From NCBI GenBank assembly GCA_017453365.1, contig JAFTKH010000002.1:1-58333 (forward strand): 58,333 bases of DNA, given 5' to 3'. This DNA comes from Clostridia bacterium (GTDB lineage: Bacteria; Bacillota; Clostridia; Oscillospirales; CAG-272). The notes under the pieces were generated by a model. That model was not told the DNA's origin and did not search any database. It saw only the letters and a program-made list of their open reading frames with translations. Of this stretch, positions 1 to 58,333 are shown in pieces (positions within the stretch are counted from its first letter, which is position 1; every line of letters begins with the position of its first letter). The position numbers were made by a program, and so were the translations under genes.

Positions 1-11
1 TGGTTACAAAC

Positions 12-40
12 TTTTCATTCTCGCGTATCGGATTTATAAT
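12..40 (+). promoter_or_regulatory. Weak candidate promoter upstream of thsB
   Basis: TTTTCA at 12-17 and TATAAT at 35-40 are separated by 17 bases. The -10 box is perfect but the -35 box matches the consensus at only 4 of 6 positions. A transcript from here would have an untranslated leader of about 90 bases before thsB. It is much weaker and more distant than the promoter at the other end of the cassette. No gene is visible in 1-106. Confidence 0.3.
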
Positions 41-106
41 CTATTCCTTTGTAGATTCATCAATACTATTAGCTCTTTTTGTTTTACCAGTTAGTGCTTA
101 GATTTG

Positions 107-141
107 CTCCAAATAACTAACAATTATTTGGAGTATATATG
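107..141 (+). repeat. Left recombination-type site and inverted repeat (IR-L)
   Basis: Bases 111-141 are identical to the reverse complement of 2292-2322 (31 of 31). The core at 107-133 is a recombinase-type palindrome: perfect 10-bp arms CTCCAAATAA and TTATTTGGAG around an asymmetric 7-bp spacer CTAACAA. The inner arm carries the GGAG ribosome binding site of thsB, and the repeat ends exactly at the ATG at 139-141. Inverted copies of a site with an asymmetric spacer would produce inversion of the 2.2 kb between them when recombined. This function is inferred; the repeat itself is seen directly. Confidence 0.9.
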
Positions 142-858
142 AGTATATTTATTTCTTTTTCGGGAATAGCACGACAAGAATTTGCTATAAAATTTTTAGA
201 TTTTTTCAATAGCTACGGATTAAAATGTTGGTATGACCAACACGAATTATATTTAGGTGATGAACTGCATTCAACAATCATCAACAAAGGAATAAATAAA
301 TCAAATTATTGTGTACTAATAATAAATCAGAAATACCTAGACAGCAATTGGCCGTGTGAAGAATCTGATTATTTTTTCCAAAGATATAAAAATGGAGAAG
401 ATATAGTGATATTCCCCATTTTATTGGATATTTCTAAAGAAGATATTGCAAATTCAAGATTAAAATATCTATTGAGTATAAAGTATCAATTCATTCATAC
501 CGGAGATTCTATTGAACAAATTGGATTTCAAATCATTAATCGGATATTTCAAGACAAGAAAAAAGATTGCAAATTTCATACATTTGATGATATGATTGAT
601 TATTTTAAAAGATTGCCAATTACAAACAGTATTGATATATATAATGCATTGATTGCTTTTAATGATTTTGACGAAACGAATTATAGAGATAGAACAATTT
701 TTTTAATTTGCTTGATACGACTGTTCAATAATAATCCATACGAAAAAACAATAAGAAAAATCTCATATATGATATATGAAAACAAAAAAATATCATTCGA
801 TACATATAAAATTATAGAATCAATACTCTTGTTAAGCATTTCCAATTCTTTAGATTAA
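139..858 (+). CDS. thsB: TIR-domain protein, Thoeris ThsB-like
   Basis: A 239-residue protein whose first ~130 residues form a TIR domain: the opening strand IFISFS, the YDQHEL segment after strand B, and S-N-W-P-C-E-E (residues 69-75), where Glu75 fits the catalytic glutamate of TIR NADases. The C-terminal ~100 residues are a helical extension of unknown function. In Thoeris, ThsB senses phage infection and makes a cyclic ADP-ribose-type signal from NAD+ that activates ThsA. The identification rests on the TIR domain and the adjacent SIR2-SLOG gene. The ATG has GGAG five bases upstream, inside the inverted repeat. The gene is AT-rich compared with the aro and pur regions, and its stop codon overlaps that of the opposing thsA. 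Confidence 0.85.
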   Translation: MSIFISFSGIARQEFAIKFLDFFNSYGLKCWYDQHELYLGDELHSTIINKGINKSNYCVLIINQKYLDSNWPCEESDYFFQRYKNGEDIVIFPILLDISKEDIANSRLKYLLSIKYQFIHTGDSIEQIGFQIINRIFQDKKKDCKFHTFDDMIDYFKRLPITNSIDIYNALIAFNDFDETNYRDRTIFLICLIRLFNNNPYEKTIRKISYMIYENKKISFDTYKIIESILLLSISNSLD

Positions 859-2294
859 TCAATAAAAGCTTTGCTAATTTCATCCAATACTTCATCCATG
901 TGCATTCTGCTTGCTAATATAATTTTGTCCACTAACGAAGTGAAAAAGGCTTCATTTGGATTTTCATGTTCAAAACCGATTAACAAGGTTTGGTTCTTAT
1001 ATGAAAAAGAGTTTTTATCCTCTAACTCTAATTCAAATATGCCTTTTGAAATAGAATTATCACCACACGGTATAGGAACAATTATACTATTCACGCTATT
1101 CTTTGCTTCGTAATATTCTTGCCACATACCACCTGTTCGATTGTTTTCTTCATGATCTCCATATAAAAAAATAAAAATTCCAGCCTTACTAACCATGTCT
1201 TTTCTATGTTTCTTGTTTGCTTCAGGACTTGTAAAGGGGAAAGGTTCCATTTGTAAGTATCTGTTAAGATTTTTATTTTCATCACAGCTTTCTTTAATTG
1301 AACCGCAAATAAAATTACCTATGCTCATACCCATTCCAGATATAAATTTAAATGGAAACGCTTTTATATCCATAAAAGCCTTGACAAGCTCTTTACAAAC
1401 TTTTTTCCCAATAGCCTCTTCTTCTGAATGGCGTTCAAAGGATTTTGCACCAGAAATAAAAATTGAGCTGTATTTCACTTTGTTTGAGATACCATATGCA
1501 ATTCTATGTGCATTGCAAGGTTGATCTACCAAAAGGCAATTAACATTATAATGCTTAAGTAAATCAGTCGAAATATAACTTAACTTTTCCTTATTTCGTT
1601 CTGCAATTATTGCATAGTGATTGATGATATAGTTTTCTCGACTATTGTCAATACAATTTAAAATGTCTTTTATACATATTCGCAGAATATCATCATCAAA
1701 CGAGCATCCTATAAACAAAAAGTTGTGGCAAAGGAGTTCTCGCTTCAATAGTATTAGATATGCTTCGTGAGAAGTTCTATAATCAATAAAGTCATTTTTT
1801 GTAATAACAATACTTTCTGGACTTGAGCAAGATCCATTGATCTTAAAAAGGAAGTTTTCATTAGGATATGAAAGACTTTGAAAATCGTTATATTTAAATA
1901 TTGGAATATATTTTTTCCCCTTTTTCCCTAAAACTTTCTCGATTATGAGATCATAGTTTGTAGTCCATATGCTTTTAAATTTAAAATCCAATAAATAGTT
2001 CAAATATGTTTGATTCACGTCAAGTTCTATTGTTTTTGATGTCATTTTTTCACATATTTTTTTCTTGACCTCAATTCCTTTTAATTCAGCATATTGGGCT
2101 TTTTCGGTATTGTTCCAATCGTTACAACCATCGCAGATTTCTTCCATCAATTCTCGCCAACTCATAAAATTATATTGCATAGAGGAGCCTGCTCCAACAA
2201 ACAAACTTAAATTGTTTTGCAATATTTTTTCTGCTACTTGATTAATGAATAATTCTAATTCTATTCGATTCTTTGCATCATAATTTCGTGACAT
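855..2294 (-). CDS. thsA: SIR2-SLOG effector, Thoeris ThsA-like
   Basis: A 479-residue protein, almost exactly the length of Bacillus cereus ThsA. The N-terminal SIR2 domain shows LFVGAGSS (31-38) and TTNYD (111-115, with the expected catalytic Asn113). The C-terminal SLOG domain starts near SIFISGAKS (277-285) and has ISGMGMSIGN (318-327), the nucleotide-binding loop that senses the ThsB-made signal. In the family, activated ThsA destroys NAD+ and stops phage growth. Unusually, residue 153, where the family has its catalytic His (K-x-H-G), is Asn (KINGS, codon AAT). NADase activity is therefore uncertain. The start codon lies in the inverted repeat, with the same GGAG leader as thsB. Confidence 0.88.
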   Translation of the reverse strand: MSRNYDAKNRIELELFINQVAEKILQNNLSLFVGAGSSMQYNFMSWRELMEEICDGCNDWNNTEKAQYAELKGIEVKKKICEKMTSKTIELDVNQTYLNYLLDFKFKSIWTTNYDLIIEKVLGKKGKKYIPIFKYNDFQSLSYPNENFLFKINGSCSSPESIVITKNDFIDYRTSHEAYLILLKRELLCHNFLFIGCSFDDDILRICIKDILNCIDNSRENYIINHYAIIAERNKEKLSYISTDLLKHYNVNCLLVDQPCNAHRIAYGISNKVKYSSIFISGAKSFERHSEEEAIGKKVCKELVKAFMDIKAFPFKFISGMGMSIGNFICGSIKESCDENKNLNRYLQMEPFPFTSPEANKKHRKDMVSKAGIFIFLYGDHEENNRTGGMWQEYYEAKNSVNSIIVPIPCGDNSISKGIFELELEDKNSFSYKNQTLLIGFEHENPNEAFFTSLVDKIILASRMHMDEVLDEISKAFID

Positions 2295-2326
2295 ATATAC
2301 TCCAAATAATTGTTAGTTATTTGCAC
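2292..2326 (-). repeat. Right recombination-type site and inverted repeat (IR-R)
   Basis: Bases 2292-2322 are the exact reverse complement of 111-141. The core site spans 2300-2326: inner arm CTCCAAATAA, spacer TTGTTAG (the left spacer in the opposite orientation), and outer arm TTATTTGCAC, which matches the ideal arm at 8 of 10 positions. On the minus strand it supplies the whole leader, the ribosome binding site and the ATG of thsA. The divergence of the outer arm begins exactly where the repeat ends, as expected if only the interior is exchanged. Confidence 0.88.
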
Positions 2327-2328
2327 CA

Positions 2329-2357
2329 ATTATACCATACTATGATATAATTTTCAA
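2329..2357 (-). promoter_or_regulatory. Strong promoter reading into the invertible cassette
   Basis: On the minus strand TTGAAA (2357-2352) and TATAAT (2334-2329) are 17 bases apart: 5 of 6 and 6 of 6 matches to the sigma-70/sigma-A consensus. Transcription would begin near 2322, the outer edge of the inverted repeat, so the transcript leader is made of the repeat. Whichever gene sits on this side is expressed with an identical leader. The promoter overlaps a TATAAT at 2346-2351 that could serve the divergent recombinase gene. Confidence 0.8.
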
Positions 2358-2386
2358 TGGATTTTGACGATTATTGGAGGAAACTC

Positions 2387-3274
2387 ATGAAAAAACACAT
2401 TTTTCAGTTTTTAAACTACATACAAGCTACTAAAAACTTGTCTACAAAGACATTGGAGGCATATAAAGGGGATCTGCTACAATTCGCAGAATATCAACAC
2501 GAGATACTAGATACGGATGTATGTGAATACATAGCATATTTAAATAAAACATTATCTCTTAAAGACACATCGATTCGCAGAAAAATAGTCACGCTTCAAA
2601 ATTTCTATGATTACCTGGACAGTCAGGGGATTATAGCAAACAATCCCTTTTCCAAGCTCAAATTCAAATTTCGGCAGGAGAGAAGACTTCCAAAAACACT
2701 ATCTATAAACGAAGTATCGAGATTATTGAATTGTTTTGATATTGATTATGATACATTATCTGAGTTTCAAAAGAAACAGCTAATAAGAGATGCTGCCTTA
2801 ATGGATTTGCTTATCAGCACCGGTATACGTATAGGTGAGGCTGCGGCAATTACTCTGGATGATATCATTCCCAACGAAAGAACGATTCTTATTCACGGTA
2901 AAGGACGCAAGCAAAGGCTTATATACATATCATCACCGATAACGTGGGAGAGGCTGTCTGTATTGATAAAAGAGCGAAAGAAAGCTCAAGGGAGCCATAT
3001 TTTTGTTAATCGCAACGGACAACCTATGAGCATCTACGGAATAGAAAATGTGTATCGAAAATACGCTGAAAAAGCAAAAATCAATGTGAAATCTACACCG
3101 CATTATTTAAGGCATACATTTGCTACGAATTTACTTGCAAACGGTGCCGATCTTCGCTCTGTTCAAGAAATTCTTGGACACGCCAGCGTAGCAACTACTC
3201 AGATATATACCGAAGTAACCACCAATCGAAAAAAACAAGTGTTAAAAAAGTTTAACTATCGAAATAAAATATAG
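2387..3274 (+). CDS. Tyrosine recombinase (XerC/D-like), probable cassette invertase
   Basis: A 295-residue site-specific recombinase from the ATG at 2387, which has GGAGG six bases upstream; an in-frame ATG at 2357 lacks such a site. The N-terminal SAM-like core-binding domain is followed by a full catalytic set: Arg in STGIRIGE, Lys in HGKGRKQR, H-Y-L-R-H-T-F, the LGHAS motif, and the nucleophile in QIYTEV. These enzymes cut and rejoin DNA at paired ~10-bp arms around a 6-8 bp spacer, matching the sites at 107-133 and 2300-2326. The gene starts about 60 bases from the right site and shares the AT-rich composition of the cassette. It could instead be a remnant integrase, but adjacency to inverted sites favours an invertase. 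Confidence 0.85.
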   Translation: MKKHIFQFLNYIQATKNLSTKTLEAYKGDLLQFAEYQHEILDTDVCEYIAYLNKTLSLKDTSIRRKIVTLQNFYDYLDSQGIIANNPFSKLKFKFRQERRLPKTLSINEVSRLLNCFDIDYDTLSEFQKKQLIRDAALMDLLISTGIRIGEAAAITLDDIIPNERTILIHGKGRKQRLIYISSPITWERLSVLIKERKKAQGSHIFVNRNGQPMSIYGIENVYRKYAEKAKINVKSTPHYLRHTFATNLLANGADLRSVQEILGHASVATTQIYTEVTTNRKKQVLKKFNYRNKI

Positions 3275-3423
3275 CGAATTTATCATAAAAATCACGGTAT
3301 AATACGAATTTTTGAGGTTATCGGAGAAAATAAAAAACGACCAATTTCTAGGCCTTGTGGAGTGAACCCAAGGCGATGGACACGAAATAAAAAAACATTT
3401 CGTAGAATAGCTTTGATTTGCTC

Positions 3424-4290
3424 TTAAAAGCTCGTTGTTTCTTGAAACTGACATCGTTTCTCATACGGTGTCAGTTTTGTTTTTAGCTGAATCCGTTCAT
3501 AATTGTAGAAATGAATGTATTCACCAAGGAGGAGGCGAGCCTCCTCCTTAGTCGCCGGTGTGTACCGATGAAGCCACTCGGATTTGAGTGTGCTGAAGAA
3601 ATTTTCAGCACAAGCGTTGTCAAGTGGCGTTCCCGGACTTGACATTGATGGCGTTATGTGGTAAGATTTTGTTAGCTTAAAATACCCCTCTGAAGTGTAT
3701 TGAAAGCCTTGGTCACTGTGGAGCTGCAACTCTGCAGTGACCTCTCTTTTTGCAGCCTTAACTGTTTCAAAGACAAGATTGTTATTGTTTTCTGTTCCTA
3801 CTTTGTATGCAACTACAAAATTGTCGTATAAATCCTTGATTACAGACAGATAAACAAATCCCTCTTTCGTTGGTATGTATGAAATGTCCGTACACCATTT
3901 TAGGTTCGGACGCTCGGCATTAAAGTTTCTCTCAAACAAATTGGTGTATTTATGTATGCTCTCGCAGTTCTGTACCCACTTGCGTTTTCTGCGAGATTTA
4001 GAGAGCAAATTGTACTTATTCATTACGCGGAGTACTGCTTTATGGTTCATTACGAGCCCAAATTCACGTAATAACCATATCTGAACACGTCGGTATCCGT
4101 ATGTCTGACGCGTTTTCTTTTGGCAATCTCGTATTAGTTCGCCAATCTGCTTGTCCGGATCTTCTTTGTCTGCTTTTTTCGTCCAAGCATAATAACCGCT
4201 ACGGGATACTCCAAAGAAGATACACATATCTCGCACGTTGTATTTATCTTTGAAACGGTGAATTACTCTATATTTTACGCCGGCTCTCAC
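3424..4290 (-). CDS. IS3-family transposase OrfB (DDE integrase core)
   Basis: A 288-residue transposase subunit. The N-terminal region (YNVRDMCIFFGVSRSGYYAW) is the HTH_21 segment typical of OrfB. The integrase core (rve) follows, with Asp in KWCTDISYIPT, Asp in LHSDQGFQYTS and Glu in NACAENFFSTLKSE completing the DDE triad. The start is a GTG at 4290 that overlaps the TGA of OrfA, so it may be made by translational coupling or, as in other IS3 elements, by -1 frameshifting into an OrfAB fusion. It looks intact. Confidence 0.92.
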   Translation of the reverse strand: MRAGVKYRVIHRFKDKYNVRDMCIFFGVSRSGYYAWTKKADKEDPDKQIGELIRDCQKKTRQTYGYRRVQIWLLREFGLVMNHKAVLRVMNKYNLLSKSRRKRKWVQNCESIHKYTNLFERNFNAERPNLKWCTDISYIPTKEGFVYLSVIKDLYDNFVVAYKVGTENNNNLVFETVKAAKREVTAELQLHSDQGFQYTSEGYFKLTKSYHITPSMSSPGTPLDNACAENFFSTLKSEWLHRYTPATKEEARLLLGEYIHFYNYERIQLKTKLTPYEKRCQFQETTSF

Positions 4291-4577
4291 TTCCTTTCCA
4301 ACTCTCGAAGAAAATTTCGCAGTAGCTCATTTTCCATTTCAAGACGCTTAACTTTTTGCTCTAACTCTTCCGGTTTGTTTGTTGGGCGTCCGCGTTTCAA
4401 TGGTGCAATTTTACGCCTGTTTACCTCCGGTCTGCTTCCACACCATGATTTAGCTGAATATGTACTAATCTTAAATCTGCGTGCTATGCTTTCATAACTT
4501 TCTCCATTTTGATGAGCCTCTATTACCAATGCCTTGAAATTCTCGGGATATGCTGTTCTTCCTTTCTTGTTTCCCAT
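4287..4577 (-). CDS. IS3-family transposase OrfA (HTH_8)
   Basis: A 96-residue DNA-binding subunit. Residues 9-45 form a helix-turn-helix of the transposase-8 type (AYPENFKALVIEAHQNGES...SIARRFKIST), followed by a leucine-rich coiled coil near the C terminus (LEQKVKRLEMENELLRNFLREL) used for dimerisation with OrfB. It binds the terminal repeats during transposition. It begins about 80 bases inside the right end of the element and overlaps OrfB by four bases. Confidence 0.9.
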   Translation of the reverse strand: MGNKKGRTAYPENFKALVIEAHQNGESYESIARRFKISTYSAKSWCGSRPEVNRRKIAPLKRGRPTNKPEELEQKVKRLEMENELLRNFLRELERK

Positions 4578-4687
4578 ACAAAAAACCTCCTGCAGTAGAT
4601 ATTTCTATTCTACTACAAGAGGTTTTTTATTTCAATGTCCGTTTTTACGGGTTCAGTTCATTTGAGCCGTTTTTTATATGTAAGGCA

Positions 4688-5266
4688 TCATACGTAGGGA
4701 ATAAAGGCCTCTATTACCTTACTTTTCATATTAGAGAGCAAAAACTCGGTTTCCTCGGGGTCTGCACTCGCGAGTGAGAGCGAGCCATATACAAGAGTAA
4801 GAACGGTCGAGGTCAGAACGCGTAAATCCTCATCGTTAAGACCGCGTGCTCGGGCAAAGAGCGTTATATTATCGCAAATCGGTTTATCAAAGCGCGATAT
4901 CTCGCGCCTCCGTTCCATATTTCCGTCAGACTGCAACAGGAGCAAAACGGAGCGAAAATTTCCGTTTCCGAGCCAAAAGCGCACGGCAAGTAAGCACAGC
5001 TCGGTTATACATTCGGCACTTCCCTCTCCATATACCTCGACCACCTCGCCCGAAAGAAGCTCCCACCCTTCGCGCACATAGCCGATTATAGCCAATATGA
5101 GCTCATCCTTATCCTTAAAATGCCTATAGGGCGCGGCGCAGGAAACGTCCTGCGAAAGAGCGACTCTGCGAAGGGAGAAATCACGTATTCCGTGCTCCGC
5201 GAGCTCCGAAAGTCCGCCGAGTATCAGCCGTGTACGCAGGTCATCGGCTCTGTAATCCTCTTCCAC
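4688..5266 (-). CDS. TetR-family transcriptional regulator
   Basis: A 192-residue regulator with an N-terminal TetR helix-turn-helix (LILGGLSELAEHGIRDFSLRRVA, then CAAPYRHFKDKDELILAIIGYV) and a helical ligand-binding C-terminal domain. It starts at GTG 5266 with GGAGG six bases upstream. It is divergent from the aromatic amino acid operon, and both promoters carry related TGTTAACA-type palindromes, so it most likely represses itself and the operon. The ligand is not evident from sequence; an aromatic amino acid or shikimate intermediate is the natural guess. The HTH and context are clear, the target is inferred. Confidence 0.85.
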   Translation of the reverse strand: MEEDYRADDLRTRLILGGLSELAEHGIRDFSLRRVALSQDVSCAAPYRHFKDKDELILAIIGYVREGWELLSGEVVEVYGEGSAECITELCLLAVRFWLGNGNFRSVLLLLQSDGNMERRREISRFDKPICDNITLFARARGLNDEDLRVLTSTVLTLVYGSLSLASADPEETEFLLSNMKSKVIEAFIPYV

Positions 5267-5286
5267 GTTATACCTCCAAAAAGCAA

Positions 5287-5303
5287 AGTTAACACTATTA
5301 ACA
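5287..5303. promoter_or_regulatory. Operator-like palindrome at the tetR promoter
   Basis: The 17-mer AGTTAACACTATTAACA matches the tandem palindrome at 5403-5419 in 14 of 17 positions. It covers the predicted start point of tetR transcription, just downstream of the minus-strand -10 box. This is a good position for autorepression. Confidence 0.6.
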
Positions 5304-5308
5304 ATTGT

Positions 5309-5337
5309 ATTTTAGCACATTCGAAGCCCTTTTGCAA
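5309..5337 (-). promoter_or_regulatory. tetR promoter
   Basis: On the minus strand TTGCAA (5337-5332) and TAAAAT (5314-5309) lie 17 bases apart, 4/6 and 5/6 matches to consensus. It faces away from the aro operon promoter. Confidence 0.55.
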
Positions 5338-5356
5338 GTAGTTTTAAAAAATTCTC

Positions 5357-5385
5357 TTGACATCTATCATCCTTGCGTGTATAAT
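5357..5385 (+). promoter_or_regulatory. Consensus promoter of the aromatic amino acid operon
   Basis: TTGACA at 5357-5362 and TATAAT at 5380-5385 are separated by 17 bases, a perfect sigma-A promoter. Transcription should start near 5392, some 47 bases before the first start codon, with the operator at 5403-5419 in the leader. No T-box, attenuator or riboswitch is visible in this short leader, so control is likely through the operator. Confidence 0.85.
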
Positions 5386-5402
5386 ATATTTAAAAGAAAG
5401 TG

Positions 5403-5419
5403 TGTTAACAGTGTTAACA
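5403..5419. promoter_or_regulatory. Tandem TGTTAACA operator in the aro operon leader
   Basis: Two copies of the 8-base palindrome TGTTAACA (5403-5410 and 5412-5419) are separated by one G. The block sits about 11 bases downstream of the expected transcription start, where a bound TetR dimer would block elongation or initiation. Confidence 0.65.
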
Positions 5420-5438
5420 TATTTTGAGGAGCAGATAA

Positions 5439-6629
5439 ATGATTAACCGAAAAGCTGAAAAGCTGGGGCGCGAGCGCTCCGTTATACGAGAAATATTTGA
5501 ATACGGACAAAAGAGAAAGTCGGAGATAGGCGCCGAGCACGTCTATGATTTCTCTCTCGGCAACCCGAGCGTTTCCCCTCCCCCGTCCGTCGACCGCGAG
5601 ATAGTGCGTCTGATTGAGGACGGGCCCTCAACGTCGCTTCACGGCTACACCTCGGCATCGGGAGCTCCCGAAACAAGGCGCGCTATTGCCGAGTATCTGA
5701 CTAGGACGCACGGCTTTTCCGTCAGCGGTGACAGCATCTACGTTACCGTCGGTGCAGCCGCGGCTCTCACCTCTGCTCTCGGAGCTCTCGTGACAAAGGG
5801 TGAAGAGGTTATCGTGCTGGCTCCATACTTTCCTGAATACAAGGTATTTATCGAGAAGAGCGGCGGACGTGCCGTGGAGGTGCCCTCCTGTCCGGATTTC
5901 CAGCCCAATATCGAGGCGATAAAGGAAGCTATAACTCCGCGTACTGCGGCTATAATCGTAAACTCTCCGAACAATCCGAGCGGCGCCGTTATTACTCGCG
6001 AGCGTCTTGAGCAGCTGGCTTCGGTTCTCTCCTCTGCCGAGGCGGAGCTCGGCAAGTCCATTTATCTTATCGCGGACGAGCCCTACCGCGAGCTCGTTTA
6101 CGACGGAGCGGAGGTACCCTTTATTCCGAGCATTTACCGTGACACTGTAGTCTGCTATTCGTTCAGCAAATCCCTTTCCCTTCCCGGAGAGAGGATAGGC
6201 TACGTTCTGGTATCGCCGTCTATCCCCGAGTGCGACTCGGTATTTGCAGCGGTGGCGGGGGCTGCGCGCTCACTCGGATACGTTTGCGCTCCGAGCCTTA
6301 TGCAGCGAATATTGCCAAAGGTGCTCGGCGAGGTATCAGACATCGCGGTATACGATAGAAACAGAAGGCTTCTTCTCTCGGAGCTCTCGTCCTATGGCTT
6401 CGAATGTGTCCCCCCCTCTGGTGCGTTCTATCTGTTTTTAAAATCCCCTGTTCCAGATGCTAATGAATTCGCTATGCGGGCACGGGATTTCGAGCTACTG
6501 CTCGTCCCCTCCGACAGCTTCGGCTGCCCCGGGTACGTCAGGATATCCTACTGTGTTGAGACCGAGGAAATAAAGCGGGCGCTTCCCGCCTTCTCGGCTC
6601 TGGCAAAAAGCTATGGTTTAAAGGGTTAA
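5439..6629 (+). CDS. PLP-dependent class I aminotransferase (probable aromatic aminotransferase)
   Basis: A 396-residue fold-type I aminotransferase. Visible landmarks are NSPNNPSG (PLP contact Asn), IADEPYREL (Asp/Tyr pair contacting the cofactor) and SFSKSLSLPGERIGY, which carries the Schiff-base lysine. It is the first gene of the aro operon, four bases ahead of pheA, so transamination of phenylpyruvate and 4-hydroxyphenylpyruvate to Phe and Tyr is the likely job. On sequence alone an aspartate aminotransferase is equally possible. The start ATG has GAGGAG upstream. Confidence 0.85.
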   Translation: MINRKAEKLGRERSVIREIFEYGQKRKSEIGAEHVYDFSLGNPSVSPPPSVDREIVRLIEDGPSTSLHGYTSASGAPETRRAIAEYLTRTHGFSVSGDSIYVTVGAAAALTSALGALVTKGEEVIVLAPYFPEYKVFIEKSGGRAVEVPSCPDFQPNIEAIKEAITPRTAAIIVNSPNNPSGAVITRERLEQLASVLSSAEAELGKSIYLIADEPYRELVYDGAEVPFIPSIYRDTVVCYSFSKSLSLPGERIGYVLVSPSIPECDSVFAAVAGAARSLGYVCAPSLMQRILPKVLGEVSDIAVYDRNRRLLLSELSSYGFECVPPSGAFYLFLKSPVPDANEFAMRARDFELLLVPSDSFGCPGYVRISYCVETEEIKRALPAFSALAKSYGLKG

Positions 6630-6632
6630 GGT

Positions 6633-7718
6633 ATGAGTAGTCTTAAGGAAGCAAGAGAAATAATAAACAGAGTTGACCGTGAGATGGCAAGTCTTTTCAC
6701 GGAGCGTATGCACGCGGCGGAAATGGTCGCGGAGTACAAGCGCGAGCACGGTCTTTCGATACTCGACCCCGAGCGTGAGCGAGAGGTCATAGCGAGGAAC
6801 TCCGCTCTTATCGAGAATGATGACATACGCGCATATTACGTAAGATTTCTCGAGGACACAATGGCGGTATCGCGAGCCTATCAGTCAAAGATACTCGAGG
6901 GAATGAAGGTTGCATACTCGGGAACCGAGGGTGCTTTTGCACATATTGCCTCCTCGCGTATGTTCCCCAGCGCGAAAAAGATAGCCTACGGAAGCTTCGA
7001 CAGTGCTTATGCCGCCGTGGTATCGGGAGAATGTGACGTAGCAGTTCTGCCTATAGAAAACAGCTACAACGGTGAGGTAGGTCAGGTAACCGACCTTATT
7101 TTCTCGGGACCTCTTTTTGTCAACGGAGTAACCGAGCTCGCGGTAACGCAGGACCTGCTCGGCGTACCGGGCGTCACGCTTTCTGAAATAGAAGAGGTGG
7201 TAAGCCACCCGCAGGCACTCGGTCAGTGCCACGACTACATACTCTCCCACGGCTTCCGTGAGAAGGAATACAGCAATACTGCTCTGGCGGCAAAGCTTGT
7301 AGCGGAAAAGGGCGACAGGACCGTCGCGGCAATCGCGAGCGAGGCGGCGGCAGAAATATACGGGCTCGAGGTCATCGAGCGTAACATAAACGCGAGTGCC
7401 AACAACACAACGCGCTTTGTCATACTCTCGCGCTCGGAAAATAAGGCCTCGGAAAGGCCGGGCAGAATGACCTCTCTCATTCTCTTCACAGTACGAAACG
7501 AGGCGGGAGCGCTCGCACGTGCCATTGACATAATAGGTAAGCACGGCTTTAATATGAGAAGCTTGAGGTCGAGGCCTATGAAGGACCTCCTTTGGCAGTA
7601 TTATTTCTACGTGGAGGCAGAAGGAAGCCTCAACACCGAGGAAGGGCGTCTTATGCTCTCTGAGCTCGAGGAGCACTGCGACAGGCTACGTGTTGCGGGC
7701 TCGTTCATAAAAAATTGA
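6633..7718 (+). CDS. pheA: Bifunctional chorismate mutase / prephenate dehydratase
   Basis: A 361-residue fused enzyme. Residues 1-~85 are an AroQ-type chorismate mutase (REIINRVDREMASLFTERM, with AEYKREHG). Residues ~90-270 are prephenate dehydratase (YSGTEGAFAH near the start; VLPIENSYNGEV; SHPQALGQC; and the NTTRFVILS threonine motif near residue 260). Residues ~280-355 are a C-terminal ACT domain (VRNEAGALARAIDIIGKHGFNM) for phenylalanine feedback. It converts chorismate to phenylpyruvate. It lies between the aminotransferase and aroB in the operon. Confidence 0.95.
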   Translation: MSSLKEAREIINRVDREMASLFTERMHAAEMVAEYKREHGLSILDPEREREVIARNSALIENDDIRAYYVRFLEDTMAVSRAYQSKILEGMKVAYSGTEGAFAHIASSRMFPSAKKIAYGSFDSAYAAVVSGECDVAVLPIENSYNGEVGQVTDLIFSGPLFVNGVTELAVTQDLLGVPGVTLSEIEEVVSHPQALGQCHDYILSHGFREKEYSNTALAAKLVAEKGDRTVAAIASEAAAEIYGLEVIERNINASANNTTRFVILSRSENKASERPGRMTSLILFTVRNEAGALARAIDIIGKHGFNMRSLRSRPMKDLLWQYYFYVEAEGSLNTEEGRLMLSELEEHCDRLRVAGSFIKN

Positions 7719-7733
7719 CAAGGAGCTGGGTCT

Positions 7734-8762
7734 ATGACTACATTACATCTGGAGCTTTCGCCCCACGGCTACGACATAACCGTAGGAGCCGGAGTGCTTC
7801 ACTCTGCGGCGGAGTATTTTAAGCTCGACCGCAAGGTGCTGATAGTTACCGACACGGGTGTGCCGCGCGAATATGCCGAGTGTGTGCTCTCGCAGTGTCG
7901 CGAGGGCAGAATTCTGACAGTACCGGAGGGTGAGGGCTCGAAAAGCACAAGGGGCCTCGAGTCGGTGCTCTCGGCTATGTGCGAGATGAATATGACGAGG
8001 GGTGACTGCGCCGTTGCGGTAGGTGGCGGTGTCGTCGGCGACCTCACGGGCTTCGCTGCGGCGTCGTATATGCGCGGGATAGATTTTTACAACGTTCCCT
8101 CAACCGTGCTCTCGCAGGTAGACTCGTCCATAGGCGGAAAGACCGCTATCAACTTCATGGGCATAAAGAACATTGTAGGCGCGTTTTATCAACCGCGCGC
8201 AGTTCTCATTGACACCGAGCTTCTTTCGACCCTGCCGAAGAGACAGATATCAAACGGACTGGCAGAGGCGGTGAAGATGTCCTTAACCTCTGATGCTGCG
8301 CTGTTCGAGAAATTCGAGTCGCTCTCATTTTCCGAAATACTGAAAAACATCGAGGACGTTATAATATCCTCGCTTAAGATTAAGCGTGGCGTCGTCGAGC
8401 TTGATGAGCGCGAGGGCGGTTTACGTAAGATACTGAATTTCGGTCACACGCTCGGTCACGGAATAGAGGCCGAAGAAGAGATGCGCGGTATGTATCACGG
8501 AGAATGTGTCGCCCTAGGTATGATACCGATGTGCGCTCCCGAGGTTGCAAAAAGGCTCGTCGCGGTGCTGGACAAGCTCGGACTTCCCACAGGATACTGC
8601 GGAAATCTCGACGGAGCTCTGGCCTTCGTCACCCACGACAAGAAGTGCCACGGGGGTAAGGTTTCAGCAATACGCGTCCCCGAGGTCGGAAAATTCGAAA
8701 TCTCGGATATGACGGCTGACGAGTTCGCAGAAACGGTGAAAAACAGCATTTTATGTAAATAA
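7734..8762 (+). CDS. aroB: 3-dehydroquinate synthase
   Basis: A 342-residue cytosolic NAD+- and metal-dependent enzyme that cyclises DAHP to 3-dehydroquinate, the second shikimate step. Motifs seen: VAVGGGVVGDLTGFAAA (NAD-binding glycine-rich stretch), PSTVLSQVDSSIGGKTAIN, a metal-ligand Glu in GLAEAVKMS, and the metal-binding histidines in NFGHTLGHGIE and YHGECVALGM. Length is normal. It has AAGGAG eight bases upstream of the ATG and follows pheA by 15 bases. Confidence 0.96.
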   Translation: MTTLHLELSPHGYDITVGAGVLHSAAEYFKLDRKVLIVTDTGVPREYAECVLSQCREGRILTVPEGEGSKSTRGLESVLSAMCEMNMTRGDCAVAVGGGVVGDLTGFAAASYMRGIDFYNVPSTVLSQVDSSIGGKTAINFMGIKNIVGAFYQPRAVLIDTELLSTLPKRQISNGLAEAVKMSLTSDAALFEKFESLSFSEILKNIEDVIISSLKIKRGVVELDEREGGLRKILNFGHTLGHGIEAEEEMRGMYHGECVALGMIPMCAPEVAKRLVAVLDKLGLPTGYCGNLDGALAFVTHDKKCHGGKVSAIRVPEVGKFEISDMTADEFAETVKNSILCK

Positions 8763-8787
8763 TATTTTACATCAACCGGAGATTATT

Positions 8788-9879
8788 ATGAAAAATACAT
8801 TTGGAAGCAATATTACGGTCACTCTTTTTGGCGAGAGCCACGGAGAGATGATAGGAGCGGTCATTGACGGACTCACACCCGGTATTGTTATAGATGATGA
8901 CTACATAAGGGAGAAGCTTGCGCTTCGCCGTCCCTCGGGAACTATTTCGACGGCAAGGCGTGAGCCCGATGACTACAGAATAGTGAGCGGTGCATTCGGC
9001 GGCTTCACAACCGGAACACCTCTTACGGTGCTGATAGAGAACACTAACACGAAGAGCTCCGATTACGAGAGTCTCCGCTACACTCCCCGCCCCGGCCACG
9101 CAGACTACACTGCGGAATGCAAATATAACGGATATCAGGACAGGCGCGGCGGCGGACATTTCTCCGGCAGGGTCACGGCGGCGCTCGTGGCGGCGGGAGC
9201 CATTATATCATCGGCGCTCGAGGCGAGCGGTGTTATGATAGGAACTCACATATCCTCACTCGGCGGAATATGCGACCGTCCCTTCGCCTGCACCGAGTCG
9301 GATATTGCAATTTTATCGAAGAAGAATTTCCCCGTCATTGACGGTAATGCAGCAGAAAAAATGAGAAAAGCAATCGAGGCTGCCGCAGCCGAGGGGGACA
9401 GCGTCGGCGGTATACTCGAAACGGCTGTAATCGGTCTTCCCGCGGGGCTTGGCGAGCCGTGGTTTGACACTGTCGAGGGTGTTCTTTCCCACGCGCTCTT
9501 CTCCGTTCCCGGTATTAAAGGAATTGAGTTTGGGGCGGGCTTCGGCTTCGCGAATATGAGAGGAAGCGAGGCGAACGACCCCTTCCGCTTCGAGGACGGA
9601 CGCGTAGTTACCGCTACGAACAACAACGGCGGAATCAACGGCGGAATCACAAACGGTATGCCTGTCATCTTCAGGTGCGCGGTAAAGCCTACTCCTTCTA
9701 TCTTCAAGCGGCAGGACACCGTTGACCTCAAGAGCGGAGAGAACACGACGCTCGAGCTTCGGGGCAGGCACGACCCTGCCATAATACACAGAGCGCGCGC
9801 GGTTGTAGACGCTGTGACGGCTATAGCTATTGCAGACCTTCTTGCCTCACGATACGGCTCGGGCTGCCTCGGTGATTGA
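8788..9879 (+). CDS. aroC: Chorismate synthase
   Basis: A 363-residue FMN-dependent lyase that makes chorismate from EPSP, the last common step. It opens with the family signature (NTFGSNITVTLFGESHGEMIG) and shows RRPSG, RPGHADYT, DRRGGGHFSGR with the catalytic His region, the ATNNNGGINGGITNG loop and RHDP near the C terminus. The length is typical. Its stop codon precedes the aroE-aroK ATG by two bases. Confidence 0.96.
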   Translation: MKNTFGSNITVTLFGESHGEMIGAVIDGLTPGIVIDDDYIREKLALRRPSGTISTARREPDDYRIVSGAFGGFTTGTPLTVLIENTNTKSSDYESLRYTPRPGHADYTAECKYNGYQDRRGGGHFSGRVTAALVAAGAIISSALEASGVMIGTHISSLGGICDRPFACTESDIAILSKKNFPVIDGNAAEKMRKAIEAAAAEGDSVGGILETAVIGLPAGLGEPWFDTVEGVLSHALFSVPGIKGIEFGAGFGFANMRGSEANDPFRFEDGRVVTATNNNGGINGGITNGMPVIFRCAVKPTPSIFKRQDTVDLKSGENTTLELRGRHDPAIIHRARAVVDAVTAIAIADLLASRYGSGCLGD

Positions 9880-9881
9880 CT

Positions 9882-11117
9882 ATGAGATACGGACTTATTG
9901 GTGAAAAGCTCGGTCACAGCTTCTCGCGCCTTATACATACAGAGCTCACGTCCGACCCCTACGAGCTTCGGGAGATACCGAGGGAGAATGTGGACGGCTT
10001 CATCAAGTCGCGCGATTTTCTCGGTATCAACGTAACAATTCCCTACAAGGAAACCGTTATCCCACATCTTGATTTTATCGACCCCGTAGCGGAGCGCATA
10101 GGTGCTGTCAACACTGTCGTAAACCGCGAGGGCAAGCTTTTCGGCTACAACACAGACGCATACGGTCTCGCCGCTCTTATCCGCCATATCGGACTCGAGC
10201 TATCCGGCGCGACGGTTGCAATTCTGGGCACGGGCGGTACGTCGAAGACGGCGAGAGCTGTAGCGGAGTCGCTGGGTGCAGCAGAAATACTTACGGTATC
10301 GCGCACTGCGCGGGGCGGAGCTATCACGTACGATGAGCTTTATGCCGATGCAGAGCGTGTCAACGTAATCATAAACACCACTCCCGTAGGAATGTTTCCA
10401 AACACGGAGAGCTCGCCTCTTGATATATCTGCCTTCCCTGCCCTCACCGGCGTTGCTGACGCGGTATACAATCCCTTAAGGACACGCCTCGTCCTCGCGG
10501 CGAGAGAGAGGGGTGTAGCCGCAGAGGGCGGCTTATATATGCTGGTAGCGCAGGGTGTGCGTGCCTCGGAGATTTTTCATAATACAAGCTATCCTGCGGG
10601 CACTGTCGAGCGGATATACAAAAAACTCCTTCGCAGTATAGAAAACGTCGTGCTTATAGGTATGCCGTCGTCGGGCAAGAGCTCGGTCGGACGAGCGCTC
10701 GCGAAGCTTCTTTCACGTGAGTTTACCGACACGGACGTGCTGATAAGGGAGCGCGCGGGCACGGATATACCCGCGATATTCGCGGAACACGGCGAGGAAT
10801 ATTTCCGCTCGCTCGAGAGCGAGATTATAAGAGAGGTGTCGAAATTGTCGGGCAAGGTAATAGCAACGGGCGGCGGTGCCGTGCTTCGCACCGAAAACGT
10901 CTCTGCACTCCGTGCGAACGGACGACTCTTTTTCCTCGACAGACCTCTATCGCTTCTCACCCCGACGGGCGACCGTCCCCTATCGCGCGACACAGCGGCG
11001 ATAGAGAAAAGATATAACGAGAGATATCCCATATACTCGTCGGTATGCGACGAACGAATAGACGGCTCGGGCAGTGTCGACGACGTTGCGCGGCTTATCA
11101 CGGAGAATTTGAAATGA
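9882..11117 (+). CDS. aroE-aroK: Shikimate dehydrogenase - shikimate kinase fusion
   Basis: A single 411-residue polypeptide with two enzymes. Residues ~1-245 are AroE: GLIGEKLGHSFS, NVTIPYKETV with the catalytic Lys, NTDAYG, the NADP fold ILGTGGTSKTA and a YNPLRTRL motif. Residues ~250-411 are AroK: Walker A GMPSSGKSS, DTDVLIRE, and ATGGGAVLR. Together they convert 3-dehydroshikimate to shikimate 3-phosphate. ATG 9882 is preferred because it is followed immediately by the family start and has GGTGA upstream. The fusion means the two steps have fixed stoichiometry. The end overlaps aroQ by four bases. Confidence 0.94.
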   Translation: MRYGLIGEKLGHSFSRLIHTELTSDPYELREIPRENVDGFIKSRDFLGINVTIPYKETVIPHLDFIDPVAERIGAVNTVVNREGKLFGYNTDAYGLAALIRHIGLELSGATVAILGTGGTSKTARAVAESLGAAEILTVSRTARGGAITYDELYADAERVNVIINTTPVGMFPNTESSPLDISAFPALTGVADAVYNPLRTRLVLAARERGVAAEGGLYMLVAQGVRASEIFHNTSYPAGTVERIYKKLLRSIENVVLIGMPSSGKSSVGRALAKLLSREFTDTDVLIRERAGTDIPAIFAEHGEEYFRSLESEIIREVSKLSGKVIATGGGAVLRTENVSALRANGRLFFLDRPLSLLTPTGDRPLSRDTAAIEKRYNERYPIYSSVCDERIDGSGSVDDVARLITENLK

Positions 11118-11554
11118 AGATTTACGTAATAAACGGTCCAAATCTCAATATGCTCGGCATAAGAGAGCCCGGTCACTACGGTCGGGCAAGCTACGGCGAG
11201 GTTGAGAGAATGATAGAGGAGCACTGCCGTGCGAAGGACGTTGTGCCCGTAATATACCAGTCCAACCACGAGGGCGCACTCGTCGACAAGATACAGGAGG
11301 CATTCTTCGAGGGTGCTGACGGTATAGTTATAAATCCCGGTGCATACACCCACACGAGCATAGCAATTCTCGACGCGGTGAAGGCAACTATGCTCCCCAC
11401 GGTCGAGATACATATATCGAAGGTCGAGGAACGTGAGGCCTACAGGCAAATAAGCTACGTAAGAGAGGCCTGCATCGGAACGGTAACAGGCCGCGGCATC
11501 GACGGCTACAAGGATGCTATCGACCTGCTTATCGACCATATAAGACAAGGATAG
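11114..11554 (+). CDS. aroQ: 3-dehydroquinate dehydratase, type II
   Basis: A 146-residue type II dehydroquinase, the small flavodoxin-like dodecameric class unrelated to AroD. Seen: INGPNLNMLGIREPGHYG (active-site loop with catalytic Arg and Tyr), YQSNHEGALVDKIQEA, INPGAYTHTS and VEIHISKVEERE. It dehydrates 3-dehydroquinate, the third step of the pathway. The ATG overlaps the aroE-aroK stop in an ATGA, so translation is probably coupled. Confidence 0.96.
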   Translation: MKIYVINGPNLNMLGIREPGHYGRASYGEVERMIEEHCRAKDVVPVIYQSNHEGALVDKIQEAFFEGADGIVINPGAYTHTSIAILDAVKATMLPTVEIHISKVEEREAYRQISYVREACIGTVTGRGIDGYKDAIDLLIDHIRQG

Positions 11555-11558
11555 TAAC

Positions 11559-12773
11559 ATGATAGTAAAAATAGAAAAAGGGACGGCACGGGGTAAGGTA
11601 ACGGCACCGCCGTCTAAATCCATGGCTCACAGGCTCGTTATCTCTGCGGCTATGTGCCGCGGTGAGAGCAGAATTCGCGGCATATCCGACTGTGAGGACG
11701 TGAGGGCGACTGTCACCTGTCTTACCGCGCTCGGCGTTTCCGTCGTGCGCGAGGGTGATGACCTCGTAGTTGTGGGAACGGATATGACCTCGACGGCGCC
11801 GAACGGAGTTCTAGACGCGGGTGAGAGCGGCAGTACGCTTCGGTTTCTCATTCCCGTAGCTATGCTTTCCGGCAAAACGGTTATGTTCCGCGGAAAAGAG
11901 GGTCTTATGAGAAGGCCTATGGACGTATATGAAAGACTAGCGAGCGAGCGTGGACTCGTCTTTCTAGGGGACGGTGAGAGCATTACCGTAAGAGGACGTC
12001 TTCCAAGCGGTGAATATCACGTCGTCGGAAACGTCAGCAGTCAATTTATATCAGGTCTGCTCTTTGCCCTGCCCACCCTCGAGGGGGACAGCAGGATAAG
12101 GATAACGCCGCCTATAGAGAGCCGCTCATATATAGAAATGACACTCGCGGCGATAAGACTTTTCGGCATTCGGGCCGAATGGGAAGGCGAGCATACGATA
12201 TTCATCCCGGGCGGGCAGCATTACACTGCCGCCGACGTTACTGTCGAGGGCGACTATTCGGGTGCTGCGTTCACTGATGCGTTCAACATACTCTCGGGCG
12301 AGGTATCGGTGCTCGGGCTTAATCCCGACAGCATTCAGGGAGATAAGGTTTACAAAAAATATTATGAGATGTTAGACTCGGGCATACCGACGGTACACAT
12401 CGGTGACTGTCCCGACCTCGGTCCCATTCTCTTCGCTCTCGCGGCGGCGAAGCGCGGCGGTGTATTTACAGGAACAAAGCGGCTCAAAATAAAGGAGAGC
12501 GACAGAGCGGAGGCTATGGCAGAGGAGCTGAAAAAGTTCGGCGTTACGGTCAGTGTATATGAGGACAAGACGGTGGTTTATCCCGTAAGGTTCGAGCCGC
12601 CGACAGAGAGGCTACACGGCCATAACGACCATAGGATAGTAATGTCTCTCGCAATCCTTCTCACCCTCGTTGGCGGTGAGATTGAGGGGGCGGAGGCTAT
12701 AAGCAAGAGCTATCCGCAATTTTTCTCCGACTTAAGAAAGCTGGGTATCGGGGTGACGGAATATGAGATTTGA
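11559..12773 (+). CDS. aroA: EPSP synthase (3-phosphoshikimate 1-carboxyvinyltransferase)
   Basis: A 404-residue enzyme joining shikimate 3-phosphate and PEP. It has the PPSKSMAHRLVISAAM motif with the S3P-binding Lys/Ser, DAGESGSTLRFLIP (a variant of the LGNAGTxxR loop), FRGKEGLMRRPM (where most enzymes have G-x-x-R-P), VSSQFISGLLFALP, and a C-terminal NDHRIVMSLAI. The GESGSTLRF loop is closer to glyphosate-tolerant class II type than to the E. coli NAGTA loop, a point seen in the sequence but not tested. It overlaps tyrA by 11 bases. Confidence 0.95.
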   Translation: MIVKIEKGTARGKVTAPPSKSMAHRLVISAAMCRGESRIRGISDCEDVRATVTCLTALGVSVVREGDDLVVVGTDMTSTAPNGVLDAGESGSTLRFLIPVAMLSGKTVMFRGKEGLMRRPMDVYERLASERGLVFLGDGESITVRGRLPSGEYHVVGNVSSQFISGLLFALPTLEGDSRIRITPPIESRSYIEMTLAAIRLFGIRAEWEGEHTIFIPGGQHYTAADVTVEGDYSGAAFTDAFNILSGEVSVLGLNPDSIQGDKVYKKYYEMLDSGIPTVHIGDCPDLGPILFALAAAKRGGVFTGTKRLKIKESDRAEAMAEELKKFGVTVSVYEDKTVVYPVRFEPPTERLHGHNDHRIVMSLAILLTLVGGEIEGAEAISKSYPQFFSDLRKLGIGVTEYEI

Positions 12774-13626
12774 CAAGAGTACAAATATACTTATAATCGG
12801 TCTTGGCGTTATTGGCGGCGGTTATGCGGCGGCGCTCACAAGTAAGGGCTATCGCGTATACTGCATAACGAAAGAGGAGGGCGACATAGCCTACGCCAAG
12901 GAGCGCGGAATAATCACGGACGGAACGACCGAGCTGGACACCGAGCTCATAGGACGTGCGGAGCTCGTAATCTTCGCGCTTTACCCTACTGTTTTTATCG
13001 ACTGGATAGAAAAAAATCAGCAGCTTCTTCGACCAGGGGCGCTCATAACCGACGTAACGGGCGTTAAGGGCTCGGTTGTCGAGCGGGTACAGTCAATATT
13101 ACGTCCCGACGTTGAATTTATAGCGGCACACCCTATGGCGGGGCGCGAGAGGAGCGGTGTAGAGTTCAGCGACCCCGAGGTATTTATCGGTGCGAACTAC
13201 ATCGTAACGCCTACGGAGAAAAATACAAAAGCGGCCATAGAGATATGCAGAGAGCTTGGGCGTGTGCTCGGCTTTGGGCGCATTACGGAGCTTTCTCCCG
13301 AGGAGCACGACAAGATGATAGCTTTTCTCTCACAGCTCACACACTGTATTGCCGTCACTCTTATGACGTGCAACAGCACTCCCGAGCTTGAAAAATACAC
13401 GGGCGACTCCTTCCGCGACCTTACGAGAATTGCTAAAATAAACGACAAGATGTGGAGTGAGCTTTTTATTATGAACAAATCGGCGCTCCTTTCCGAAATG
13501 GATGCGTTTTCTCTTGAATTTGAAAGGCTTCGTGCGATGCTCGTCGCTGGGGACTCCGAGGGGATACGTGAGATGATGAGACGCTCTACAGAGCGCCGTT
13601 CACTTTTTGACAAGCCAAAGAAATGA
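12763..13626 (+). CDS. tyrA: Prephenate dehydrogenase
   Basis: A 287-residue NAD(P)-dependent enzyme that turns prephenate into 4-hydroxyphenylpyruvate for tyrosine. An N-terminal Rossmann fold is evident (IIGLGVIGGGYAAAL), followed by ITDVTGVKGSVVE, AAHPMAGRERSGVEF with the catalytic His, and FLSQLTHCIA. There is no C-terminal ACT domain, so direct allosteric feedback of the kind seen in longer TyrA proteins is not expected. It is preceded by an overlap with aroA and followed 12 bases later by aroF. Confidence 0.93.
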   Translation: MRFDKSTNILIIGLGVIGGGYAAALTSKGYRVYCITKEEGDIAYAKERGIITDGTTELDTELIGRAELVIFALYPTVFIDWIEKNQQLLRPGALITDVTGVKGSVVERVQSILRPDVEFIAAHPMAGRERSGVEFSDPEVFIGANYIVTPTEKNTKAAIEICRELGRVLGFGRITELSPEEHDKMIAFLSQLTHCIAVTLMTCNSTPELEKYTGDSFRDLTRIAKINDKMWSELFIMNKSALLSEMDAFSLEFERLRAMLVAGDSEGIREMMRRSTERRSLFDKPKK

Positions 13627-13638
13627 GGATTTAGAACT

Positions 13639-14676
13639 ATGGAAAAAAATTTAAAATTTTACAGAAAGCTTCCTATACCGAAGGAGGTAAAGGCAGAGTT
13701 CCCCATTTCGGACGAGCTTCGTCTTCTGCGCGAGAAACGGCTTGCGGATATGGCCGACATCTTCGAGGGACGCTCGGATAGGCTTCTCCTCATAATAGGT
13801 CCCTGCTCGGCCGACAGTGAAGAGCCCGTGATGGACTATATAACGAGGCTTCGCGAGGTCGAGGAGAAGGTGAAGGATAAAATAATGATAGTCCCGAGGA
13901 TATACACGAACAAGCCGAGGACTACCGGCGAAGGCTACAAGGGTATGCTTCATCAGCCCGACCCCAACTCTGCCCCCGACCTTCTCAAAGGAATTATTGC
14001 TATAAGAAAGCTTCACCTACGCGCACTCTCGGAGACGGGCTTCATTACTGCGGACGAGATGCTGTACCCGGAAAATCACAGGTATCTTTCCGACCTTATG
14101 GGTTACGTCGCAATAGGCGCGCGCTCGTCCGAGGACCAGCTACACAGACTCGTCGCGAGCGGTATCGACGTTCCCGTCGGAATGAAAAATCCAACCGGCG
14201 GCGACATAGGGGTTATGATGAACTCTATAAAGGCCGCGCAGAGCTCGCATATATTTCTCTATAGAGGCTGGGAGGTAGAGAGCGCCGGCAACCCGCTATG
14301 CCACGCTATTTTACGCGGTTACGTGGACAAGCACGGCAAATCCCACCCGAACTACCATTTCGAGGACCTCTACGGTCTATACGAAACTTATGCTAAATCC
14401 GGACTCAAAAATCCTGCGGTAATAGTGGACACCAACCACGCAAACTCGGGCAAGCAGTATCTCGAACAACCGAGAATAGCGAAGGAAGTGCTCCATTCGA
14501 TGAGATATTCGAAGGAGGTTCGCTCGCTCGTCAAGGGACTTATGATAGAGAGCTACATCGAGGACGGAGCGCAAGCTATATCCGACTGCGAGGTATACGG
14601 AAAATCCATAACAGACCCCTGCCTCGGCTGGGATAAGACGGAGAAGCTTATATATCAGCTCGCAGACTCCTTATAA
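13639..14676 (+). CDS. aroF: DAHP synthase, type I (AroFGH family)
   Basis: A 345-residue 3-deoxy-7-phosphoheptulonate synthase, the committing step that condenses PEP with erythrose-4-phosphate. The family signatures are clear: IIGPCSADSEEP, MIVPRIYTNKPRTT with catalytic Lys/Arg, YKGMLHQPDPN, ARSSEDQLHR, GMKNPTGGD, and a DTNHANSGK metal-binding segment. Length matches the E. coli AroG type, which is feedback-sensitive through its N-terminal extension; which amino acid inhibits this one cannot be read. It is the last gene of the operon and is followed by a terminator. Confidence 0.95.
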   Translation: MEKNLKFYRKLPIPKEVKAEFPISDELRLLREKRLADMADIFEGRSDRLLLIIGPCSADSEEPVMDYITRLREVEEKVKDKIMIVPRIYTNKPRTTGEGYKGMLHQPDPNSAPDLLKGIIAIRKLHLRALSETGFITADEMLYPENHRYLSDLMGYVAIGARSSEDQLHRLVASGIDVPVGMKNPTGGDIGVMMNSIKAAQSSHIFLYRGWEVESAGNPLCHAILRGYVDKHGKSHPNYHFEDLYGLYETYAKSGLKNPAVIVDTNHANSGKQYLEQPRIAKEVLHSMRYSKEVRSLVKGLMIESYIEDGAQAISDCEVYGKSITDPCLGWDKTEKLIYQLADSL

Positions 14677-14677
14677 T

Positions 14678-14764
14678 AAAAATCCGTTCGAAGCTATACT
14701 GATATGCACCTCCAAAAGTGTCTAACTTTTGGGTTCACTTCAATCAGCCTCGAACGGATTTTTA
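14678..14764 (+). terminator. Terminator of the aro operon with an IS-end-like insert in its loop
   Basis: The outer stem AATCCGTTCGA pairs with TCGAACGGATT and is flanked by A-rich and T-rich tracts, so it can stop transcription from both sides. The loop is unusually long and holds two further nested stems (CTGAT/ATCAG and CCAAAAGT/ACTTTTGG). See the findings for the similarity of 14705-14742 to the IS3 element ends. Confidence 0.8.
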
Positions 14765-14771
14765 TTCATTT

Positions 14772-15569
14772 TTAATAGCCGAGCAGCTTAAGATTTCTTT
14801 CGACGGTTTTTCGTCCGCGCCAAGCAAATGCACGTGATGTAAATTCTTCTTTACCCATGGTGTCAAGTATATCCGAGGAAAGGCAAGGAATTCTCTCGCG
14901 GTGGAAAAATTCTATAGGGGTAATTTGGGGCTCTCGGTTATAGGGACAGATGCTCTGACAGATATCGCACCCCCATACCGTGTTGATTTTTTTCATTAGA
15001 GCAGCCTCATTTTCCGTGAGCTCCCCCTTCCTCTGCGTTATGGCGCTCAAGCAATCGCAGCCCTCGCCACGGAGTATTCCCGTCGGGCAGGCTGCGCGGC
15101 ACGCTCCGCAGTGATGACATTCCCCAATATCCTTCGGCTGCACTGCGCCCAGCCTATCAGGCTCAATATCGGTTATCATATCACCGATAAAGACGTAGCT
15201 GCCGTACTTTTCATTTATAATGAGTCCGTTATCCCCTCGTATACCGAGTCCTGCTGACAGGGCTGCCGAGCACTCGTCAATCGGACTGTGGTCGCCAAAG
15301 CCGCGGTAAGATGCTTTTGGAAAAATATCGGACAGATACCCACCGAGTCTCTCCGATATTCCTCTTATCACAATATGATAATCGAGGCTCGCGGCGTAGA
15401 CCGAGAGGTTTTCAGTCGCTCCTGCATAGTACGGGAGCAGGTAGATTATAACACTTTTTGGCTCAAAGCCGCACCCCTCGCGAAGGCGCGTGTTTATTTC
15501 TCTTACGTCGCTGTAGGACAGGACGGCATAACACTCTATTTTCTCACTCTCAAAAAATTCATGCAGCAA
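14772..15569 (-). CDS. queG: QueG-like epoxyqueuosine reductase
   Basis: About 265 residues, shorter than the usual 310-380. The N-terminal part resembles the DUF1730 cobalamin-binding region (FGDHSPIDECSAALSAGLGIRGDNGLIINEKYGSYVFIGDMITDI, with the Asp used as proton donor). The C-terminal part has two 4Fe-4S motifs, CHHCGACRAACP and CDICQSICP. QueG reduces epoxyqueuosine to queuosine in tRNA. The TTG at 15569 has GGAGG seven bases upstream; the GTG at 15578 lies too close to it. A queT gene with a preQ1-type leader 5 kb away supports queuosine metabolism here. A paralogous iron-sulfur reductase is the alternative. Confidence 0.75.
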   Translation of the reverse strand: MLHEFFESEKIECYAVLSYSDVREINTRLREGCGFEPKSVIIYLLPYYAGATENLSVYAASLDYHIVIRGISERLGGYLSDIFPKASYRGFGDHSPIDECSAALSAGLGIRGDNGLIINEKYGSYVFIGDMITDIEPDRLGAVQPKDIGECHHCGACRAACPTGILRGEGCDCLSAITQRKGELTENEAALMKKINTVWGCDICQSICPYNREPQITPIEFFHRERIPCLSSDILDTMGKEEFTSRAFAWRGRKTVERNLKLLGY

Positions 15570-15658
15570 AGCTCTCACCTCCGTTATCTACATTTTACCT
15601 TATTTTAAGGGAAAAATCAATATTTTTTGATAAGCTTCATCTAACTTACGTCCAAAAC

Positions 15659-15687
15659 TTGACTTTATACACCTTTTGGTGTATAAT
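15659..15687 (+). promoter_or_regulatory. Promoter of the plsY operon
   Basis: TTGACT at 15659-15664 and TATAAT at 15682-15687, spacing 17. The leader that follows contains a hairpin, TTAAGAG-tcttcgg-CTCTTAA (about 15698-15718), just upstream of the ribosome binding site. Confidence 0.75.
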
Positions 15688-15739
15688 AATTTCTGCTTAA
15701 GAGTCTTCGGCTCTTAATTTAAGCCTTATGGAGAATACT

Positions 15740-16480
15740 ATGATTTTTAACGAAGGTTTGCTTTCCCGTTTCTTTTACGACGCGGCGAAGGATACTCTTA
15801 ACGTACATCCGCTTCTTTATTTCGGACTTCTTTTTGTCGTACTTATATCGGCATATCTGCTCGGCAGCATCAACTCTGCCATTATCATCTCTCGCGCGGT
15901 ATATCACGACGACATAAGACGTCACGGGAGCGGCAACGCCGGTATGACGAATATGCTCCGTACGTATGGTAAGAATGCGGCACTTCTGACCCTGGCGGGC
16001 GACCTTTTGAAGACGGTTATCGCGCTCCTTATCGCAGCGCTCGTTTTCGGCTTCAATTACGTTGGCGGCATCAGCCTCGGCGGAAATCTCGGAGAATGCT
16101 ATCTTGCGGGTCTTTTCGCAGTGCTCGGTCACATCTTCCCTCTTTACTACAAATTCAAGGGCGGAAAGGGCGTGCTCGCAACTTCCACTATGGCGCTTGT
16201 GCTCTCTCCCGTCCCCTTCCTTATGCTTTTCTTGCTTTTTGTGCTTGTCGTCTGGCTTTCAAAATACGTATCCCTCGGCTCTGTGACGGTGGCGGTTCTC
16301 TACCCCGTAGTTATGCACGGATATTTTATGCTCGTATTCAGCACCTCGATGCCTGCTCTTGCGGCTATTTCGACGATAGCGCTCGCTGTAATTATAGTAT
16401 GGTGTCACAGGTCAAATCTCGTAAGAATCGGAAACAGAACGGAGAACAAGCTCTCCTTCGGAAAGAAGAAAGATGAATAA
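15740..16480 (+). CDS. plsY: Acyl-phosphate:glycerol-3-phosphate acyltransferase
   Basis: A 246-residue membrane protein that makes lysophosphatidic acid from acyl phosphate and glycerol 3-phosphate, the first step of phospholipid synthesis. Family motifs: SAYLLGSINSAIIIS, RRHGSGNAGMTNMLRTYGK and HIFPLYYKFKGGKGVLAT, plus about five to six membrane segments. It is longer than most PlsY proteins (~200) owing to an N-terminal extension and a C-terminal tail. The ATG at 15740 has GGAG six bases upstream; the ATG at 15728 precedes that site and is less likely. Confidence 0.92.
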   Translation: MIFNEGLLSRFFYDAAKDTLNVHPLLYFGLLFVVLISAYLLGSINSAIIISRAVYHDDIRRHGSGNAGMTNMLRTYGKNAALLTLAGDLLKTVIALLIAALVFGFNYVGGISLGGNLGECYLAGLFAVLGHIFPLYYKFKGGKGVLATSTMALVLSPVPFLMLFLLFVLVVWLSKYVSLGSVTVAVLYPVVMHGYFMLVFSTSMPALAAISTIALAVIIVWCHRSNLVRIGNRTENKLSFGKKKDE

Positions 16481-17657
16481 GCAGGGCGAGCTGATATCGC
16501 TTATTACAGATGCCTTTGGACGAGGTATAATAAGAAAGCTTGTTTTCTCACGTCCGAAGGACGGCTCGCCCGTAAAGATATCCGGCAGGCTCTCCGAGCT
16601 TCGGGGAGAGAGGGTTTTAGCACTTGAATATTCACTTCCCGGAAATACCGTTTCTCACAAAAACGTACGACAGGGCGAGCTGTTTTCCTTACTCTCCGAG
16701 CTTATTCCCTCATACAGTCAGATAAATCTCCTCACCACGGCGGGAGATGCCGAATATAAGGTCTCGGGCTCGGGTAAGGAAGCACTTCTTGGAAAAGAGA
16801 AGCTTGTACGAAAGCTTAACTCCGACGCGCTCGCCTTTGAGAGCGCTATTGAGGAGCTCGATAGGCGAAAAAGCTATATGCTATCCGGCTCCGAGGATTT
16901 TCTTATCGCACTCGGCATATCCGATAATTCCGGACGCGTGCACGACAAAAGACAAGGCAAATTCAGACAGATAAACAGATTTCTCGAGGAAATTGAGGAG
17001 ATATACCACAACCTGCCCGAAAGCGGAGAGCTCAGGGTGTATGACCTCTGCTGCGGAAAGAGCTATTTAAGCTTCGCGGTATATTATTACCTCACAGCTA
17101 TAAAGGGGCGCTCTGTGCAGCTTCTCGGCATTGACCTTAAGCGGGACGTTATTATTTGGTGCAGTGAGCTTTGCAAGCGGCTCGGCTATACCGGAATGAC
17201 CTTCACCTGGGGCGACGTGAAGAACACACCTAATGACGTTCGTCCCGATATGGTAATATCGCTTCACGCCTGTGACACGGCGACGGACGTAGTTCTGGAT
17301 ACTGCGGCAAGACTCGGGACGAAGGTCATTTTGTCCACTCCCTGCTGCCACAGACATTTGAGCAAAAGAATAAAATCGAAGGAGCTCTCCTTCGTTACCG
17401 ATTATCCGCACCTAAAAAACAAGCTGTGCGATACTCTGACCGATGCTATAAGGCTTTTGAAGCTTGAGGCGGTAGGCTATACAGTCGCGGCTGTAGAGCT
17501 CACCGACCCTGACGACACACCGAAAAACACGCTTCTGCGCGCCGTTCGGCGCGACGAATGCACGGGGCGTCACGTCGAACGCGCGAAGGAAAGATACCGC
17601 GCGGCGCTTGCCTTTCTTCTGGGCGAAGGGGTCACAGATTATCCGGAGGGAATATGA
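16473..17657 (+). CDS. Class I SAM-dependent methyltransferase (Methyltransf_32-like)
   Basis: A 394-residue protein. The N-terminal ~160 residues are of unknown fold. A Rossmann-type methyltransferase follows, with VYDLCCGKSYLSFAVYYYL (motif I), LLGIDLKRDVI, VISLHACDTATD and a CCHRHL motif, matching the family that includes METTL25/RRNAD1-like proteins. The substrate is unknown; an RNA or protein target is plausible. It overlaps plsY by 8 bases and is overlapped by tsaE, so it belongs to the plsY-tsaE-tsaB-rpiB operon. Confidence 0.75.
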   Translation: MNKQGELISLITDAFGRGIIRKLVFSRPKDGSPVKISGRLSELRGERVLALEYSLPGNTVSHKNVRQGELFSLLSELIPSYSQINLLTTAGDAEYKVSGSGKEALLGKEKLVRKLNSDALAFESAIEELDRRKSYMLSGSEDFLIALGISDNSGRVHDKRQGKFRQINRFLEEIEEIYHNLPESGELRVYDLCCGKSYLSFAVYYYLTAIKGRSVQLLGIDLKRDVIIWCSELCKRLGYTGMTFTWGDVKNTPNDVRPDMVISLHACDTATDVVLDTAARLGTKVILSTPCCHRHLSKRIKSKELSFVTDYPHLKNKLCDTLTDAIRLLKLEAVGYTVAAVELTDPDDTPKNTLLRAVRRDECTGRHVERAKERYRAALAFLLGEGVTDYPEGI

Positions 17658-18097
17658 AAATGCTATACACAACCGAAGACACAGCCGACACCGAAAGGGT
17701 AGGCCGCGAGCTCGCACGAGAGCTTGATGAAAGAGGCCTTTCTCGGGCGTTCATAGCCCTCGAGGGCGACGTTGGTGTGGGCAAAACCGTATTTACGCGC
17801 GGATTTGCCTCGTATTTCGGTATTCACGGTATAAAAAGCCCTACCTACACTATAGTCAACGAGCACAGGGGCAGCGGGGCGGATATCTACCATTTCGACC
17901 TTTATCGAATTGTGGACGATGACGACCTCTACTCTATAGGCTTCGACGAATACGTAGAGCGGAGCGGCTTCTGTCTTGCAGAGTGGAGCGAAAGACTGGG
18001 CGGCGAGCTTCCTCCCGGCGCAATTCGCGTAAAAATATCGAAAACGGACGGCGGCGATGACAAAAGAAATATAGAAATAACCGAGTCCGGGGAGTAA
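17654..18097 (+). CDS. tsaE: tRNA t6A biosynthesis ATPase TsaE
   Basis: A 147-residue P-loop protein starting at ATG 17654, which has GGAGGG just upstream. It shows Walker A LEGDVGVGKTVFTRG, the SPTYTIVNEH motif and HFDLYRI. TsaE drives the TsaB-TsaD complex that puts threonylcarbamoyl on A37 of ANN-decoding tRNAs. tsaB follows after two bases; tsaD is not in this window. Confidence 0.94.
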   Translation: MKMLYTTEDTADTERVGRELARELDERGLSRAFIALEGDVGVGKTVFTRGFASYFGIHGIKSPTYTIVNEHRGSGADIYHFDLYRIVDDDDLYSIGFDEYVERSGFCLAEWSERLGGELPPGAIRVKISKTDGGDDKRNIEITESGE

Positions 18098-18099
18098 AA

Positions 18100-18819
18100 A
18101 TGCTTATACTTGCACTTGACACAACGGCGAAGGCGGCGAGCGTGGCGGTAGCTGACGGCGAGCGCCTTCTAGCGCTTTATAACATAGACAACGGTCTGAC
18201 GCAAAGCGAGCTTATTCTGCCAATGGCGGAAAACGTACTGAAGAATTTACATCTCTCATTTTCCGACGTAGAGCTTTTCGCGGTAAGCGCCGGGCCCGGC
18301 TCCTTTACGGGAGTGAGAATAGGAACGGCTGTCATAAAAGGGCTCGCCTTCGGGCGTGACGTGCCCTGCGTATGCATCTCAACGCTCGAGGAGCTGGCAG
18401 AAAATCTCGCAGGGCTCGAGGGTATTCTCGTACCCGTTATGGATGCGCGACGCGGACAGGTCTATAATGCTCTGTTTCGGGGTGACGGAGCGAGCATCAC
18501 AAGACTTACCGAGGACAGGGCCATATCGATTGACGACCTCGCGACAGAGCTCGAAGGCTTTAAAAATGAGAAGATATACCTCTCGGGCGACGGCTATGCC
18601 GCCACAAGGGAGCAGCTTCTGCACAGGGGAATAGAGGTTGAATGTACCCCGCCCCTGCTTATTTCGGAGAACGCTTATTCGGTGGCGAGGGTAGCGCTAT
18701 CAAAATACGAAAAAGGAGAATACACAAACGACGTAGGTACTCTCCCGACATATTTAAGAGTGCCGCAGGCAGAGCGTGAGAGACTCGAAAGACTCGCGGC
18801 AGAAGGGACAAAAAAATGA
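18100..18819 (+). CDS. tsaB: tRNA t6A biosynthesis protein TsaB
   Basis: A 239-residue member of the ASKHA-fold TsaB/TsaD family: LALDTTAKAASVAV at the start, FAVSAGPGSFTGVRIGTAVIKGLA and PVMDARRGQVYNALF. It lacks the metal-binding histidines of TsaD and serves as scaffold and partner. It overlaps rpiB by four bases (ATGA). Confidence 0.93.
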   Translation: MLILALDTTAKAASVAVADGERLLALYNIDNGLTQSELILPMAENVLKNLHLSFSDVELFAVSAGPGSFTGVRIGTAVIKGLAFGRDVPCVCISTLEELAENLAGLEGILVPVMDARRGQVYNALFRGDGASITRLTEDRAISIDDLATELEGFKNEKIYLSGDGYAATREQLLHRGIEVECTPPLLISENAYSVARVALSKYEKGEYTNDVGTLPTYLRVPQAERERLERLAAEGTKK

Positions 18820-19268
18820 AAAAGATATTTATAGGCGCTGACAGCGCCGGCTATACGCTCAAGGGCGTGATTATCAAGCATCTTACCGAGCTTGGATACG
18901 ACGTTACCGACTGCGGAACGGACAGTACGGCTTCCTGCCACTATCCCGATTTCGCCGCTGCGGTATGCCACGGTGTGAAGGGCCACCTTTCGGACTCCTT
19001 CGGAATTCTCGTATGCGGAACGGGCATTGGAATGTCTATGTGCGCGAACAAGTACGACGGCATCAGAGCCGCCGTATGCGGTGACACATATTCGGCGAAA
19101 ATGACTCGCGCTCACAATGACGCAAACGTGCTTTGCCTCGGGGCAAGAGTCACGGGCGAGTGTCTTGCGCTCGACATACTCGACGCATTTCTGTCCGGAG
19201 TATACGAGGGCGGCCGCCACGCCATCAGAGTGGGAATGATGGAGCAAATCGAAAAAGGAGAAAAATAA
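18816..19268 (+). CDS. rpiB: Ribose 5-phosphate isomerase B
   Basis: A 150-residue RpiB that interconverts ribose 5-phosphate and ribulose 5-phosphate. Typical features: IFIGADSAGYTLKGVI (the Asp in the usual G-x-D start), GILVCGTGIGMSMCANK with the catalytic Cys, GIRAAVCGDTYSAKMTRAHNDANVLCLGARV. Placement after tsaB is common in Clostridia. Its stop lies one base from the end of the convergent mecA. Confidence 0.94.
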   Translation: MKKIFIGADSAGYTLKGVIIKHLTELGYDVTDCGTDSTASCHYPDFAAAVCHGVKGHLSDSFGILVCGTGIGMSMCANKYDGIRAAVCGDTYSAKMTRAHNDANVLCLGARVTGECLALDILDAFLSGVYEGGRHAIRVGMMEQIEKGEK

Positions 19269-19269
19269 C

Positions 19270-19851
19270 CTAAAGCTTCGAAAGCTTTGCTATTGCTTCT
19301 CCGCGGCATAAGAGTCTTCCCCGCTCTCCCTCGATATCGTAGGGGAGCTCCGGTATCTTGTCTCCAAATTCAAAAAGGGGCAAAACGGAGCTTCTTCCGT
19401 CTATCGTATTTTCCTTGACTCTTATATAGTAAGCTCCACCCGAGTCGATAAACAGGTCGCTCGCGAGTGTCTTATCGGTAAGCGCTCTTACTCCGCGAAG
19501 AAGAGTATCGAGCTCTGAAAAGCGGAATATATTCGTAACGCATTCGGCGCAAGTAACGCCGGAGGAGCGTGTAACCTCGTCGCGCTCACGCGCGGTAAGC
19601 GTACCGAGCTTTGTTACAAACAGCTCGCACGCCCCCTCCTCCGAGGGATAAAGCTGTATTAACACCTTCTCGTCTGCTATATCGAAGCCGCACCTCTCCT
19701 TCGCTTCGGCGAGTATGCAGAAGACTGCTTCACGCACCTCTTTTTTATCAAAGCTGTCTGGGTCCTCGCCTCTCGTTATACCGTAGTATTCGCAGTCGGC
19801 AGGGGTAAGCGACACCTTAAGCTTATTTAAACCAATACGCAAAAACTTCAA
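19270..19851 (-). CDS. mecA: MecA-like adaptor protein
   Basis: A 193-residue protein resembling MecA/YpbH, the adaptor that hands substrates to ClpC. The N-terminal ITRGEDPD-type substrate-binding start (KLKVSLTPADCEYYGIT) and the C-terminal domain with EGERGRLLCRGEAIAKL fit the family. It starts with TTG at 19851. In Bacillus it targets ComK; the target here is unknown. The end is tightly convergent with rpiB, with no terminator hairpin visible between them. Confidence 0.75.
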   Translation of the reverse strand: MKFLRIGLNKLKVSLTPADCEYYGITRGEDPDSFDKKEVREAVFCILAEAKERCGFDIADEKVLIQLYPSEEGACELFVTKLGTLTARERDEVTRSSGVTCAECVTNIFRFSELDTLLRGVRALTDKTLASDLFIDSGGAYYIRVKENTIDGRSSVLPLFEFGDKIPELPYDIEGERGRLLCRGEAIAKLSKL

Positions 19852-19929
19852 TATGTAAGACCTCTTTTATATTACTATATATATTGTACTCCAAGTACCG
19901 TAAAAATGCCACAGGTAATATATGGAGCT

Positions 19930-19997
19930 GCGGTGAGTTCGAGACCTTCCTCACCGCGAGGACCGCGTGTCCTCGACAAAAACAAAACTAAAGGATG
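19930..19997 (+). promoter_or_regulatory. Candidate preQ1 riboswitch upstream of queT
   Basis: A GC-rich 8-bp stem GCGGTGAG/CTCACCGC (19930-19957) encloses a 12-nt loop TTCGAGACCTTC. A second hairpin GAGGAC-CGCGT-GTCCTC (19958-19974) follows, then an A-rich stretch ACAAAAACAAAACTAAAGG. Loop CCTT (19945-19948) can pair with AAGG (19991-19994), which is the ribosome binding site of queT; this is a pseudoknot able to hide it. The A-rich tail recalls class I preQ1 aptamers, the embedded hairpin recalls class II. The class is not settled, but the gene downstream makes the ligand likely. Confidence 0.6.
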
Positions 19998-20003
19998 TAA
20001 AAA

Positions 20004-20510
20004 ATGAAAAGAAAAAATCACGACTACGTAAGAGGACTTACGCGCGGAGCGCTCACAGGTGCGCTGTACGTGCTCCTTACCTATTTATCGTCACTGCTCG
20101 GGCTTTCTAGCGGTGTCGTTCAGCTGCGAATTTCCGAGATGCTATGTATTCTCCCTATATTCTTCCCAGAGGCTATTCCGGGACTCTTTATCGGCTGCTT
20201 TATTTCGAATATTATCGCAGGGGGAGTTATATGGGACGTGATATTCGGAAGCATAGCGACTCTTATCGGCGCCTTCGGCGCATACTTCATGCGTAAGCTA
20301 CCGCGTAAGCTTTTGCCACTTGCCACTATACCGACCATTATCTCAAACTCCGCAATAATCCCGTTGGTTCTCATATATGCCTACGGGGCAGAGGGCGGTT
20401 TTTTTCCGATAATGATAACGGTAGCGCTCGGCGAGATGCTTTCCGCAGGAGTTCTCGGAGCAGTATTTTATTATTCGATAAGACGGCCTATAGAAAAAGG
20501 GTTAATATAA
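20004..20510 (+). CDS. queT: QueT-family queuosine precursor transporter
   Basis: A 168-residue integral membrane protein of the QueT/COG4708 group, an S component of ECF-type transporters that imports a queuosine precursor such as preQ1. It has about five to six membrane segments and the family stretch GVVQLRISEMLCILPIFFPEAIPGLFIGC. It needs an ECF energising module encoded elsewhere. The riboswitch-like leader and the nearby QueG-like gene fit salvage of queuosine. Confidence 0.88.
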   Translation: MKRKNHDYVRGLTRGALTGALYVLLTYLSSLLGLSSGVVQLRISEMLCILPIFFPEAIPGLFIGCFISNIIAGGVIWDVIFGSIATLIGAFGAYFMRKLPRKLLPLATIPTIISNSAIIPLVLIYAYGAEGGFFPIMITVALGEMLSAGVLGAVFYYSIRRPIEKGLI

Positions 20511-20557
20511 AAAGAAGCGGAAGACAAGCCTTGTGGCAGGCTATCTTCCGTTTCTTC
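20511..20557. terminator. Bidirectional terminator between queT and nfnB
   Basis: AAGAAGCGGAAGA pairs with TCTTCCGTTTCTTCTT around the loop caagccttgtggcaggcta, itself able to form a small stem (AGCCT/AGGCT). A-rich and T-rich flanks suit both convergent genes. Confidence 0.75.
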
Positions 20558-21961
20558 TTATATTTTTTTAAGCTCCTCGGCTATTGCTCGAGCTGCTTCT
20601 TTTCCTGCTCCCATAGCGGATATGACGGTTGCGGCACCCGTGACGGCATCTCCGCCTGCGTAAACGAGCTCACGGCTCGTCTTACCGCCCTCGGTAACGA
20701 CAATTCCGCCGCGGCTGTTAACATCGAGGCCGTCCGTTGTCGATTTAATAAGCGGGTTCGGTGTCGTTCCTATTGCCATTATCACAGTGTCGACATCAAA
20801 CTCGTGCTCGCTTCCCTCGATTTCCACAGGTCTGCGCCTTCCGCGCTCATCAGGCTCGCCGAGCTCCATTTTCACACAGCGAATAGCGCGTACAAAGCCG
20901 AAGGTATCGCGGTCTTCCCTATCCTCATACCCGAGAATTTCGACGGGTGAGGTAAGAAGGCGAAATTCTATTCCCTCCTCCATAGCGTGCTCTACCTCCT
21001 CGCGTCTGGCGGGGAGCTCGTCGAGAGAACGTCTGTATACTATATACACCTCTTTCGCACCAAGGCGCAGAGCTGTACGCGCCGCGTCCATAGCGACGTT
21101 ACCGCCGCCGACAACGGCCACTCTGCCACCCTTCATAATCGGAGTATCGGCATCTTCTCTGTACGCCTTCATAAGGTTAGAGCGAGTTAAAAACTCGTTT
21201 GCTGAATAAACGCCCTTCAACCCCTCACCGGGAATATTCATAAAGCTCGGAAGTCCTGCGCCCGTACCGATGAATACGGCGCTGTATCCCATTTCGAAAA
21301 GTTCATCAACCGTAAGAGTCTTACCTATTATCATATTTGTCATTATCTCGACGCCGAGCGCGCGAAGATTTTTCACCTCGCGGCGGACTATGGATTTAGG
21401 CAGACGAAACTCCGGTATTCCGTATACGAGAACGCCGCCCGGGGTGTGCAAAGCTTCAAAGACGGTGACATCGAAGCCAAGACGTGCAAGCTCTCCGGCA
21501 CACGACAGCCCGGCGGGACCGGAGCCTACGACCGCTATGCGGACATCGGATTTGTTTTTTTTCGGTTCGGCTACCTCTGTATTAGCATTATGGTAATCGG
21601 CGGCAAAGCGCTCGAGTCTGCCTATCGCGACAGCCTCGCCCTTTATACCTCTTACACATTTCGACTCGCACTGCCTCTCCTGGGGACAGACTCTTCCGCA
21701 AACGGCGGGAAACGATGACGATTCACTGATTATCTTATACGCTGCTTCATAATCTCCATCCTTTATCTTCGCAATAAAATCGGGGATTTTTATGTTAACC
21801 GGGCAACCTGAAACACAGGGCATATTTTTGCATCCGATGCAACGCGAGGCTTCCTCGGCTGCGAGCTCCGGTGTATAACCGAGCGCGACCTCGGAGAAGC
21901 TGCTTTTTCTCGCCTCGTCGGTGGCGAGTGGCATCGGCGTTCTTCTCATTACGTCAGCCAT
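20558..21961 (-). CDS. nfnB: NfnB, large subunit of NADH-dependent ferredoxin:NADP+ oxidoreductase
   Basis: A 467-residue flavoprotein of the glutamate synthase small-subunit family. It has an N-terminal iron-sulfur region (CIGCKNMPCVSGCPVNI and CGRVCPQERQCESKC), an FAD-binding motif VVGSGPAGLSCAGELARLG and an NADPH-binding motif VVGGGNVAMDAARTALRLG. On its own it could be called GltD, but it overlaps nfnA by 8 bases, which identifies the electron-bifurcating transhydrogenase NfnAB. That complex couples ferredoxin and NADH oxidation to NADP+ reduction in anaerobes. Confidence 0.9.
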   Translation of the reverse strand: MADVMRRTPMPLATDEARKSSFSEVALGYTPELAAEEASRCIGCKNMPCVSGCPVNIKIPDFIAKIKDGDYEAAYKIISESSSFPAVCGRVCPQERQCESKCVRGIKGEAVAIGRLERFAADYHNANTEVAEPKKNKSDVRIAVVGSGPAGLSCAGELARLGFDVTVFEALHTPGGVLVYGIPEFRLPKSIVRREVKNLRALGVEIMTNMIIGKTLTVDELFEMGYSAVFIGTGAGLPSFMNIPGEGLKGVYSANEFLTRSNLMKAYREDADTPIMKGGRVAVVGGGNVAMDAARTALRLGAKEVYIVYRRSLDELPARREEVEHAMEEGIEFRLLTSPVEILGYEDREDRDTFGFVRAIRCVKMELGEPDERGRRRPVEIEGSEHEFDVDTVIMAIGTTPNPLIKSTTDGLDVNSRGGIVVTEGGKTSRELVYAGGDAVTGAATVISAMGAGKEAARAIAEELKKI

Positions 21962-22817
21962 TATCGGTGCCCTCCTTCTTCATAAGATTGCACGCACTGT
22001 CAAAGGCGTGACGCTCAAAGCCGCGGTACATAGCGCCGCGCGACATAGCCTCGTCAAAATCGACCTCATATCCGTTGAAATCGGGGCCGTCGACACAGGC
22101 AAACTTCATAACACGGCGGCCGTCGACGTTAAGCGTGAGCCTGCATCCTCCGCACATACCCGTACCGTCTATCATAATCGGGTTCATCGAAACGACACAG
22201 GGTATGCCCGTAGGGCGTACAGCCTCTGTCACGAACTTCATCATAATAAGCGGGCCTATAGTAATGACCTTATCAAAGCGTCTTCCGTCCGCAAACATCA
22301 AATTAAGGGGCGCGCATACGTTTCCATGACTGCCGTAAGAGCCGTCGTCGGTCATAACGTAAAGCTCGTCCGACACCTCACGAAACTCGTCCTCGAGTAT
22401 TACAAGCTCACGGTTTCTAAACCCTATGACAGAGGTGACTCTGGCACCCGCCTCGTGCAATGCACGCGCTATCGGAAGGGCTATGGCGCATCCAACGCCG
22501 CCGCCGACGATACATACGTCAAAGAGGCCTTCGAGCTCCGTCGGCATACCGAGAGGCCCTGCAAAATCCGATATGCAGTCACCCTCGGAAAGCGCCGATA
22601 GCTTCTTCGTTGTAGCTCCTACTACCTGAAAAATTATAGTAACGGTGCCGCGCTCTCTGTCGTAGCCTGCGACAGTCAGGGGAATACGTTCGCCCTCGTC
22701 ATCGACACGAAGAATTATAAACTGCCCTGCCCTCGCCGAGCGTGCGACGAAGGGAGCCTCAATATCCATTCTTATAACGCTGTCATTCAGCGCTTTTTTA
22801 TAAACTATCTTATACAT
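21954..22817 (-). CDS. nfnA: NfnA, small subunit of NADH-dependent ferredoxin:NADP+ oxidoreductase
   Basis: A 287-residue ferredoxin-NADP reductase-like protein: an N-terminal flavin-binding barrel (AGQFIILRVDDEGERIPLTV, with the RxPL-type motif), an NAD-binding VCIVGGGVGCAIALPIARAL segment, and a C-terminal [2Fe-2S] site around GTGMCGGCRLTL plus CVDGPDF. Also called SudB-like. It pairs with NfnB downstream and overlaps the upstream kinase-like gene by 8 bases. Confidence 0.9.
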   Translation of the reverse strand: MYKIVYKKALNDSVIRMDIEAPFVARSARAGQFIILRVDDEGERIPLTVAGYDRERGTVTIIFQVVGATTKKLSALSEGDCISDFAGPLGMPTELEGLFDVCIVGGGVGCAIALPIARALHEAGARVTSVIGFRNRELVILEDEFREVSDELYVMTDDGSYGSHGNVCAPLNLMFADGRRFDKVITIGPLIMMKFVTEAVRPTGIPCVVSMNPIMIDGTGMCGGCRLTLNVDGRRVMKFACVDGPDFNGYEVDFDEAMSRGAMYRGFERHAFDSACNLMKKEGTDNG

Positions 22818-23568
22818 TTTTCGCTCTTTTTCTAGGTTTCGTAATAAATTGGTTTAAAATCTCTCTATCCTGACTGTCCCTGCCTGCAAGCATCGTAGCA
22901 GCCACTATAGGCAGCCAACGCTCTACATACTCGTGCCCGATATCGCTCACCGTACAGAACAGGGAGAGGTAGCTCTCTGCGGTGACGGCACCGAAGCGAA
23001 GCAAGAGGTTTAAGTAGGTATACGATGCATCGGCAGATGCATTTCCCTGCGTAGCGTGCGACCAGCCGACAATAAGAAATCTTCCGTCCTCGGTGACGAG
23101 AATGTTCTCGGGAAGGAAGCTTCCATGGCAGAGCTTATTATGCTTCGGGAGTGAATCGAGCTCGTTATGAAGCTCATACCTGCGTGTCGGGTCTACGGGT
23201 GATGCGCCAAGCTTCTCGTGCATTCTCTCACGAAGCTTATGCATTCTCGGAGCTTTTCTCCCGTGTACGGAAACCTGAAGTCTTGTAAAGCTGTCAAGCA
23301 GCTCCTCACTCCAGCTGTCAGCGACAAGGTCAGAAAGAGGTCTACATTCTCCGCACTCATAGACGATAGCGCAGCAGTCATCAGCATTGAAAACGTCAAC
23401 GGTTCGGGGCACCGGCAGTCCTGCTTCATAAGCGAAGGTGTGTGCGTATGCTTCGGCAAGAGCCCTCGAATAGGGTGCGCCCGAAAACGCCTGAATTATG
23501 TACTTACCGTCTCTGTAAAACGATGCGGCACCATTCTTAAAAATTAAATTATCCGTCTTATATTTCAT
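22810..23568 (-). CDS. Aminoglycoside/choline-kinase-fold protein with degenerate active site
   Basis: About 252 residues from ATG 23568, which has GGGAGG upstream. The fold assignment comes from an APH-like C-lobe: LCHGSFLPENILV (147-159) is the catalytic loop, but the usual HGD is H148-G149-S150, and the following metal-binding Asp (normally I-D-W/F) is Gly168 in LIVGWSH. The phosphotransfer base and a magnesium ligand therefore appear to be lost. It may be a pseudokinase with a binding role. It overlaps nfnA by 8 bases; the link is positional only. Confidence 0.65.
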   Translation of the reverse strand: MKYKTDNLIFKNGAASFYRDGKYIIQAFSGAPYSRALAEAYAHTFAYEAGLPVPRTVDVFNADDCCAIVYECGECRPLSDLVADSWSEELLDSFTRLQVSVHGRKAPRMHKLRERMHEKLGASPVDPTRRYELHNELDSLPKHNKLCHGSFLPENILVTEDGRFLIVGWSHATQGNASADASYTYLNLLLRFGAVTAESYLSLFCTVSDIGHEYVERWLPIVAATMLAGRDSQDREILNQFITKPRKRAKNV

Positions 23569-23674
23569 AGCACACCTCCCCCACACGGATTAACAAATGT
23601 ATTTTACCATAAATATATTAACTATTCAAGTATTTTCGCCAACATTTCGAAGAAAGCGCCTGAAAAAATAAAAA

Positions 23675-23706
23675 GCTCCCCTCCGCGGTGAAATGCGTAG
23701 GGGAGC
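23675..23706 (-). terminator. Terminator of the cotJ operon
   Basis: GCTCCCCT and AGGGGAGC form an 8-bp GC-rich stem with a 16-base loop, and the minus-strand continuation is TTTTTATTTTTTC. It lies just after the cotJC stop codon. Confidence 0.85.
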
Positions 23707-23711
23707 AAAAT

Positions 23712-24260
23712 TTATTCCGTAAGACTGCGAAGTGCCTCGCCGAAACGCTGATAGTGCACTATCTCACGTTGGCGAAGGAATTTTATAGCGTCATTTACGT
23801 CAGGGTCGTCGGAGAGACGAAGGATGTTATCGTAGGTAACTCTCGCCTTCTGTTCTGCCGCGAGGTCCTCGTTAAGGTCGCTTATAGCATCGCCCTTCGA
23901 GGATATTGCGAAGGCATTGAAGGGCTCGCCGGAAGCAGCGCAGGGGAACACGCCGGTACCGTGGCCGATATAATACTTATCGAAGCCTCCCGCAGTTATT
24001 TCCTCGGGGGTAAGGTTGCGTGTGAGCTGATAGATTATCGAGCCGACCATTTCCGCGTGACCAAGCTCCTCCGAGCCTATATCTGTAAGTGTTCCTATTA
24101 TTTTGCCAGAGGGCATCGAAAACCGCTGGTTAAGGTAACGTGTAGCCGCGCCAAGCTCGCCGTCAGGCCCGCCGAGCGCATCTATTATAAGGCTCGCAAG
24201 TCTTGCGTTCGGGGTCGCTATCTTCACGGGGTATTGAAGCTTTTTTTCATATATCCACAT
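23712..24260 (-). CDS. cotJC: Spore coat protein CotJC (manganese-catalase-like)
   Basis: A 182-residue ferritin-fold protein of the manganese catalase family used in the spore coat. Seen: YLNQRFSMPSGKIIGTLTDIGSEELGHAEMVGSIIYQL (Glu and E-x-x-H metal ligands) and KARVTYDNILRLSDDPDVNDAIKFLRQREIVHYQRFGEAL (Glu/His ligands). It is probably a peroxide-scavenging coat component. It is the last gene of cotJA-cotJB-cotJC, one base after cotJB, and is good evidence of a sporulating lineage. Confidence 0.93.
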   Translation of the reverse strand: MWIYEKKLQYPVKIATPNARLASLIIDALGGPDGELGAATRYLNQRFSMPSGKIIGTLTDIGSEELGHAEMVGSIIYQLTRNLTPEEITAGGFDKYYIGHGTGVFPCAASGEPFNAFAISSKGDAISDLNEDLAAEQKARVTYDNILRLSDDPDVNDAIKFLRQREIVHYQRFGEALRSLTE

Positions 24261-24261
24261 A

Positions 24262-24531
24262 TTATCTCTCCCTTCCCGTCATACCTGTATGATTTTGCTG
24301 CCACGGCCACTCGCCCTCAATCCACGTCCACGTGTCGCCCATAGAGGCGTCGGCAGTTATCGGGCCGTATTTATTCTGGTACTCGGTCATGGCCATATCT
24401 AGCTCGTCGACCGTCTTTCGGAAGAAATCGAGTGCCATTTTGCACTCGGGGTGGGTATTGAGGAAGAGCTGTGCCTCAAGCTTCGCGAAGGAGAGCTCCT
24501 GTATCTTTCTCATAAGCTCCGACCTATTCAT
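24262..24531 (-). CDS. cotJB: Spore coat protein CotJB
   Basis: An 89-residue protein from ATG 24531, eight bases after a GGAGG. It has the family core RKIQELSFAKLEAQLFLNTHPECKMALDFFRK and the YGPI motif, then ends in a W-rich segment (TWTWIEGEWPWQQ). It is assembled in the coat with CotJA and CotJC. Its start overlaps the cotJA end by 8 bases. Confidence 0.92.
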   Translation of the reverse strand: MNRSELMRKIQELSFAKLEAQLFLNTHPECKMALDFFRKTVDELDMAMTEYQNKYGPITADASMGDTWTWIEGEWPWQQNHTGMTGRER

Positions 24532-24778
24532 TACCGTACACCTCCATAGGCTTATAGAGCTCCTCGAAGAGGGTTGCGCGGTCAAGTGCTACGTCGTTTG
24601 GAAATAGCATACGCCAACGCTGGATAGGTACGTACGCGTAAGCTAAAGGCTTATCGAAGAGAGTGGCTTCGTCTGTTTCGGGACATTCCTCAACCGTTCT
24701 TGCGGGATAGCCCCTTTCATTTCTTTCCATTTTGCTTTCTCGTCCTTTTTTTATTTTTGAGGTTTCCCTCATAGACAT
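24524..24778 (-). CDS. cotJA: Spore coat protein CotJA
   Basis: An 84-residue protein with the CotJA core LAYAYVPIQRWRMLFPNDVALDRATLFEELYKPM. The first ~16 residues are basic and not usual for the family; an in-frame ATG at 24730 would give a 68-residue protein, but has no better ribosome binding site. The gene is divergent from the DUF4416 gene. Sigma-E-type control would be expected, though I could not identify the promoter. Confidence 0.88.
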   Translation of the reverse strand: MSMRETSKIKKGRESKMERNERGYPARTVEECPETDEATLFDKPLAYAYVPIQRWRMLFPNDVALDRATLFEELYKPMEVYGNE

Positions 24779-24809
24779 TTTATGACGAGGGGCTATGTAT
24801 TGACACCGC

Positions 24810-24838
24810 TTGACTTTATTTTATCCGTGGAGTATAAT
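24810..24838 (+). promoter_or_regulatory. Promoter of the DUF4416 gene
   Basis: TTGACT at 24810-24815 and TATAAT at 24833-24838 with 17 bases between. It lies within an otherwise open frame, which supports the downstream ATG at 24869 as the true start. Confidence 0.75.
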
Positions 24839-24868
24839 AGTAGCAGTAAAAGCTTTGGGGGAACAAGT

Positions 24869-25402
24869 ATGGGCGCACTTCACGAGTTTGAGCGCGAAAA
24901 GCTTATTATAGGCGTTATATACAATGATATAAGGGTTTACGATGCGGCGATAGCCGCGCTAAAAGAGCAGTTTGGCGAAATAGATGACGAAAGCGAACGG
25001 TTTTCATTCTCGCGCGAGTTCTCCGCCTACTATGACGGTGAGCTCGGCGGAGAGGGTATGCGCGTTATCTTAAGCTTCAAAAATACCGTCGACCCCTCGC
25101 GGCAAGCGGAAATAAAGACATTCACGAACGCTCTTGAGGCGCGCTTTTTAGGCGATGGCGGTCGGCTGATAAATCTCGACCCCGGCTTTATAAGCCACGG
25201 CAGGCTTATGCTCGCGACAACGAAGCCGACGGGCTTTAGAATACCGCTCTCGGACGGTATTTATACAGAGCTCACGCTTTTTTGGGCGCGCGGAGGGTGG
25301 CAGAAGCTGCCTTGGACGTACCGCGATTATCAGTCCGAGCGCGTGCAAGCCTTCCTCACGAGAGTAAGAAAAAAATATCTTAACGAAAGAAAAAATCATT
25401 AA
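24869..25402 (+). CDS. DUF4416 family protein
   Basis: A 177-residue protein with the conserved DUF4416 features: an N-terminal GVIYNDIRVYDAAIAALKEQFGEID, FSREFSAYYDGELG, a DPGFISHGRLMLATTKPTGFRIPLSDGIYTELTLFW core and a W-x-Y-x-D-Y segment. The function of the family is not known. The chosen ATG follows GGGGGAAC and the promoter above. It stands alone between cotJA and the rplJL block. Confidence 0.82.
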   Translation: MGALHEFEREKLIIGVIYNDIRVYDAAIAALKEQFGEIDDESERFSFSREFSAYYDGELGGEGMRVILSFKNTVDPSRQAEIKTFTNALEARFLGDGGRLINLDPGFISHGRLMLATTKPTGFRIPLSDGIYTELTLFWARGGWQKLPWTYRDYQSERVQAFLTRVRKKYLNERKNH

Positions 25403-25426
25403 TCATTATCATTCATTATTCATTAG

Positions 25427-25452
25427 AAAAGTCCGTTAGATAACGGACTTTT
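25427..25452 (+). terminator. Terminator after the DUF4416 gene
   Basis: AAAAGTCCGTTA and TAACGGACTTTT form a 12-bp perfect inverted repeat around the two-base center GA. Confidence 0.8.
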
Positions 25453-25520
25453 CTTACGCCGAGGGCGACGAGTCGATGCTTTAGCGCAGTTTTGCGAAAT
25501 TTATCAAAATCGGAAGAAAA

Positions 25521-25546
25521 AAGACCTACCAGCAGGGGTAGGTCTT
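25521..25546 (-). terminator. Terminator of rplJL
   Basis: AAGACCTACC/GGTAGGTCTT, 10-bp stem with a 6-base loop; the minus-strand 3' side continues into a T-rich run. It is 18 bases downstream of the rplL stop codon. Confidence 0.88.
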
Positions 25547-25563
25547 CATTTTTCGAGGTGAAA

Positions 25564-25941
25564 TTACTTAACTTCAACTTCAGCGCCTGCTGCCTTAAGC
25601 TGCTCAGCGATCTTATCAGCCTCGTCCTTTGCAACTGCTTCCTTAACAGTCTTGGGAGCTGCCTCAACAAGATCCTTCGCATCCTTAAGTCCAAGGCCGG
25701 TGATCTCACGAACAACCTTGATAACGTTAAGCTTGCTTGCGCCTGCTGCCTTAAGAACTACGTCGAACTCAGTCTTCTCCTCTGCTGCGGGAGCTGCTGC
25801 TGCGCCACCTGCTACGGGAGCTGCTGCTACGGGAGCTGCGGATACGCCGAACTCCTCCTCAAGAGCCTTAACAAGGTCTGCAAGCTCAAGAATGGTAAGA
25901 CCCTTAACAAGGTCAAGTATCTGTGTTGTCTTTTCGTTCAT
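25564..25941 (-). CDS. rplL: 50S ribosomal protein L7/L12
   Basis: A 125-residue stalk protein that recruits translation factors. An N-terminal dimerisation helix region ([25 protein letters not shown]), an Ala/Pro/Gly-rich hinge ([20 protein letters not shown]) and a C-terminal globular domain ([31 protein letters not shown]) are all present. It follows rplJ by 51 bases. Confidence 0.97.
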
Positions 25942-25992
25942 TTTACTATCCTCCGATAAAATTCAAATTATTTTTAAATTCAACTTGCAGAA

Positions 25993-26523
25993 TTAAGCCT
26001 CTGCGGGAGCCTCGGCAGCTTCCTCGCCGCCATTTTCCTTATCGATTTTAGCCTGAAGCACGTATGCAAAGCTGTAAAGGGAAGACATAAGGCTGCCCAT
26101 CATCTTCGCTACGAGAACCTCCTTCGAGGGAGTAGCTGCAAGAGCCTCAACGCCCGCACAGTCGATAACACCACCGTCAACAAATCCTGCCTTAATCTCG
26201 AAGTTCGCAATCTTATCTGCGTACTCCTTCATAATCTTCGCGGGAGCGATGGGATCGTCCTGGCTAATAGCGATAGCCGTCATTCCGGAGAGGTACTGCT
26301 TCATATCTCCGTAGCCAACCATATCGCAAGCTCTGCCGGTAAGAGTATTCTTCATAACCGAGTACTCAACGCCAGCCTTACGAAGTGCGGCACGAAGTGC
26401 TGTGTCCTCCGCAACAGTAATGCCCTCGTACTTAACAAGCACGCCGGACTGAGCTGTCTTCATCTTCGCTGCAAGCTCTTCTACGACCTGCTTCTTTGCT
26501 TCAAGTATCTTATTACTTGGCAT
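25993..26523 (-). CDS. rplJ: 50S ribosomal protein L10
   Basis: A 176-residue protein that anchors L7/L12 to 23S rRNA. Recognised by KKQVVEELAAKMKTAQSGVLVKYEGITVAEDTALR, VEYSVMKNTLTGRA and a C-terminal helix for L7/L12 binding. The upstream leader at about 26641-26690 carries the L10 binding motif for autogenous control. rplK and rplA, the usual neighbours upstream, are not here: rsgA occupies that position and a separate promoter drives rplJL. Confidence 0.97.
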   Translation of the reverse strand: MPSNKILEAKKQVVEELAAKMKTAQSGVLVKYEGITVAEDTALRAALRKAGVEYSVMKNTLTGRACDMVGYGDMKQYLSGMTAIAISQDDPIAPAKIMKEYADKIANFEIKAGFVDGGVIDCAGVEALAATPSKEVLVAKMMGSLMSSLYSFAYVLQAKIDKENGGEEAAEAPAEA

Positions 26524-26551
26524 CTGTTTTCACCTCCATAAAAATTCAAAT

Positions 26552-26595
26552 AAAAAATCCTTTTCCGATTTTGGCGAAGCCAAAGCCGAGAAAGG
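26552..26595 (-). terminator. Attenuator hairpin in the rplJL leader
   Basis: On the minus strand TCCTTTCTCGGCTTTGGC pairs with GCCAAAATCGGAAAAGGA around TTC, followed by a run of six T. It precedes the rplJ ribosome binding site, so it can reduce transcription of rplJL when L10 binds the leader. Confidence 0.75.
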
Positions 26596-26640
26596 ACGTA
26601 CAAAGAAACGCGCAGGTAGCGCGTAATATTCGTAAATCTC

Positions 26641-26690
26641 ACACCTCGGCAGGAAAGCATACGCTTTTACCGGAACCTGCTGTCTTAGGA
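26641..26690 (-). promoter_or_regulatory. L10 leader (autoregulatory RNA)
   Basis: The minus-strand sequence CCTAAGACAGCAGGTTCCGG ... CCTGCCGAGGTG matches the conserved L10/L12-binding leader of Firmicutes, where CAGGTT and the CCTGCC side form the kinked stem that mimics the rRNA site. It begins just after the promoter. Confidence 0.85.
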
Positions 26691-26700
26691 TACCTGTGGT

Positions 26701-26729
26701 ATTATACTACATTTAAAACCGTTTGTCAA
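26701..26729 (-). promoter_or_regulatory. Consensus promoter of rplJL
   Basis: TTGACA (26729-26724) and TATAAT (26706-26701) on the minus strand, 17 bases apart. Both boxes are perfect. Confidence 0.92.
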
Positions 26730-26768
26730 GGGGTTTTAAAAATATTTTCGCGGGATTTTTACAGTTCA

Positions 26769-26792
26769 GGGACTGCCTTCTCCGGCAGTCCC
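26769..26792. terminator. Hairpin between rsgA and rplJ
   Basis: GGGACTGCC-ttctcc-GGCAGTCCC is a perfect 9-bp stem. The minus-strand continuation lacks a strong T-run (TGAACTGTAAAAATCC), so it is only a probable terminator for the rsgA operon. Confidence 0.5.
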
Positions 26793-26884
26793 ACACCGTT
26801 TCGATTGAGTTACGTATGATATATGAGCTACTCAGAGGAAAAAACGTTTCGAGAAATTTCAAAAAGGCGCTTCACCTCTGACAG

Positions 26885-27817
26885 TCAATCGTACTTTTTC
26901 TTTTCCTTCAATACCTTATATATCGCGCGGTAGGAGGCGAGACGGCTCTCGGGTATTTCTCCGAGCTCCGAGGCGCGGGCAACGGCGCAATCATCAGCAC
27001 TCTCGCCGACGTGGGCGCAATCGGCGTATCTGCAGCTTCCCCGATACGAGCGTAGCTCCGGAAAAGAATATGCCAGGTCGTCGAGCTCGAAGAAATCGAA
27101 GCGCTCAAAATCTATCAGCGAAAAGCCGGGGGTATCGGCGATAAAACCGCAATTTTCCTCGCCGGAGAGCGGAAAAAGCTCGACATGGCGAGTAGTGTGC
27201 CGTCCACGCTCAATTTTTCGAGATATCTCGCCCGTAGCGAGAGCGAGCTCCGGAAAAAGAGTATTCATAACCGTCGATTTACCGACGCCCGACGCTCCTG
27301 CGAAGGCGGCAGTTTTACCGTCCTTCACGTTCTCATTTATGTAAGCGCGGAGCTCGTCAGCCCCGACACCCACCAGTGACGAGGTGACGAAGGATGTGAC
27401 TTTTATTTTCTTGTATATATCGGCGTAGCTCTCTGCAAGCGCGGCATCCATATCCGATTTGGTGACCACGACGACGGGCTCAATACCGTTATGCACCGAG
27501 ATAGCTACGAGCTTATCTACGGTTTCGAGAACGGGCGCGGGACGTTTTGCCGCGAAGACTATAAACAGGTAATCGAGATTTGCAAGCGGGGGGCGTATAA
27601 GACTGTTTTTTCTTTCCAATATTTCCGAGATTACCCTTCCGTCGGGGGTTTCTGCGTCAACGGTCACTCTGACGTCATCACCGACGAGAACGCGCTCCTC
27701 GTCACGGCGCAGGACGCCCTTTGCACGGCATACGATGCGCTCATCCGAGTTATGGAGCTTTACCTCAAAGAGACCGCCCAGTCCCTTCACTACCTTACCG
27801 TATTTTTCAGAAATCAA
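26885..27817 (-). CDS. rsgA: Ribosome small-subunit-dependent GTPase RsgA
   Basis: A 310-residue circularly permuted GTPase that helps mature the 30S subunit. The order OB domain (to ~70), VVVTKSDMD (G4), GASGVGKST (Walker A), DTPGF (G3) and a zinc finger (C-x-x-A-D-C-A-H, then C) is diagnostic. It is the last gene of the block starting upstream with yicC or priA; the prkC/stp pair, which often lies between rlmN and rsgA, is missing. It overlaps rlmN by four bases. Confidence 0.95.
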   Translation of the reverse strand: MISEKYGKVVKGLGGLFEVKLHNSDERIVCRAKGVLRRDEERVLVGDDVRVTVDAETPDGRVISEILERKNSLIRPPLANLDYLFIVFAAKRPAPVLETVDKLVAISVHNGIEPVVVVTKSDMDAALAESYADIYKKIKVTSFVTSSLVGVGADELRAYINENVKDGKTAAFAGASGVGKSTVMNTLFPELALATGEISRKIERGRHTTRHVELFPLSGEENCGFIADTPGFSLIDFERFDFFELDDLAYSFPELRSYRGSCRYADCAHVGESADDCAVARASELGEIPESRLASYRAIYKVLKEKKKYD

Positions 27818-28872
27818 ACATTTTCTCCTTTTACTCTCGCCCTTCTTAACTGCCCGCAGGCAGCGTTTACGTCCGCGCCAAGCCTACGTCTCGTTGTTGC
27901 GGTGATGCCGTGGCTCTCAAGCCGTGCGGCGAAGCTGTCGGCGGACTCTCTGCTTCCCTCGCGGAAGCCCGTTTCCTTCACCTCGTTTACGCGTATAAGG
28001 TTCACGTGTATGGGCGCGCCCGTACCGGCAAAGGCACGCTTCAACACCCACGCGAGCTCGTCCGCATCCTCTCTCGTATCATTTTTTCCGCCTATCAGGG
28101 TATATTCAAAGGATATACGCCTTTTTGTAGTATTATAATAATCCACGCAGGCAGACAAAAGCTCGGATATATTCCACTTACGGTTGATAGGCATTATCTC
28201 ACACCTTTTTTCATCAGTCGCGGCGTGCAGGGATATCGAGAGCGTTATCGGCAAGTCGACCAACGCCAGCTCGCGTATTTTCGGCACTATGCCGCAGGTG
28301 CTTAAGGAGATATGCCTGTAGCCTATATTAAGGCCGTCGGGGTGATTTACCAGCCGCAGGAATTTAACAACGTTATCAAAGTTATCAAGCGGCTCGCCAA
28401 TCCCCATCATAACGATATTCGACACTCTCTCGCCCGTATCGCGCGAGGCGGCTATAACCTGTCCTGCGAGCTCCGACGGAAGAAGGTCTCTCACCTTTCC
28501 TTCGAGTGTCGAGGCACAGAAGCGGCAGCCCATAAGGCAACCGACCTGACTCGATATGCAGAGAGTATTCCCATGCTTATATCTCATAAAAACGCTCTCG
28601 ATACACTCTCCGTCGTGAAGGCGGAAGAGGTACTTTACGGTTCCGTCTATTCGCGACACGAGCTTCTCCTCTACTCTCGGCAGAGTATCAAGCGTATCGC
28701 GTACAAGGCGCTCACGGAGCGCCTTCGAAAGGTCGGTCATATCGGATATCGGAGTACCATGTGCGAGCTTTGGGAAGAGCTGCTTAGCTCTGAATTTTTT
28801 CTCACCTATCGAGAGAAAATATTCCTCAAGCTCCTCGGGGAGCATAGAATAAAGGTCAATAAAATCGGTCAT
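27814..28872 (-). CDS. rlmN: 23S rRNA / tRNA adenine-C2 methyltransferase RlmN
   Basis: A 352-residue radical SAM enzyme that methylates A2503 of 23S rRNA and A37 of some tRNAs. Seen: QVGCLMGCRFCAST with the three cluster cysteines, MGIGEPLDNFDNV, the STCGIVPKIRELA motif, SLHAATDEKRCEIMP, EYTLIGGKND and a C-terminal NAACGQLR with the catalytic Cys. It lies 6 bases downstream of rsmB. Confidence 0.96.
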   Translation of the reverse strand: MTDFIDLYSMLPEELEEYFLSIGEKKFRAKQLFPKLAHGTPISDMTDLSKALRERLVRDTLDTLPRVEEKLVSRIDGTVKYLFRLHDGECIESVFMRYKHGNTLCISSQVGCLMGCRFCASTLEGKVRDLLPSELAGQVIAASRDTGERVSNIVMMGIGEPLDNFDNVVKFLRLVNHPDGLNIGYRHISLSTCGIVPKIRELALVDLPITLSISLHAATDEKRCEIMPINRKWNISELLSACVDYYNTTKRRISFEYTLIGGKNDTREDADELAWVLKRAFAGTGAPIHVNLIRVNEVKETGFREGSRESADSFAARLESHGITATTRRRLGADVNAACGQLRRARVKGENV

Positions 28873-28878
28873 ATTTAC

Positions 28879-30189
28879 TCACTTTTTCATAAGTTTAGCT
28901 ATAAAGAAGCCGTCCGTACCGTGGACGTGAGGAAGAAGGGTCATCATACCGTTCGCGCTCTCATACCCACCGACGGAAAAATCGACGTGAGTGACATTCG
29001 AGTGCTCCTCAAGAAGCCGCGCTACAACCTCTTCGTTTTCACGTGGGTCGAGCGTACAGGTCGAATAGACCAGCGTACCGCCCCTTCGAAGATATTTAAG
29101 CGAGCGCTCAAGTATCTCATATTGGAGCTCCGGAAGCTCGGGGCTCACGTCCTCTTTATATCGCAAATCGGGCTTCTTACCGAGTACGCCAAGCCCCGAG
29201 CAGGGCACGTCGCAGATAACGCGGTCAAAGCATTCGAAGCGCGACTCATCAGGCTCTCTTGCATCACGCTCGGCTACGGTAACCGACGAAAGCCCGAGCC
29301 TCTCGGCTCCGTTTTTGATAAGCGAGAGCTTACTTTCGCGGATATCGAAGGCTGCTACGGCTCCTGTATTCCCCGAGAGAATGGCGGCGGCAAAGCTCTT
29401 TCCGCCCGGTGCGGAGCATACGTCGGCGATACTATCGCCCGACACGGTTCCCAGGACCTCGGCAGATATCGCACACGCCTCGTCCTGCACGAAGAAACAC
29501 CCTTCCTCGAAGCCGGGGAGCTCTCGCGGCGGCAACGGTGTATCCACCCTCACCGAGAGCCTCGAAAGCACGGATGGACGTGCCGATATTCCGCGCTCGG
29601 CTAGAAGAGAAACATACTCATCCCTTGAAATTTTCAGTGTATTGACGGTAATATCCAGCGACCGTTTGGAATTAAACGCCCCGAGAAGCTTCTCCGTCCC
29701 TTCACTGCCGAAGAGAGAGACAAATCGCTTCACGGTTGATTTCGGGAAGGAGTAGACGACGGAGAGATACCGTGCCTCGTCCTTAGCTCTTTCGGGTATG
29801 GGAAGCTCGTTTTTTTCCTTCGCGCGGGCTGCCGAGCGCAGAATTCCGTTTACAAATCCGCGCTCGCCCGAGTGACGTGCGAGCTTCACGGTTTCGGATA
29901 CCGCAGCAAAGTCGGGCAGCGCCGAAATATCCAAAAGCTGGCACATTCCGAGGCGAAGAATATTTCTAGTATGTAGGTCTATTTTATCAATGCCGCGCTT
30001 TGCAAAGGCGGCAATATAGTAATCGTATTTTAGCTTGTTTTCAACGGCGGTGTAAAGAAGGACTGTAAGCTGTGCCCTATCCTTCGCGGAGAGGCCGTCG
30101 GCGAGGTGCGAGGAGAGCGAGAGGTTTACGTACTTACCGCTCGCCTCGTATTCGTCGAGAAGACGAAGTGCTATATCCCGTACCGTCAT
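28879..30189 (-). CDS. rsmB: 16S rRNA m5C967 methyltransferase RsmB
   Basis: A 436-residue enzyme with an N-terminal NusB-like RNA-binding domain (LLDEYEASGKYVNLSLSSHL, LRLGMCQLLDI) and a C-terminal methyltransferase domain with DVCSAPGGKSFAAA (SAM motif), CDVPCSGLGVLGKKPD (motif IV Cys) and VYSTCTLDPRENE (motif VI, catalytic Cys). It is one base downstream of the metallopeptidase gene. Confidence 0.95.
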   Translation of the reverse strand: MTVRDIALRLLDEYEASGKYVNLSLSSHLADGLSAKDRAQLTVLLYTAVENKLKYDYYIAAFAKRGIDKIDLHTRNILRLGMCQLLDISALPDFAAVSETVKLARHSGERGFVNGILRSAARAKEKNELPIPERAKDEARYLSVVYSFPKSTVKRFVSLFGSEGTEKLLGAFNSKRSLDITVNTLKISRDEYVSLLAERGISARPSVLSRLSVRVDTPLPPRELPGFEEGCFFVQDEACAISAEVLGTVSGDSIADVCSAPGGKSFAAAILSGNTGAVAAFDIRESKLSLIKNGAERLGLSSVTVAERDAREPDESRFECFDRVICDVPCSGLGVLGKKPDLRYKEDVSPELPELQYEILERSLKYLRRGGTLVYSTCTLDPRENEEVVARLLEEHSNVTHVDFSVGGYESANGMMTLLPHVHGTDGFFIAKLMKK

Positions 30190-30190
30190 A

Positions 30191-30901
30191 TCAGTCGCGC
30201 CTCGTGCGTGAGAACATCAAAAGCAAACGAAGAAGCTGCAAGACGGATACTGCAAGCGCCGCAAGATATGTCATAGCGGCAGCAGAGAGCACACGCTTCG
30301 CATCAGAGAGCTCGGTATCCGAATACCAGCCCGTAAGTCCAAGCTCCGCGAGCGCCCTTCTCGATGCGTTCAGCTCGACGGGGAGGGTCACAAGATGAAA
30401 CAGGGTTGTTACGGCAAAGAGTATTATACCGCCGAAGAGTATATAGCTTCCGACGGAGCTGAAGGCTGTAGAAAAGCCCGTGATAATTATTCCAAGCAAA
30501 ATAGCTATCCAAGAAAAACGCGACGCAAAGCTAACGGCAGGCACAAGCTTCGAGCGAATGACAAGGGGAGTATAGTCCTCTGCATGCTGTATTGCGTGTC
30601 CTACCTCGTGCGCGGCAACTCCCACTGCGGCGGCGCTCGACGAGTCGTGTACACCGCGCGAAAGTCGAAGAACTCTGCTTCTCGGGTCATAGTGGTCGGT
30701 AAGCTCACCGCCCACTCTCTCAATCCTGACGTCAAAAAGCCCGTGGCAGTCAAGTATTCTTCTCGCCACCTCGGCACCCGACCTTCCCCGCCCTGCGCTT
30801 ATGCGAGAGTACTTTCTATAGGTCGTTGAAACGCGCACCTGTGCAACAAGCGAGAGCACAACGGTAACAAGAAGAAGCACGTACAGAATAATATCCGTCA
30901 C
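30191..30901 (-). CDS. YugP-type zinc metallopeptidase (Zn_peptidase_2)
   Basis: About 236 residues from a GTG at 30901 that overlaps the fmt stop codon (GTGA). An N-terminal membrane segment (IILYVLLLVTVVLSLVA) is followed by the zinc motif AAHEVGHAIQHAEDY (H-E-x-x-H) and two or three further membrane segments. The family sits in this operon in many Firmicutes; its substrate is unknown. Confidence 0.88.
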   Translation of the reverse strand: MTDIILYVLLLVTVVLSLVAQVRVSTTYRKYSRISAGRGRSGAEVARRILDCHGLFDVRIERVGGELTDHYDPRSRVLRLSRGVHDSSSAAAVGVAAHEVGHAIQHAEDYTPLVIRSKLVPAVSFASRFSWIAILLGIIITGFSTAFSSVGSYILFGGIILFAVTTLFHLVTLPVELNASRRALAELGLTGWYSDTELSDAKRVLSAAAMTYLAALAVSVLQLLRLLLMFSRTRRD

Positions 30902-31830
30902 TTCAATATATCTCCCATCTTGATTTTTCTGCCGCGAATAAAATCTCCCGCGGTCATTCTGCCCCGTCCCTCGGGGATAACGCCCGAAACTCGGAGCGCA
31001 CCCTCGCCGCACGCGACGGTAAACGAGCCCTCACCGCGCTCATCGAGCGCTATGACCTCGCCGGGAAGTCCCGTGCCGGATACGGGGCGGGCATTAAATA
31101 GCTTTAGCATTTTATCATTCAAATATGCAAATGCGCCGGGTATGGGCGTGACACCTCTTATGATACAGTCGAGCCGTGACGCTGGGAGTTCAAAATCTAC
31201 GCGGCAGTCCTCACGCTCGACCTTTTTCGCATAGGTTGCGAGCGAGTTATCCTGCGGAGCTCTTACGGCCGCTCCCGACTCTATATTGCGTATAGTCTTG
31301 ACAAGCAGCTCCGAGCCGAGCTCGGCGGAGGTATCGTGAACGGTTTCGAAGGTATCGGTGTCACCGATAGGAAACGAAAGCTGCGATATGATATCGCCCG
31401 TATCAAGTCCCTCTGCCATATGCATAACGGTGACACCCGTTTCGCGCTCCCCCTCCATTACAGCACGTTGCATAGGAGCGGCGCCGCGGTATTTCGGTAA
31501 TAGGGAGACGTGTAGATTTATACAGCCATACTTCGGATATTCGAGTACCGCGCTCGGCAAAATTTTCCCGTAAGCGACAACGACGATAAGCTCCGGGGAA
31601 TAGCTCTCAAGCTCGCGAAGAAAGTCATCGCTCCGAAGCGTTTTCGGTGTAAGCACGGGTATACCGTGCTGCTCTGCCAAAGCCCGTACAGCCGTCGGAG
31701 TCATTACTTTACCGCGCCCGCGCGGCTTATCCTCTCCCGTTACGACAGCCGCGACATCAAGTCCTGCACGGACAAGAGCCAAAAGGCAGGTCGCGGATAT
31801 TTCGGGGGTACCCATAAACATTATTTTCAT
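30898..31830 (-). CDS. fmt: Methionyl-tRNA formyltransferase
   Basis: A 310-residue enzyme that formylates initiator Met-tRNA. It shows the formyltransferase start IMFMGTPEISA, NLHVSLLPKYRGAAPMQRAVMEGERETGVTVMHM (catalytic Asn and His), and a C-terminal tRNA-binding domain with a GVTPIPGAFAYLN segment. It forms a pair with def six bases upstream. Confidence 0.96.
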   Translation of the reverse strand: MKIMFMGTPEISATCLLALVRAGLDVAAVVTGEDKPRGRGKVMTPTAVRALAEQHGIPVLTPKTLRSDDFLRELESYSPELIVVVAYGKILPSAVLEYPKYGCINLHVSLLPKYRGAAPMQRAVMEGERETGVTVMHMAEGLDTGDIISQLSFPIGDTDTFETVHDTSAELGSELLVKTIRNIESGAAVRAPQDNSLATYAKKVEREDCRVDFELPASRLDCIIRGVTPIPGAFAYLNDKMLKLFNARPVSGTGLPGEVIALDERGEGSFTVACGEGALRVSGVIPEGRGRMTAGDFIRGRKIKMGDILK

Positions 31831-31836
31831 CGGGTT

Positions 31837-32292
31837 TTAATCCTTTATTTCTTTTATCTCGACGTCTGTATATAGCTTACCGTCGAGGTGGTCGCACTCG
31901 TGGCATATAGCGCGTGCAAGAAGGTCCTCGCCCTCTAGGTCATAGACGTTTCCGTGGCGGTCGGTTGCTCTTACCGTAACGCGCTTCGGTCTTTTTGTGA
32001 TACCGTATGCACCGGGATTGGAGAGGCAGCCCTCCTGCTCTCTCTGCTCACCGCTAAAGGCTATTATTTTTGGATTTATGAGCTCGTATACCTTTCCCTC
32101 CTCGACCTCTATTACCGCTATTCTGCGGAGCACACCGACCTGCGGTGCGGCAAGTCCGCAACCGCCCGCATCACGCATAGTTTCTATCATATCGTCAAGG
32201 AGCGTGCAAATCCTCGGGGTTATTTCATCTACGGGACGGCACACCTTACGAAGAGTTTCATCTCCGAATTTTACTATCTTTATCTTCGCCAT
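31837..32292 (-). CDS. def: Peptide deformylase
   Basis: A 151-residue metalloprotease that removes the formyl group from new proteins. The three family motifs are present: GCGLAAPQVG, EGCLSNPG (with the metal-ligand Cys) and HECDHLDG (H-E-x-x-H). It lies between priA and fmt, the usual Firmicutes arrangement. Confidence 0.96.
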   Translation of the reverse strand: MAKIKIVKFGDETLRKVCRPVDEITPRICTLLDDMIETMRDAGGCGLAAPQVGVLRRIAVIEVEEGKVYELINPKIIAFSGEQREQEGCLSNPGAYGITKRPKRVTVRATDRHGNVYDLEGEDLLARAICHECDHLDGKLYTDVEIKEIKD

Positions 32293-32331
32293 TTTCTTTT
32301 TTCCTCATTCTTTCATTCACAGTGAAATTGA

Positions 32332-34587
32332 TTATACCGACAGTGGATTTAGGTCTACGGAAAGCGTCGTATCACGCCGCTCGGAAAAATGAAGCAAAAG
32401 CTCGCGGAAGAGCGAGCGGCTCACCTTACCGAGCCTACATTTAACGACCATTCTCATTCTGTATTTTTCATTCAGCTTATACACCTGCGCCTCGAACGGA
32501 CCGAAGACGGTGAAGGGGTGCCCCTTATATTCACCCTCAAGCTTCGCTATCAGCGTATCCGAGAGCTCCTTCGCTGCCGAAAACAGCTTATGCTCGCTCT
32601 CAGAGGTAAGTGTCAGCTGAACCATATCGGCAAAGGGCGGATATCCGAGCTCTCGCCTGATTGCTATCTCACCATCGTAAAAGCTCTCATAATCCTGCCT
32701 TGCGGCAAGGCGTATGGTTTCGTTCGCGGGCGAGAAGGTCTGTATAACGGCAAGTCCGTTATCGGTGGCCCTGCCTGCTCTTCCGACGACCTGTGTTAAC
32801 AGTGAAAAGGTGCGCTCCGAGGCGCGGAAATCCGAGACGTAAAGCGACGTGTCGGCGAGGGCAACGCCAACGAGCGTTACCTTCGGAAAATCGTGTCCCT
32901 TCGCGACCATCTGCGTTCCGAGAAGGACGTCCGCTTCGCCGCCTCTGAACTCCTCCAGCATTTTATCGTATGCGAGCTTACCCGACGTTGTATCAGCATC
33001 CATTCTCATAACCTTCATGCCGTCAAGATATTTCTCTACCTCTTCCTCTAGCTTTTGTGTTCCGAAGCCGAGATATGAGAGCCTGTCGGATGAACAGGAA
33101 GGACACTTTCGTGGCACGCGCGAAGTATATCCGCAGAGGTGGCATAGGAGCTTTCCGCCGCCGGCACCCGTGTGGTAGGTCAGGGACACGGAACAATGCG
33201 GACAGGTTATTACGTCGCCGCACTCCCGACAGCTAATCTGACTCGAGAAGCCTCGGCGGTTCAGGAACAGTATCGCCTGCTCTCCGCGCTCCTTAACAGT
33301 CTCGAGCGACTCATAGAGCCTCTGGCTTATTGGAGAAGCATTACCACGCTTCAGCTCCTCACGCATATCTACGATAACCGTTTTTGGCAGTGACAGTCCG
33401 CCGTACCGCTCGCGGAGCGGAATCATTGTGTAGGTTCCGCATTTTGCCTTATAGAAGCTCTCGAGCGAGGGGGTGGCAGATGCAAGGAGCATAAGCGCTC
33501 TGTGCTCACGGCAACGAAAGGCTGCTACGTCGCGCGCATGGTATTTTGGGTCTGACTCGGATTTATAGGTATGCTCGTGCTCCTCATCTATAACTATCAT
33601 TCCGATGTTTGAAAGCGGGGCAAATATAGCCGAGCGAGTTCCTATCACGAGGTCAACGTCCCCGCGCTTCACGCGCCGCCAGGCATCAAGCCTCTCTCCC
33701 TGGGATAGCGACGAATGTATGACGGCAACCCTCTCACCGTATCTTTTACAGAAAATGCTAACCGTCTGCGGTGTTAAGGCTATCTCGGGAACGAGCATAA
33801 TAACGCTCTTTCCCTCCTCAACCGTTTTATCGATAGCCTTCATTATGACCTTCGTTTTACCGCTTCCCGTAACGCCGAAGAGTAACCCTGCCTTCGCCTC
33901 ATCGGCGGAAAGCAGCTCGGTGACGGTATCGTATGCGGCAGTCTGCGCGGGGGAAAGCACTATGGGGGACGTGTCACTCCGTTCTGCATAGGCGGCGTAG
34001 GGATTGCGTATTCTCTCCTCGGTTTCCATGACGACGATGCCCTTCGAAACAAGAGCGCGTATATGCGAGGAGTCGACACCGGGCAGCTGTCTTACAAGCT
34101 CTATATCGGCGGAGTCGGTGTCCATAAGGTAGCGTATCACACACCTTTGCCCCTCGCTCCTAATGCCTGCTCTTCCCTTGGCGGAAAGGAGCGTCTCGGC
34201 CTCATCTCTTGTTATAGAAAGAGAGCATCTTCTCCTATAGCTGACGTTCTCTGTTCCCGAAAGAGCCCCGGGCGGGAGCACTGCACGCAAAGCATCGCCG
34301 AAGGTCGAGAGCGTATAGTCCTTCATAAACAGGCATAGCCCGAGCATCTCTCGGTCGAGCGTGAACGTGTGGTTCACAACCGAGTGCACGGGCTTTAGCT
34401 TTACTCCGAGGGGGGCTTCCGCCTCCTTAATGCGCGTAACGGCGCCAAGGCGGAGCTTATCGGCTCTGCCGAAGGGAACTCTGACTATACTGCCGAGAGT
34501 CACCCCCTCCGTCAGGATATAATCGAAGGGGCGGTCCAGATGATACGGCGTATCAAGTATATGAACTTCACAAAGCAACCGTATCAC
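32332..34587 (-). CDS. priA: Primosomal protein N' (replication restart helicase PriA)
   Basis: A 751-residue superfamily 2 helicase. An N-terminal 3'-DNA-binding domain is followed by Walker A LFGVTGSGKTKV, the DEEHEHTYKSE box, TATPSLES-type motif III (LASATPSLESF) and paired zinc fingers (CRECGDVITCPHC and CHLCGYTSRVPRKCPSC). It reloads the replisome at stalled forks. It is 22 bases downstream of rpoZ; coaBC, which often separates them, is absent. Confidence 0.96.
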   Translation of the reverse strand: MIRLLCEVHILDTPYHLDRPFDYILTEGVTLGSIVRVPFGRADKLRLGAVTRIKEAEAPLGVKLKPVHSVVNHTFTLDREMLGLCLFMKDYTLSTFGDALRAVLPPGALSGTENVSYRRRCSLSITRDEAETLLSAKGRAGIRSEGQRCVIRYLMDTDSADIELVRQLPGVDSSHIRALVSKGIVVMETEERIRNPYAAYAERSDTSPIVLSPAQTAAYDTVTELLSADEAKAGLLFGVTGSGKTKVIMKAIDKTVEEGKSVIMLVPEIALTPQTVSIFCKRYGERVAVIHSSLSQGERLDAWRRVKRGDVDLVIGTRSAIFAPLSNIGMIVIDEEHEHTYKSESDPKYHARDVAAFRCREHRALMLLASATPSLESFYKAKCGTYTMIPLRERYGGLSLPKTVIVDMREELKRGNASPISQRLYESLETVKERGEQAILFLNRRGFSSQISCRECGDVITCPHCSVSLTYHTGAGGGKLLCHLCGYTSRVPRKCPSCSSDRLSYLGFGTQKLEEEVEKYLDGMKVMRMDADTTSGKLAYDKMLEEFRGGEADVLLGTQMVAKGHDFPKVTLVGVALADTSLYVSDFRASERTFSLLTQVVGRAGRATDNGLAVIQTFSPANETIRLAARQDYESFYDGEIAIRRELGYPPFADMVQLTLTSESEHKLFSAAKELSDTLIAKLEGEYKGHPFTVFGPFEAQVYKLNEKYRMRMVVKCRLGKVSRSLFRELLLHFSERRDTTLSVDLNPLSV

Positions 34588-34609
34588 CTCCGTTAGTTAA
34601 AGTTAAAAA

Positions 34610-34873
34610 TTACACGTCGCGGCGAACCAACTTAAACTCGCCGTCGGCAAGCTTGGATATTGCGAGCTTAACGGCCTTCTGATCCTTATACTCCGTAGGG
34701 ATAAGAGCCGCGAGGGGCTTATCCGTCTCGTGATTTTCAATCATCTTCTGCGCGCGTGCTCTCATCTCGACGTACTTGTCGGTAACGATACGTGCACCCT
34801 TCGCCACTCCGAGCACAAGCTCGTAGCGGTTAAATTCGCCCTTTGTAAGCTCTTCAATAGTGGGGTAAATCAT
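34610..34873 (-). CDS. rpoZ: DNA-directed RNA polymerase subunit omega
   Basis: An 87-residue protein with the omega core (FNRYELVLGVAKGARIVTDKYVEMRARAQKMIENHETDKPLAALI, then KAVKLAISKLADGEF). It aids RNA polymerase assembly. The context (remA upstream, priA downstream) matches; gmk, normally just upstream, is missing. Confidence 0.9.
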   Translation of the reverse strand: MIYPTIEELTKGEFNRYELVLGVAKGARIVTDKYVEMRARAQKMIENHETDKPLAALIPTEYKDQKAVKLAISKLADGEFKLVRRDV

Positions 34874-35042
34874 TTTTTATACCTCTTTCAAATTATTTTC
34901 TGTAAAAAGTCACCTTGCACCGTAATACGCGAATCCGGTGCGAAGCGGATTTTGCGGGGAACGGGCCGTTCTTCGACCCGACGGCGTAGATACCTACGTC
35001 GAGTGGGAGAAAACGTCACTTTACACCAAAATACGCAAAGCA
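34874..35042. other. Gene-less gap with imperfect repeats where gmk is expected
   Basis: No gene is visible. An imperfect direct repeat is present: 34909-34933 (GTCACCTTGCACCGTAATAC...) and 35015-35039 (GTCACTTTACACCAAAATAC...), matching at 20 of 25 positions. Between them are short inverted repeats (GAACGG/CCGTTC around 34959-34972, and GTAG-atac-CTAC). It may be a deletion scar or a small repeat element. Confidence 0.5.
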
Positions 35043-35315
35043 CTACTCTTCGGATTCCTCATCGTCGGCAACTATTGCATCCTCGCTCGTCAGCCTGTTC
35101 GTAATAGTTTCAGTTTGTATAGCGGAAAGTATTACGTGGTCGGAGTCGGTTATTATTACCGAGCGGGTACGTCTGCCGCAGGAAACGTCTATCACCCTGC
35201 CATCGTCGCGCGCGTCCTGCACAAGCCTCTTCACAGGAGCGGAATCAGGACAGGTGATAGCGACTATTCTGCCTGCGGACACCATATTTCCAAAGCCAAT
35301 ATTGATAAATCTCAT
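35043..35315 (-). CDS. remA: RemA family (DUF370) regulator
   Basis: A 90-residue protein with the characteristic start [18 protein letters not shown] and [20 protein letters not shown]. RemA forms ring-shaped DNA-binding oligomers that activate matrix genes and osmoprotection in Bacillus. The acidic tail ([13 protein letters not shown]) is extra. It lies between yicC and the gap before rpoZ, as in other Firmicutes. Confidence 0.92.
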
Positions 35316-35323
35316 ACGTCCTC

Positions 35324-36211
35324 CTACTCGACGTTCTGTATCTGCTCGCGTATTTTCTCCAGCTCGCCCTTCATATTAACCACAATACGGGCAATTCTCG
35401 CATTATTCGCCTTCGAGCCTATGGTGTTGGTCTCGCGGTTCATCTCCTGCATAAGGAAATCGAGCTTTCTGCCTGCAGGCTCGGGCGACTCGGCGATTTC
35501 GAAAAAGGCCGAGAAATGCGAGCGAAGCCTGACAAGCTCCTCGTCTATCGCTATCTTATCCGCCCATACGGCACATTCGGTCAGCAATCGGTTTTCGTCG
35601 ACCTCCGCCTCTGCGTCGTCGAGTATAGCGCGTATTTTAGCCTCAAGCTTATCCCTATAGCCTACGGTGTCCTCGTGTGAAATACTCTCAACCTCATCGG
35701 CAAAGGAACGGAGAAGTCCGATTTTCGCCGTGATATCGGAATAGGCGCGCTCGCCCTCCGCACTACGCATAGCCGAATAGTCGGCAATAGCCATATCAAG
35801 GACGGGGCGGAGCTCCTCCCATTCGGCGTCGAGGTCGACCTCAGCACGTCGCGTTTTAAAGATATCTCCGTTTCTCGCCACTGTCATAACGCTGATATCG
35901 TCGGCAAGTCCGAACTCGTCACGGAGCGTACGAAGCGCCGAGATATAGCTCTCCGCAACACCGCGGTCGATATCAACGTCGAGCCCTGCGGTTTTATGCT
36001 CGTCGACGGTTATATAGACGTCAACCTTCGCACGGGATACTGCGTTCTTCTGCACGTAGGTTTTGATTTTTTCCTCAAGCAACGAGTACATACGCGGCAT
36101 CTTCACCGAGCAATCGAAGAAACGTGAGTTAACACTCTTCAGCTCGACGGTTACGGACCGTTGCTCCGTATCGCACCTTCCTCTACCGAAGGCGGTCATG
36201 CTTTTCATCAT
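35324..36211 (-). CDS. yicC: YicC/YloC family endoribonuclease
   Basis: A 295-residue protein with the conserved opening [10 protein letters not shown] and [19 protein letters not shown], and the C-terminal DUF1732 signature [50 protein letters not shown]. coli YicC has been linked to RNA cleavage. It overlaps nrdR by four bases. Confidence 0.93.
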
Positions 36212-36693
36212 TTGTCAGCATTTGTGGGCTTATCAGAAACCCTTCTCCTTCCGCGTCTGCCAAGGCTCTTTATCTCGTTCATAAAGGAGTCGATATCTTG
36301 AAACTCTCGATATACGGACGCAAATCTTATGTAGGATACGATGTCTATATCACGGAGACGTGAGAGAACGAGCTCGCCGATATCCTGCGAGGTTATCTCT
36401 GATACAAGTGCATTTTGCAGCTCGGTTTCAATATCCCTCGCGACCTCGGCGGCATTAACAGGGCGCTTCTGACAAGCTCGCTCTATACCCAGTATAAGCT
36501 TATGGCTGTCAAAAAACTCACGCCTGCCGTCACGCTTCACGACTGCTATAGCCACGGTATCTACAACCTCGTAGGTCGTAAACCTCCTACCGCAGGCGGG
36601 ACACTCACGTCTGCGCTTAATGCTTGCGTTTTCCTCGACCGAACGGGAGTCTATAACTCTCGAGTCGGGATGATTACATACAGGGCACTTCAT
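36208..36693 (-). CDS. nrdR: Transcriptional repressor NrdR
   Basis: A 161-residue repressor of ribonucleotide reductase genes. It has a zinc ribbon (CPVCNHPDSRVIDSR, then RRRECPACGRRFTTYE) and an ATP-cone domain (VVKRDGRREFFDSHKLILGIERACQKRPV) that senses dATP/ATP. NrdR boxes are not obvious nearby, so its targets lie elsewhere. Confidence 0.96.
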   Translation of the reverse strand: MKCPVCNHPDSRVIDSRSVEENASIKRRRECPACGRRFTTYEVVDTVAIAVVKRDGRREFFDSHKLILGIERACQKRPVNAAEVARDIETELQNALVSEITSQDIGELVLSRLRDIDIVSYIRFASVYREFQDIDSFMNEIKSLGRRGRRRVSDKPTNADK

Positions 36694-36730
36694 ACCTTGC
36701 CCCTCCTATGTTTTAAAATATTATTAAATT

Positions 36731-36759
36731 ATTATACCATCATTTTTCCAAAAAGTAAA
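36731..36759 (-). promoter_or_regulatory. Promoter of the nrdR-yicC-remA group
   Basis: TTTACT (36759-36754) and TATAAT (36736-36731) on the minus strand, 17 bases apart, about 38 bases upstream of the nrdR start codon. Confidence 0.7.
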
Positions 36760-36788
36760 GGGATTTAAAGTATTTTTTAAAGAAAAAA

Positions 36789-36824
36789 TCCGCCGTGCTC
36801 GGCGTTATGTCCGAGCGCGGCGGA
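36789..36824 (-). terminator. Terminator after the PAP2 gene
   Basis: TCCGCCGtgCTCGG and CCGAGcgCGGCGGA form a strong GC-rich stem around an 8-base loop, with a T-run on the minus-strand 3' side (GGATTTTTTCTTT). Confidence 0.88.
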
Positions 36825-36867
36825 AGAAAACAAGAGAAAATATCCTGTTTAGTTTACTTTTTGCAAA

Positions 36868-37848
36868 TCAAGTACCGGCACGTGTCGACTTTTTTGCAAA
36901 TTTCGATGTAAGCCACGAGGTAAATCTCTCCATAAAGCCTATTCTCCACCTCGAGAAAAATTTAAACGTCAGGGGCCAGACTCCGCCGGCAAAGGCAACT
37001 ATCAGGAAGTATCTCACAACACGGGCTGCGTAGATGTTGGGGATAATCAGACCAAGCGGGGTTTTGAGCCCAGCTTTAATAGCCAGGACACCGAGAAGGC
37101 CAAGCGCGAGCTTTATAATCTGAACGTACCAGCGTGCCGAGGTTTCAAACCTTATCACAAATCTATCAAGCGGATAAACGAGAAGAAGCCCGAGCAGACA
37201 ACCGAAAAGAGAGGCTGCATTTTCCCTCGCACTCGCGAGGTTGCCCTCGTCTATTCCCGTAGGGTCAACCGCATGAACGTATATCATAAGAGCGAGAGAC
37301 AGTGCCGCTGATACGCCGACAAGGTAAGGCATATATTTGTTGAAGCTCTCCTCTGTTTTAAAAACGGGATGAAGAAGAACTATAAGAAACACGGCGATAC
37401 AGAGCGAAGCACCCACGTCCCACGGCGTGTGGACACCGAGGTACATTCTCGAGAAGGATACGAGTACAATTATAACTACAGAAGCTATTCGAAGGAGATT
37501 TTTCCTCGTGAACATCGCAATAGCGCCGAAGGTTCCCGCGATATTCTGCGTATGCCCTGACGGAAAGGAATAGCCGGTAGCCTCCTCTACAGCGCTCTCG
37601 ACGGGTGAGAACGACGGGTTCTTCACCCACGGGCGCTCAATGCGGCACGCGAGCTTAAGCCCCTGGTTTATCACGGTACCTACGAGCCCGGTCATAAGGA
37701 TATAATACCCTTCCCTTTTATTTATACACCAGAAAAAGAGAATGGCAAAAACGAGAAAGAAGGTTTCCTCACCGAGGTGAGTTACCGCGCTGAAGAGAAA
37801 ATCGAACACGGGATTACGCAGATTTTCAAGGAAATAAAGAAACTGCAT
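36868..37848 (-). CDS. PAP2-family membrane phosphatase
   Basis: A 326-residue integral membrane protein with about eight to ten membrane segments. The three PAP2 motifs are present: K-x6-R-P in KLACRIERPW, PSGHTQN, and SRMYLGVHTPWDV (S-R-x5-H-x3-D). It likely hydrolyses a lipid phosphate or undecaprenyl pyrophosphate; the exact substrate cannot be read. It is in the same direction as the hemolysin III gene, 21 bases downstream. Confidence 0.88.
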   Translation of the reverse strand: MQFLYFLENLRNPVFDFLFSAVTHLGEETFFLVFAILFFWCINKREGYYILMTGLVGTVINQGLKLACRIERPWVKNPSFSPVESAVEEATGYSFPSGHTQNIAGTFGAIAMFTRKNLLRIASVVIIVLVSFSRMYLGVHTPWDVGASLCIAVFLIVLLHPVFKTEESFNKYMPYLVGVSAALSLALMIYVHAVDPTGIDEGNLASARENAASLFGCLLGLLLVYPLDRFVIRFETSARWYVQIIKLALGLLGVLAIKAGLKTPLGLIIPNIYAARVVRYFLIVAFAGGVWPLTFKFFSRWRIGFMERFTSWLTSKFAKKSTRAGT

Positions 37849-37869
37849 AGGGGACTCCTTTATTCTGTA

Positions 37870-38649
37870 TCAGTTGAGATATATCGTAGTGAACACGCCA
37901 ATCCACTGCACGACGGCGCCGGCGAGGACAAAGAAATGCCATATAAAATGCGCCGCACGCTTCTTAAGTGCGAAGGGGATAACACCAATGGAATACACAA
38001 CACCGCCGCCGAGAATGAAGCCGAGAAATGAGAGGTCACCGTTCCTCACCATAGTGGGAAGGAACATAAGTCCGCACCAGCCAAGCACAAGATAAAGGGG
38101 GATATGGACGAAACGAAGGCGCGTCGGGCCGAAAACGCCGACCAGTGTAATACCAGTTACTATCACCGCCCACTGTATAACGAGGAAGGTGATACCAAAC
38201 GCACCTCCGACGTACGACAGAAGTATCGGGGCAAAGGTCGCACCGATAAGAAGATAGATACAGGAATAGTCAAATCTTCGAAACAGCCTTTTTACACGGC
38301 TGCCATAGGGAAAGGAATGATAAAGACAGCTCATAGTGAACATAACGAGAAGCCCGAAGGAATAAAGAGCTGCACCTACGTACTCGGCAGGTCCGTCTGC
38401 ATATATGCACATAAGCACCAGTGCAACTACGCTGAATACAGCGCCAACGCAGTGCGTCACTGAATTTCCTATTTCCTCAAGAGGCGAGCGTTTCGGCGGA
38501 TTTACCGGAGGATGACCGTGGCGCTCCTCCGAAATGCCGTCCAGCTCGGAATAGAGCTTATCCTTCAGCTCTCGCTTCGAGATTTTATAATCACTTTTCA
38601 GCTCTTTTCTCTTTTCCTTATAGCTTTTCTTAACAATTTTCTTTTTCAT
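37870..38649 (-). CDS. Hemolysin III family membrane protein
   Basis: A 259-residue PAQR-type seven-helix protein. The first ~60 residues are cytoplasmic and very basic (MKKKIVKKSYKEKRKELKSD...). Typical motifs follow: NSVTHCVGAVFSV in helix 1, SCLYHSFP, DYSCIYLLIGATFAPILL and HFIWHFFVLAGAV with the metal-binding histidines. Related proteins include TrhA, implicated in membrane homeostasis. Confidence 0.88.
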   Translation of the reverse strand: MKKKIVKKSYKEKRKELKSDYKISKRELKDKLYSELDGISEERHGHPPVNPPKRSPLEEIGNSVTHCVGAVFSVVALVLMCIYADGPAEYVGAALYSFGLLVMFTMSCLYHSFPYGSRVKRLFRRFDYSCIYLLIGATFAPILLSYVGGAFGITFLVIQWAVIVTGITLVGVFGPTRLRFVHIPLYLVLGWCGLMFLPTMVRNGDLSFLGFILGGGVVYSIGVIPFALKKRAAHFIWHFFVLAGAVVQWIGVFTTIYLN

Positions 38650-38671
38650 TTAATGCGCTCCAAAGAATTAA

Positions 38672-38716
38672 ACCGCCGACAGTGGCCACAAAAAATATAG
38701 TGACGAAGTCGGCGGT
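38672..38716. terminator. Long-loop hairpin upstream of the hemolysin III gene
   Basis: ACCGCCGAC and GTCGGCGGT form a 9-bp stem with a 27-base loop, between TTAA and TTTAA flanks. It might terminate the upstream isomerase gene or act in the leader of the hemolysin III mRNA. There is no strong T-run. Confidence 0.4.
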
Positions 38717-38767
38717 GATTTAACACGGGTATGCTTTACAGCAGGCTTTGCAAACTATCGTTTACAA

Positions 38768-39406
38768 TCAACCAAGAAGCTTTTCTACGCAAGCGCGTAT
38801 TCTGTCACACTTGCAGTTAGCGAAGAAGTACTCGCGGAACTTAGCGCCGCCGAGAGCACCGAGAACAAGCTCGCGGTCAAGGTTCTCGAGTATGTATACT
38901 ATGTCGTTATGAGTTACCTTCTTAACCTCGTCGAGTATTTTCTTATTTCTCTGCTCGGGAACGGCTCTTTCACGGGGATAGCCAAGGCCCCACTCGGAAA
39001 CAAAGAGCTTCTCGAATACGTACTGAAGATTGAGCTCACAGCCCCAGCCCCAGCCCTTCGCAAAGGGCATAGCGATAGCGTTACCGTTGTTTACCTGTGT
39101 GAACTGGTAAGCATCGGTGGGGTCAACCACGTGACCGCAAAGAACGCCGGGGAAGGAGTTGCAGGCGAGCATAGCGCCCTCACCCGTACCGCATCCGGTG
39201 ATAACAAGGTCGCACGCGCCGGAATTGAGAAGAACTGCGGAGAGAATACCTATCTGAACGTAGGTGAGCTGCTCCTTATCCTCTGCGGAGTACATACCGT
39301 AGTTGTAGACCTCATGGCCGAGGGGCTCAACCACCTTCTTAAGAGTATCGCAGATAAGAGCGTTTTTAGCCGCCTGGCTATTTTCGTTGATAAGTGCAAT
39401 TTTCAT
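38768..39406 (-). CDS. RpiB/LacA/LacB family sugar-phosphate isomerase
   Basis: A 212-residue protein whose first ~150 residues have the family fold: MKIALINENSQAAKN, a nucleotide-like VITGCGTGEGAMLACNS loop with the catalytic-type Cys, and HVVDPTDAYQFTQVNNGNAIAMPFAKGWG. The C-terminal ~60 residues are specific to a subgroup found in gut Firmicutes. It is distinct from the true RpiB at 18816, so it probably acts on a different sugar phosphate. Confidence 0.82.
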   Translation of the reverse strand: MKIALINENSQAAKNALICDTLKKVVEPLGHEVYNYGMYSAEDKEQLTYVQIGILSAVLLNSGACDLVITGCGTGEGAMLACNSFPGVLCGHVVDPTDAYQFTQVNNGNAIAMPFAKGWGWGCELNLQYVFEKLFVSEWGLGYPRERAVPEQRNKKILDEVKKVTHNDIVYILENLDRELVLGALGGAKFREYFFANCKCDRIRACVEKLLG

Positions 39407-39442
39407 AGTAAAAATTCCTTTTTGTATATTAATATTTTGTTT

Positions 39443-40741
39443 TTAGGGGGTAAGTCGGTTAGGCCCTCTGAAGAGGAACTGCGTCTCCTTTATCGACGTG
39501 CCGAGGAAGAGCATCGTAAGACGGTCGATACCAAGTCCAAAGCCGCCGTGAGGAGGACAGCCATATTTAAAGAACTCAAGATAGAACTTGACATCCTCTG
39601 CGAGTCCCTTCTCCTCTGCCTGTGCCTTCAAAACCTCGTATCTGTGTTCTCTCTGCGCACCCGTCGTTATTTCAACGCCGCGCCAAATAAGGTCATAGCC
39701 CTGCGGAACGCCCGCTTCGTCTCTCATATGATAGAATGCGCGGTCGGCCGCGGAGTAATCGGTGATGAAAAGGAACTCGTGCCCGTACTTATCGGCGCAC
39801 AGCTTTCTCGTCATCCTCTCGGCCTCGGTAGTCAAATCTCCCTTAAGCGAGTCAGGAACGGTATAGCCGTATCTCTCTTCAAGCTCGCGGTAAACGTCTA
39901 TAAGCTTCATTCGAGGGAACGGAAGGGTGGGAACGGTAAGCTCCTCACCGAAGAGCTCTTCAAGCTCCTCACCGTGAGCGTCCTTAACCTTCATAAGAGC
40001 ATAGGCAAGAAGCTCCTCCTCGAGCTTCATAACGTCCTCAAAGGAGTCTATATATGAAAACTCAAGGTCAAAGCCCGTAAATTCCGTCGCATGCTTATTC
40101 GTATACGATTTCTCCGCACGGAATACAGGCCCCGTTTCAAAAATACGCTCAAGCCCCGATGCCATAGCCATTTGCTTATAAAACTGCGGTGACTGTGCAA
40201 GATATGCCTTCGTATCGAAATATTTAACCTCAAATACGTCGGAGCCCGACTCACTCGCCGCTGCGATAAGCTTCGGAGTGTGTATTTCCACAAATCCACG
40301 CTCGACAAGAAACTCACGCATAGCTGCGGTGAGGGTTGTCTGAAGCTTAAGCATAAGGTGATTACGCTCACGGCGAAGGTCTATCCACCTATAATCCATA
40401 CGAACGTCTATATCCGAATCGTCCTTAATGGGCAAAGCCTCCGCGAGTGACTCTATCACCATTTCGGTGGGGTACATTTCACGGCCGCCGAGCTTAACGT
40501 ACTCGCTCTCCACAACCTCGCCTACGAAGGAGACAACGGAGTTTATAGTAAGCTTATCGAGCATCTCCGAAAACTCAGGATGCTCCTCCTTAATAACGGT
40601 TACCTGAAGCTTACCCGTAACGTCTCGCACGACGATAAAGGCCATGTTCTTCTTATTTCTGAAATTCTCAACGAAGCCGCGAACACGTCTGACTCCGGGG
40701 GTTATATTCTTTATAAGGGTTCTTTCCATTTTCGACCTCAT
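39443..40741 (-). CDS. aspS: Aspartate-tRNA ligase, archaeal/eukaryotic type (AspS2)
   Basis: A 432-residue class II synthetase. It has an N-terminal OB anticodon-binding domain (VRGFVENFRNKKNMAFIVVRDVTG), motif 2-like FRAEKSYTNKHATEFTGFDLE, and motif 3 GFGLGIDRLTMLFLG. The length and the lack of the GAD insert of ~150 residues distinguish it from bacterial AspRS (~590 residues). Such enzymes are commonly non-discriminating, charging tRNA-Asn with Asp for GatCAB. An ATG four codons later (MERTLIKN) is an alternative start. Confidence 0.9.
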   Translation of the reverse strand: MRSKMERTLIKNITPGVRRVRGFVENFRNKKNMAFIVVRDVTGKLQVTVIKEEHPEFSEMLDKLTINSVVSFVGEVVESEYVKLGGREMYPTEMVIESLAEALPIKDDSDIDVRMDYRWIDLRRERNHLMLKLQTTLTAAMREFLVERGFVEIHTPKLIAAASESGSDVFEVKYFDTKAYLAQSPQFYKQMAMASGLERIFETGPVFRAEKSYTNKHATEFTGFDLEFSYIDSFEDVMKLEEELLAYALMKVKDAHGEELEELFGEELTVPTLPFPRMKLIDVYRELEERYGYTVPDSLKGDLTTEAERMTRKLCADKYGHEFLFITDYSAADRAFYHMRDEAGVPQGYDLIWRGVEITTGAQREHRYEVLKAQAEEKGLAEDVKFYLEFFKYGCPPHGGFGLGIDRLTMLFLGTSIKETQFLFRGPNRLTP

Positions 40742-40762
40742 AAACAGTATTTTATCATTACA

Positions 40763-40791
40763 ATTATACTTTATATTTCGCTAAAAGTCAA
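40763..40791 (-). promoter_or_regulatory. Promoter of aspS
   Basis: TTGACT (40791-40786) and TATAAT (40768-40763) on the minus strand, 17 bases apart, about 20 bases before the start codon. Confidence 0.8.
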
Positions 40792-40807
40792 GGGTAATAA
40801 AGCAATA

Positions 40808-40849
40808 AACCCAAAAATTCCGAAAATGTCACAGAATTCTTGGGTTTTT
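40808..40849 (-). terminator. Terminator downstream of the small gene at 41005
   Basis: AACCCAAaAATTC and GAATTcTTGGGTT form a stem with a 13-base loop and T-rich flanks on the right-hand side. It separates the preceding unit from aspS. The interval 40850-41004 is AT-rich with no gene visible. Confidence 0.6.
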
Positions 40850-41004
40850 GCCGTTATGAGCTTTATTTTGTTATATTTTGAGCCGTCTTTTTACAACCTT
40901 TGTTTTTTAACGGAAAGATACAAAAAACAGCGGCAAAATCTGCTCATAATATATATTTTGTTATATTTTTCGCGGTAATTTGACAGAGCGACTAAAGATA
41001 TTTT

Positions 41005-41232
41005 TTAAAGGTAATTGTCCGGACCTACGTAGAGGTCGCGCTTTTCCTCCTCGGTGAGCTCCTCAATATCCTTACCTGCTCTCATAGCCGTCCAGGCTCT
41101 ATTTGGAACGGGTGGATTAAAAAGGGGCACGGATATCTCCGGAGAATTTATACCTGCGGTCGAGCCGTTAGGTATCTCGGGACGGCCTTTAAGAACGGGA
41201 AGCTCTTCCCTCTTTTCGTTTTTCTTATCCAT
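41005..41232 (-). CDS. Small hypothetical protein
   Basis: A 75-residue protein I do not recognise. It is polar and Pro-rich in the middle (SVPLFNPPVPNRAW) with an acidic helix near the end (DIEELTEEEKRDLYVG) and no membrane segment. AAAGGA eight bases before the ATG supports translation. It lies between purL and aspS, about 80 bases after the purL stop codon and in the same direction as the pur operon. Confidence 0.6.
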   Translation of the reverse strand: MDKKNEKREELPVLKGRPEIPNGSTAGINSPEISVPLFNPPVPNRAWTAMRAGKDIEELTEEEKRDLYVGPDNYL

Positions 41233-41308
41233 AAGCGTTTTCCTTTCGTGGAAGCATCCACAAGGATAGTTTTGGATAAGATATACGTTTTTATACCTTT
41301 ATTTAAAT

Positions 41309-44300
41309 TCAGCCCTTGAAATATTTTACCATAGATTTAAACATCTTAATATCGTAATCACCCGCAACATTACGGTAAAGTCCTCCGTCGATACGCTCGG
41401 AGTGGCCCATCTTACCGAAAACACGGCCGTCGGGTGAGGTAATACCCTCGATAGCAAGCGTCGAGCCGTTCGGGTTATAGTCTATATCGTAGGTAGCGTT
41501 GCCGTCGAGGTCAACGTACTGCGTTGCTATCTGTCCGTTTTTGATAAGCTCGCGGACGACCTCATCCGATGCCAAGAATTTACCCTCGCCGTGGGAAATC
41601 GGAACGTTATAAACGTCTCCGACCTCGCAAAGAGAGAGCCACGGGGACATATTTGATGCAATACGTGTTCTTACTATCTTCGATTGGTGACGCGCGATGT
41701 TATTAAAGGTAAGGGTCGGGCAGCTCTCGTCGGTATCTATTATCTTACCGTAGGGAACAAGTCCGAGCTTCACAAGCGCCTGGAAGCCGTTACAGATACC
41801 GCACATAAGACCGTCACGACGGTCAAGAAGCTCGCCGACAGCCTCTTTAACGTCAGCTCCTCTAAAGAAGGCGGTGATGAATTTACCCGAGCCGTCGGGC
41901 TCGTCACCTCCCGAGAAGCCGCCGGGAACGAATATTGCCTGCGACTCGCGTATCTTTCTTGCAAAGGTGTCGGCACTTCTCCGAATTCCCGCCTTTGTCA
42001 GGTTGTTTATAACGAATATCTCAGCATCAGCCCCGGCATCGGTCACAGCCTTCGCAGAGTCGTACTCGCAGTTAGTACCCGGGAATACGGGGATAAGAAC
42101 CTTCGGGCGAGCACACTTTACGGCAGGAGCCTTTACGGTCTTCGCCTGCGAGCTCACCGTTTCGGGCTTATCGGCAGACGATTTTATATTGCAGGAATAT
42201 ACGCTCTCAAGCTTATCCTCATAAAGCGAGGTAAGCTTCTCTGTGGATATTTCTTCACCGCCGTAGGTGATGCAGGACTTATCCGTAACCGTACCCAGAG
42301 ATTTTCCTACCTCGGTTCCGTCTGCCAGCTCGAGAATAAACGAGCCATAGCTGTAAGAGAACACGTCGGAGACAGTCACATTCTCGGCAAAGTCAAAGCC
42401 GAGACCGTTACCCATAGTCATTTTAAGCACTGCCTCGGCAACGCCGCCAAAGGTTGGAGTATACGCCGCGAGCACCCTGCCCTCTCTCATAAGAGCAGTG
42501 ACGGTGTCGAAGGTCGCAAGGAGTGAATCGGTATCGGGGAGTCCGTTTTCACCGTACTTGGGTGAGAGAATGACGACACGGCTTCCTGCGCGCTTAAACT
42601 CGGGGGATATTATGTTATCAACCTTATCGGTAGTAACTGCGAAGGATATGAGTGTCGGGGGTACGTCGAGCTTCTCGAAGGTTCCCGACATACTGTCCTT
42701 TCCGCCAATTGCGGCAACGCCGAGCCTCATCTGTGCACGGAATGCACCGAGGAGCGCCGCGAGAGGCTTGCCCCACCTTTCAGGGTCCTTCATAGGCTTT
42801 TCAAAATACTCTTGGAAGGTAAGGTAGGTATCCTTAAAATCGGCACCCGTCGCGATAAGCTTCGCTACAGACTCGACAACAGCGAGATATGCGCCGTGGT
42901 AGGGACTCTTCTCCGAGATTTCGGGGTTATATCCCCAAGACATAAGAGATACGGTGTCGGTATGCTTCTTTTCAACGGATATCTTATGCACCATAGCCTG
43001 TATCGGCGTTCTCTGATATTTACCGCCGAAGGGCATGAGCACGGTGCCCGCGCCTATCGTACTGTCAAATCTCTCCGAAAGTCCTCTCTTCGAGCAGCAA
43101 TTAAGGTCTGATGCAACGGCAGACATACCCTCACCGAAGCTATTCGGTAGCGCTTTATCGAAGCCTTCTATCTTATTTACCTTTATCTTTATATGCTTTT
43201 CAGCACCGTTGGAGTTCAAAAACTCACGGCTGATATCACAGATTACCTGTCCACGCCAGGTCATAGTAAGTCTCGGATCGGCCTTAACGCGTGCGACGAC
43301 TGTAGCCTCAAGGTTCTCACTGTCGGCAAGAGCAAGGAAGCTATCCTTATCCTTCTCCTCCACGACGACGGCCATTCTCTCCTGCGACTCGCTGATAGCA
43401 AGCTCCGTGCCGTCGAGACCCTCATATTTTTTCGGTACAGCATCAAGGTCAATATCAAGTCCGTCTGCGAGCTCGCCTATAGCTACGGAAACGCCGCCTG
43501 CGCCAAAATCGTTACAGCGCTTTATCATTTTCGACACCTCGGGGCATCTGAAAAGGCGCTGAATTTTTCTTTCCTCGGGTGCGTTACCCTTCTGCACCTC
43601 GGCGCCGCAGTTCTCGAGCGACTTCAGGTTATGCGACTTCGACGAGCCGGTAGCACCGCCGCAGCCGTCCCTTCCCGTTCTGCCTCCGAGAAGTATGACG
43701 AGGTCACCGTCCTCGGGACGCTCGCGTCTCACGTTCTCCTCGGGAGCGGCGGCGATGACCGCACCGACCTCCATATGCTTCGCGGCGTAGCCGTCGTGAT
43801 ATATCTCGTCAACGATACCCGTCGCGAGGCCTATCTGGTTACCGTAGGACGAGTAGCCTGCGGCAGCGGTAGTAACTATCTTTCTCTGCGGGAGCTTTCC
43901 TTCAAGCGTCTCGTCAAGCGGACGAAGAGGGTCGGCAGCACCCGTAAGTCTCATAGCGCCGTAAACGTAGGAGCGCCCTGAAAGCGGGTCGCGGATAGCA
44001 CCGCCGATACAGGTAGCCGCACCGCCGAAGGGCTCTATTTCCGTCGGATGATTATGCGTTTCATTTTTGAAAAGCAGGAGCCAGGGTTCTTCCTTACCGT
44101 CTATAGTGACTTTTATCTTCACCGTGCAGGCATTTATCTCCTCGGACTCGTCAAGCTTATCGAGCAGTCCTCTTCGCCTTAAGCATTTAGCGGCGATAGT
44201 ACCTATATCCATAAGGTTCTTCGGCTTTGTTCTGCCGATAGAGCCGCGAGCACCGAGGTATTCTCTATAGGCGCTCTCGAGCTCGTAGTCCTCGAAGGTA

Positions 44301-45001
44301 ACGCCGTCAATCGTCGTATTAAAGGTCGTGTGGCGGCAGTGGTCCGACCAATAGGTATCTATCATTTTTATTTCCGTGACGGTCGGGGCTCTTCCCTCTG
44401 TCTTGAAATAATTCTGGCAAAACTCTATATCATCGGCATCCATAGCTAGACCGAAATCGCGGACAAAGGCCTCAAGGCCCTCGCGGTCAAGCTCGAGAAA
44501 GCCTTCCAGCACGCGAACGTCAGCGGGAGCGGTGTACTCCTGCTTTATCGTTTCCCGACACTCGAGCGAAGCCTCTCTTGCCTCCACGGGGTTTATAACG
44601 TGCCTCTTTATTTTTGTTATCTCGGAGTCTGAAAGCTTTCCGTAGAGCATATATACCTTCGCGCTCACGACGTCGGGCTTATCCCCCTTCGAGAGAAGCT
44701 GGATACACTGCGCGGCGGAGTCTGCTCTCTGGTCAAACTGACCGGGGAGATACTCGGTAGCGAACACATAAGCGCCGCCCGGCTCGAGCTCGGAATAGGT
44801 ATTATCAAGCTGCGGCTCGGAGAAGACTGCGGACACAGCGTAATCGAAGAGCTCCTTATCTATATTCTCGGCGTCATATCGGTTAAGTATTCTCACTCTC
44901 TCCACGCTCGAAATGCCGAGGAAGGTCTTGATTTCCGAAAGAAGCGCTCTCGCCTCATTGTCAAGCCCTTTCTTTTTTTCAACGAAAATGCGATAAACCA
45001 T
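41309..45001 (-). CDS. purL: Phosphoribosylformylglycinamidine synthase (one-piece, clostridial type)
   Basis: A 1230-residue fused enzyme that converts FGAR to FGAM in the fourth step of purine synthesis. An N-terminal region precedes the PurL synthase repeats (IDTYWSDHCRHTTFNT, LFKNETHNHPTEIEPFGGAATCIGG, GGRTGRDGCGGATGSS). The C-terminal ~260 residues are the glutaminase, PVFPGTNCEYD..., with the nucleophile in CGICNGFQALVKLG. It is therefore a purL-purQ fusion and no separate purS/purQ is needed. It is six bases downstream of purD and last in the operon. Confidence 0.95.
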   Translation of the reverse strand: MVYRIFVEKKKGLDNEARALLSEIKTFLGISSVERVRILNRYDAENIDKELFDYAVSAVFSEPQLDNTYSELEPGGAYVFATEYLPGQFDQRADSAAQCIQLLSKGDKPDVVSAKVYMLYGKLSDSEITKIKRHVINPVEAREASLECRETIKQEYTAPADVRVLEGFLELDREGLEAFVRDFGLAMDADDIEFCQNYFKTEGRAPTVTEIKMIDTYWSDHCRHTTFNTTIDGVTFEDYELESAYREYLGARGSIGRTKPKNLMDIGTIAAKCLRRRGLLDKLDESEEINACTVKIKVTIDGKEEPWLLLFKNETHNHPTEIEPFGGAATCIGGAIRDPLSGRSYVYGAMRLTGAADPLRPLDETLEGKLPQRKIVTTAAAGYSSYGNQIGLATGIVDEIYHDGYAAKHMEVGAVIAAAPEENVRRERPEDGDLVILLGGRTGRDGCGGATGSSKSHNLKSLENCGAEVQKGNAPEERKIQRLFRCPEVSKMIKRCNDFGAGGVSVAIGELADGLDIDLDAVPKKYEGLDGTELAISESQERMAVVVEEKDKDSFLALADSENLEATVVARVKADPRLTMTWRGQVICDISREFLNSNGAEKHIKIKVNKIEGFDKALPNSFGEGMSAVASDLNCCSKRGLSERFDSTIGAGTVLMPFGGKYQRTPIQAMVHKISVEKKHTDTVSLMSWGYNPEISEKSPYHGAYLAVVESVAKLIATGADFKDTYLTFQEYFEKPMKDPERWGKPLAALLGAFRAQMRLGVAAIGGKDSMSGTFEKLDVPPTLISFAVTTDKVDNIISPEFKRAGSRVVILSPKYGENGLPDTDSLLATFDTVTALMREGRVLAAYTPTFGGVAEAVLKMTMGNGLGFDFAENVTVSDVFSYSYGSFILELADGTEVGKSLGTVTDKSCITYGGEEISTEKLTSLYEDKLESVYSCNIKSSADKPETVSSQAKTVKAPAVKCARPKVLIPVFPGTNCEYDSAKAVTDAGADAEIFVINNLTKAGIRRSADTFARKIRESQAIFVPGGFSGGDEPDGSGKFITAFFRGADVKEAVGELLDRRDGLMCGICNGFQALVKLGLVPYGKIIDTDESCPTLTFNNIARHQSKIVRTRIASNMSPWLSLCEVGDVYNVPISHGEGKFLASDEVVRELIKNGQIATQYVDLDGNATYDIDYNPNGSTLAIEGITSPDGRVFGKMGHSERIDGGLYRNVAGDYDIKMFKSMVKYFKG

Positions 45002-45006
45002 ATCAA

Positions 45007-46275
45007 TTATCCTTTCTTCGCCATAAGGGCGCGTTTGCCGATGTCAAGTCGCTTATATGCGTTTTCAAAGCTGACGCTCTCGGTGTTTTTATATGCTGCG
45101 GCGATAGCCTCTCCGAGCGTCGGTGCCGTAGCCGTAACACCGAGAACTCTGCCGCCTGCCGTAAGGAGCTTATTTCCGTCGAGCTTTGCTCCAGCGACAA
45201 ACACGTGCGGGCGCACCTCGTCGGTCATTTTAATCTCGTAACCGCTCTTATAGCTCTCGGGATATCCCTCCGAAGCCATAACTACACAGCATGCGGCACC
45301 CTCCGAGAACTTCACCTCACAATCAGCGAGAGTTCCGTTCGTGCACGCCTGCATGACGGTAAGAAGGTCACTCTCGAGAAGCGGGAGCACGACCTGCGTT
45401 TCGGGGTCGCCGAAGCGGCAGTTATACTCTATGACCTTCGGCCCCTTTGGGGTGAGCATAAGTCCGAAATAGAGACAGCCTCGGAACTCGCGTCCCTCCG
45501 CCCTCATAGCCTCTACAGTGGGCAAGAAGATAGTTCTCATACACTCCTCGGCTATAGCATCGGTGTAGTACGGGTTAGGGGCTATAGTGCCCATACCGCC
45601 CGTATTAAGTCCCTCGTCGTTATCGCGGGCGCGCTTATGGTCCATGGAGGATACCATAGGCTTAACCACCGTACCGTCGGTAAAGGCGAGAACAGATACC
45701 TCAGGACCGGTTAAGAACTCCTCAACCACGATACGGCTTCCGCTCTTACCGAACTTACCGTCCTCCATCATACTCTTAACGGCGTCGAGAGCCGTTTCTC
45801 TGTCCTCGGCTATGATTACACCCTTACCGAGTGCGAGGCCGTCAGCCTTGATAACTGTGGGAAGGGGCGCATCCTTCACGAACGCGTAGGCCTCCTCTGC
45901 CGACTCAAAAACCTCGTAGCCTGCCGTAGGTATTCCGTATTTTTTCATAAGGTTCTTCGAGAAAACCTTACTTCCCTCTATTATTGCAGCGTTGGCTCTC
46001 GGGCCGAAGCAAGGTATTCCCACGGCCTCAAGTGCATCGACACAGCCGAGCACAAGAGGGTCGTCAGGTGCTACAACTGCGTAGTCGACAGCGTTCGCTG
46101 CTGCAAACTCCACGATTTTTTCTATCTCCTTCGCTCCTATCGGAACAAGGGTCGCATCAGACGCCATACCGCCGTTTCCGGGAACGGCAAATATTTCGTC
46201 AATACCTTTGTTTTCTCTCAATTTTTTTATTATGGCGTGCTCTCTTCCTCCGCCGCCGACTACCAATATTTTCAT
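45007..46275 (-). CDS. purD: Phosphoribosylamine-glycine ligase (GAR synthetase)
   Basis: A 422-residue ATP-grasp enzyme for the second step. Seen: VVGGGGREHAIIKKL at the start, APDDPLVLGCVDAL, PTVIKADGLALGKGVIIA, HKRARDNDEGLNTGGMGTIAP and EYNCRFGDPETQVVLPLLESDLL. Length is normal. It lies between purH-C and purL. Confidence 0.97.
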   Translation of the reverse strand: MKILVVGGGGREHAIIKKLRENKGIDEIFAVPGNGGMASDATLVPIGAKEIEKIVEFAAANAVDYAVVAPDDPLVLGCVDALEAVGIPCFGPRANAAIIEGSKVFSKNLMKKYGIPTAGYEVFESAEEAYAFVKDAPLPTVIKADGLALGKGVIIAEDRETALDAVKSMMEDGKFGKSGSRIVVEEFLTGPEVSVLAFTDGTVVKPMVSSMDHKRARDNDEGLNTGGMGTIAPNPYYTDAIAEECMRTIFLPTVEAMRAEGREFRGCLYFGLMLTPKGPKVIEYNCRFGDPETQVVLPLLESDLLTVMQACTNGTLADCEVKFSEGAACCVVMASEGYPESYKSGYEIKMTDEVRPHVFVAGAKLDGNKLLTAGGRVLGVTATAPTLGEAIAAAYKNTESVSFENAYKRLDIGKRALMAKKG

Positions 46276-46291
46276 AAATATCTCCTGTTTA

Positions 46292-47488
46292 TCAGTGGTG
46301 GAAAAGGCGCATGCCGGTGAACGCCATTGCGATACCGTACTTATTACAGGTGTCGATGACGACGTCGTCGCGTACTGAGCCGCCCGGCTCTGCTATGTAG
46401 GAAACACCGCTTCTCTTCGCACGCTCTATATTATCGCCGAACGGGAAGAAGGCATCGGAGCCTAGGGACACACCGGTTACGGTATCGAGATAGGCGCGAG
46501 CCTCCTCAGCCGTGAGAGGCTCGGGACGCTCGGTGAAATATTTCTGCCAATTTCCCTCGGCGCACACGTCCTCTTCGTTCTTATTTATATATCCGTCGAT
46601 GACGTTATCTCTGTCGGGACGGGATATTGTGGGAAGGAAGGGGAGCTCGAGCACCTTTTTATACTGGCGAAGATGCCATGTATCGGCCTTCGTACCCGCG
46701 AGGCGTGTGCAGTGTATTCTCGACTGCTGACCCGCACCGACGCCGATAGCCTGCCCATCGTATGCGAAGCATACGGAGTTCGACTGCGTGTACTTAAGGG
46801 TAATAAGCGCTATCGTAAGGTCGCGAACAGCCTCCGGTGTCATATTCTTATTCTCGGTAACGATATTTTCGAAAAGAGCGGGGTTTATCTCAAAATTATT
46901 CCTTCCCTGCTCGAAGGTGATACCGTACACCTGCTTACACTCGACAGGTGCGGGAACGTAGGCTTCGTCGATTTTTACTATGTTATAGTTACCCTTTTTC
47001 TTCGTTTTGAGGATTTCGAGCGCCTCGGGCTCATAGCCGGGAGCTATTATACCGTCGGAAATCTCACGCTTTATAAGCTTCGCCGTAGTGACGTCGCACA
47101 CATCCGAAAGGGCAATCCAGTCGCCGAAGGACGACATTCTGTCGGTACCTCTGGCTCTCGCGTAGGCACACGCGAGGGGTGAGTCGTCAAGTCCTTCAAT
47201 ATCGTCTACGAAGCACGCGCGCTTAAGCTCTGATGAAAGCTTCACGCCGACAGCGGCTGAGGTGGGGCTGACGTGCTTAAACGAGGTTGCGGCGGGGAGT
47301 CCCGTCGCTGACTTAAGCTCCTTTACAAGCTGCCAAGAGTTGAAGGCATCGAGGAAATTGATATATCCCGGTCTCCCCGAGAGTATTTCTATCGGGAGCT
47401 CCGAGCCGTCCTGCATATAAATTTTCGCAGGCTTCTGATTGGGGTTACAGCCGTATTTAAGTTCAAACTCTTTCATCTTGCACCTCAC
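46292..47488 (-). CDS. purH: AICAR transformylase, stand-alone (C-terminal half of PurH)
   Basis: A 398-residue protein corresponding to the AICARFT part of PurH without the N-terminal IMP cyclohydrolase. Motifs: KYGCNPNQKPAKIY, PGYINFLDAFNSWQLVKEL, ATSFKHVSPTSAAVG (with the catalytic Lys-His), KYTQSNSVCFAYDGQAIGVGAGQQSRIHCTRLAG and SDAFFPFGDNIERAKRSGVSYIAEPGGSVRDD. It forms FAICAR from AICAR and 10-formyl-THF. The missing cyclohydrolase step is supplied by the next gene upstream, purO. Confidence 0.95.
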   Translation of the reverse strand: MRCKMKEFELKYGCNPNQKPAKIYMQDGSELPIEILSGRPGYINFLDAFNSWQLVKELKSATGLPAATSFKHVSPTSAAVGVKLSSELKRACFVDDIEGLDDSPLACAYARARGTDRMSSFGDWIALSDVCDVTTAKLIKREISDGIIAPGYEPEALEILKTKKKGNYNIVKIDEAYVPAPVECKQVYGITFEQGRNNFEINPALFENIVTENKNMTPEAVRDLTIALITLKYTQSNSVCFAYDGQAIGVGAGQQSRIHCTRLAGTKADTWHLRQYKKVLELPFLPTISRPDRDNVIDGYINKNEEDVCAEGNWQKYFTERPEPLTAEEARAYLDTVTGVSLGSDAFFPFGDNIERAKRSGVSYIAEPGGSVRDDVVIDTCNKYGIAMAFTGMRLFHH

Positions 47489-48201
47489 GCGTTCTTATTT
47501 ACTATTCTGGTTTCGCACTCTCCGCTTTTGATATCAATATATCTTACGAAAAGCGAAACCTTATTCTCTTCATTAAGGTTCCTCCAGATAAGCTCTGTGA
47601 GCGCATCTATACCGAGGCTCGGGAGCTCGAGGGTCTTCGGCTCACCCTCGAAGGAAGGCAGAGGGTCTCCGGCGGAATTATAGGTATGTATGAATTTCAT
47701 AACGCCGGCCTTCGGATTCGAGTAGGCGTATGTAAATCTCTCGCAGGAGCTATCGTCGCCCTCGGCACTCTTAAGTATCGACATTGCAAAATTCATATCC
47801 CCGCCCTCGCGGTGAATTATACCCGAAATTCTCGGGGTGAAATTAGGCTTATCGTCCTCGAACTCACGGGTGCGAAGAGCCTGCTCGAAGGTCATCTGCT
47901 TATCCATAAGCTCGTATACCGTATCGGTCTGGTCGCCGTTCGTTACTATGGTCTTATTGCCAAGGACTCTTACGGGGTAGTAGATTATAAGGTGCGGGTC
48001 GGTCATTTTCGACTCGTCATAAGCCTTCGTGCGCATAGCGTCACCCTCGGGGACGAACACGCGATTTCTGCTGTTTTCGCTCCTACCCATAATGAAATAG
48101 GCAGTGACGGCGTGACGGCCGTCAGCACTCTTTCCTATCATAATTCCTCTGCCGTGGTAGGCAAGAGAATTAAGCTCCTTCTCAATGGTTGTGATTTTCA
48201 T
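47485..48201 (-). CDS. purO: IMP cyclohydrolase, PurO-like
   Basis: A 238-residue protein of the IMP_cyclohyd family first described in archaea (NLAYHGRGI-type start, SLAYHGRGIMIGKSADGRHAVTAYFIMGRSENSRNR, then ISGIIHREGGDMNFAMSILK). It closes the imidazole ring of FAICAR to IMP, the last step. It overlaps the AICAR transformylase by four bases, so the two together substitute for the bifunctional PurH of most bacteria. Confidence 0.9.
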   Translation of the reverse strand: MKITTIEKELNSLAYHGRGIMIGKSADGRHAVTAYFIMGRSENSRNRVFVPEGDAMRTKAYDESKMTDPHLIIYYPVRVLGNKTIVTNGDQTDTVYELMDKQMTFEQALRTREFEDDKPNFTPRISGIIHREGGDMNFAMSILKSAEGDDSSCERFTYAYSNPKAGVMKFIHTYNSAGDPLPSFEGEPKTLELPSLGIDALTELIWRNLNEENKVSLFVRYIDIKSGECETRIVNKNA

Positions 48202-48202
48202 T

Positions 48203-48844
48203 TTATTCTCCCTTTATATACACCTTATTATCTTTTACGGTAAGTCTGCCCTCCGAGAAGAGCTTCACGGCGAGGGGTAATATCTTCCACTCGGCCTCCT
48301 CCATAATTCTCCGTTGGAGTGTTTCGGGGGTATCGTCCTCCTTTACCTCCACTGCCTTTTGCAAAACTATCGGTCCGGCGTCACACTCGGGAGTCACGAT
48401 GTGGACGGTAGCGCCCGACACCTTAACACCGCACGCGAGGGCTGCCTCGTGGACGTGAAGACCGTAATAGCCCTTCCCTGCGAAGGACGGGATAAGTGCG
48501 GGATGCACGTTCAGAATTCTGTTCGGGAATTTATTGTACACCTGCTCGTCGATTATCGTTAAGAAGCCCGCGAGGACGACAAGGTCGATACCCTCGCGCT
48601 CCATAGTATCGGCGAGGTCTGCGGAATAGTCCGCTATGGTTTCATAGTCGCGCCGTGCGAGGACGAGCGACGGAATACCGTGTGCCCTAGCGCGCTCGAG
48701 GGCATATACCCCGGGCTTCGAGGCTATGACGAGAGTAATTTTTCCGCCACCGAGCTCGCCTCTTTTCTCGGCATCTATCAATGCCTGCAAATTCGTGCCG
48801 CCACCAGATACCAGCACGGCTATTTTCGTCATGCGCTCGCTCAT
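48203..48844 (-). CDS. purN: Phosphoribosylglycinamide formyltransferase
   Basis: A 213-residue folate-dependent enzyme for the third step (GAR to FGAR). Seen: VLVSGGGTNLQALIDA, NRILNVHPALIPSFAGKGYYGLHVHEAAL (catalytic Asn/His), GATVHIVTPECDAGPIVLQKAV and EWKILPLAVKLFSEGRL. Its start overlaps purM by one base, and it ends one base ahead of purO. Confidence 0.97.
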   Translation of the reverse strand: MSERMTKIAVLVSGGGTNLQALIDAEKRGELGGGKITLVIASKPGVYALERARAHGIPSLVLARRDYETIADYSADLADTMEREGIDLVVLAGFLTIIDEQVYNKFPNRILNVHPALIPSFAGKGYYGLHVHEAALACGVKVSGATVHIVTPECDAGPIVLQKAVEVKEDDTPETLQRRIMEEAEWKILPLAVKLFSEGRLTVKDNKVYIKGE

Positions 48845-49890
48845 TATGCAAACACCACGCCGTCGTCGCCTGCGATTATCTCTCCGATAACGTAAGCGTC
48901 CTCTCCGCCTTCTCGAAGGATTTTAAGGGCGGTATCGACCTCGTCCTTCGGCACGACGATGCTCATACCGACACCCATATTATAGGTGTTGTACATATCG
49001 CGCTCCGGAACGTTTCCGCATTTTGCAATAAGCTCAAAGATTGGAAGCACCTTCACGGCCGATTTCGTTATTTTTGCGGAGAGTCCCTTCGGTATAGAAC
49101 GCGGGATATTTTCGTAGAAGCCGCCGCCCGTGATGTGGCTGATGCCCTTCACGTCCACCTGCTCGAGGAGTGTGAGCACGCTCTTCACGTATATTCTCGT
49201 AGGCGTGAGAAGCGTCTCGGCGATACTCTTACCACCGAGGGTCTCATTCGGGACGTAGAGAGAGTCGGGGTTGTTATCAATATCGAAGACACGGCGCACA
49301 AGAGAAAAGCCGTTCGAATGAACGCCCGTGGATGCGAGCGCTATTACGACGTCGCCCACGGCCATTCTCTTGTTGTCTATCATTTTTTTCTTATCAACGA
49401 TACCAACGGCGAAGCCCGCGAGGTCGTAATCCTCCTTCGGCATAAGGCCGGGGTGCTCGGCGGTTTCTCCGCCGATAAGCGCGGCGCCCGACTGAACACA
49501 GCCCTCTGCAACGCCGCCTACTATCTCCGCTATTTTCTCGGGATAATTCTTACCGCAAGCTATGTAATCGAGGAAGAAAAGAGGCTTCGCACCGCAGCAT
49601 ATAATGTCGTTTACACACATCGCAACGGCGTCTATGCCGATAGTATCGTGCTTGTCCATAAGTATTGCCATTTTCACCTTCGTGCCGCAGCCGTCCGTGC
49701 CGGATACGAGCACAGGCTCGTCTATTCCCTTAAGATTAAGACCGAAGCAACCGCCGAAGCCGCCGATATCCTTATCGGCTCCCTCGGTAACAGTTCTCGC
49801 GATATGAGCCTTCATAAGCTCTACCGCCTTATAGCCGGCGGTAATATCAACGCCCGCCGCCGCGTAGCTCTCTGACCTCGAATTTTTCAC
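48844..49890 (-). CDS. purM: Phosphoribosylformylglycinamidine cyclo-ligase (AIR synthetase)
   Basis: A 348-residue enzyme for the fifth step. Landmarks: YAAAGVDITAGYKAVELMK, LVSGTDGCGTKVKMAILMDKHDTIGIDAVAMCVNDIICCGAKPLFFLDYIACG, GGETAEHPGLM, and ITGGGFYENIPRSIPKG. It overlaps purF and purN, consistent with tight coupling. Confidence 0.97.
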   Translation of the reverse strand: MKNSRSESYAAAGVDITAGYKAVELMKAHIARTVTEGADKDIGGFGGCFGLNLKGIDEPVLVSGTDGCGTKVKMAILMDKHDTIGIDAVAMCVNDIICCGAKPLFFLDYIACGKNYPEKIAEIVGGVAEGCVQSGAALIGGETAEHPGLMPKEDYDLAGFAVGIVDKKKMIDNKRMAVGDVVIALASTGVHSNGFSLVRRVFDIDNNPDSLYVPNETLGGKSIAETLLTPTRIYVKSVLTLLEQVDVKGISHITGGGFYENIPRSIPKGLSAKITKSAVKVLPIFELIAKCGNVPERDMYNTYNMGVGMSIVVPKDEVDTALKILREGGEDAYVIGEIIAGDDGVVFA

Positions 49891-51302
49891 TTGCTTTTCT
49901 CACTTTCGGATATTTTTTTGTCAAATTTATTTTCTGTCTTAACGGGGATTTCAGTGGGATACTGTCCGTTGAAGCACGCTGTGCAATATCCCGTGCATTT
50001 CCCGCTCTCGCCAAGCTTGAACACGTCCTCAAGCCTCAAGTAGCCGAGCGTATCAGCGCCTACTATTTCGCATATCTCCTCCACCGTATGGTGATTTGCT
50101 ATCAGCGCCTCCTTTGAGTCTATGTCCGTTCCGTAGTAGCAGGGATTAAGGAAGGGAGGAGCCGACGAGCGAAGATGCACCTCGGTAGCACCGGCCGCGC
50201 GGAGCAGGCGGACAATTCTTGCACTCGTAGTGCCTCTGACTATCGAGTCGTCTACGAGAACAACGCGCTTACCCTTCACGGCACTCGCAACGGGATTGAG
50301 CTTTATCTTTACCTTATCCTCTCTTACGTCCTGCCCGGGGGCTATGAACGTTCTGCCTATATATTTATTCTTTATAAGTCCTATACCATAAGGTATCCCC
50401 GACTCCTCGGCATAACCGAGAGCGGCATCAAGACCCGAGTCGGGCACGCCGACAACAACGTCTGCGTCGACGGGGTGAGCCTTTGCAAGTAGCGCTCCCG
50501 CTCTCTTTCTCGCCTCTTGCACGGGGCAGCCCGCTACCACAGAGTCGGGGCGTGCGGTGTAGACGTACTCGAATACACAGAGCGCTTCCTTTTCCTTTTT
50601 ACAGTGGTCGGCAATCGACGTGACTCCGTCCTTCGTAAGTACGACTATCTCGCCGGGATCTATCTCTCGGATAAAGGTTGCGCCTACGGTGTCGAGGGCG
50701 CAGCTCTCTGTGGCAACGACGTACTGACCGTTATCTCTTATGCCGTAGCAGAGCGGCTTCATTCCTCTTGGGTCACGGGCAGCGATAAGCTTACGCGGCG
50801 ACATAAGAAGAAGCGAATATCCGCCGTCGAGTGAGGTCATAGCGCGGTTCACCGCCTCCTCTATCGACGGAGCGGTCAGACGCTCACCCGTTATTATGTA
50901 GGATATAAGCTCGGCGTCAGACGAGGTATGGAATATCATACCCTTGAGCTCAAGCTCACGGCGGAGCTTGTCCGCGTTGACCAGCCTGCCGTCGGTAGCG
51001 AGAGCGAGCCTTCCCTTCACGTGATTTACGACGATGGGCTCTGCATTCGAGCGTCCCTTCGTTCCGAGCGTTCCGTATCTGCAATGTCCGATAGCGGCAT
51101 TTCCCTCGCCGAGCGAGCTGAGTCTCTCATTATTGAAGACCTCACCGACAAGACCCGAATCCTTAAAGCTCGCAAAAAGTCCGTCGTCGTTAACGACGAT
51201 GCCCGCGCTCTCCTGTCCTCTGTGCTGCTGTGCGTAGAGGCCGTAGTATACGCTCGACGCGACGTTGCACTTTTCTTTTCCTATGATTCCAAATACACCC
51301 AT
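49887..51302 (-). CDS. purF: Amidophosphoribosyltransferase
   Basis: A 471-residue enzyme of the first step, PRPP to phosphoribosylamine. After a short propeptide-like start the mature Cys is at position 13 (GKEKCNVASSVYYGLYAQQHRGQESAGI), the Ntn-hydrolase glutaminase. The PRPP-binding loop is RVVLVDDSIVRGTTSARIV. Clostridial PurF enzymes carry a 4Fe-4S cluster, and Cys residues near the C terminus (GKCTGYCTACF) fit. It is the second gene of the operon. Confidence 0.96.
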   Translation of the reverse strand: MGVFGIIGKEKCNVASSVYYGLYAQQHRGQESAGIVVNDDGLFASFKDSGLVGEVFNNERLSSLGEGNAAIGHCRYGTLGTKGRSNAEPIVVNHVKGRLALATDGRLVNADKLRRELELKGMIFHTSSDAELISYIITGERLTAPSIEEAVNRAMTSLDGGYSLLLMSPRKLIAARDPRGMKPLCYGIRDNGQYVVATESCALDTVGATFIREIDPGEIVVLTKDGVTSIADHCKKEKEALCVFEYVYTARPDSVVAGCPVQEARKRAGALLAKAHPVDADVVVGVPDSGLDAALGYAEESGIPYGIGLIKNKYIGRTFIAPGQDVREDKVKIKLNPVASAVKGKRVVLVDDSIVRGTTSARIVRLLRAAGATEVHLRSSAPPFLNPCYYGTDIDSKEALIANHHTVEEICEIVGADTLGYLRLEDVFKLGESGKCTGYCTACFNGQYPTEIPVKTENKFDKKISESEKSK

Positions 51303-51323
51303 TACGTATCTCCGTTTTATCTA

Positions 51324-51818
51324 TCAACCGTTGAACTTCTCTTCTATAGCAAGGTTTTTTGCAAGCACCTTTTCCCTACCTGCCTCGCGCGCGGCTATGA
51401 GCTTTGCACGGAGGTCGGGCTCGCCGAGTGCTATTATCTCTGCTGCGAGATGAGCGGCGTTCGCAGCACCGTCAATCGCAACGGTTGCGACGGGAATGCC
51501 CGAGGGCATCTGCACGGTAGCGAGCAGGGCGTCCATACCGCCCGTATTTTTTGACGACACGGGGATGCCTATTACCGGCAAAACGGTATTCGCGGCAACC
51601 GCTCCCGCAAGATGTGCCGCCATACCTGCAGCGGCAATAATAACGCCGACCCCGCTCTTCTCCGCACTCTTTACAAACTCCGCGCATTCCGCGGGCGTTC
51701 TGTGTGCGGAATAAACGTGCACCTCGTAGGGCACACCGTATTCTGCGAGAACCGATATCCCCTTTTCAACGATAGGAAGGTCACTGTCGCTTCCCATAAG
51801 AACGGCTACTTTTTTCAT
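51324..51818 (-). CDS. purE: N5-CAIR mutase PurE
   Basis: A 164-residue PurE of class I type: VLMGSDSDLPIVEKGI, YSAHRTPAECAEF, IAAAGMAAHLAGAVAANTVLPVIGIPV. It converts N5-CAIR to CAIR. purK, purC and purB are not visible in this window. It is the first gene after the ZTP riboswitch, with GGAGG seven bases before the ATG. Confidence 0.96.
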   Translation of the reverse strand: MKKVAVLMGSDSDLPIVEKGISVLAEYGVPYEVHVYSAHRTPAECAEFVKSAEKSGVGVIIAAAGMAAHLAGAVAANTVLPVIGIPVSSKNTGGMDALLATVQMPSGIPVATVAIDGAANAAHLAAEIIALGEPDLRAKLIAAREAGREKVLAKNLAIEEKFNG

Positions 51819-51858
51819 AGTTCCTCCGTGTATATAAAATTCATTAAAAACAAAGAAA

Positions 51859-51899
51859 GGGCAGACTTACCCTAACAGTCAATAAAGGTAAGTGTGCCC
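51859..51899 (-). terminator. Riboswitch-controlled terminator before purE
   Basis: On the minus strand GGGCACACTTACC pairs with GGTAAGTCTGCCC around a 15-base loop, followed by a T-rich run TTTCTTTGTTTTT. The first arm starts with the GGGCA that the ZTP aptamer uses for its pseudoknot, so the two structures exclude one another. Confidence 0.85.
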
Positions 51900-51968
51900 A
51901 GACGGTCGGCTATAAGACGTTTTTGCTCCCACGCGGTCAGTACCGCTAATTCCGTCAGTTGCAAAAAC
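51895..51968 (-). promoter_or_regulatory. ZTP (pfl) riboswitch controlling the pur operon
   Basis: On the minus strand, stem P1 is GTTTTTGC/GCAAAAAC. Inside are ACTGACGG-AA (family ACUGGCG-AA), a hairpin GCGG-tactga-CCGC and GTGGGAG. After a linker comes the conserved 3' pseudoknot strand CCGTCTGGGCA (family CCGCCUGGGC). This is the ZTP/ZMP-sensing aptamer, which turns on purine and folate genes when 10-formyl-THF runs low. Binding should prevent the terminator. Confidence 0.88.
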
Positions 51969-51981
51969 CTTTACCGACAGT

Positions 51982-52011
51982 ATTCTACCATATTTTATAT
52001 GTATTTGTCAA
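51982..52011 (-). promoter_or_regulatory. Promoter of the pur operon
   Basis: TTGACA (52011-52006) and TAGAAT (51987-51982) on the minus strand with 18 bases between, located immediately upstream of the riboswitch. Confidence 0.8.
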
Positions 52012-52093
52012 TAGGCATGGTGCGCGTGCGCGATGAAAATGTTTTCAAAAATGAGGGGCGTTTTTTAGTGTTTTTGAACAACTCGCTATCGTA

Positions 52094-53413
52094 CTAGGAG
52101 CGAAGGGATATAAAATAAACCTCATATTTGCCTGTACGGAGCACTATTCTGCCGTCAAAAGGCAGCTCCGTCGCCGAGGTCGAAAATCCGGCTCCGCGCT
52201 CGCCGCCGCCGAGCGTGCCCTCTATAGAGTATGAGGAGAAGGTCTGCCCGTCTGCGGTAAGCTCCACTCTTCCGTCAAATTCACCTGTAACGAGAATGAC
52301 GTATCCGCGCTCACCGTTGGACGTCGCGAGAGTGTATAGCTCATGGCGGTAGTCCTCTCCCGTATCTACGACAGAAAATCCGCGGCCCAGAAGCTTACCA
52401 AGAGAGCGCATAACGGAAAACGCCGCGTATTTTCGTTTCGTTACGCCGTCATCGAGGGTGTAGAGCGCATTTTTTTCAGAATACGGATGCGTGCCCGAAT
52501 AGAACATCATAGAAACATCGGATTTCAGCGCCGTTATCACTGACGCGGCGAGTAGTGCGGGATATTTTCGTGAGTCAAAGGGAGTGCCCGACAGGTTAAA
52601 CTCGCTTATAATACTCTCCGCACGCTTCTGCCCTGCGTGATTGAGATACGATGCGGCGTAGCGAGTATGGAGAGCCAGCTCCTCGGGTGTTTCCGCGAAG
52701 CATTTCCAGCTGAAAAAGTCGAGTGGAACGCCGTTTTTCGACACGAAGTCGAGAAAATCCTCAAGAAAGGCTACGTAGGAGCGCTCGCGCTCCGTCACGT
52801 CTACGCGGTTTAAGCTCTTGAAGCCGCCGGAGGAATACGCTCCGACCTTAAGCCGCGGGAAGCAAGCCTTAAGCCGCTCTGCCGCGGCGCGGTAGAGCTC
52901 AAAGTATTCTTCTTTTTCGCCGAAGAAGCAGTCGCCGTCGGGCGAGCTCATAATCTCCACGTATTTTATTCCAAGCTTATATCCTGCCGCAAAGCCCCGG
53001 TTATAGTGCGCGACAATCCGTTCGCAGATGCGCGCCCATTTTTCCCTGTCGCGAGGGGGTCTCGTATGAAGCTTTACCTCATAAGGCTCGGGTGACTCAC
53101 CGAGGCGAAGATAGATTTCCGCACCGGTTTCCTTTGCAAGGAGAACGAGCTTGTCCGCAGCGGTGAAATTATATGAAAGCGGCATAGTTTCATCAAGCGA
53201 GAAATCGGGAAAAACGTTATGTATATCGAGAAAGCCCCACTCGCCGCACTCGGAGTCGGCGATACGTATAGCAGGAGCGGCGAGCTCCTTATACTCTTCG
53301 GTGAAATCAAGCCGTCCTTCCCTGTCAAAAACAGGACCGCCCGAAAGTCCCGTGAGAGGCTTTACCCGTCCGCACCTATGGGAAAAATCCACGTTTATAT
53401 ATTTCTCTATCAC
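52094..53413 (-). CDS. GH39-like glycoside hydrolase-fold protein with altered acid/base site
   Basis: A 439-residue TIM-barrel protein resembling GH39 beta-xylosidase-type enzymes, with a C-terminal beta domain from ~370. The nucleophile-like Glu271 is present in SIISEFNLSG. However, the usual acid/base motif (W-x-E-V-W-N-E-P) reads Y-V-E153-I-M-S156-S157-P, so the Asn-Glu pair is Ser-Ser. There is no signal peptide. It may be inactive, or use another acid. It overlaps yitT by four bases and is likely co-transcribed with it. Confidence 0.65.
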   Translation of the reverse strand: MIEKYINVDFSHRCGRVKPLTGLSGGPVFDREGRLDFTEEYKELAAPAIRIADSECGEWGFLDIHNVFPDFSLDETMPLSYNFTAADKLVLLAKETGAEIYLRLGESPEPYEVKLHTRPPRDREKWARICERIVAHYNRGFAAGYKLGIKYVEIMSSPDGDCFFGEKEEYFELYRAAAERLKACFPRLKVGAYSSGGFKSLNRVDVTERERSYVAFLEDFLDFVSKNGVPLDFFSWKCFAETPEELALHTRYAASYLNHAGQKRAESIISEFNLSGTPFDSRKYPALLAASVITALKSDVSMMFYSGTHPYSEKNALYTLDDGVTKRKYAAFSVMRSLGKLLGRGFSVVDTGEDYRHELYTLATSNGERGYVILVTGEFDGRVELTADGQTFSSYSIEGTLGGGERGAGFSTSATELPFDGRIVLRTGKYEVYFISLRS

Positions 53414-54387
53414 TCTTCGGACACCTCATTTTCCGTGGGAGAGTCATACGACCAGCCCTCCCCGTTTATTTCGTGTGCTCTGTGCACCGTTATGAACGCT
53501 CTTTTATCCACCTCGGCAATTATTGCGGTAAATTCGGCATATTCATCAACCGAGAAGGTGGATATCAGCATTTTCTTACTCTCTCCGGAATAGCCGCCCG
53601 TGCAATCGACCACAGTGGACGTGCGATTGAGACGGTGTATTATTCTCTCGTTTATTTCCTCGTAGTGCTCTGAAACAACGTGCGCTATGAACGCACGCGA
53701 CTCACCTATAAACAGCTTATCAACTGCGATAGCGCAGATGAATACCGAAACAATACCGAGAAGAGATATAACGAGGTCGCCCAAGACAAGCATACCGATA
53801 AGGACGATAGCGGCGTCACATATAAAAATCGCAACGGAGCTGCGCGCGGATTTGAAAAACCTACAAATTATGAAGGCTATGATATCCGTGCCGCCCGTCG
53901 ACCCACCGCCGAGAAAAGTCAGCGCACACCCTGCTCCGACAGCAGCTCCGCCGAATACGGTAGCGAGAATTACGGTAAGCTCACCGTATCCTGCATACCT
54001 GTCGGACAGAAGATTGAAAAAACCGCCGAGAAAATCACTGCCCGCCAAAGATACCGCAAGCGAAAGAGCCACAGGATATACAAGAGCCGACGTTAAGGTT
54101 TTCAGCGCAAAGCTTCTCCCGAGAAAAATCCAGCCGAGAGCAAACAGAAGCCAGTTAATCAGGGAAATATAGAAATCGACAGAGATAAGCTCCCTGCCCG
54201 CAAAATATGCCACAATACGGTTTATTATGATACCGATACCCGAAACTCCGCCCGTTACAAGATTGAACGGGATTATAAAAAGCCCCGTGCCAAAGGCAAG
54301 CACGAATGTCCCAAGCACGACGAGTGCCGTGTTTTTTATAAATTTAATCCATTCTGTTCGAGCGCTAGGAAACAAAACCAGCTTCAT
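53410..54387 (-). CDS. YitT family membrane protein
   Basis: A 325-residue protein with about five to six N-terminal membrane segments (for example FVLAFGTGLFIIPFNLVTGGVSGIGI and ALTFLGGGSTGGTDIIAFIICRFF, the YitT signature) and a cytoplasmic DUF2179 C-terminal domain (VVSEHYEEINERIIHRLNRTSTVVDCTGGYSGESKKMLISTF). The function of the family is not known; several paralogues are usual in Firmicutes. Confidence 0.88.
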   Translation of the reverse strand: MKLVLFPSARTEWIKFIKNTALVVLGTFVLAFGTGLFIIPFNLVTGGVSGIGIIINRIVAYFAGRELISVDFYISLINWLLFALGWIFLGRSFALKTLTSALVYPVALSLAVSLAGSDFLGGFFNLLSDRYAGYGELTVILATVFGGAAVGAGCALTFLGGGSTGGTDIIAFIICRFFKSARSSVAIFICDAAIVLIGMLVLGDLVISLLGIVSVFICAIAVDKLFIGESRAFIAHVVSEHYEEINERIIHRLNRTSTVVDCTGGYSGESKKMLISTFSVDEYAEFTAIIAEVDKRAFITVHRAHEINGEGWSYDSPTENEVSEE

Positions 54388-54635
54388 CTTTCACCCCGTG
54401 TTTTTTCTTATTTTGTCACAAGATTACAATTTTATTTTATCGCAAAGCGCGAATTTTGTCAATATCGGGATAATAAAACAAAAAAAACAAAAAGCACCTC
54501 TGTGCACTGACCACCGTCTCCTAAAAAAGCAAACTGTTATTTACATCACCCGACCGCTTCGACGCAGTGAAATTTAACACGCCCCACAGTCTAGCCCTTG
54601 CTTTTAAAAAAACAAATCTATTTCAAATTTAAACA

Positions 54636-54664
54636 TTGACTTTTCTCGTCATCTGTGATAAAAT
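54636..54664 (+). promoter_or_regulatory. Candidate promoter of the tRNA-Arg region
   Basis: TTGACT at 54636-54641 and TAAAAT at 54659-54664 with 17 bases between. It lies just before the first copy of the tandem repeat and ~270 bases before the tRNA. 54388-54635 is AT-rich with no gene visible. Confidence 0.55.
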
Positions 54665-54677
54665 AATAAAGCTCGCA

Positions 54678-54952
54678 ACTATGCGACTGCCGCGGACAGC
54701 AACTCCTTCTCTTTTTCTTGCATTCTATCCTACCCTAATAATTGAATACGCCTGCATTGTTAAATGCGAGCAAGCGAAAACAATTGAGTGTTGTTTTCGC
54801 GCCGCGAGACGGCACAAAGCAAGGAGCGAGCCGAGCCAAGCTTGCGCGGCGACAGTGCGCGACTATGCGACTGCCGCGGAGAGCAGCCGCCCTTTCATCT
54901 CCCCTTCCTTCTATCTTATTTTGAAAACTTAATACGCCTGCATAGTTAAATG
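54678..54952 (+). repeat. Imperfect tandem duplication including the 5' part of tRNA-Arg
   Basis: Two related blocks about 185 bases apart. Both start with the identical ACTATGCGACTGCCGCGGA (54678 and 54862), run through a pyrimidine-rich stretch, and end with AATACGCCTGCAT[T/A]GTTAAATG (54745-54766 and 54931-54952). The second is the start of the intact tRNA; the first is a 5' fragment that goes on into a hairpin (GCGAAAACAA/TTGTTTTCGC) rather than a tRNA. Confidence 0.8.
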
Positions 54953-55010
54953 GATATAATAAACCCCTCCTAAGGGTTAGTTACAGGTTCGATTCCTGTT
55001 GCGGGTGCCA
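54936..55010 (+). tRNA. tRNA-Arg (anticodon CCT)
   Basis: A complete cloverleaf: acceptor GCCTGCA/TGCGGGT (7 pairs, two G-T wobbles), D stem GTTA/TAAT, anticodon stem AACCC/GGGTT with loop CTCCTAA (anticodon CCT, decoding AGG), variable AGTTA-type loop, T stem ACAGG/CCTGT with loop TTCGATT, discriminator G and encoded CCA. No pseudogene signs. It is the likely attachment site of the islet to its right. Confidence 0.88.
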
Positions 55011-55053
55011 TAGTAAAAGAGCCTACCCACGCGGTAGGCTCTTTTACTATGGC
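55007..55053 (+). terminator. Long perfect hairpin terminating the tRNA transcript
   Basis: A 21-bp perfect inverted repeat, GCCATAGTAAAAGAGCCTACC against GGTAGGCTCTTTTACTATGGC, with a CACGC loop. The outer four bases include the tRNA CCA. The TTTT is inside the stem rather than after it, so the shape is unusual for a terminator; an extra role in RNA processing is possible. Confidence 0.6.
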
Positions 55054-55464
55054 TCACCTACGGAACGAACGCGCCACGTGGCCCAGTTCGCATGCCGCCG
55101 TCGCAAAGCTTAATTGAGGCACTCGGTTTTCGCGGTATCTTGCGTCGTGCGGAGCAACAACTCACAATTTGTATTCGCGGAACGTTTTGCACAAACTGTC
55201 CCCGCACAGCAAATTCCCGTTGCGGCGACCTGCTTCGCAAGCATAGCGAAGCGGAATCAGCTTCGCATACTCCGCCCGAAGATCGACAAGCTCGCTTGTC
55301 AGGCGCAGGCGAGAGCATCTTCGCCAAACGCGAAATTCCTCGTTGCTTTCGCTATTATCGCAAGGCGGGTTTTCCACTTTGCGAAATACTCGGAGAGGTG
55401 GAAAATTGGCGTGTGACGGCAATTTTTCACCTCTCCTTATTTGGTTTATACTCGTCAATAATTT
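55054..55464. other. Gene-less GC-rich block
   Basis: No gene supported. The minus-strand frame 55162-55479 is open but its product (many Arg, Cys and Ser) has no recognisable domain. Several short self-complementary motifs occur (CTTCGCAAGC/AGCGAAGCGG; CGACAAGCTCGCTTGTCAGG; AGAGGTGGAAAATT and AATTTTTCACCTCT at 55395-55437). It resembles a dispersed intergenic repeat, but that cannot be tested here. Confidence 0.45.
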
Positions 55465-55620
55465 CCACCCCTTGTACACACATTATAAATCACCATAAAA
55501 GATACCCATAAAACACCCAACCTACCAAGCGTAAAATCTGCCTTTCCAGCGGATTTTACGCTTGTTTCGCACAAAAAGCACCTATTTGAAGATAGACTCA
55601 AACTCCTCTAAAAACTCCTA
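55465..55620 (+). repeat. Left flanking repeat of the Fic islet
   Basis: About 155 bases that reappear at 56801-56958 with roughly 75-80% identity over the last 100 (CCTACCAAGCGTAAAATCTG, CTCAAA..CTCTAAAAACTCCTA). The block has an inner hairpin AAGCGTAAAATC/GATTTTACGCTT (about 55527-55562). It stops with AACTCCTA, where the right copy goes on into the tRNA-like sequence. Confidence 0.75.
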
Positions 55621-55633
55621 TATTCAATAAGAA

Positions 55634-55662
55634 TCTCGTAAACACGCACAATATTTACGAGA
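55634..55662. promoter_or_regulatory. Operator-like palindrome 1 upstream of fic
   Basis: TCTCGTAAA-N11-TTTACGAGA, perfect 9-base arms with an 11-base spacer. It is the same length and arms as palindrome 2, with its centre 63 bases upstream of that of palindrome 2. Confidence 0.65.
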
Positions 55663-55688
55663 AAATTTGAATTTTATCTCATAATATA

Positions 55689-55725
55689 TTGACCAATCTC
55701 GTAAAATATGATATAATTTACGAGA
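55689..55725 (+). promoter_or_regulatory. fic promoter overlapped by operator-like palindrome 2
   Basis: TTGACC at 55689-55694 and TATAAT at 55712-55717 with 17 bases between. The palindrome TCTCGTAAA-N11-TTTACGAGA (55697-55725) covers the spacer and the -10 box, so a protein bound there would exclude RNA polymerase. The Fic protein has a C-terminal winged-helix-like part that could be that protein. Confidence 0.7.
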
Positions 55726-55749
55726 AAATCCGAATTGTTAGGAGCTTAT

Positions 55750-56796
55750 ATGAGAAAATTTAATTATACTGCATTAAAAAATATGAAGTGGGATTCCGAA
55801 ATGATGGGATACGTTGCCATCATTCACGAAATGAAGGGCAAGCAAGTACTTTATCTTAGGCAAAAGCCCGAAACCCTTGATAAGCTTGTGGAACTCGCAA
55901 AGGTAAAAAGTACCGAAAGTTCCAACGAGATTGAAGGAATCCGCACGACTAACACTCGTCTAAAGCAGCTCATATCGGAGAAAACAACACCAAAAAATCG
56001 TGACGAGCAAGAGATTGCCGGATATCGTGATGCGCTTGCCGTAATACACGAAAGCTTTGAATATATCCCTCTGACACCAAATTATCTTTTACAATTGCAT
56101 AAAATTTTATATAGTCATTCGGTAAAAGACGTTGGCGGAAGATTCAAGAATGTGCAAAATTATATCAGCGCTACAGACAGCGAAGGAAAGCAATTTACCT
56201 TGTTTACCCCGCCTGCACCGTACGAAACTCCTGATATGGTATTGGAACTTTGTGACGAGTTTAACCGTGCAATTGCGGAATGCGAGATTGATCCGCTTAT
56301 TCTCATTCCAATATTTATTCATGATTTTCTTTGCATTCACCCCTTCCTTGACGGAAATGGAAGAATGAGTCGACTGCTCACAACGCTTCTCTTGTACCGT
56401 AGCGGATATATGGTCGGCAAATATATTTCCTTGGAAGAAAAAATCGCAAAGAATAAAAATCTTTATTACGATGCCTTGGAGTTATCGCAAGCAGAGTGGC
56501 ACGAGGGTAACGATGATCCCACACCATTCGTTAAGTATTTGCTTGGTACGATTATTTCCGCATATCGTGATTTTGAAGAGCGAATGGAGATTGTCAGCGA
56601 TAAAGATTCCGCTATGAATATCGTTGTAAAAGCCGTTGAAACAAGAATTGGAAAATTTACAAAAGCAGATATCGTAGCACTTTGCACTTCTATCAGTACA
56701 AGCTCTGTGGAAAGTTCATTGAAAAAATTAGTGCGTAACGGTGACGTTAAAAAACACGGAAATGGTAGGGCTACTTTTTATACAAGAAATATATGA
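55750..56796 (+). CDS. Fic family protein with C-terminal helix-turn-helix
   Basis: A 348-residue Fic protein from ATG 55750 with TTAGGAGC upstream. Residues ~50-60 (STESSNEIEGI) match the inhibitory S/T-x-x-x-E-G/N helix of class II Fic enzymes, which blocks the active site. The catalytic loop HPFLDGNGRMSRLL near residue 200 is complete, as is the beta-hairpin flap. The last ~60 residues resemble a winged helix (SVESSLKKLVRNGDVKKHGNGRATFYT). Fic proteins usually AMPylate a Tyr, Thr or Ser target; the target is unknown. AT-rich and flanked by repeats, so likely acquired. Confidence 0.9.
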   Translation: MRKFNYTALKNMKWDSEMMGYVAIIHEMKGKQVLYLRQKPETLDKLVELAKVKSTESSNEIEGIRTTNTRLKQLISEKTTPKNRDEQEIAGYRDALAVIHESFEYIPLTPNYLLQLHKILYSHSVKDVGGRFKNVQNYISATDSEGKQFTLFTPPAPYETPDMVLELCDEFNRAIAECEIDPLILIPIFIHDFLCIHPFLDGNGRMSRLLTTLLLYRSGYMVGKYISLEEKIAKNKNLYYDALELSQAEWHEGNDDPTPFVKYLLGTIISAYRDFEERMEIVSDKDSAMNIVVKAVETRIGKFTKADIVALCTSISTSSVESSLKKLVRNGDVKKHGNGRATFYTRNI

Positions 56797-56800
56797 CCGT

Positions 56801-56958
56801 CCACCCCTGTACACCCACACGCGACCAGACACCACAAAAACCACTATCAACCCCACAGCCTACCAAGCGTAAAATCTGGTTATCTCGTGGATTTTACGCT
56901 CATTCTACACAAAAATCACCCATTTAAAGATAGCCTCAAACACCTCTAAAAACTCCTA
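56801..56958 (+). repeat. Right flanking repeat of the Fic islet
   Basis: The counterpart of 55465-55620: CCACCCCTGTACAC, CCTACCAAGCGTAAAATCTG, the hairpin AGCGTAAAATC/GATTTTACGCT and CTCTAAAAACTCCTA. It begins four bases after the fic stop codon and could also serve as its terminator through the hairpin. Confidence 0.75.
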
Positions 56959-56978
56959 AGGGGTAGTTACAGGTTCGA
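56953..56978 (+). repeat. tRNA-Arg(CCT) internal fragment, possible attachment site
   Basis: CTCCTAAGGGGTAGTTACAGGTTCGA-type sequence identical in 25 of 26 bases to 54967-54992, running from the anticodon loop to the T loop of tRNA-Arg(CCT). It then departs from the tRNA. With the intact tRNA 2 kb to the left this is what an integration at a tRNA leaves behind. No integrase is encoded between. Confidence 0.75.
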
Positions 56979-57154
56979 AGCCCAGCCTCGTCGTCTCCTG
57001 GGGAGACCTCGAAAGACGAGGCTGATTCCCGCTGCATGTAGTTTCCGTCAGAATCGACCTGCTCAGCGACTTCATCGCAAAATCAGGCGTTTACGCTCGG
57101 AACAATATTTGTGCCAATTGCATTTACAATCTTTTATTAACTCCAAAGCAAGGT

Positions 57155-57699
57155 TCAATTCTTCACAAACCTTGCCTCACCGTACATCATCGCACGGAGC
57201 ATCTCGGTCATTTCAACATCAAAAGAAATCATCATTCGTATGCCGTCGGTACTTTCAACCTTACAGATAGCAAAATCCTTCTCTATCTTTTCGTCCTTCT
57301 CGGCAACCATAGTTTTACAAACGAGACTATCCCCCACGAAATTATGAAGTCCCTCGATTCAAAATCAGGAACTGTTCCGTCCTCAAGAGCGATCATAGAA
57401 ACATGGCCTATCCCGGGTACAAGCACGCAGGTATTGTCGAGATCGTCTATGTGATCACCGACACCGTAAAATACAACGTCCTTACTCTGATGAGAATCCC
57501 ATGCAGCATCCCCAAAGAGATCAAAGCTTTTGCAATAGCAAAGCGACGTCGCAACAGCCCAAAGGCACAAAAAGCAATTACTTTTTTCACAGCTACAGTC
57601 ATATAGAGTTGTCTCGCTTTCAAAAAAGATGTGTTTTGCGCATATTTGTAACGTCAAGTTGTCATTTATCCACAAAAAGTCACAAACGTACAGTATCAA
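57155..57699 (-). pseudogene. Probable frameshifted remnant gene, unknown product
   Basis: Two overlapping minus-strand frames (57283-57699 and 57155-57337) read like one gene joined by a shift of one base near 57330-57360: the first ends in ...VSMIALEDGTVPDF, and the second runs GLHNFVGDSLVCKTMVAEKDEKIEKDFAICKVESTDGIRMMI when extended upstream. The downstream part looks like true coding sequence with conserved hydrophobic spacing; I do not recognise the family. 56985-57154 holds only a hairpin (CAGCCTCGTC/GACGAGGCTG, 56983-57024). Confidence 0.45.
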
Positions 57700-57802
57700 T
57701 GCCCCTCAGAAAACAGAAGCATTTTATTATTAAAATTTATTACCGCGCGACTTTCCGGGCATCGGAGCAAGTGGCAAAGCTACAATATAATTATATAATC
57801 TT

Positions 57803-57834
57803 AAAGCAGTAGGGTTTTTGCACCCTACTGCTTT
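57803..57834. terminator. Terminator after the permease gene
   Basis: AAAGCAGTAGGG and CCCTACTGCTTT form a perfect 12-bp stem around an 8-base loop, 12 bases past the minus-strand stop codon at 57846. Confidence 0.85.
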
Positions 57835-57845
57835 TCACTGTTATT

Positions 57846-58333
57846 TCACTTGCTTTTCGACGCTTTCTTCTCATTCAGGCGAAGAACGAAACATCCGGCA
57901 AGCATAATCAACGCAAAAACAACGAGGTAATAGAGGTTTTTGATACCGTGGCTTCTGATGCTTGCATAAACGATGATACCCACACCGATAATGGAAAGCA
58001 TAGGAAGCACAAAGCGCTTGAAGGGTCGAACATCCTTTTCCCTTATCATCATAATAATGAGAATCGGAATGTACATGGGATAAATGGTAATGATCGGAAG
58101 CTCGGAGGAATCAAATCCGTAACCGCCGAAAATCCCGGTGGTTGAGAAGATGAAGTAGACAAACCAAAACGAGCAGATCAGCAGGGCAAAGGATGCCGAA
58201 TTGTGAGGCATTTCGGTCTTTTTATCTATCTGTGAGAAAACCTCGGGAGAGAATCCCTCGCCTCTCACGGAAAGAGAATAAATACCGCGGCAACAACCAA
58301 GCATAAGACCGTTAAGCGTTCCGAGACAGGAGA
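57846..58333 (-). CDS. APC-family amino acid permease, C-terminal part (truncated by window end)
   Basis: The reading frame is open to the window edge; the visible 162 residues are the C-terminal third. It includes SCLGTLNGLMLGCCRGIYSLSVRGEGFSPEVFSQIDKKTEMPHNSASFALL, characteristic of APC permeases around helix 8-9, followed by four hydrophobic segments and a basic tail (LNEKKASKSK). It probably imports an amino acid. Substrate unknown because the N-terminal part is outside the window. Confidence 0.8.
   Translation of the reverse strand, partial: SCLGTLNGLMLGCCRGIYSLSVRGEGFSPEVFSQIDKKTEMPHNSASFALLICSFWFVYFIFSTTGIFGGYGFDSSELPIITIYPMYIPILIIMMIREKDVRPFKRFVLPMLSIIGVGIIVYASIRSHGIKNLYYLVVFALIMLAGCFVLRLNEKKASKSK

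Follow-up and report, generated by a model that had tools for sequence, protein, structure and literature searches.

At the start of a contig from a Clostridia bacterium, two Thoeris-like defence genes face each other between inverted recombination sites, beside a gene for a tyrosine recombinase and a single promoter. We find this locus best explained, with a probability of about 0.7, as a recombinase-driven gene selector, in which the tyrosine recombinase, presumably the one encoded alongside, would invert the segment of ~2.2 kb that two inverted sites enclose.

Organization of the cassette

The window (the whole stretch of DNA analysed, 58,333 nt) carries the following features in its first 3.3 kb.

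1..101, forward strand: tail of a possible truncated upstream frame with a hydrophobic C-terminus; the contig begins at base 1
107..133, forward strand: left recombination site, with 10-bp arms and the 7-bp core CTAACAA, a core conserved in relatives
110..141, forward strand: exact inverted repeat, left copy, bearing the thsB ATG and a GGAG ribosome-binding site
139..858, forward strand: thsB-like TIR protein, 239 aa, with Glu retained at the catalytic position
855..2294, reverse strand: ThsA-like SIR2-STALD protein, 479 aa, with Asn at the BcThsA His152 position
2292..2323, reverse strand: exact inverted repeat, right copy, bearing the thsA ATG and ribosome-binding site
2300..2326, reverse strand: right recombination site, as predicted from sequence
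2329..2357, reverse strand: predicted fixed promoter directed into the segment; -35 TTGAAA (2357-2352), 17 bp, TG-extended -10 TATAAT (2334-2329)
2346..2351, forward strand: putative -10 element TGATATAAT of the divergent recombinase promoter, adjoining the -35 of the cassette promoter
2387..3274, forward strand: XerC/XerD-like tyrosine recombinase, 295 aa; the frame is open from 2357

The first-pass annotation had described thsB (TIR) and thsA (SIR2-SLOG) facing each other within a 31-bp exact inverted repeat, a perfect core site at 107-133 with a partner at 2300-2326 matching at 8/10 positions of its outer arm, and, outside the right copy, a tyrosine recombinase with a complete catalytic set. 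This description holds on re-reading, except that the exact repeat is one base longer, at 32 bp (110-141 and 2292-2323). It extends to 43 bp at 91% identity (99-141/2292-2334), the longest inverted pair among those listed for the first 6 kb of the window. Both 10-bp arms of the left core are perfect; the right core, read inward from 2326, departs from it at 2 of the 10 outer-arm positions. The leader and ATG inside the repeat are identical for the two genes. The left flank consists only of the bases upstream of the left site, since the contig begins at base 1, and the frame ending at 101 could feed read-through into that site. G+C content is 30.7% in the first 3.3 kb, against 50.9% for the window as a whole.

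The recombinase scores below the curated cut-offs of the XerC/XerD models and aligns with solved XerD across residues 15-295; motifs with Arg, Lys, HxxR, His and Tyr, which we take to be the catalytic residues, are all present. Its start is likely at 2387 rather than 2357, judging from the GGAGG that precedes the ATG.

Partner genes and their recurrence

The thsB-like product has a TIR domain (Pfam TIR_2, 2.7e-15) whose Glu aligns with that of TIR NADases, and it matches PADLOC ThsB at 2.4e-11, outscored by PDC-S66 (2.8e-21). The ThsA-like product has the domain composition of ThsA, SIR2 with STALD/SLOG (Pfam SIR2_2 and STALD; PADLOC ThsA, 6.4e-65). The NADase active site of its SIR2 domain is incomplete relative to BcThsA (Asn112, His152): the Asn is retained in TTNYD and the His is replaced by Asn (KINGS), and we therefore term the system Thoeris-like. 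At this catalytic position, Asn or Gly is present in all four ThsA of cassettes of this kind (one truncated by a contig end, one split), whereas His is retained in all four ThsA from other loci of relatives.

This substitution, and the placement of only one gene beside the promoter, would fit two genes that are not partners at all, but alternative single effectors: a TIR protein, or a SIR2-STALD protein without NADase activity. We consider this unlikely, though deserving of some weight. Where two repeat copies are visible, they bracket convergent genes of three kinds (Thoeris-like, ATP-grasp and SHMT-like pairs), and the pairings recur: SIR2-STALD accompanies TIR in three cases, and a large partner accompanies ATP-grasp at four loci (L005, L010, L054 and L055) and an SHMT-like gene at two (L011 and G735). 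Such recurrence points to joint function; moreover, the SLOG part of ThsA is described as binding a TIR-made signal (PMC10022894). The ATP-grasp and SHMT-like pairs tested gave no convincing PADLOC match. Some sites in relatives adjoin AbiL, CBASS, type I restriction or canonical Thoeris genes.

A promoter on one side

The predicted transcript start of the cassette promoter lies at ~2322, inside the right site. In a first scan of 14 recombinase-side flanks, the best promoter match fell at -34 to -36 in 11, and 11 left flanks held nothing exceeding shuffles. In a threshold scan, for which the promoter threshold was fixed after the first results were known, an inward promoter was detected in 11/13 right flanks of the divergent type, window included, in 0/6 right flanks of the other layout, and in 0/13 left flanks (scanned over 300 nt, or 110 nt for the window), three of the latter (G197, G347 and G793) being single sites termed left as no recombinase was visible. 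Loci L005 and L006 have no promoter at the usual position; in L055, scanned later, the promoter barely meets the threshold and lies at -31 from its own repeat. Among right flanks of the other layout, G848, G713 and G269 have a recombinase pointing at the site, and none is visible in G735, G661 and G905; some cassettes (G735 and L010-left) have no recombinase visible alongside at all. In G713, a terminator-like hairpin can be seen by eye in the interval that separates recombinase and site. On contig C25 of G198, a 450-aa frame aims at the site.

Fixed outside promoters on both sides, as first proposed, are therefore not borne out: there is a single strong promoter, on the recombinase side, and the opposite flanks yielded none over the lengths scanned. 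With a single promoter on that side, inversion should select one gene rather than swap two expressed genes, and we infer from the sequence that either thsA or thsB, not both, would be transcribed. The promoter-proximal gene varies among homologous cassettes: it is ThsA in the window and L007 and TIR in L010-left. In other cassettes it is the large partner (L005, L010 and L055) or, by reading, ATP-grasp (L050 and contig C4 of G201).

A different view of the same geometry is that the segment inverts while both genes are always expressed, through read-through from the left, so that inversion alters only the ThsA:ThsB ratio. In its favour, the window frame ending at 101, just before the left site, aims into thsB, a PNP-STALD gene on G793 C16 aims into its site, and the G198 C25 frame aims toward its own. 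Yet none of the 13 left flanks has an inward promoter over threshold, the nearest large left frame faces away from the site in L007, L010, G201 and G848, and terminator-like hairpins precede the site in G201, G198 and G197. We regard constant expression of both genes as unlikely, slightly more so than single effectors.

Recombinase distribution and contig ends

The search of related genomes that the first-pass annotation had proposed retrieved the pairing of recombinase and repeat in many relatives. A repeat adjoins 14 of 23 scorable recombinases, window included, and none lies near the remaining nine; consistent absence of the repeat from homologues, which had been named as evidence against inversion, is thus found in part. 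This count leaves out five of the 19 first-found recombinase loci (L018-L022, partial or distant) and a partial match in G208. That recombinases without the repeat form a separate clade was considered and found no support: rows with and without a site are interspersed, and the label clusters no more than in shuffles, changing 6 times against a shuffled mean of 7.3, with 96/500 shuffles as low. Within the window's family, the recombinase occurs in 2/196 genomes and ThsA in 1/196, the window's genome being counted in each case. Among phages no close recombinase relatives appeared at 1e-60, among viral contigs 30 pattern matches gave 0 confirmed, and a plasmid search returned one match, of 42.9% identity, that was not useful.

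Contigs of several relatives terminate at exact distances from the repeat. In G201, two contigs, C30 with the left flank and C4 with the recombinase side, both enter one gene start and have exactly 77 nt in common. In G198, C14 ends exactly 55 nt beyond the outer edge of the repeat, and C25 stops at the ATG, after a 32-nt match to C14; in G848, C56 likewise ends exactly 55 nt beyond the outer edge and C27 after 27 common nt; in G269, the first 55 nt of C21, exactly, are those of its right flank and repeat. We presume 55 and 77 to be k of the G198/G848/G269 and G201 assemblies, respectively. The window contig begins exactly 141 nt before the inner edge of its repeat, and 141 nt is the overlap length of its assembly, in which exactly 141 nt are common to contig ends in nine pairs. 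These ends suggest that both orientations occur in the source samples of relatives, a footprint that a native repeat of at least 55 nt (G269) or at least 77 nt (G201) would also leave; at the other single-contig loci measured, exact repeats span 18-38 nt. For the window, the left contig end alone hints at the other orientation. In its contig, the break at the repeat affects the left end only, the right junction having been assembled through, and the other orientation may accordingly be rare in the window's source. Contigs of L004 and L015 also end near a site, at an unexplained distance.

The earlier proposal of a flipping cassette survives in its central part: from its exact repeats and from the contig ends, the cassette appears built to invert and probably does so, rate of inversion and benefit aside, but under a promoter scheme that differs from the one proposed. 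A static or relic arrangement, with an old repeat and no inversion in this strain, would accord with the nine recombinases without a repeat and with the unbroken right junction; the exact repeats, the spacer identity within loci, the three open genes and the exact contig-end distances make it improbable.

Site pairing across relatives

The degenerate core AATAACTNNNAATTATT gave 21 exact matches, against 1 for the reversed pattern, in the 22 genomes reached via the recombinase. Wider sets gave 38 matches against 18 for the control in the order to which G202 belongs (38 places in 30/396 genomes) and 12 against 6 in the 196 genomes of the window's family, a small excess indicating that single core matches without a recombinase are often background. 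Order-wide matches were taken as cassettes only where a same-spacer pair or a contig end was present (G735, G848, G661, G793, G713 and G905); the others, including G666, G868, G872 and G928, were set aside as background, as were 10 matches in other genomes of the window's family. Those four genomes show several matches, with differing spacers or no inverted partner near.

The 3-bp core spacer NNN is identical between both sites in 10/10 two-site loci, a count that takes in G735 and G848, picked partly for matching spacers; eight different spacers occur across loci. In each of the eight cassettes whose sites both fall on a single contig, there are two matching sites. Cassettes within one genome bear differing spacers (AGG, GAC and TCA in G199; ATT and TAC in G201) and should therefore stay separate rather than recombine together. 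A shufflon of at least three mutually recombining sites, which had been suggested at first pass, was rejected: the window's genome (52% complete) has two core matches, cassettes in relatives have only two matching sites each, and spacers differ between cassettes.

Least probable of all is that the sites serve for attachment of integron-like mobile cassettes, which the recombinase would move, with inversion as a side effect. In favour of this, sites of one kind frame different gene pairs, G+C is low over the first 3.3 kb, and ThsA and the recombinase are rare in the family. Against it, sites in two-site loci are inverted rather than direct, a geometry that usually gives inversion and not excision; spacer differences from locus to locus would impede exchange; the positions of promoter and leader suit a switch; and no arrays were seen.

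Proposed mechanism and significance

Under the preferred gene-selector reading, the lone outside promoter, divergent from and overlapping that of the recombinase, would start transcription within the right site, and the constant leader, ribosome-binding site and ATG would serve whichever gene adjoins it. In the orientation shown thsA would be on and thsB antisense; after inversion thsB would be on and thsA antisense, the left side presumably being silent. As to its use, we favour the view that Thoeris is kept as two halves that are not co-transcribed. A cell would then contain both proteins only during the few generations that follow a flip, or where chromosome copies differ, and immunity would be a bet-hedged, transient state with limited self-harm. 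Because ThsA and ThsB are both reported as required in the Bacillus cereus system (PMC7272460), exclusive expression would be paradoxical unless the proteins persist.

More tentatively, these loci may belong to a general class of two-gene immune cassettes that invert, present in gut Clostridia and spanning Thoeris and at least two further pairs (ATP-grasp with a large partner and SHMT-like with a large partner), in which the promoter can serve one obligate partner at a time and the flip constitutes arming; only recently inverted lineages would then hold both proteins, giving a recombinase-timed immunity that is heritable but transient. If true, the recombinase would keep apart two proteins toxic together, the population would gain rare armed cells, and the arrangement would be a natural trick for mutually exclusive genes, built from one promoter, a constant leader and differing spacers. 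Site and recombinase together offer a handle for finding new defence pairs, framing as they do pairs that lack a convincing PADLOC match.

Comparison with known systems

The closest parallel is to the Vpma switch of Mycoplasma agalactiae (Xer1), in which, as the published account describes (PMC2268961), an Xer-like recombinase adjoins the locus, sites lie in the 5' leader just before the start codons, and the gene moved beside one unique promoter is expressed. The window has corresponding elements: inverted sites with a common core flanking the segment, an adjacent tyrosine recombinase with its catalytic residues and, on sequence grounds, one fixed outside promoter with sites in the leader. 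The Vpma genes are six related surface proteins, mutual alternatives, whereas here two different defence partners lie between two sites. With described Thoeris systems (PMC7272460, PMC10022894) the window has in common TIR and SIR2-STALD proteins, its ThsA matching PADLOC models strongly; it differs in having convergent genes in an invertible segment and a ThsA without the His152 equivalent, while a canonical copy on G201 C30 is co-directional. PinQ of Escherichia coli provides a case of recombinase-driven inversion affecting phage sensitivity, as proposed here, and its abstract reports recombinases beside defence genes, with function unknown (PMC12529663); PinQ is, however, a serine recombinase acting on phage adsorption, whereas the window encodes a tyrosine recombinase and an intracellular defence.

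Within open-licence PMC papers, we found no description of an invertible Thoeris, in keeping with the first-pass remark that phase-variable Thoeris is not known to have been described, nor of a recombinase choosing between sensor and effector of a two-part immunity. Phase variation of restriction systems is known, and at hsdS loci of type I restriction, inversion by tyrosine recombinases acts on a defence system. Inversion at hsdS changes the target specificity of one subunit, whereas here whole genes would be selected.

Organization of the cassette

An inverted repeat exact over 32 bp (110-141 and 2292-2323) encloses two convergent genes that overlap by 4 bp at their 3' ends, bearing out the facing TIR and SIR2 genes and exact repeat (there 31 bp) of the first-pass annotation. 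Each repeat copy contains most of the 27-bp recombinase-like site, a ribosome-binding site and a start codon, which gives the two genes a common leader. Features of the region are:

139-858, + strand: TIR protein, 239 aa (PADLOC ThsB, weak, 2.4e-11; outscored by candidate family PDC-S66)
855-2294, - strand: SIR2-STALD protein, 479 aa (PADLOC ThsA, 6.4e-65)
2357-2329, - strand: cassette promoter by sequence, TTGAAA-17-TATAAT with extended -10
2346-2351, + strand: the recombinase's own -10, beside the -35 of the cassette promoter
2387-3274, + strand: XerC/XerD-like recombinase, beyond the right repeat copy
3424-4577, directly downstream of the recombinase: IS3-type element of two overlapping frames, the larger with an rve integrase domain

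G+C content is 30.7% in the first 3.3 kb of the window versus 50.9% beyond 4600, and of the family's 196 genomes, which include that of the window, one has ThsA and two have the recombinase; because of this low G+C content and rarity, the cassette looks like a recent acquisition. Positions 5439-12773 hold an aromatic amino acid biosynthesis cluster, its genes named from translations (aminotransferase, chorismate mutase/prephenate dehydratase, DHQ synthase, chorismate synthase, shikimate genes and EPSP synthase).

Related cassettes

Scanning of genome contigs revealed recombinase relatives at 19 loci, and a family-wide search around one of these found a relative (E up to 1e-100) in 18 of 398 genomes. 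We scored 24 recombinases: that of the window, 14 from the 19 scanned loci and nine fetched later. An adjoining repeat was present in 14 (window included) and absent in nine, the last (L012) being unscorable as its contig begins too near. Consistent absence of the repeat beside homologues had been named at the outset as evidence against inversion; this holds in part, for nine of the 23 scorable recombinases. Among these 14, the repeat of L055 differs in sequence from the others, and the cassette of L054 lies on the recombinase's other side. The conserved core of the site, AATAACTNNNAATTATT, gave 21 exact matches, versus one for the reversed pattern, in the 22 genomes reached through the recombinase.

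Two inverted copies occur on a single contig in the window, L005, L007, L010, L011, L054, L055 and G735, with convergent genes starting at the sites. Cassette contents differ. Thoeris-like genes are found in the window and in L007; L007 also carries, upstream of its TIR gene and in the same invertible segment as an intact ThsA, a second ThsA split into two overlapping frames (SIR2 and STALD halves, L007:1181-2391). The left end of L010 (L010:2-1930, "L010-left") is the end of another Thoeris-like cassette. It has a site (spacer TCA) and a promoter of its own, but a recombinase was not seen beside it; an ATP-grasp cassette that does have one lies about 2.2 kb away. In L005 and L010, and by reading of translations only in L054 and L055, a large protein accompanies one that is D-Ala-D-Ala-ligase-like or weakly ATP-grasp-like. 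In L011 and G735 the large protein is paired with an SHMT-like one. Such convergent pairs recur (L005:862-4188, L010:4141-6820, L011:4009-7906, L202:2344-6100, and in L054 and L055); those scanned, which belong to the first four of these loci, gave no convincing PADLOC match, and the pairs are possibly undescribed defence systems. Defence-related genes in relatives include a co-directional Thoeris and an FRG-domain protein near the site (G201, contig C30), a PNP-STALD protein (G793) and a PDC-M12B candidate (L011). In G848, where two contigs end at the site (C56/C27, L203/L204), AbiL-like genes are present on one of them, and the other has a CBASS cyclase and HsdM/type I restriction genes.

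Evidence for inversion

The spacer, three variable bases of the core, was identical between both copies in all ten loci compared, with eight different triplets represented; copies lay on one contig (window, L005, L007, L010, L011, G269, G735) or two (G201, G198, G848). Two of these loci, G735 and G848, were found by searching for sites and chosen in part because their spacers match. All pairs matched in none of 200,000 permutations. Cassettes within one genome differ in triplet (AGG, GAC and TCA in G199; ATT and TAC in G201). The pattern is as would be expected of a crossover region requiring a match within each pair.

Orientation was judged from contig ends instead of reads. A repeat shorter than k is not expected to break a de Bruijn assembly unless the sample contains both orientations, in which case breaks are expected at the repeat's inner edge or k past its outer edge. 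In G201, left-flank contig C30 and recombinase-side contig C4 both enter the same gene start, with exactly 77 nt in common, where C4 ends. A contig end lies precisely 55 nt beyond the outer edge in both G198 (C14) and G848 (C56); the other contig stops at the ATG, 32 nt beyond that edge, in G198 (C25), and after 27 common nt in G848 (C27). C21 of G269 starts with exactly 55 nt that match its own right flank plus repeat without a difference. Values of 55 and 77 are usual for SPAdes and are presumably the k of these assemblies (55 for G198, G848 and G269, 77 for G201). The window contig starts exactly 141 nt before the repeat's inner edge, and a check of the overlap length in its assembly (38 contigs, 76 ends) showed nine end pairs, some around the same junction, with exactly 141 nt in common, and 13 pairs sharing 68, 91, 110, 125 or 140 nt. 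Counting against inversion, the right junction of the window was assembled without a break; a second orientation there may accordingly be the less frequent one.

A long native repeat would mimic the end patterns of G269 and G201, and some ends fit no confirmable k (for L015 the distance to the core edge is 66 nt, in an assembly where 77 would be expected; L004, 90 nt; G661, 79 nt). Contigs of L013, L051, G713 and G905 start only a few bases away from the core, consistent with the inner edge, and between the start of G793 C16 and the outer edge of its core there are 55 nt, one flank only being seen in each. We put the probability that cassettes of this recombinase-linked family are invertible and inverting at roughly 85%.

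Promoter position and proposed gene choice

When the best hit in the 90 nt beyond the site was scored, 11 of 14 recombinase-side flanks had a -35/-10 pair at -34 to -36, its elements 17 bp apart; the 11 left flanks scored gave no hit better than shuffled sequence. A threshold scan (300 nt per flank, but 110 nt to the left of the window's cassette; threshold fixed after the best-hit result) found a promoter in 11 of 13 flanks of divergent layout (misses, L005 and L006), in none of six flanks of other layout and in none of the 13 left flanks. Three of the latter (G197, G347, G793) are isolated sites, assigned to the left because no recombinase was seen there. The promoter of L055, scanned afterwards, is just at threshold, at -31 from its repeat. 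Of the fixed outside promoters first proposed, that on the recombinase side is supported by sequence and a left counterpart was not found in these flanks.

From the position of the -35/-10 pair, transcription in the window should start near 2322, within the site. Since the recombinase -10 lies beside the cassette -35, the two promoters should be mutually exclusive. This near-palindromic divergent promoter (2329-2357, and in relatives), with its overlapping elements, might couple expression with switching. On the left side, the nearest large frame is directed away from the site in L007, L010, G201 and G848; terminator-like hairpins precede the site in G201, G198 and G197; and a frame is directed toward it in G198, G793 and perhaps the window. 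Given these features and the promoter's location, we somewhat favor transcription limited to the gene adjoining the recombinase, one gene at a time; that the flip is an arming step is a more doubtful proposal. The promoter-proximal gene is ThsA in the window and L007 and TIR in L010-left; among ATP-grasp-type cassettes it is the large partner in L005, L010 and L055 and the ATP-grasp gene, by reading, in L050 (which has just one recognisable site) and G201 C4. The comparison being across species, this variation among homologous cassettes supports switching rather than showing it.

Active-site residues

Substitutions N112A and H152A in BcThsA are reported to abolish NAD cleavage, oligomers also being disturbed in the His mutant (PMC7272460). 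The window ThsA keeps the Asn (TTNYD) and has Asn at the His position (KINGS), so that the Asn-His NADase active site of BcThsA is incomplete in it. L007 and L010-left likewise have Asn at the His position of their ThsA, and the split ThsA of L007 has Gly there; His is found in all four ThsA that relatives encode at other loci and in both solved ThsA aligned. To judge from these residues, the window ThsA may cleave NAD poorly or act in some other way; with its His replaced, the system is Thoeris-like, not proven Thoeris. The window TIR retains its Glu.

Comparison with known systems

Recombinases are described in the PinQ paper as often found beside defence genes, with function unknown (PMC12529663). 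Searches of the open-licence literature turned up no report of an invertible Thoeris, in keeping with the first-pass remark that recombinase switching of this system was not known to be described. Both genes of Bacillus cereus Thoeris are reported to be required (PMC7272460). The closest mechanism, as described, is the Vpma switch of Mycoplasma agalactiae, in which Xer1 is encoded beside the locus, sites lie in 5' leaders, and a single promoter turns on one gene (PMC2268961); Vpma genes are alternatives, however, whereas the genes of the cassette here are partners.
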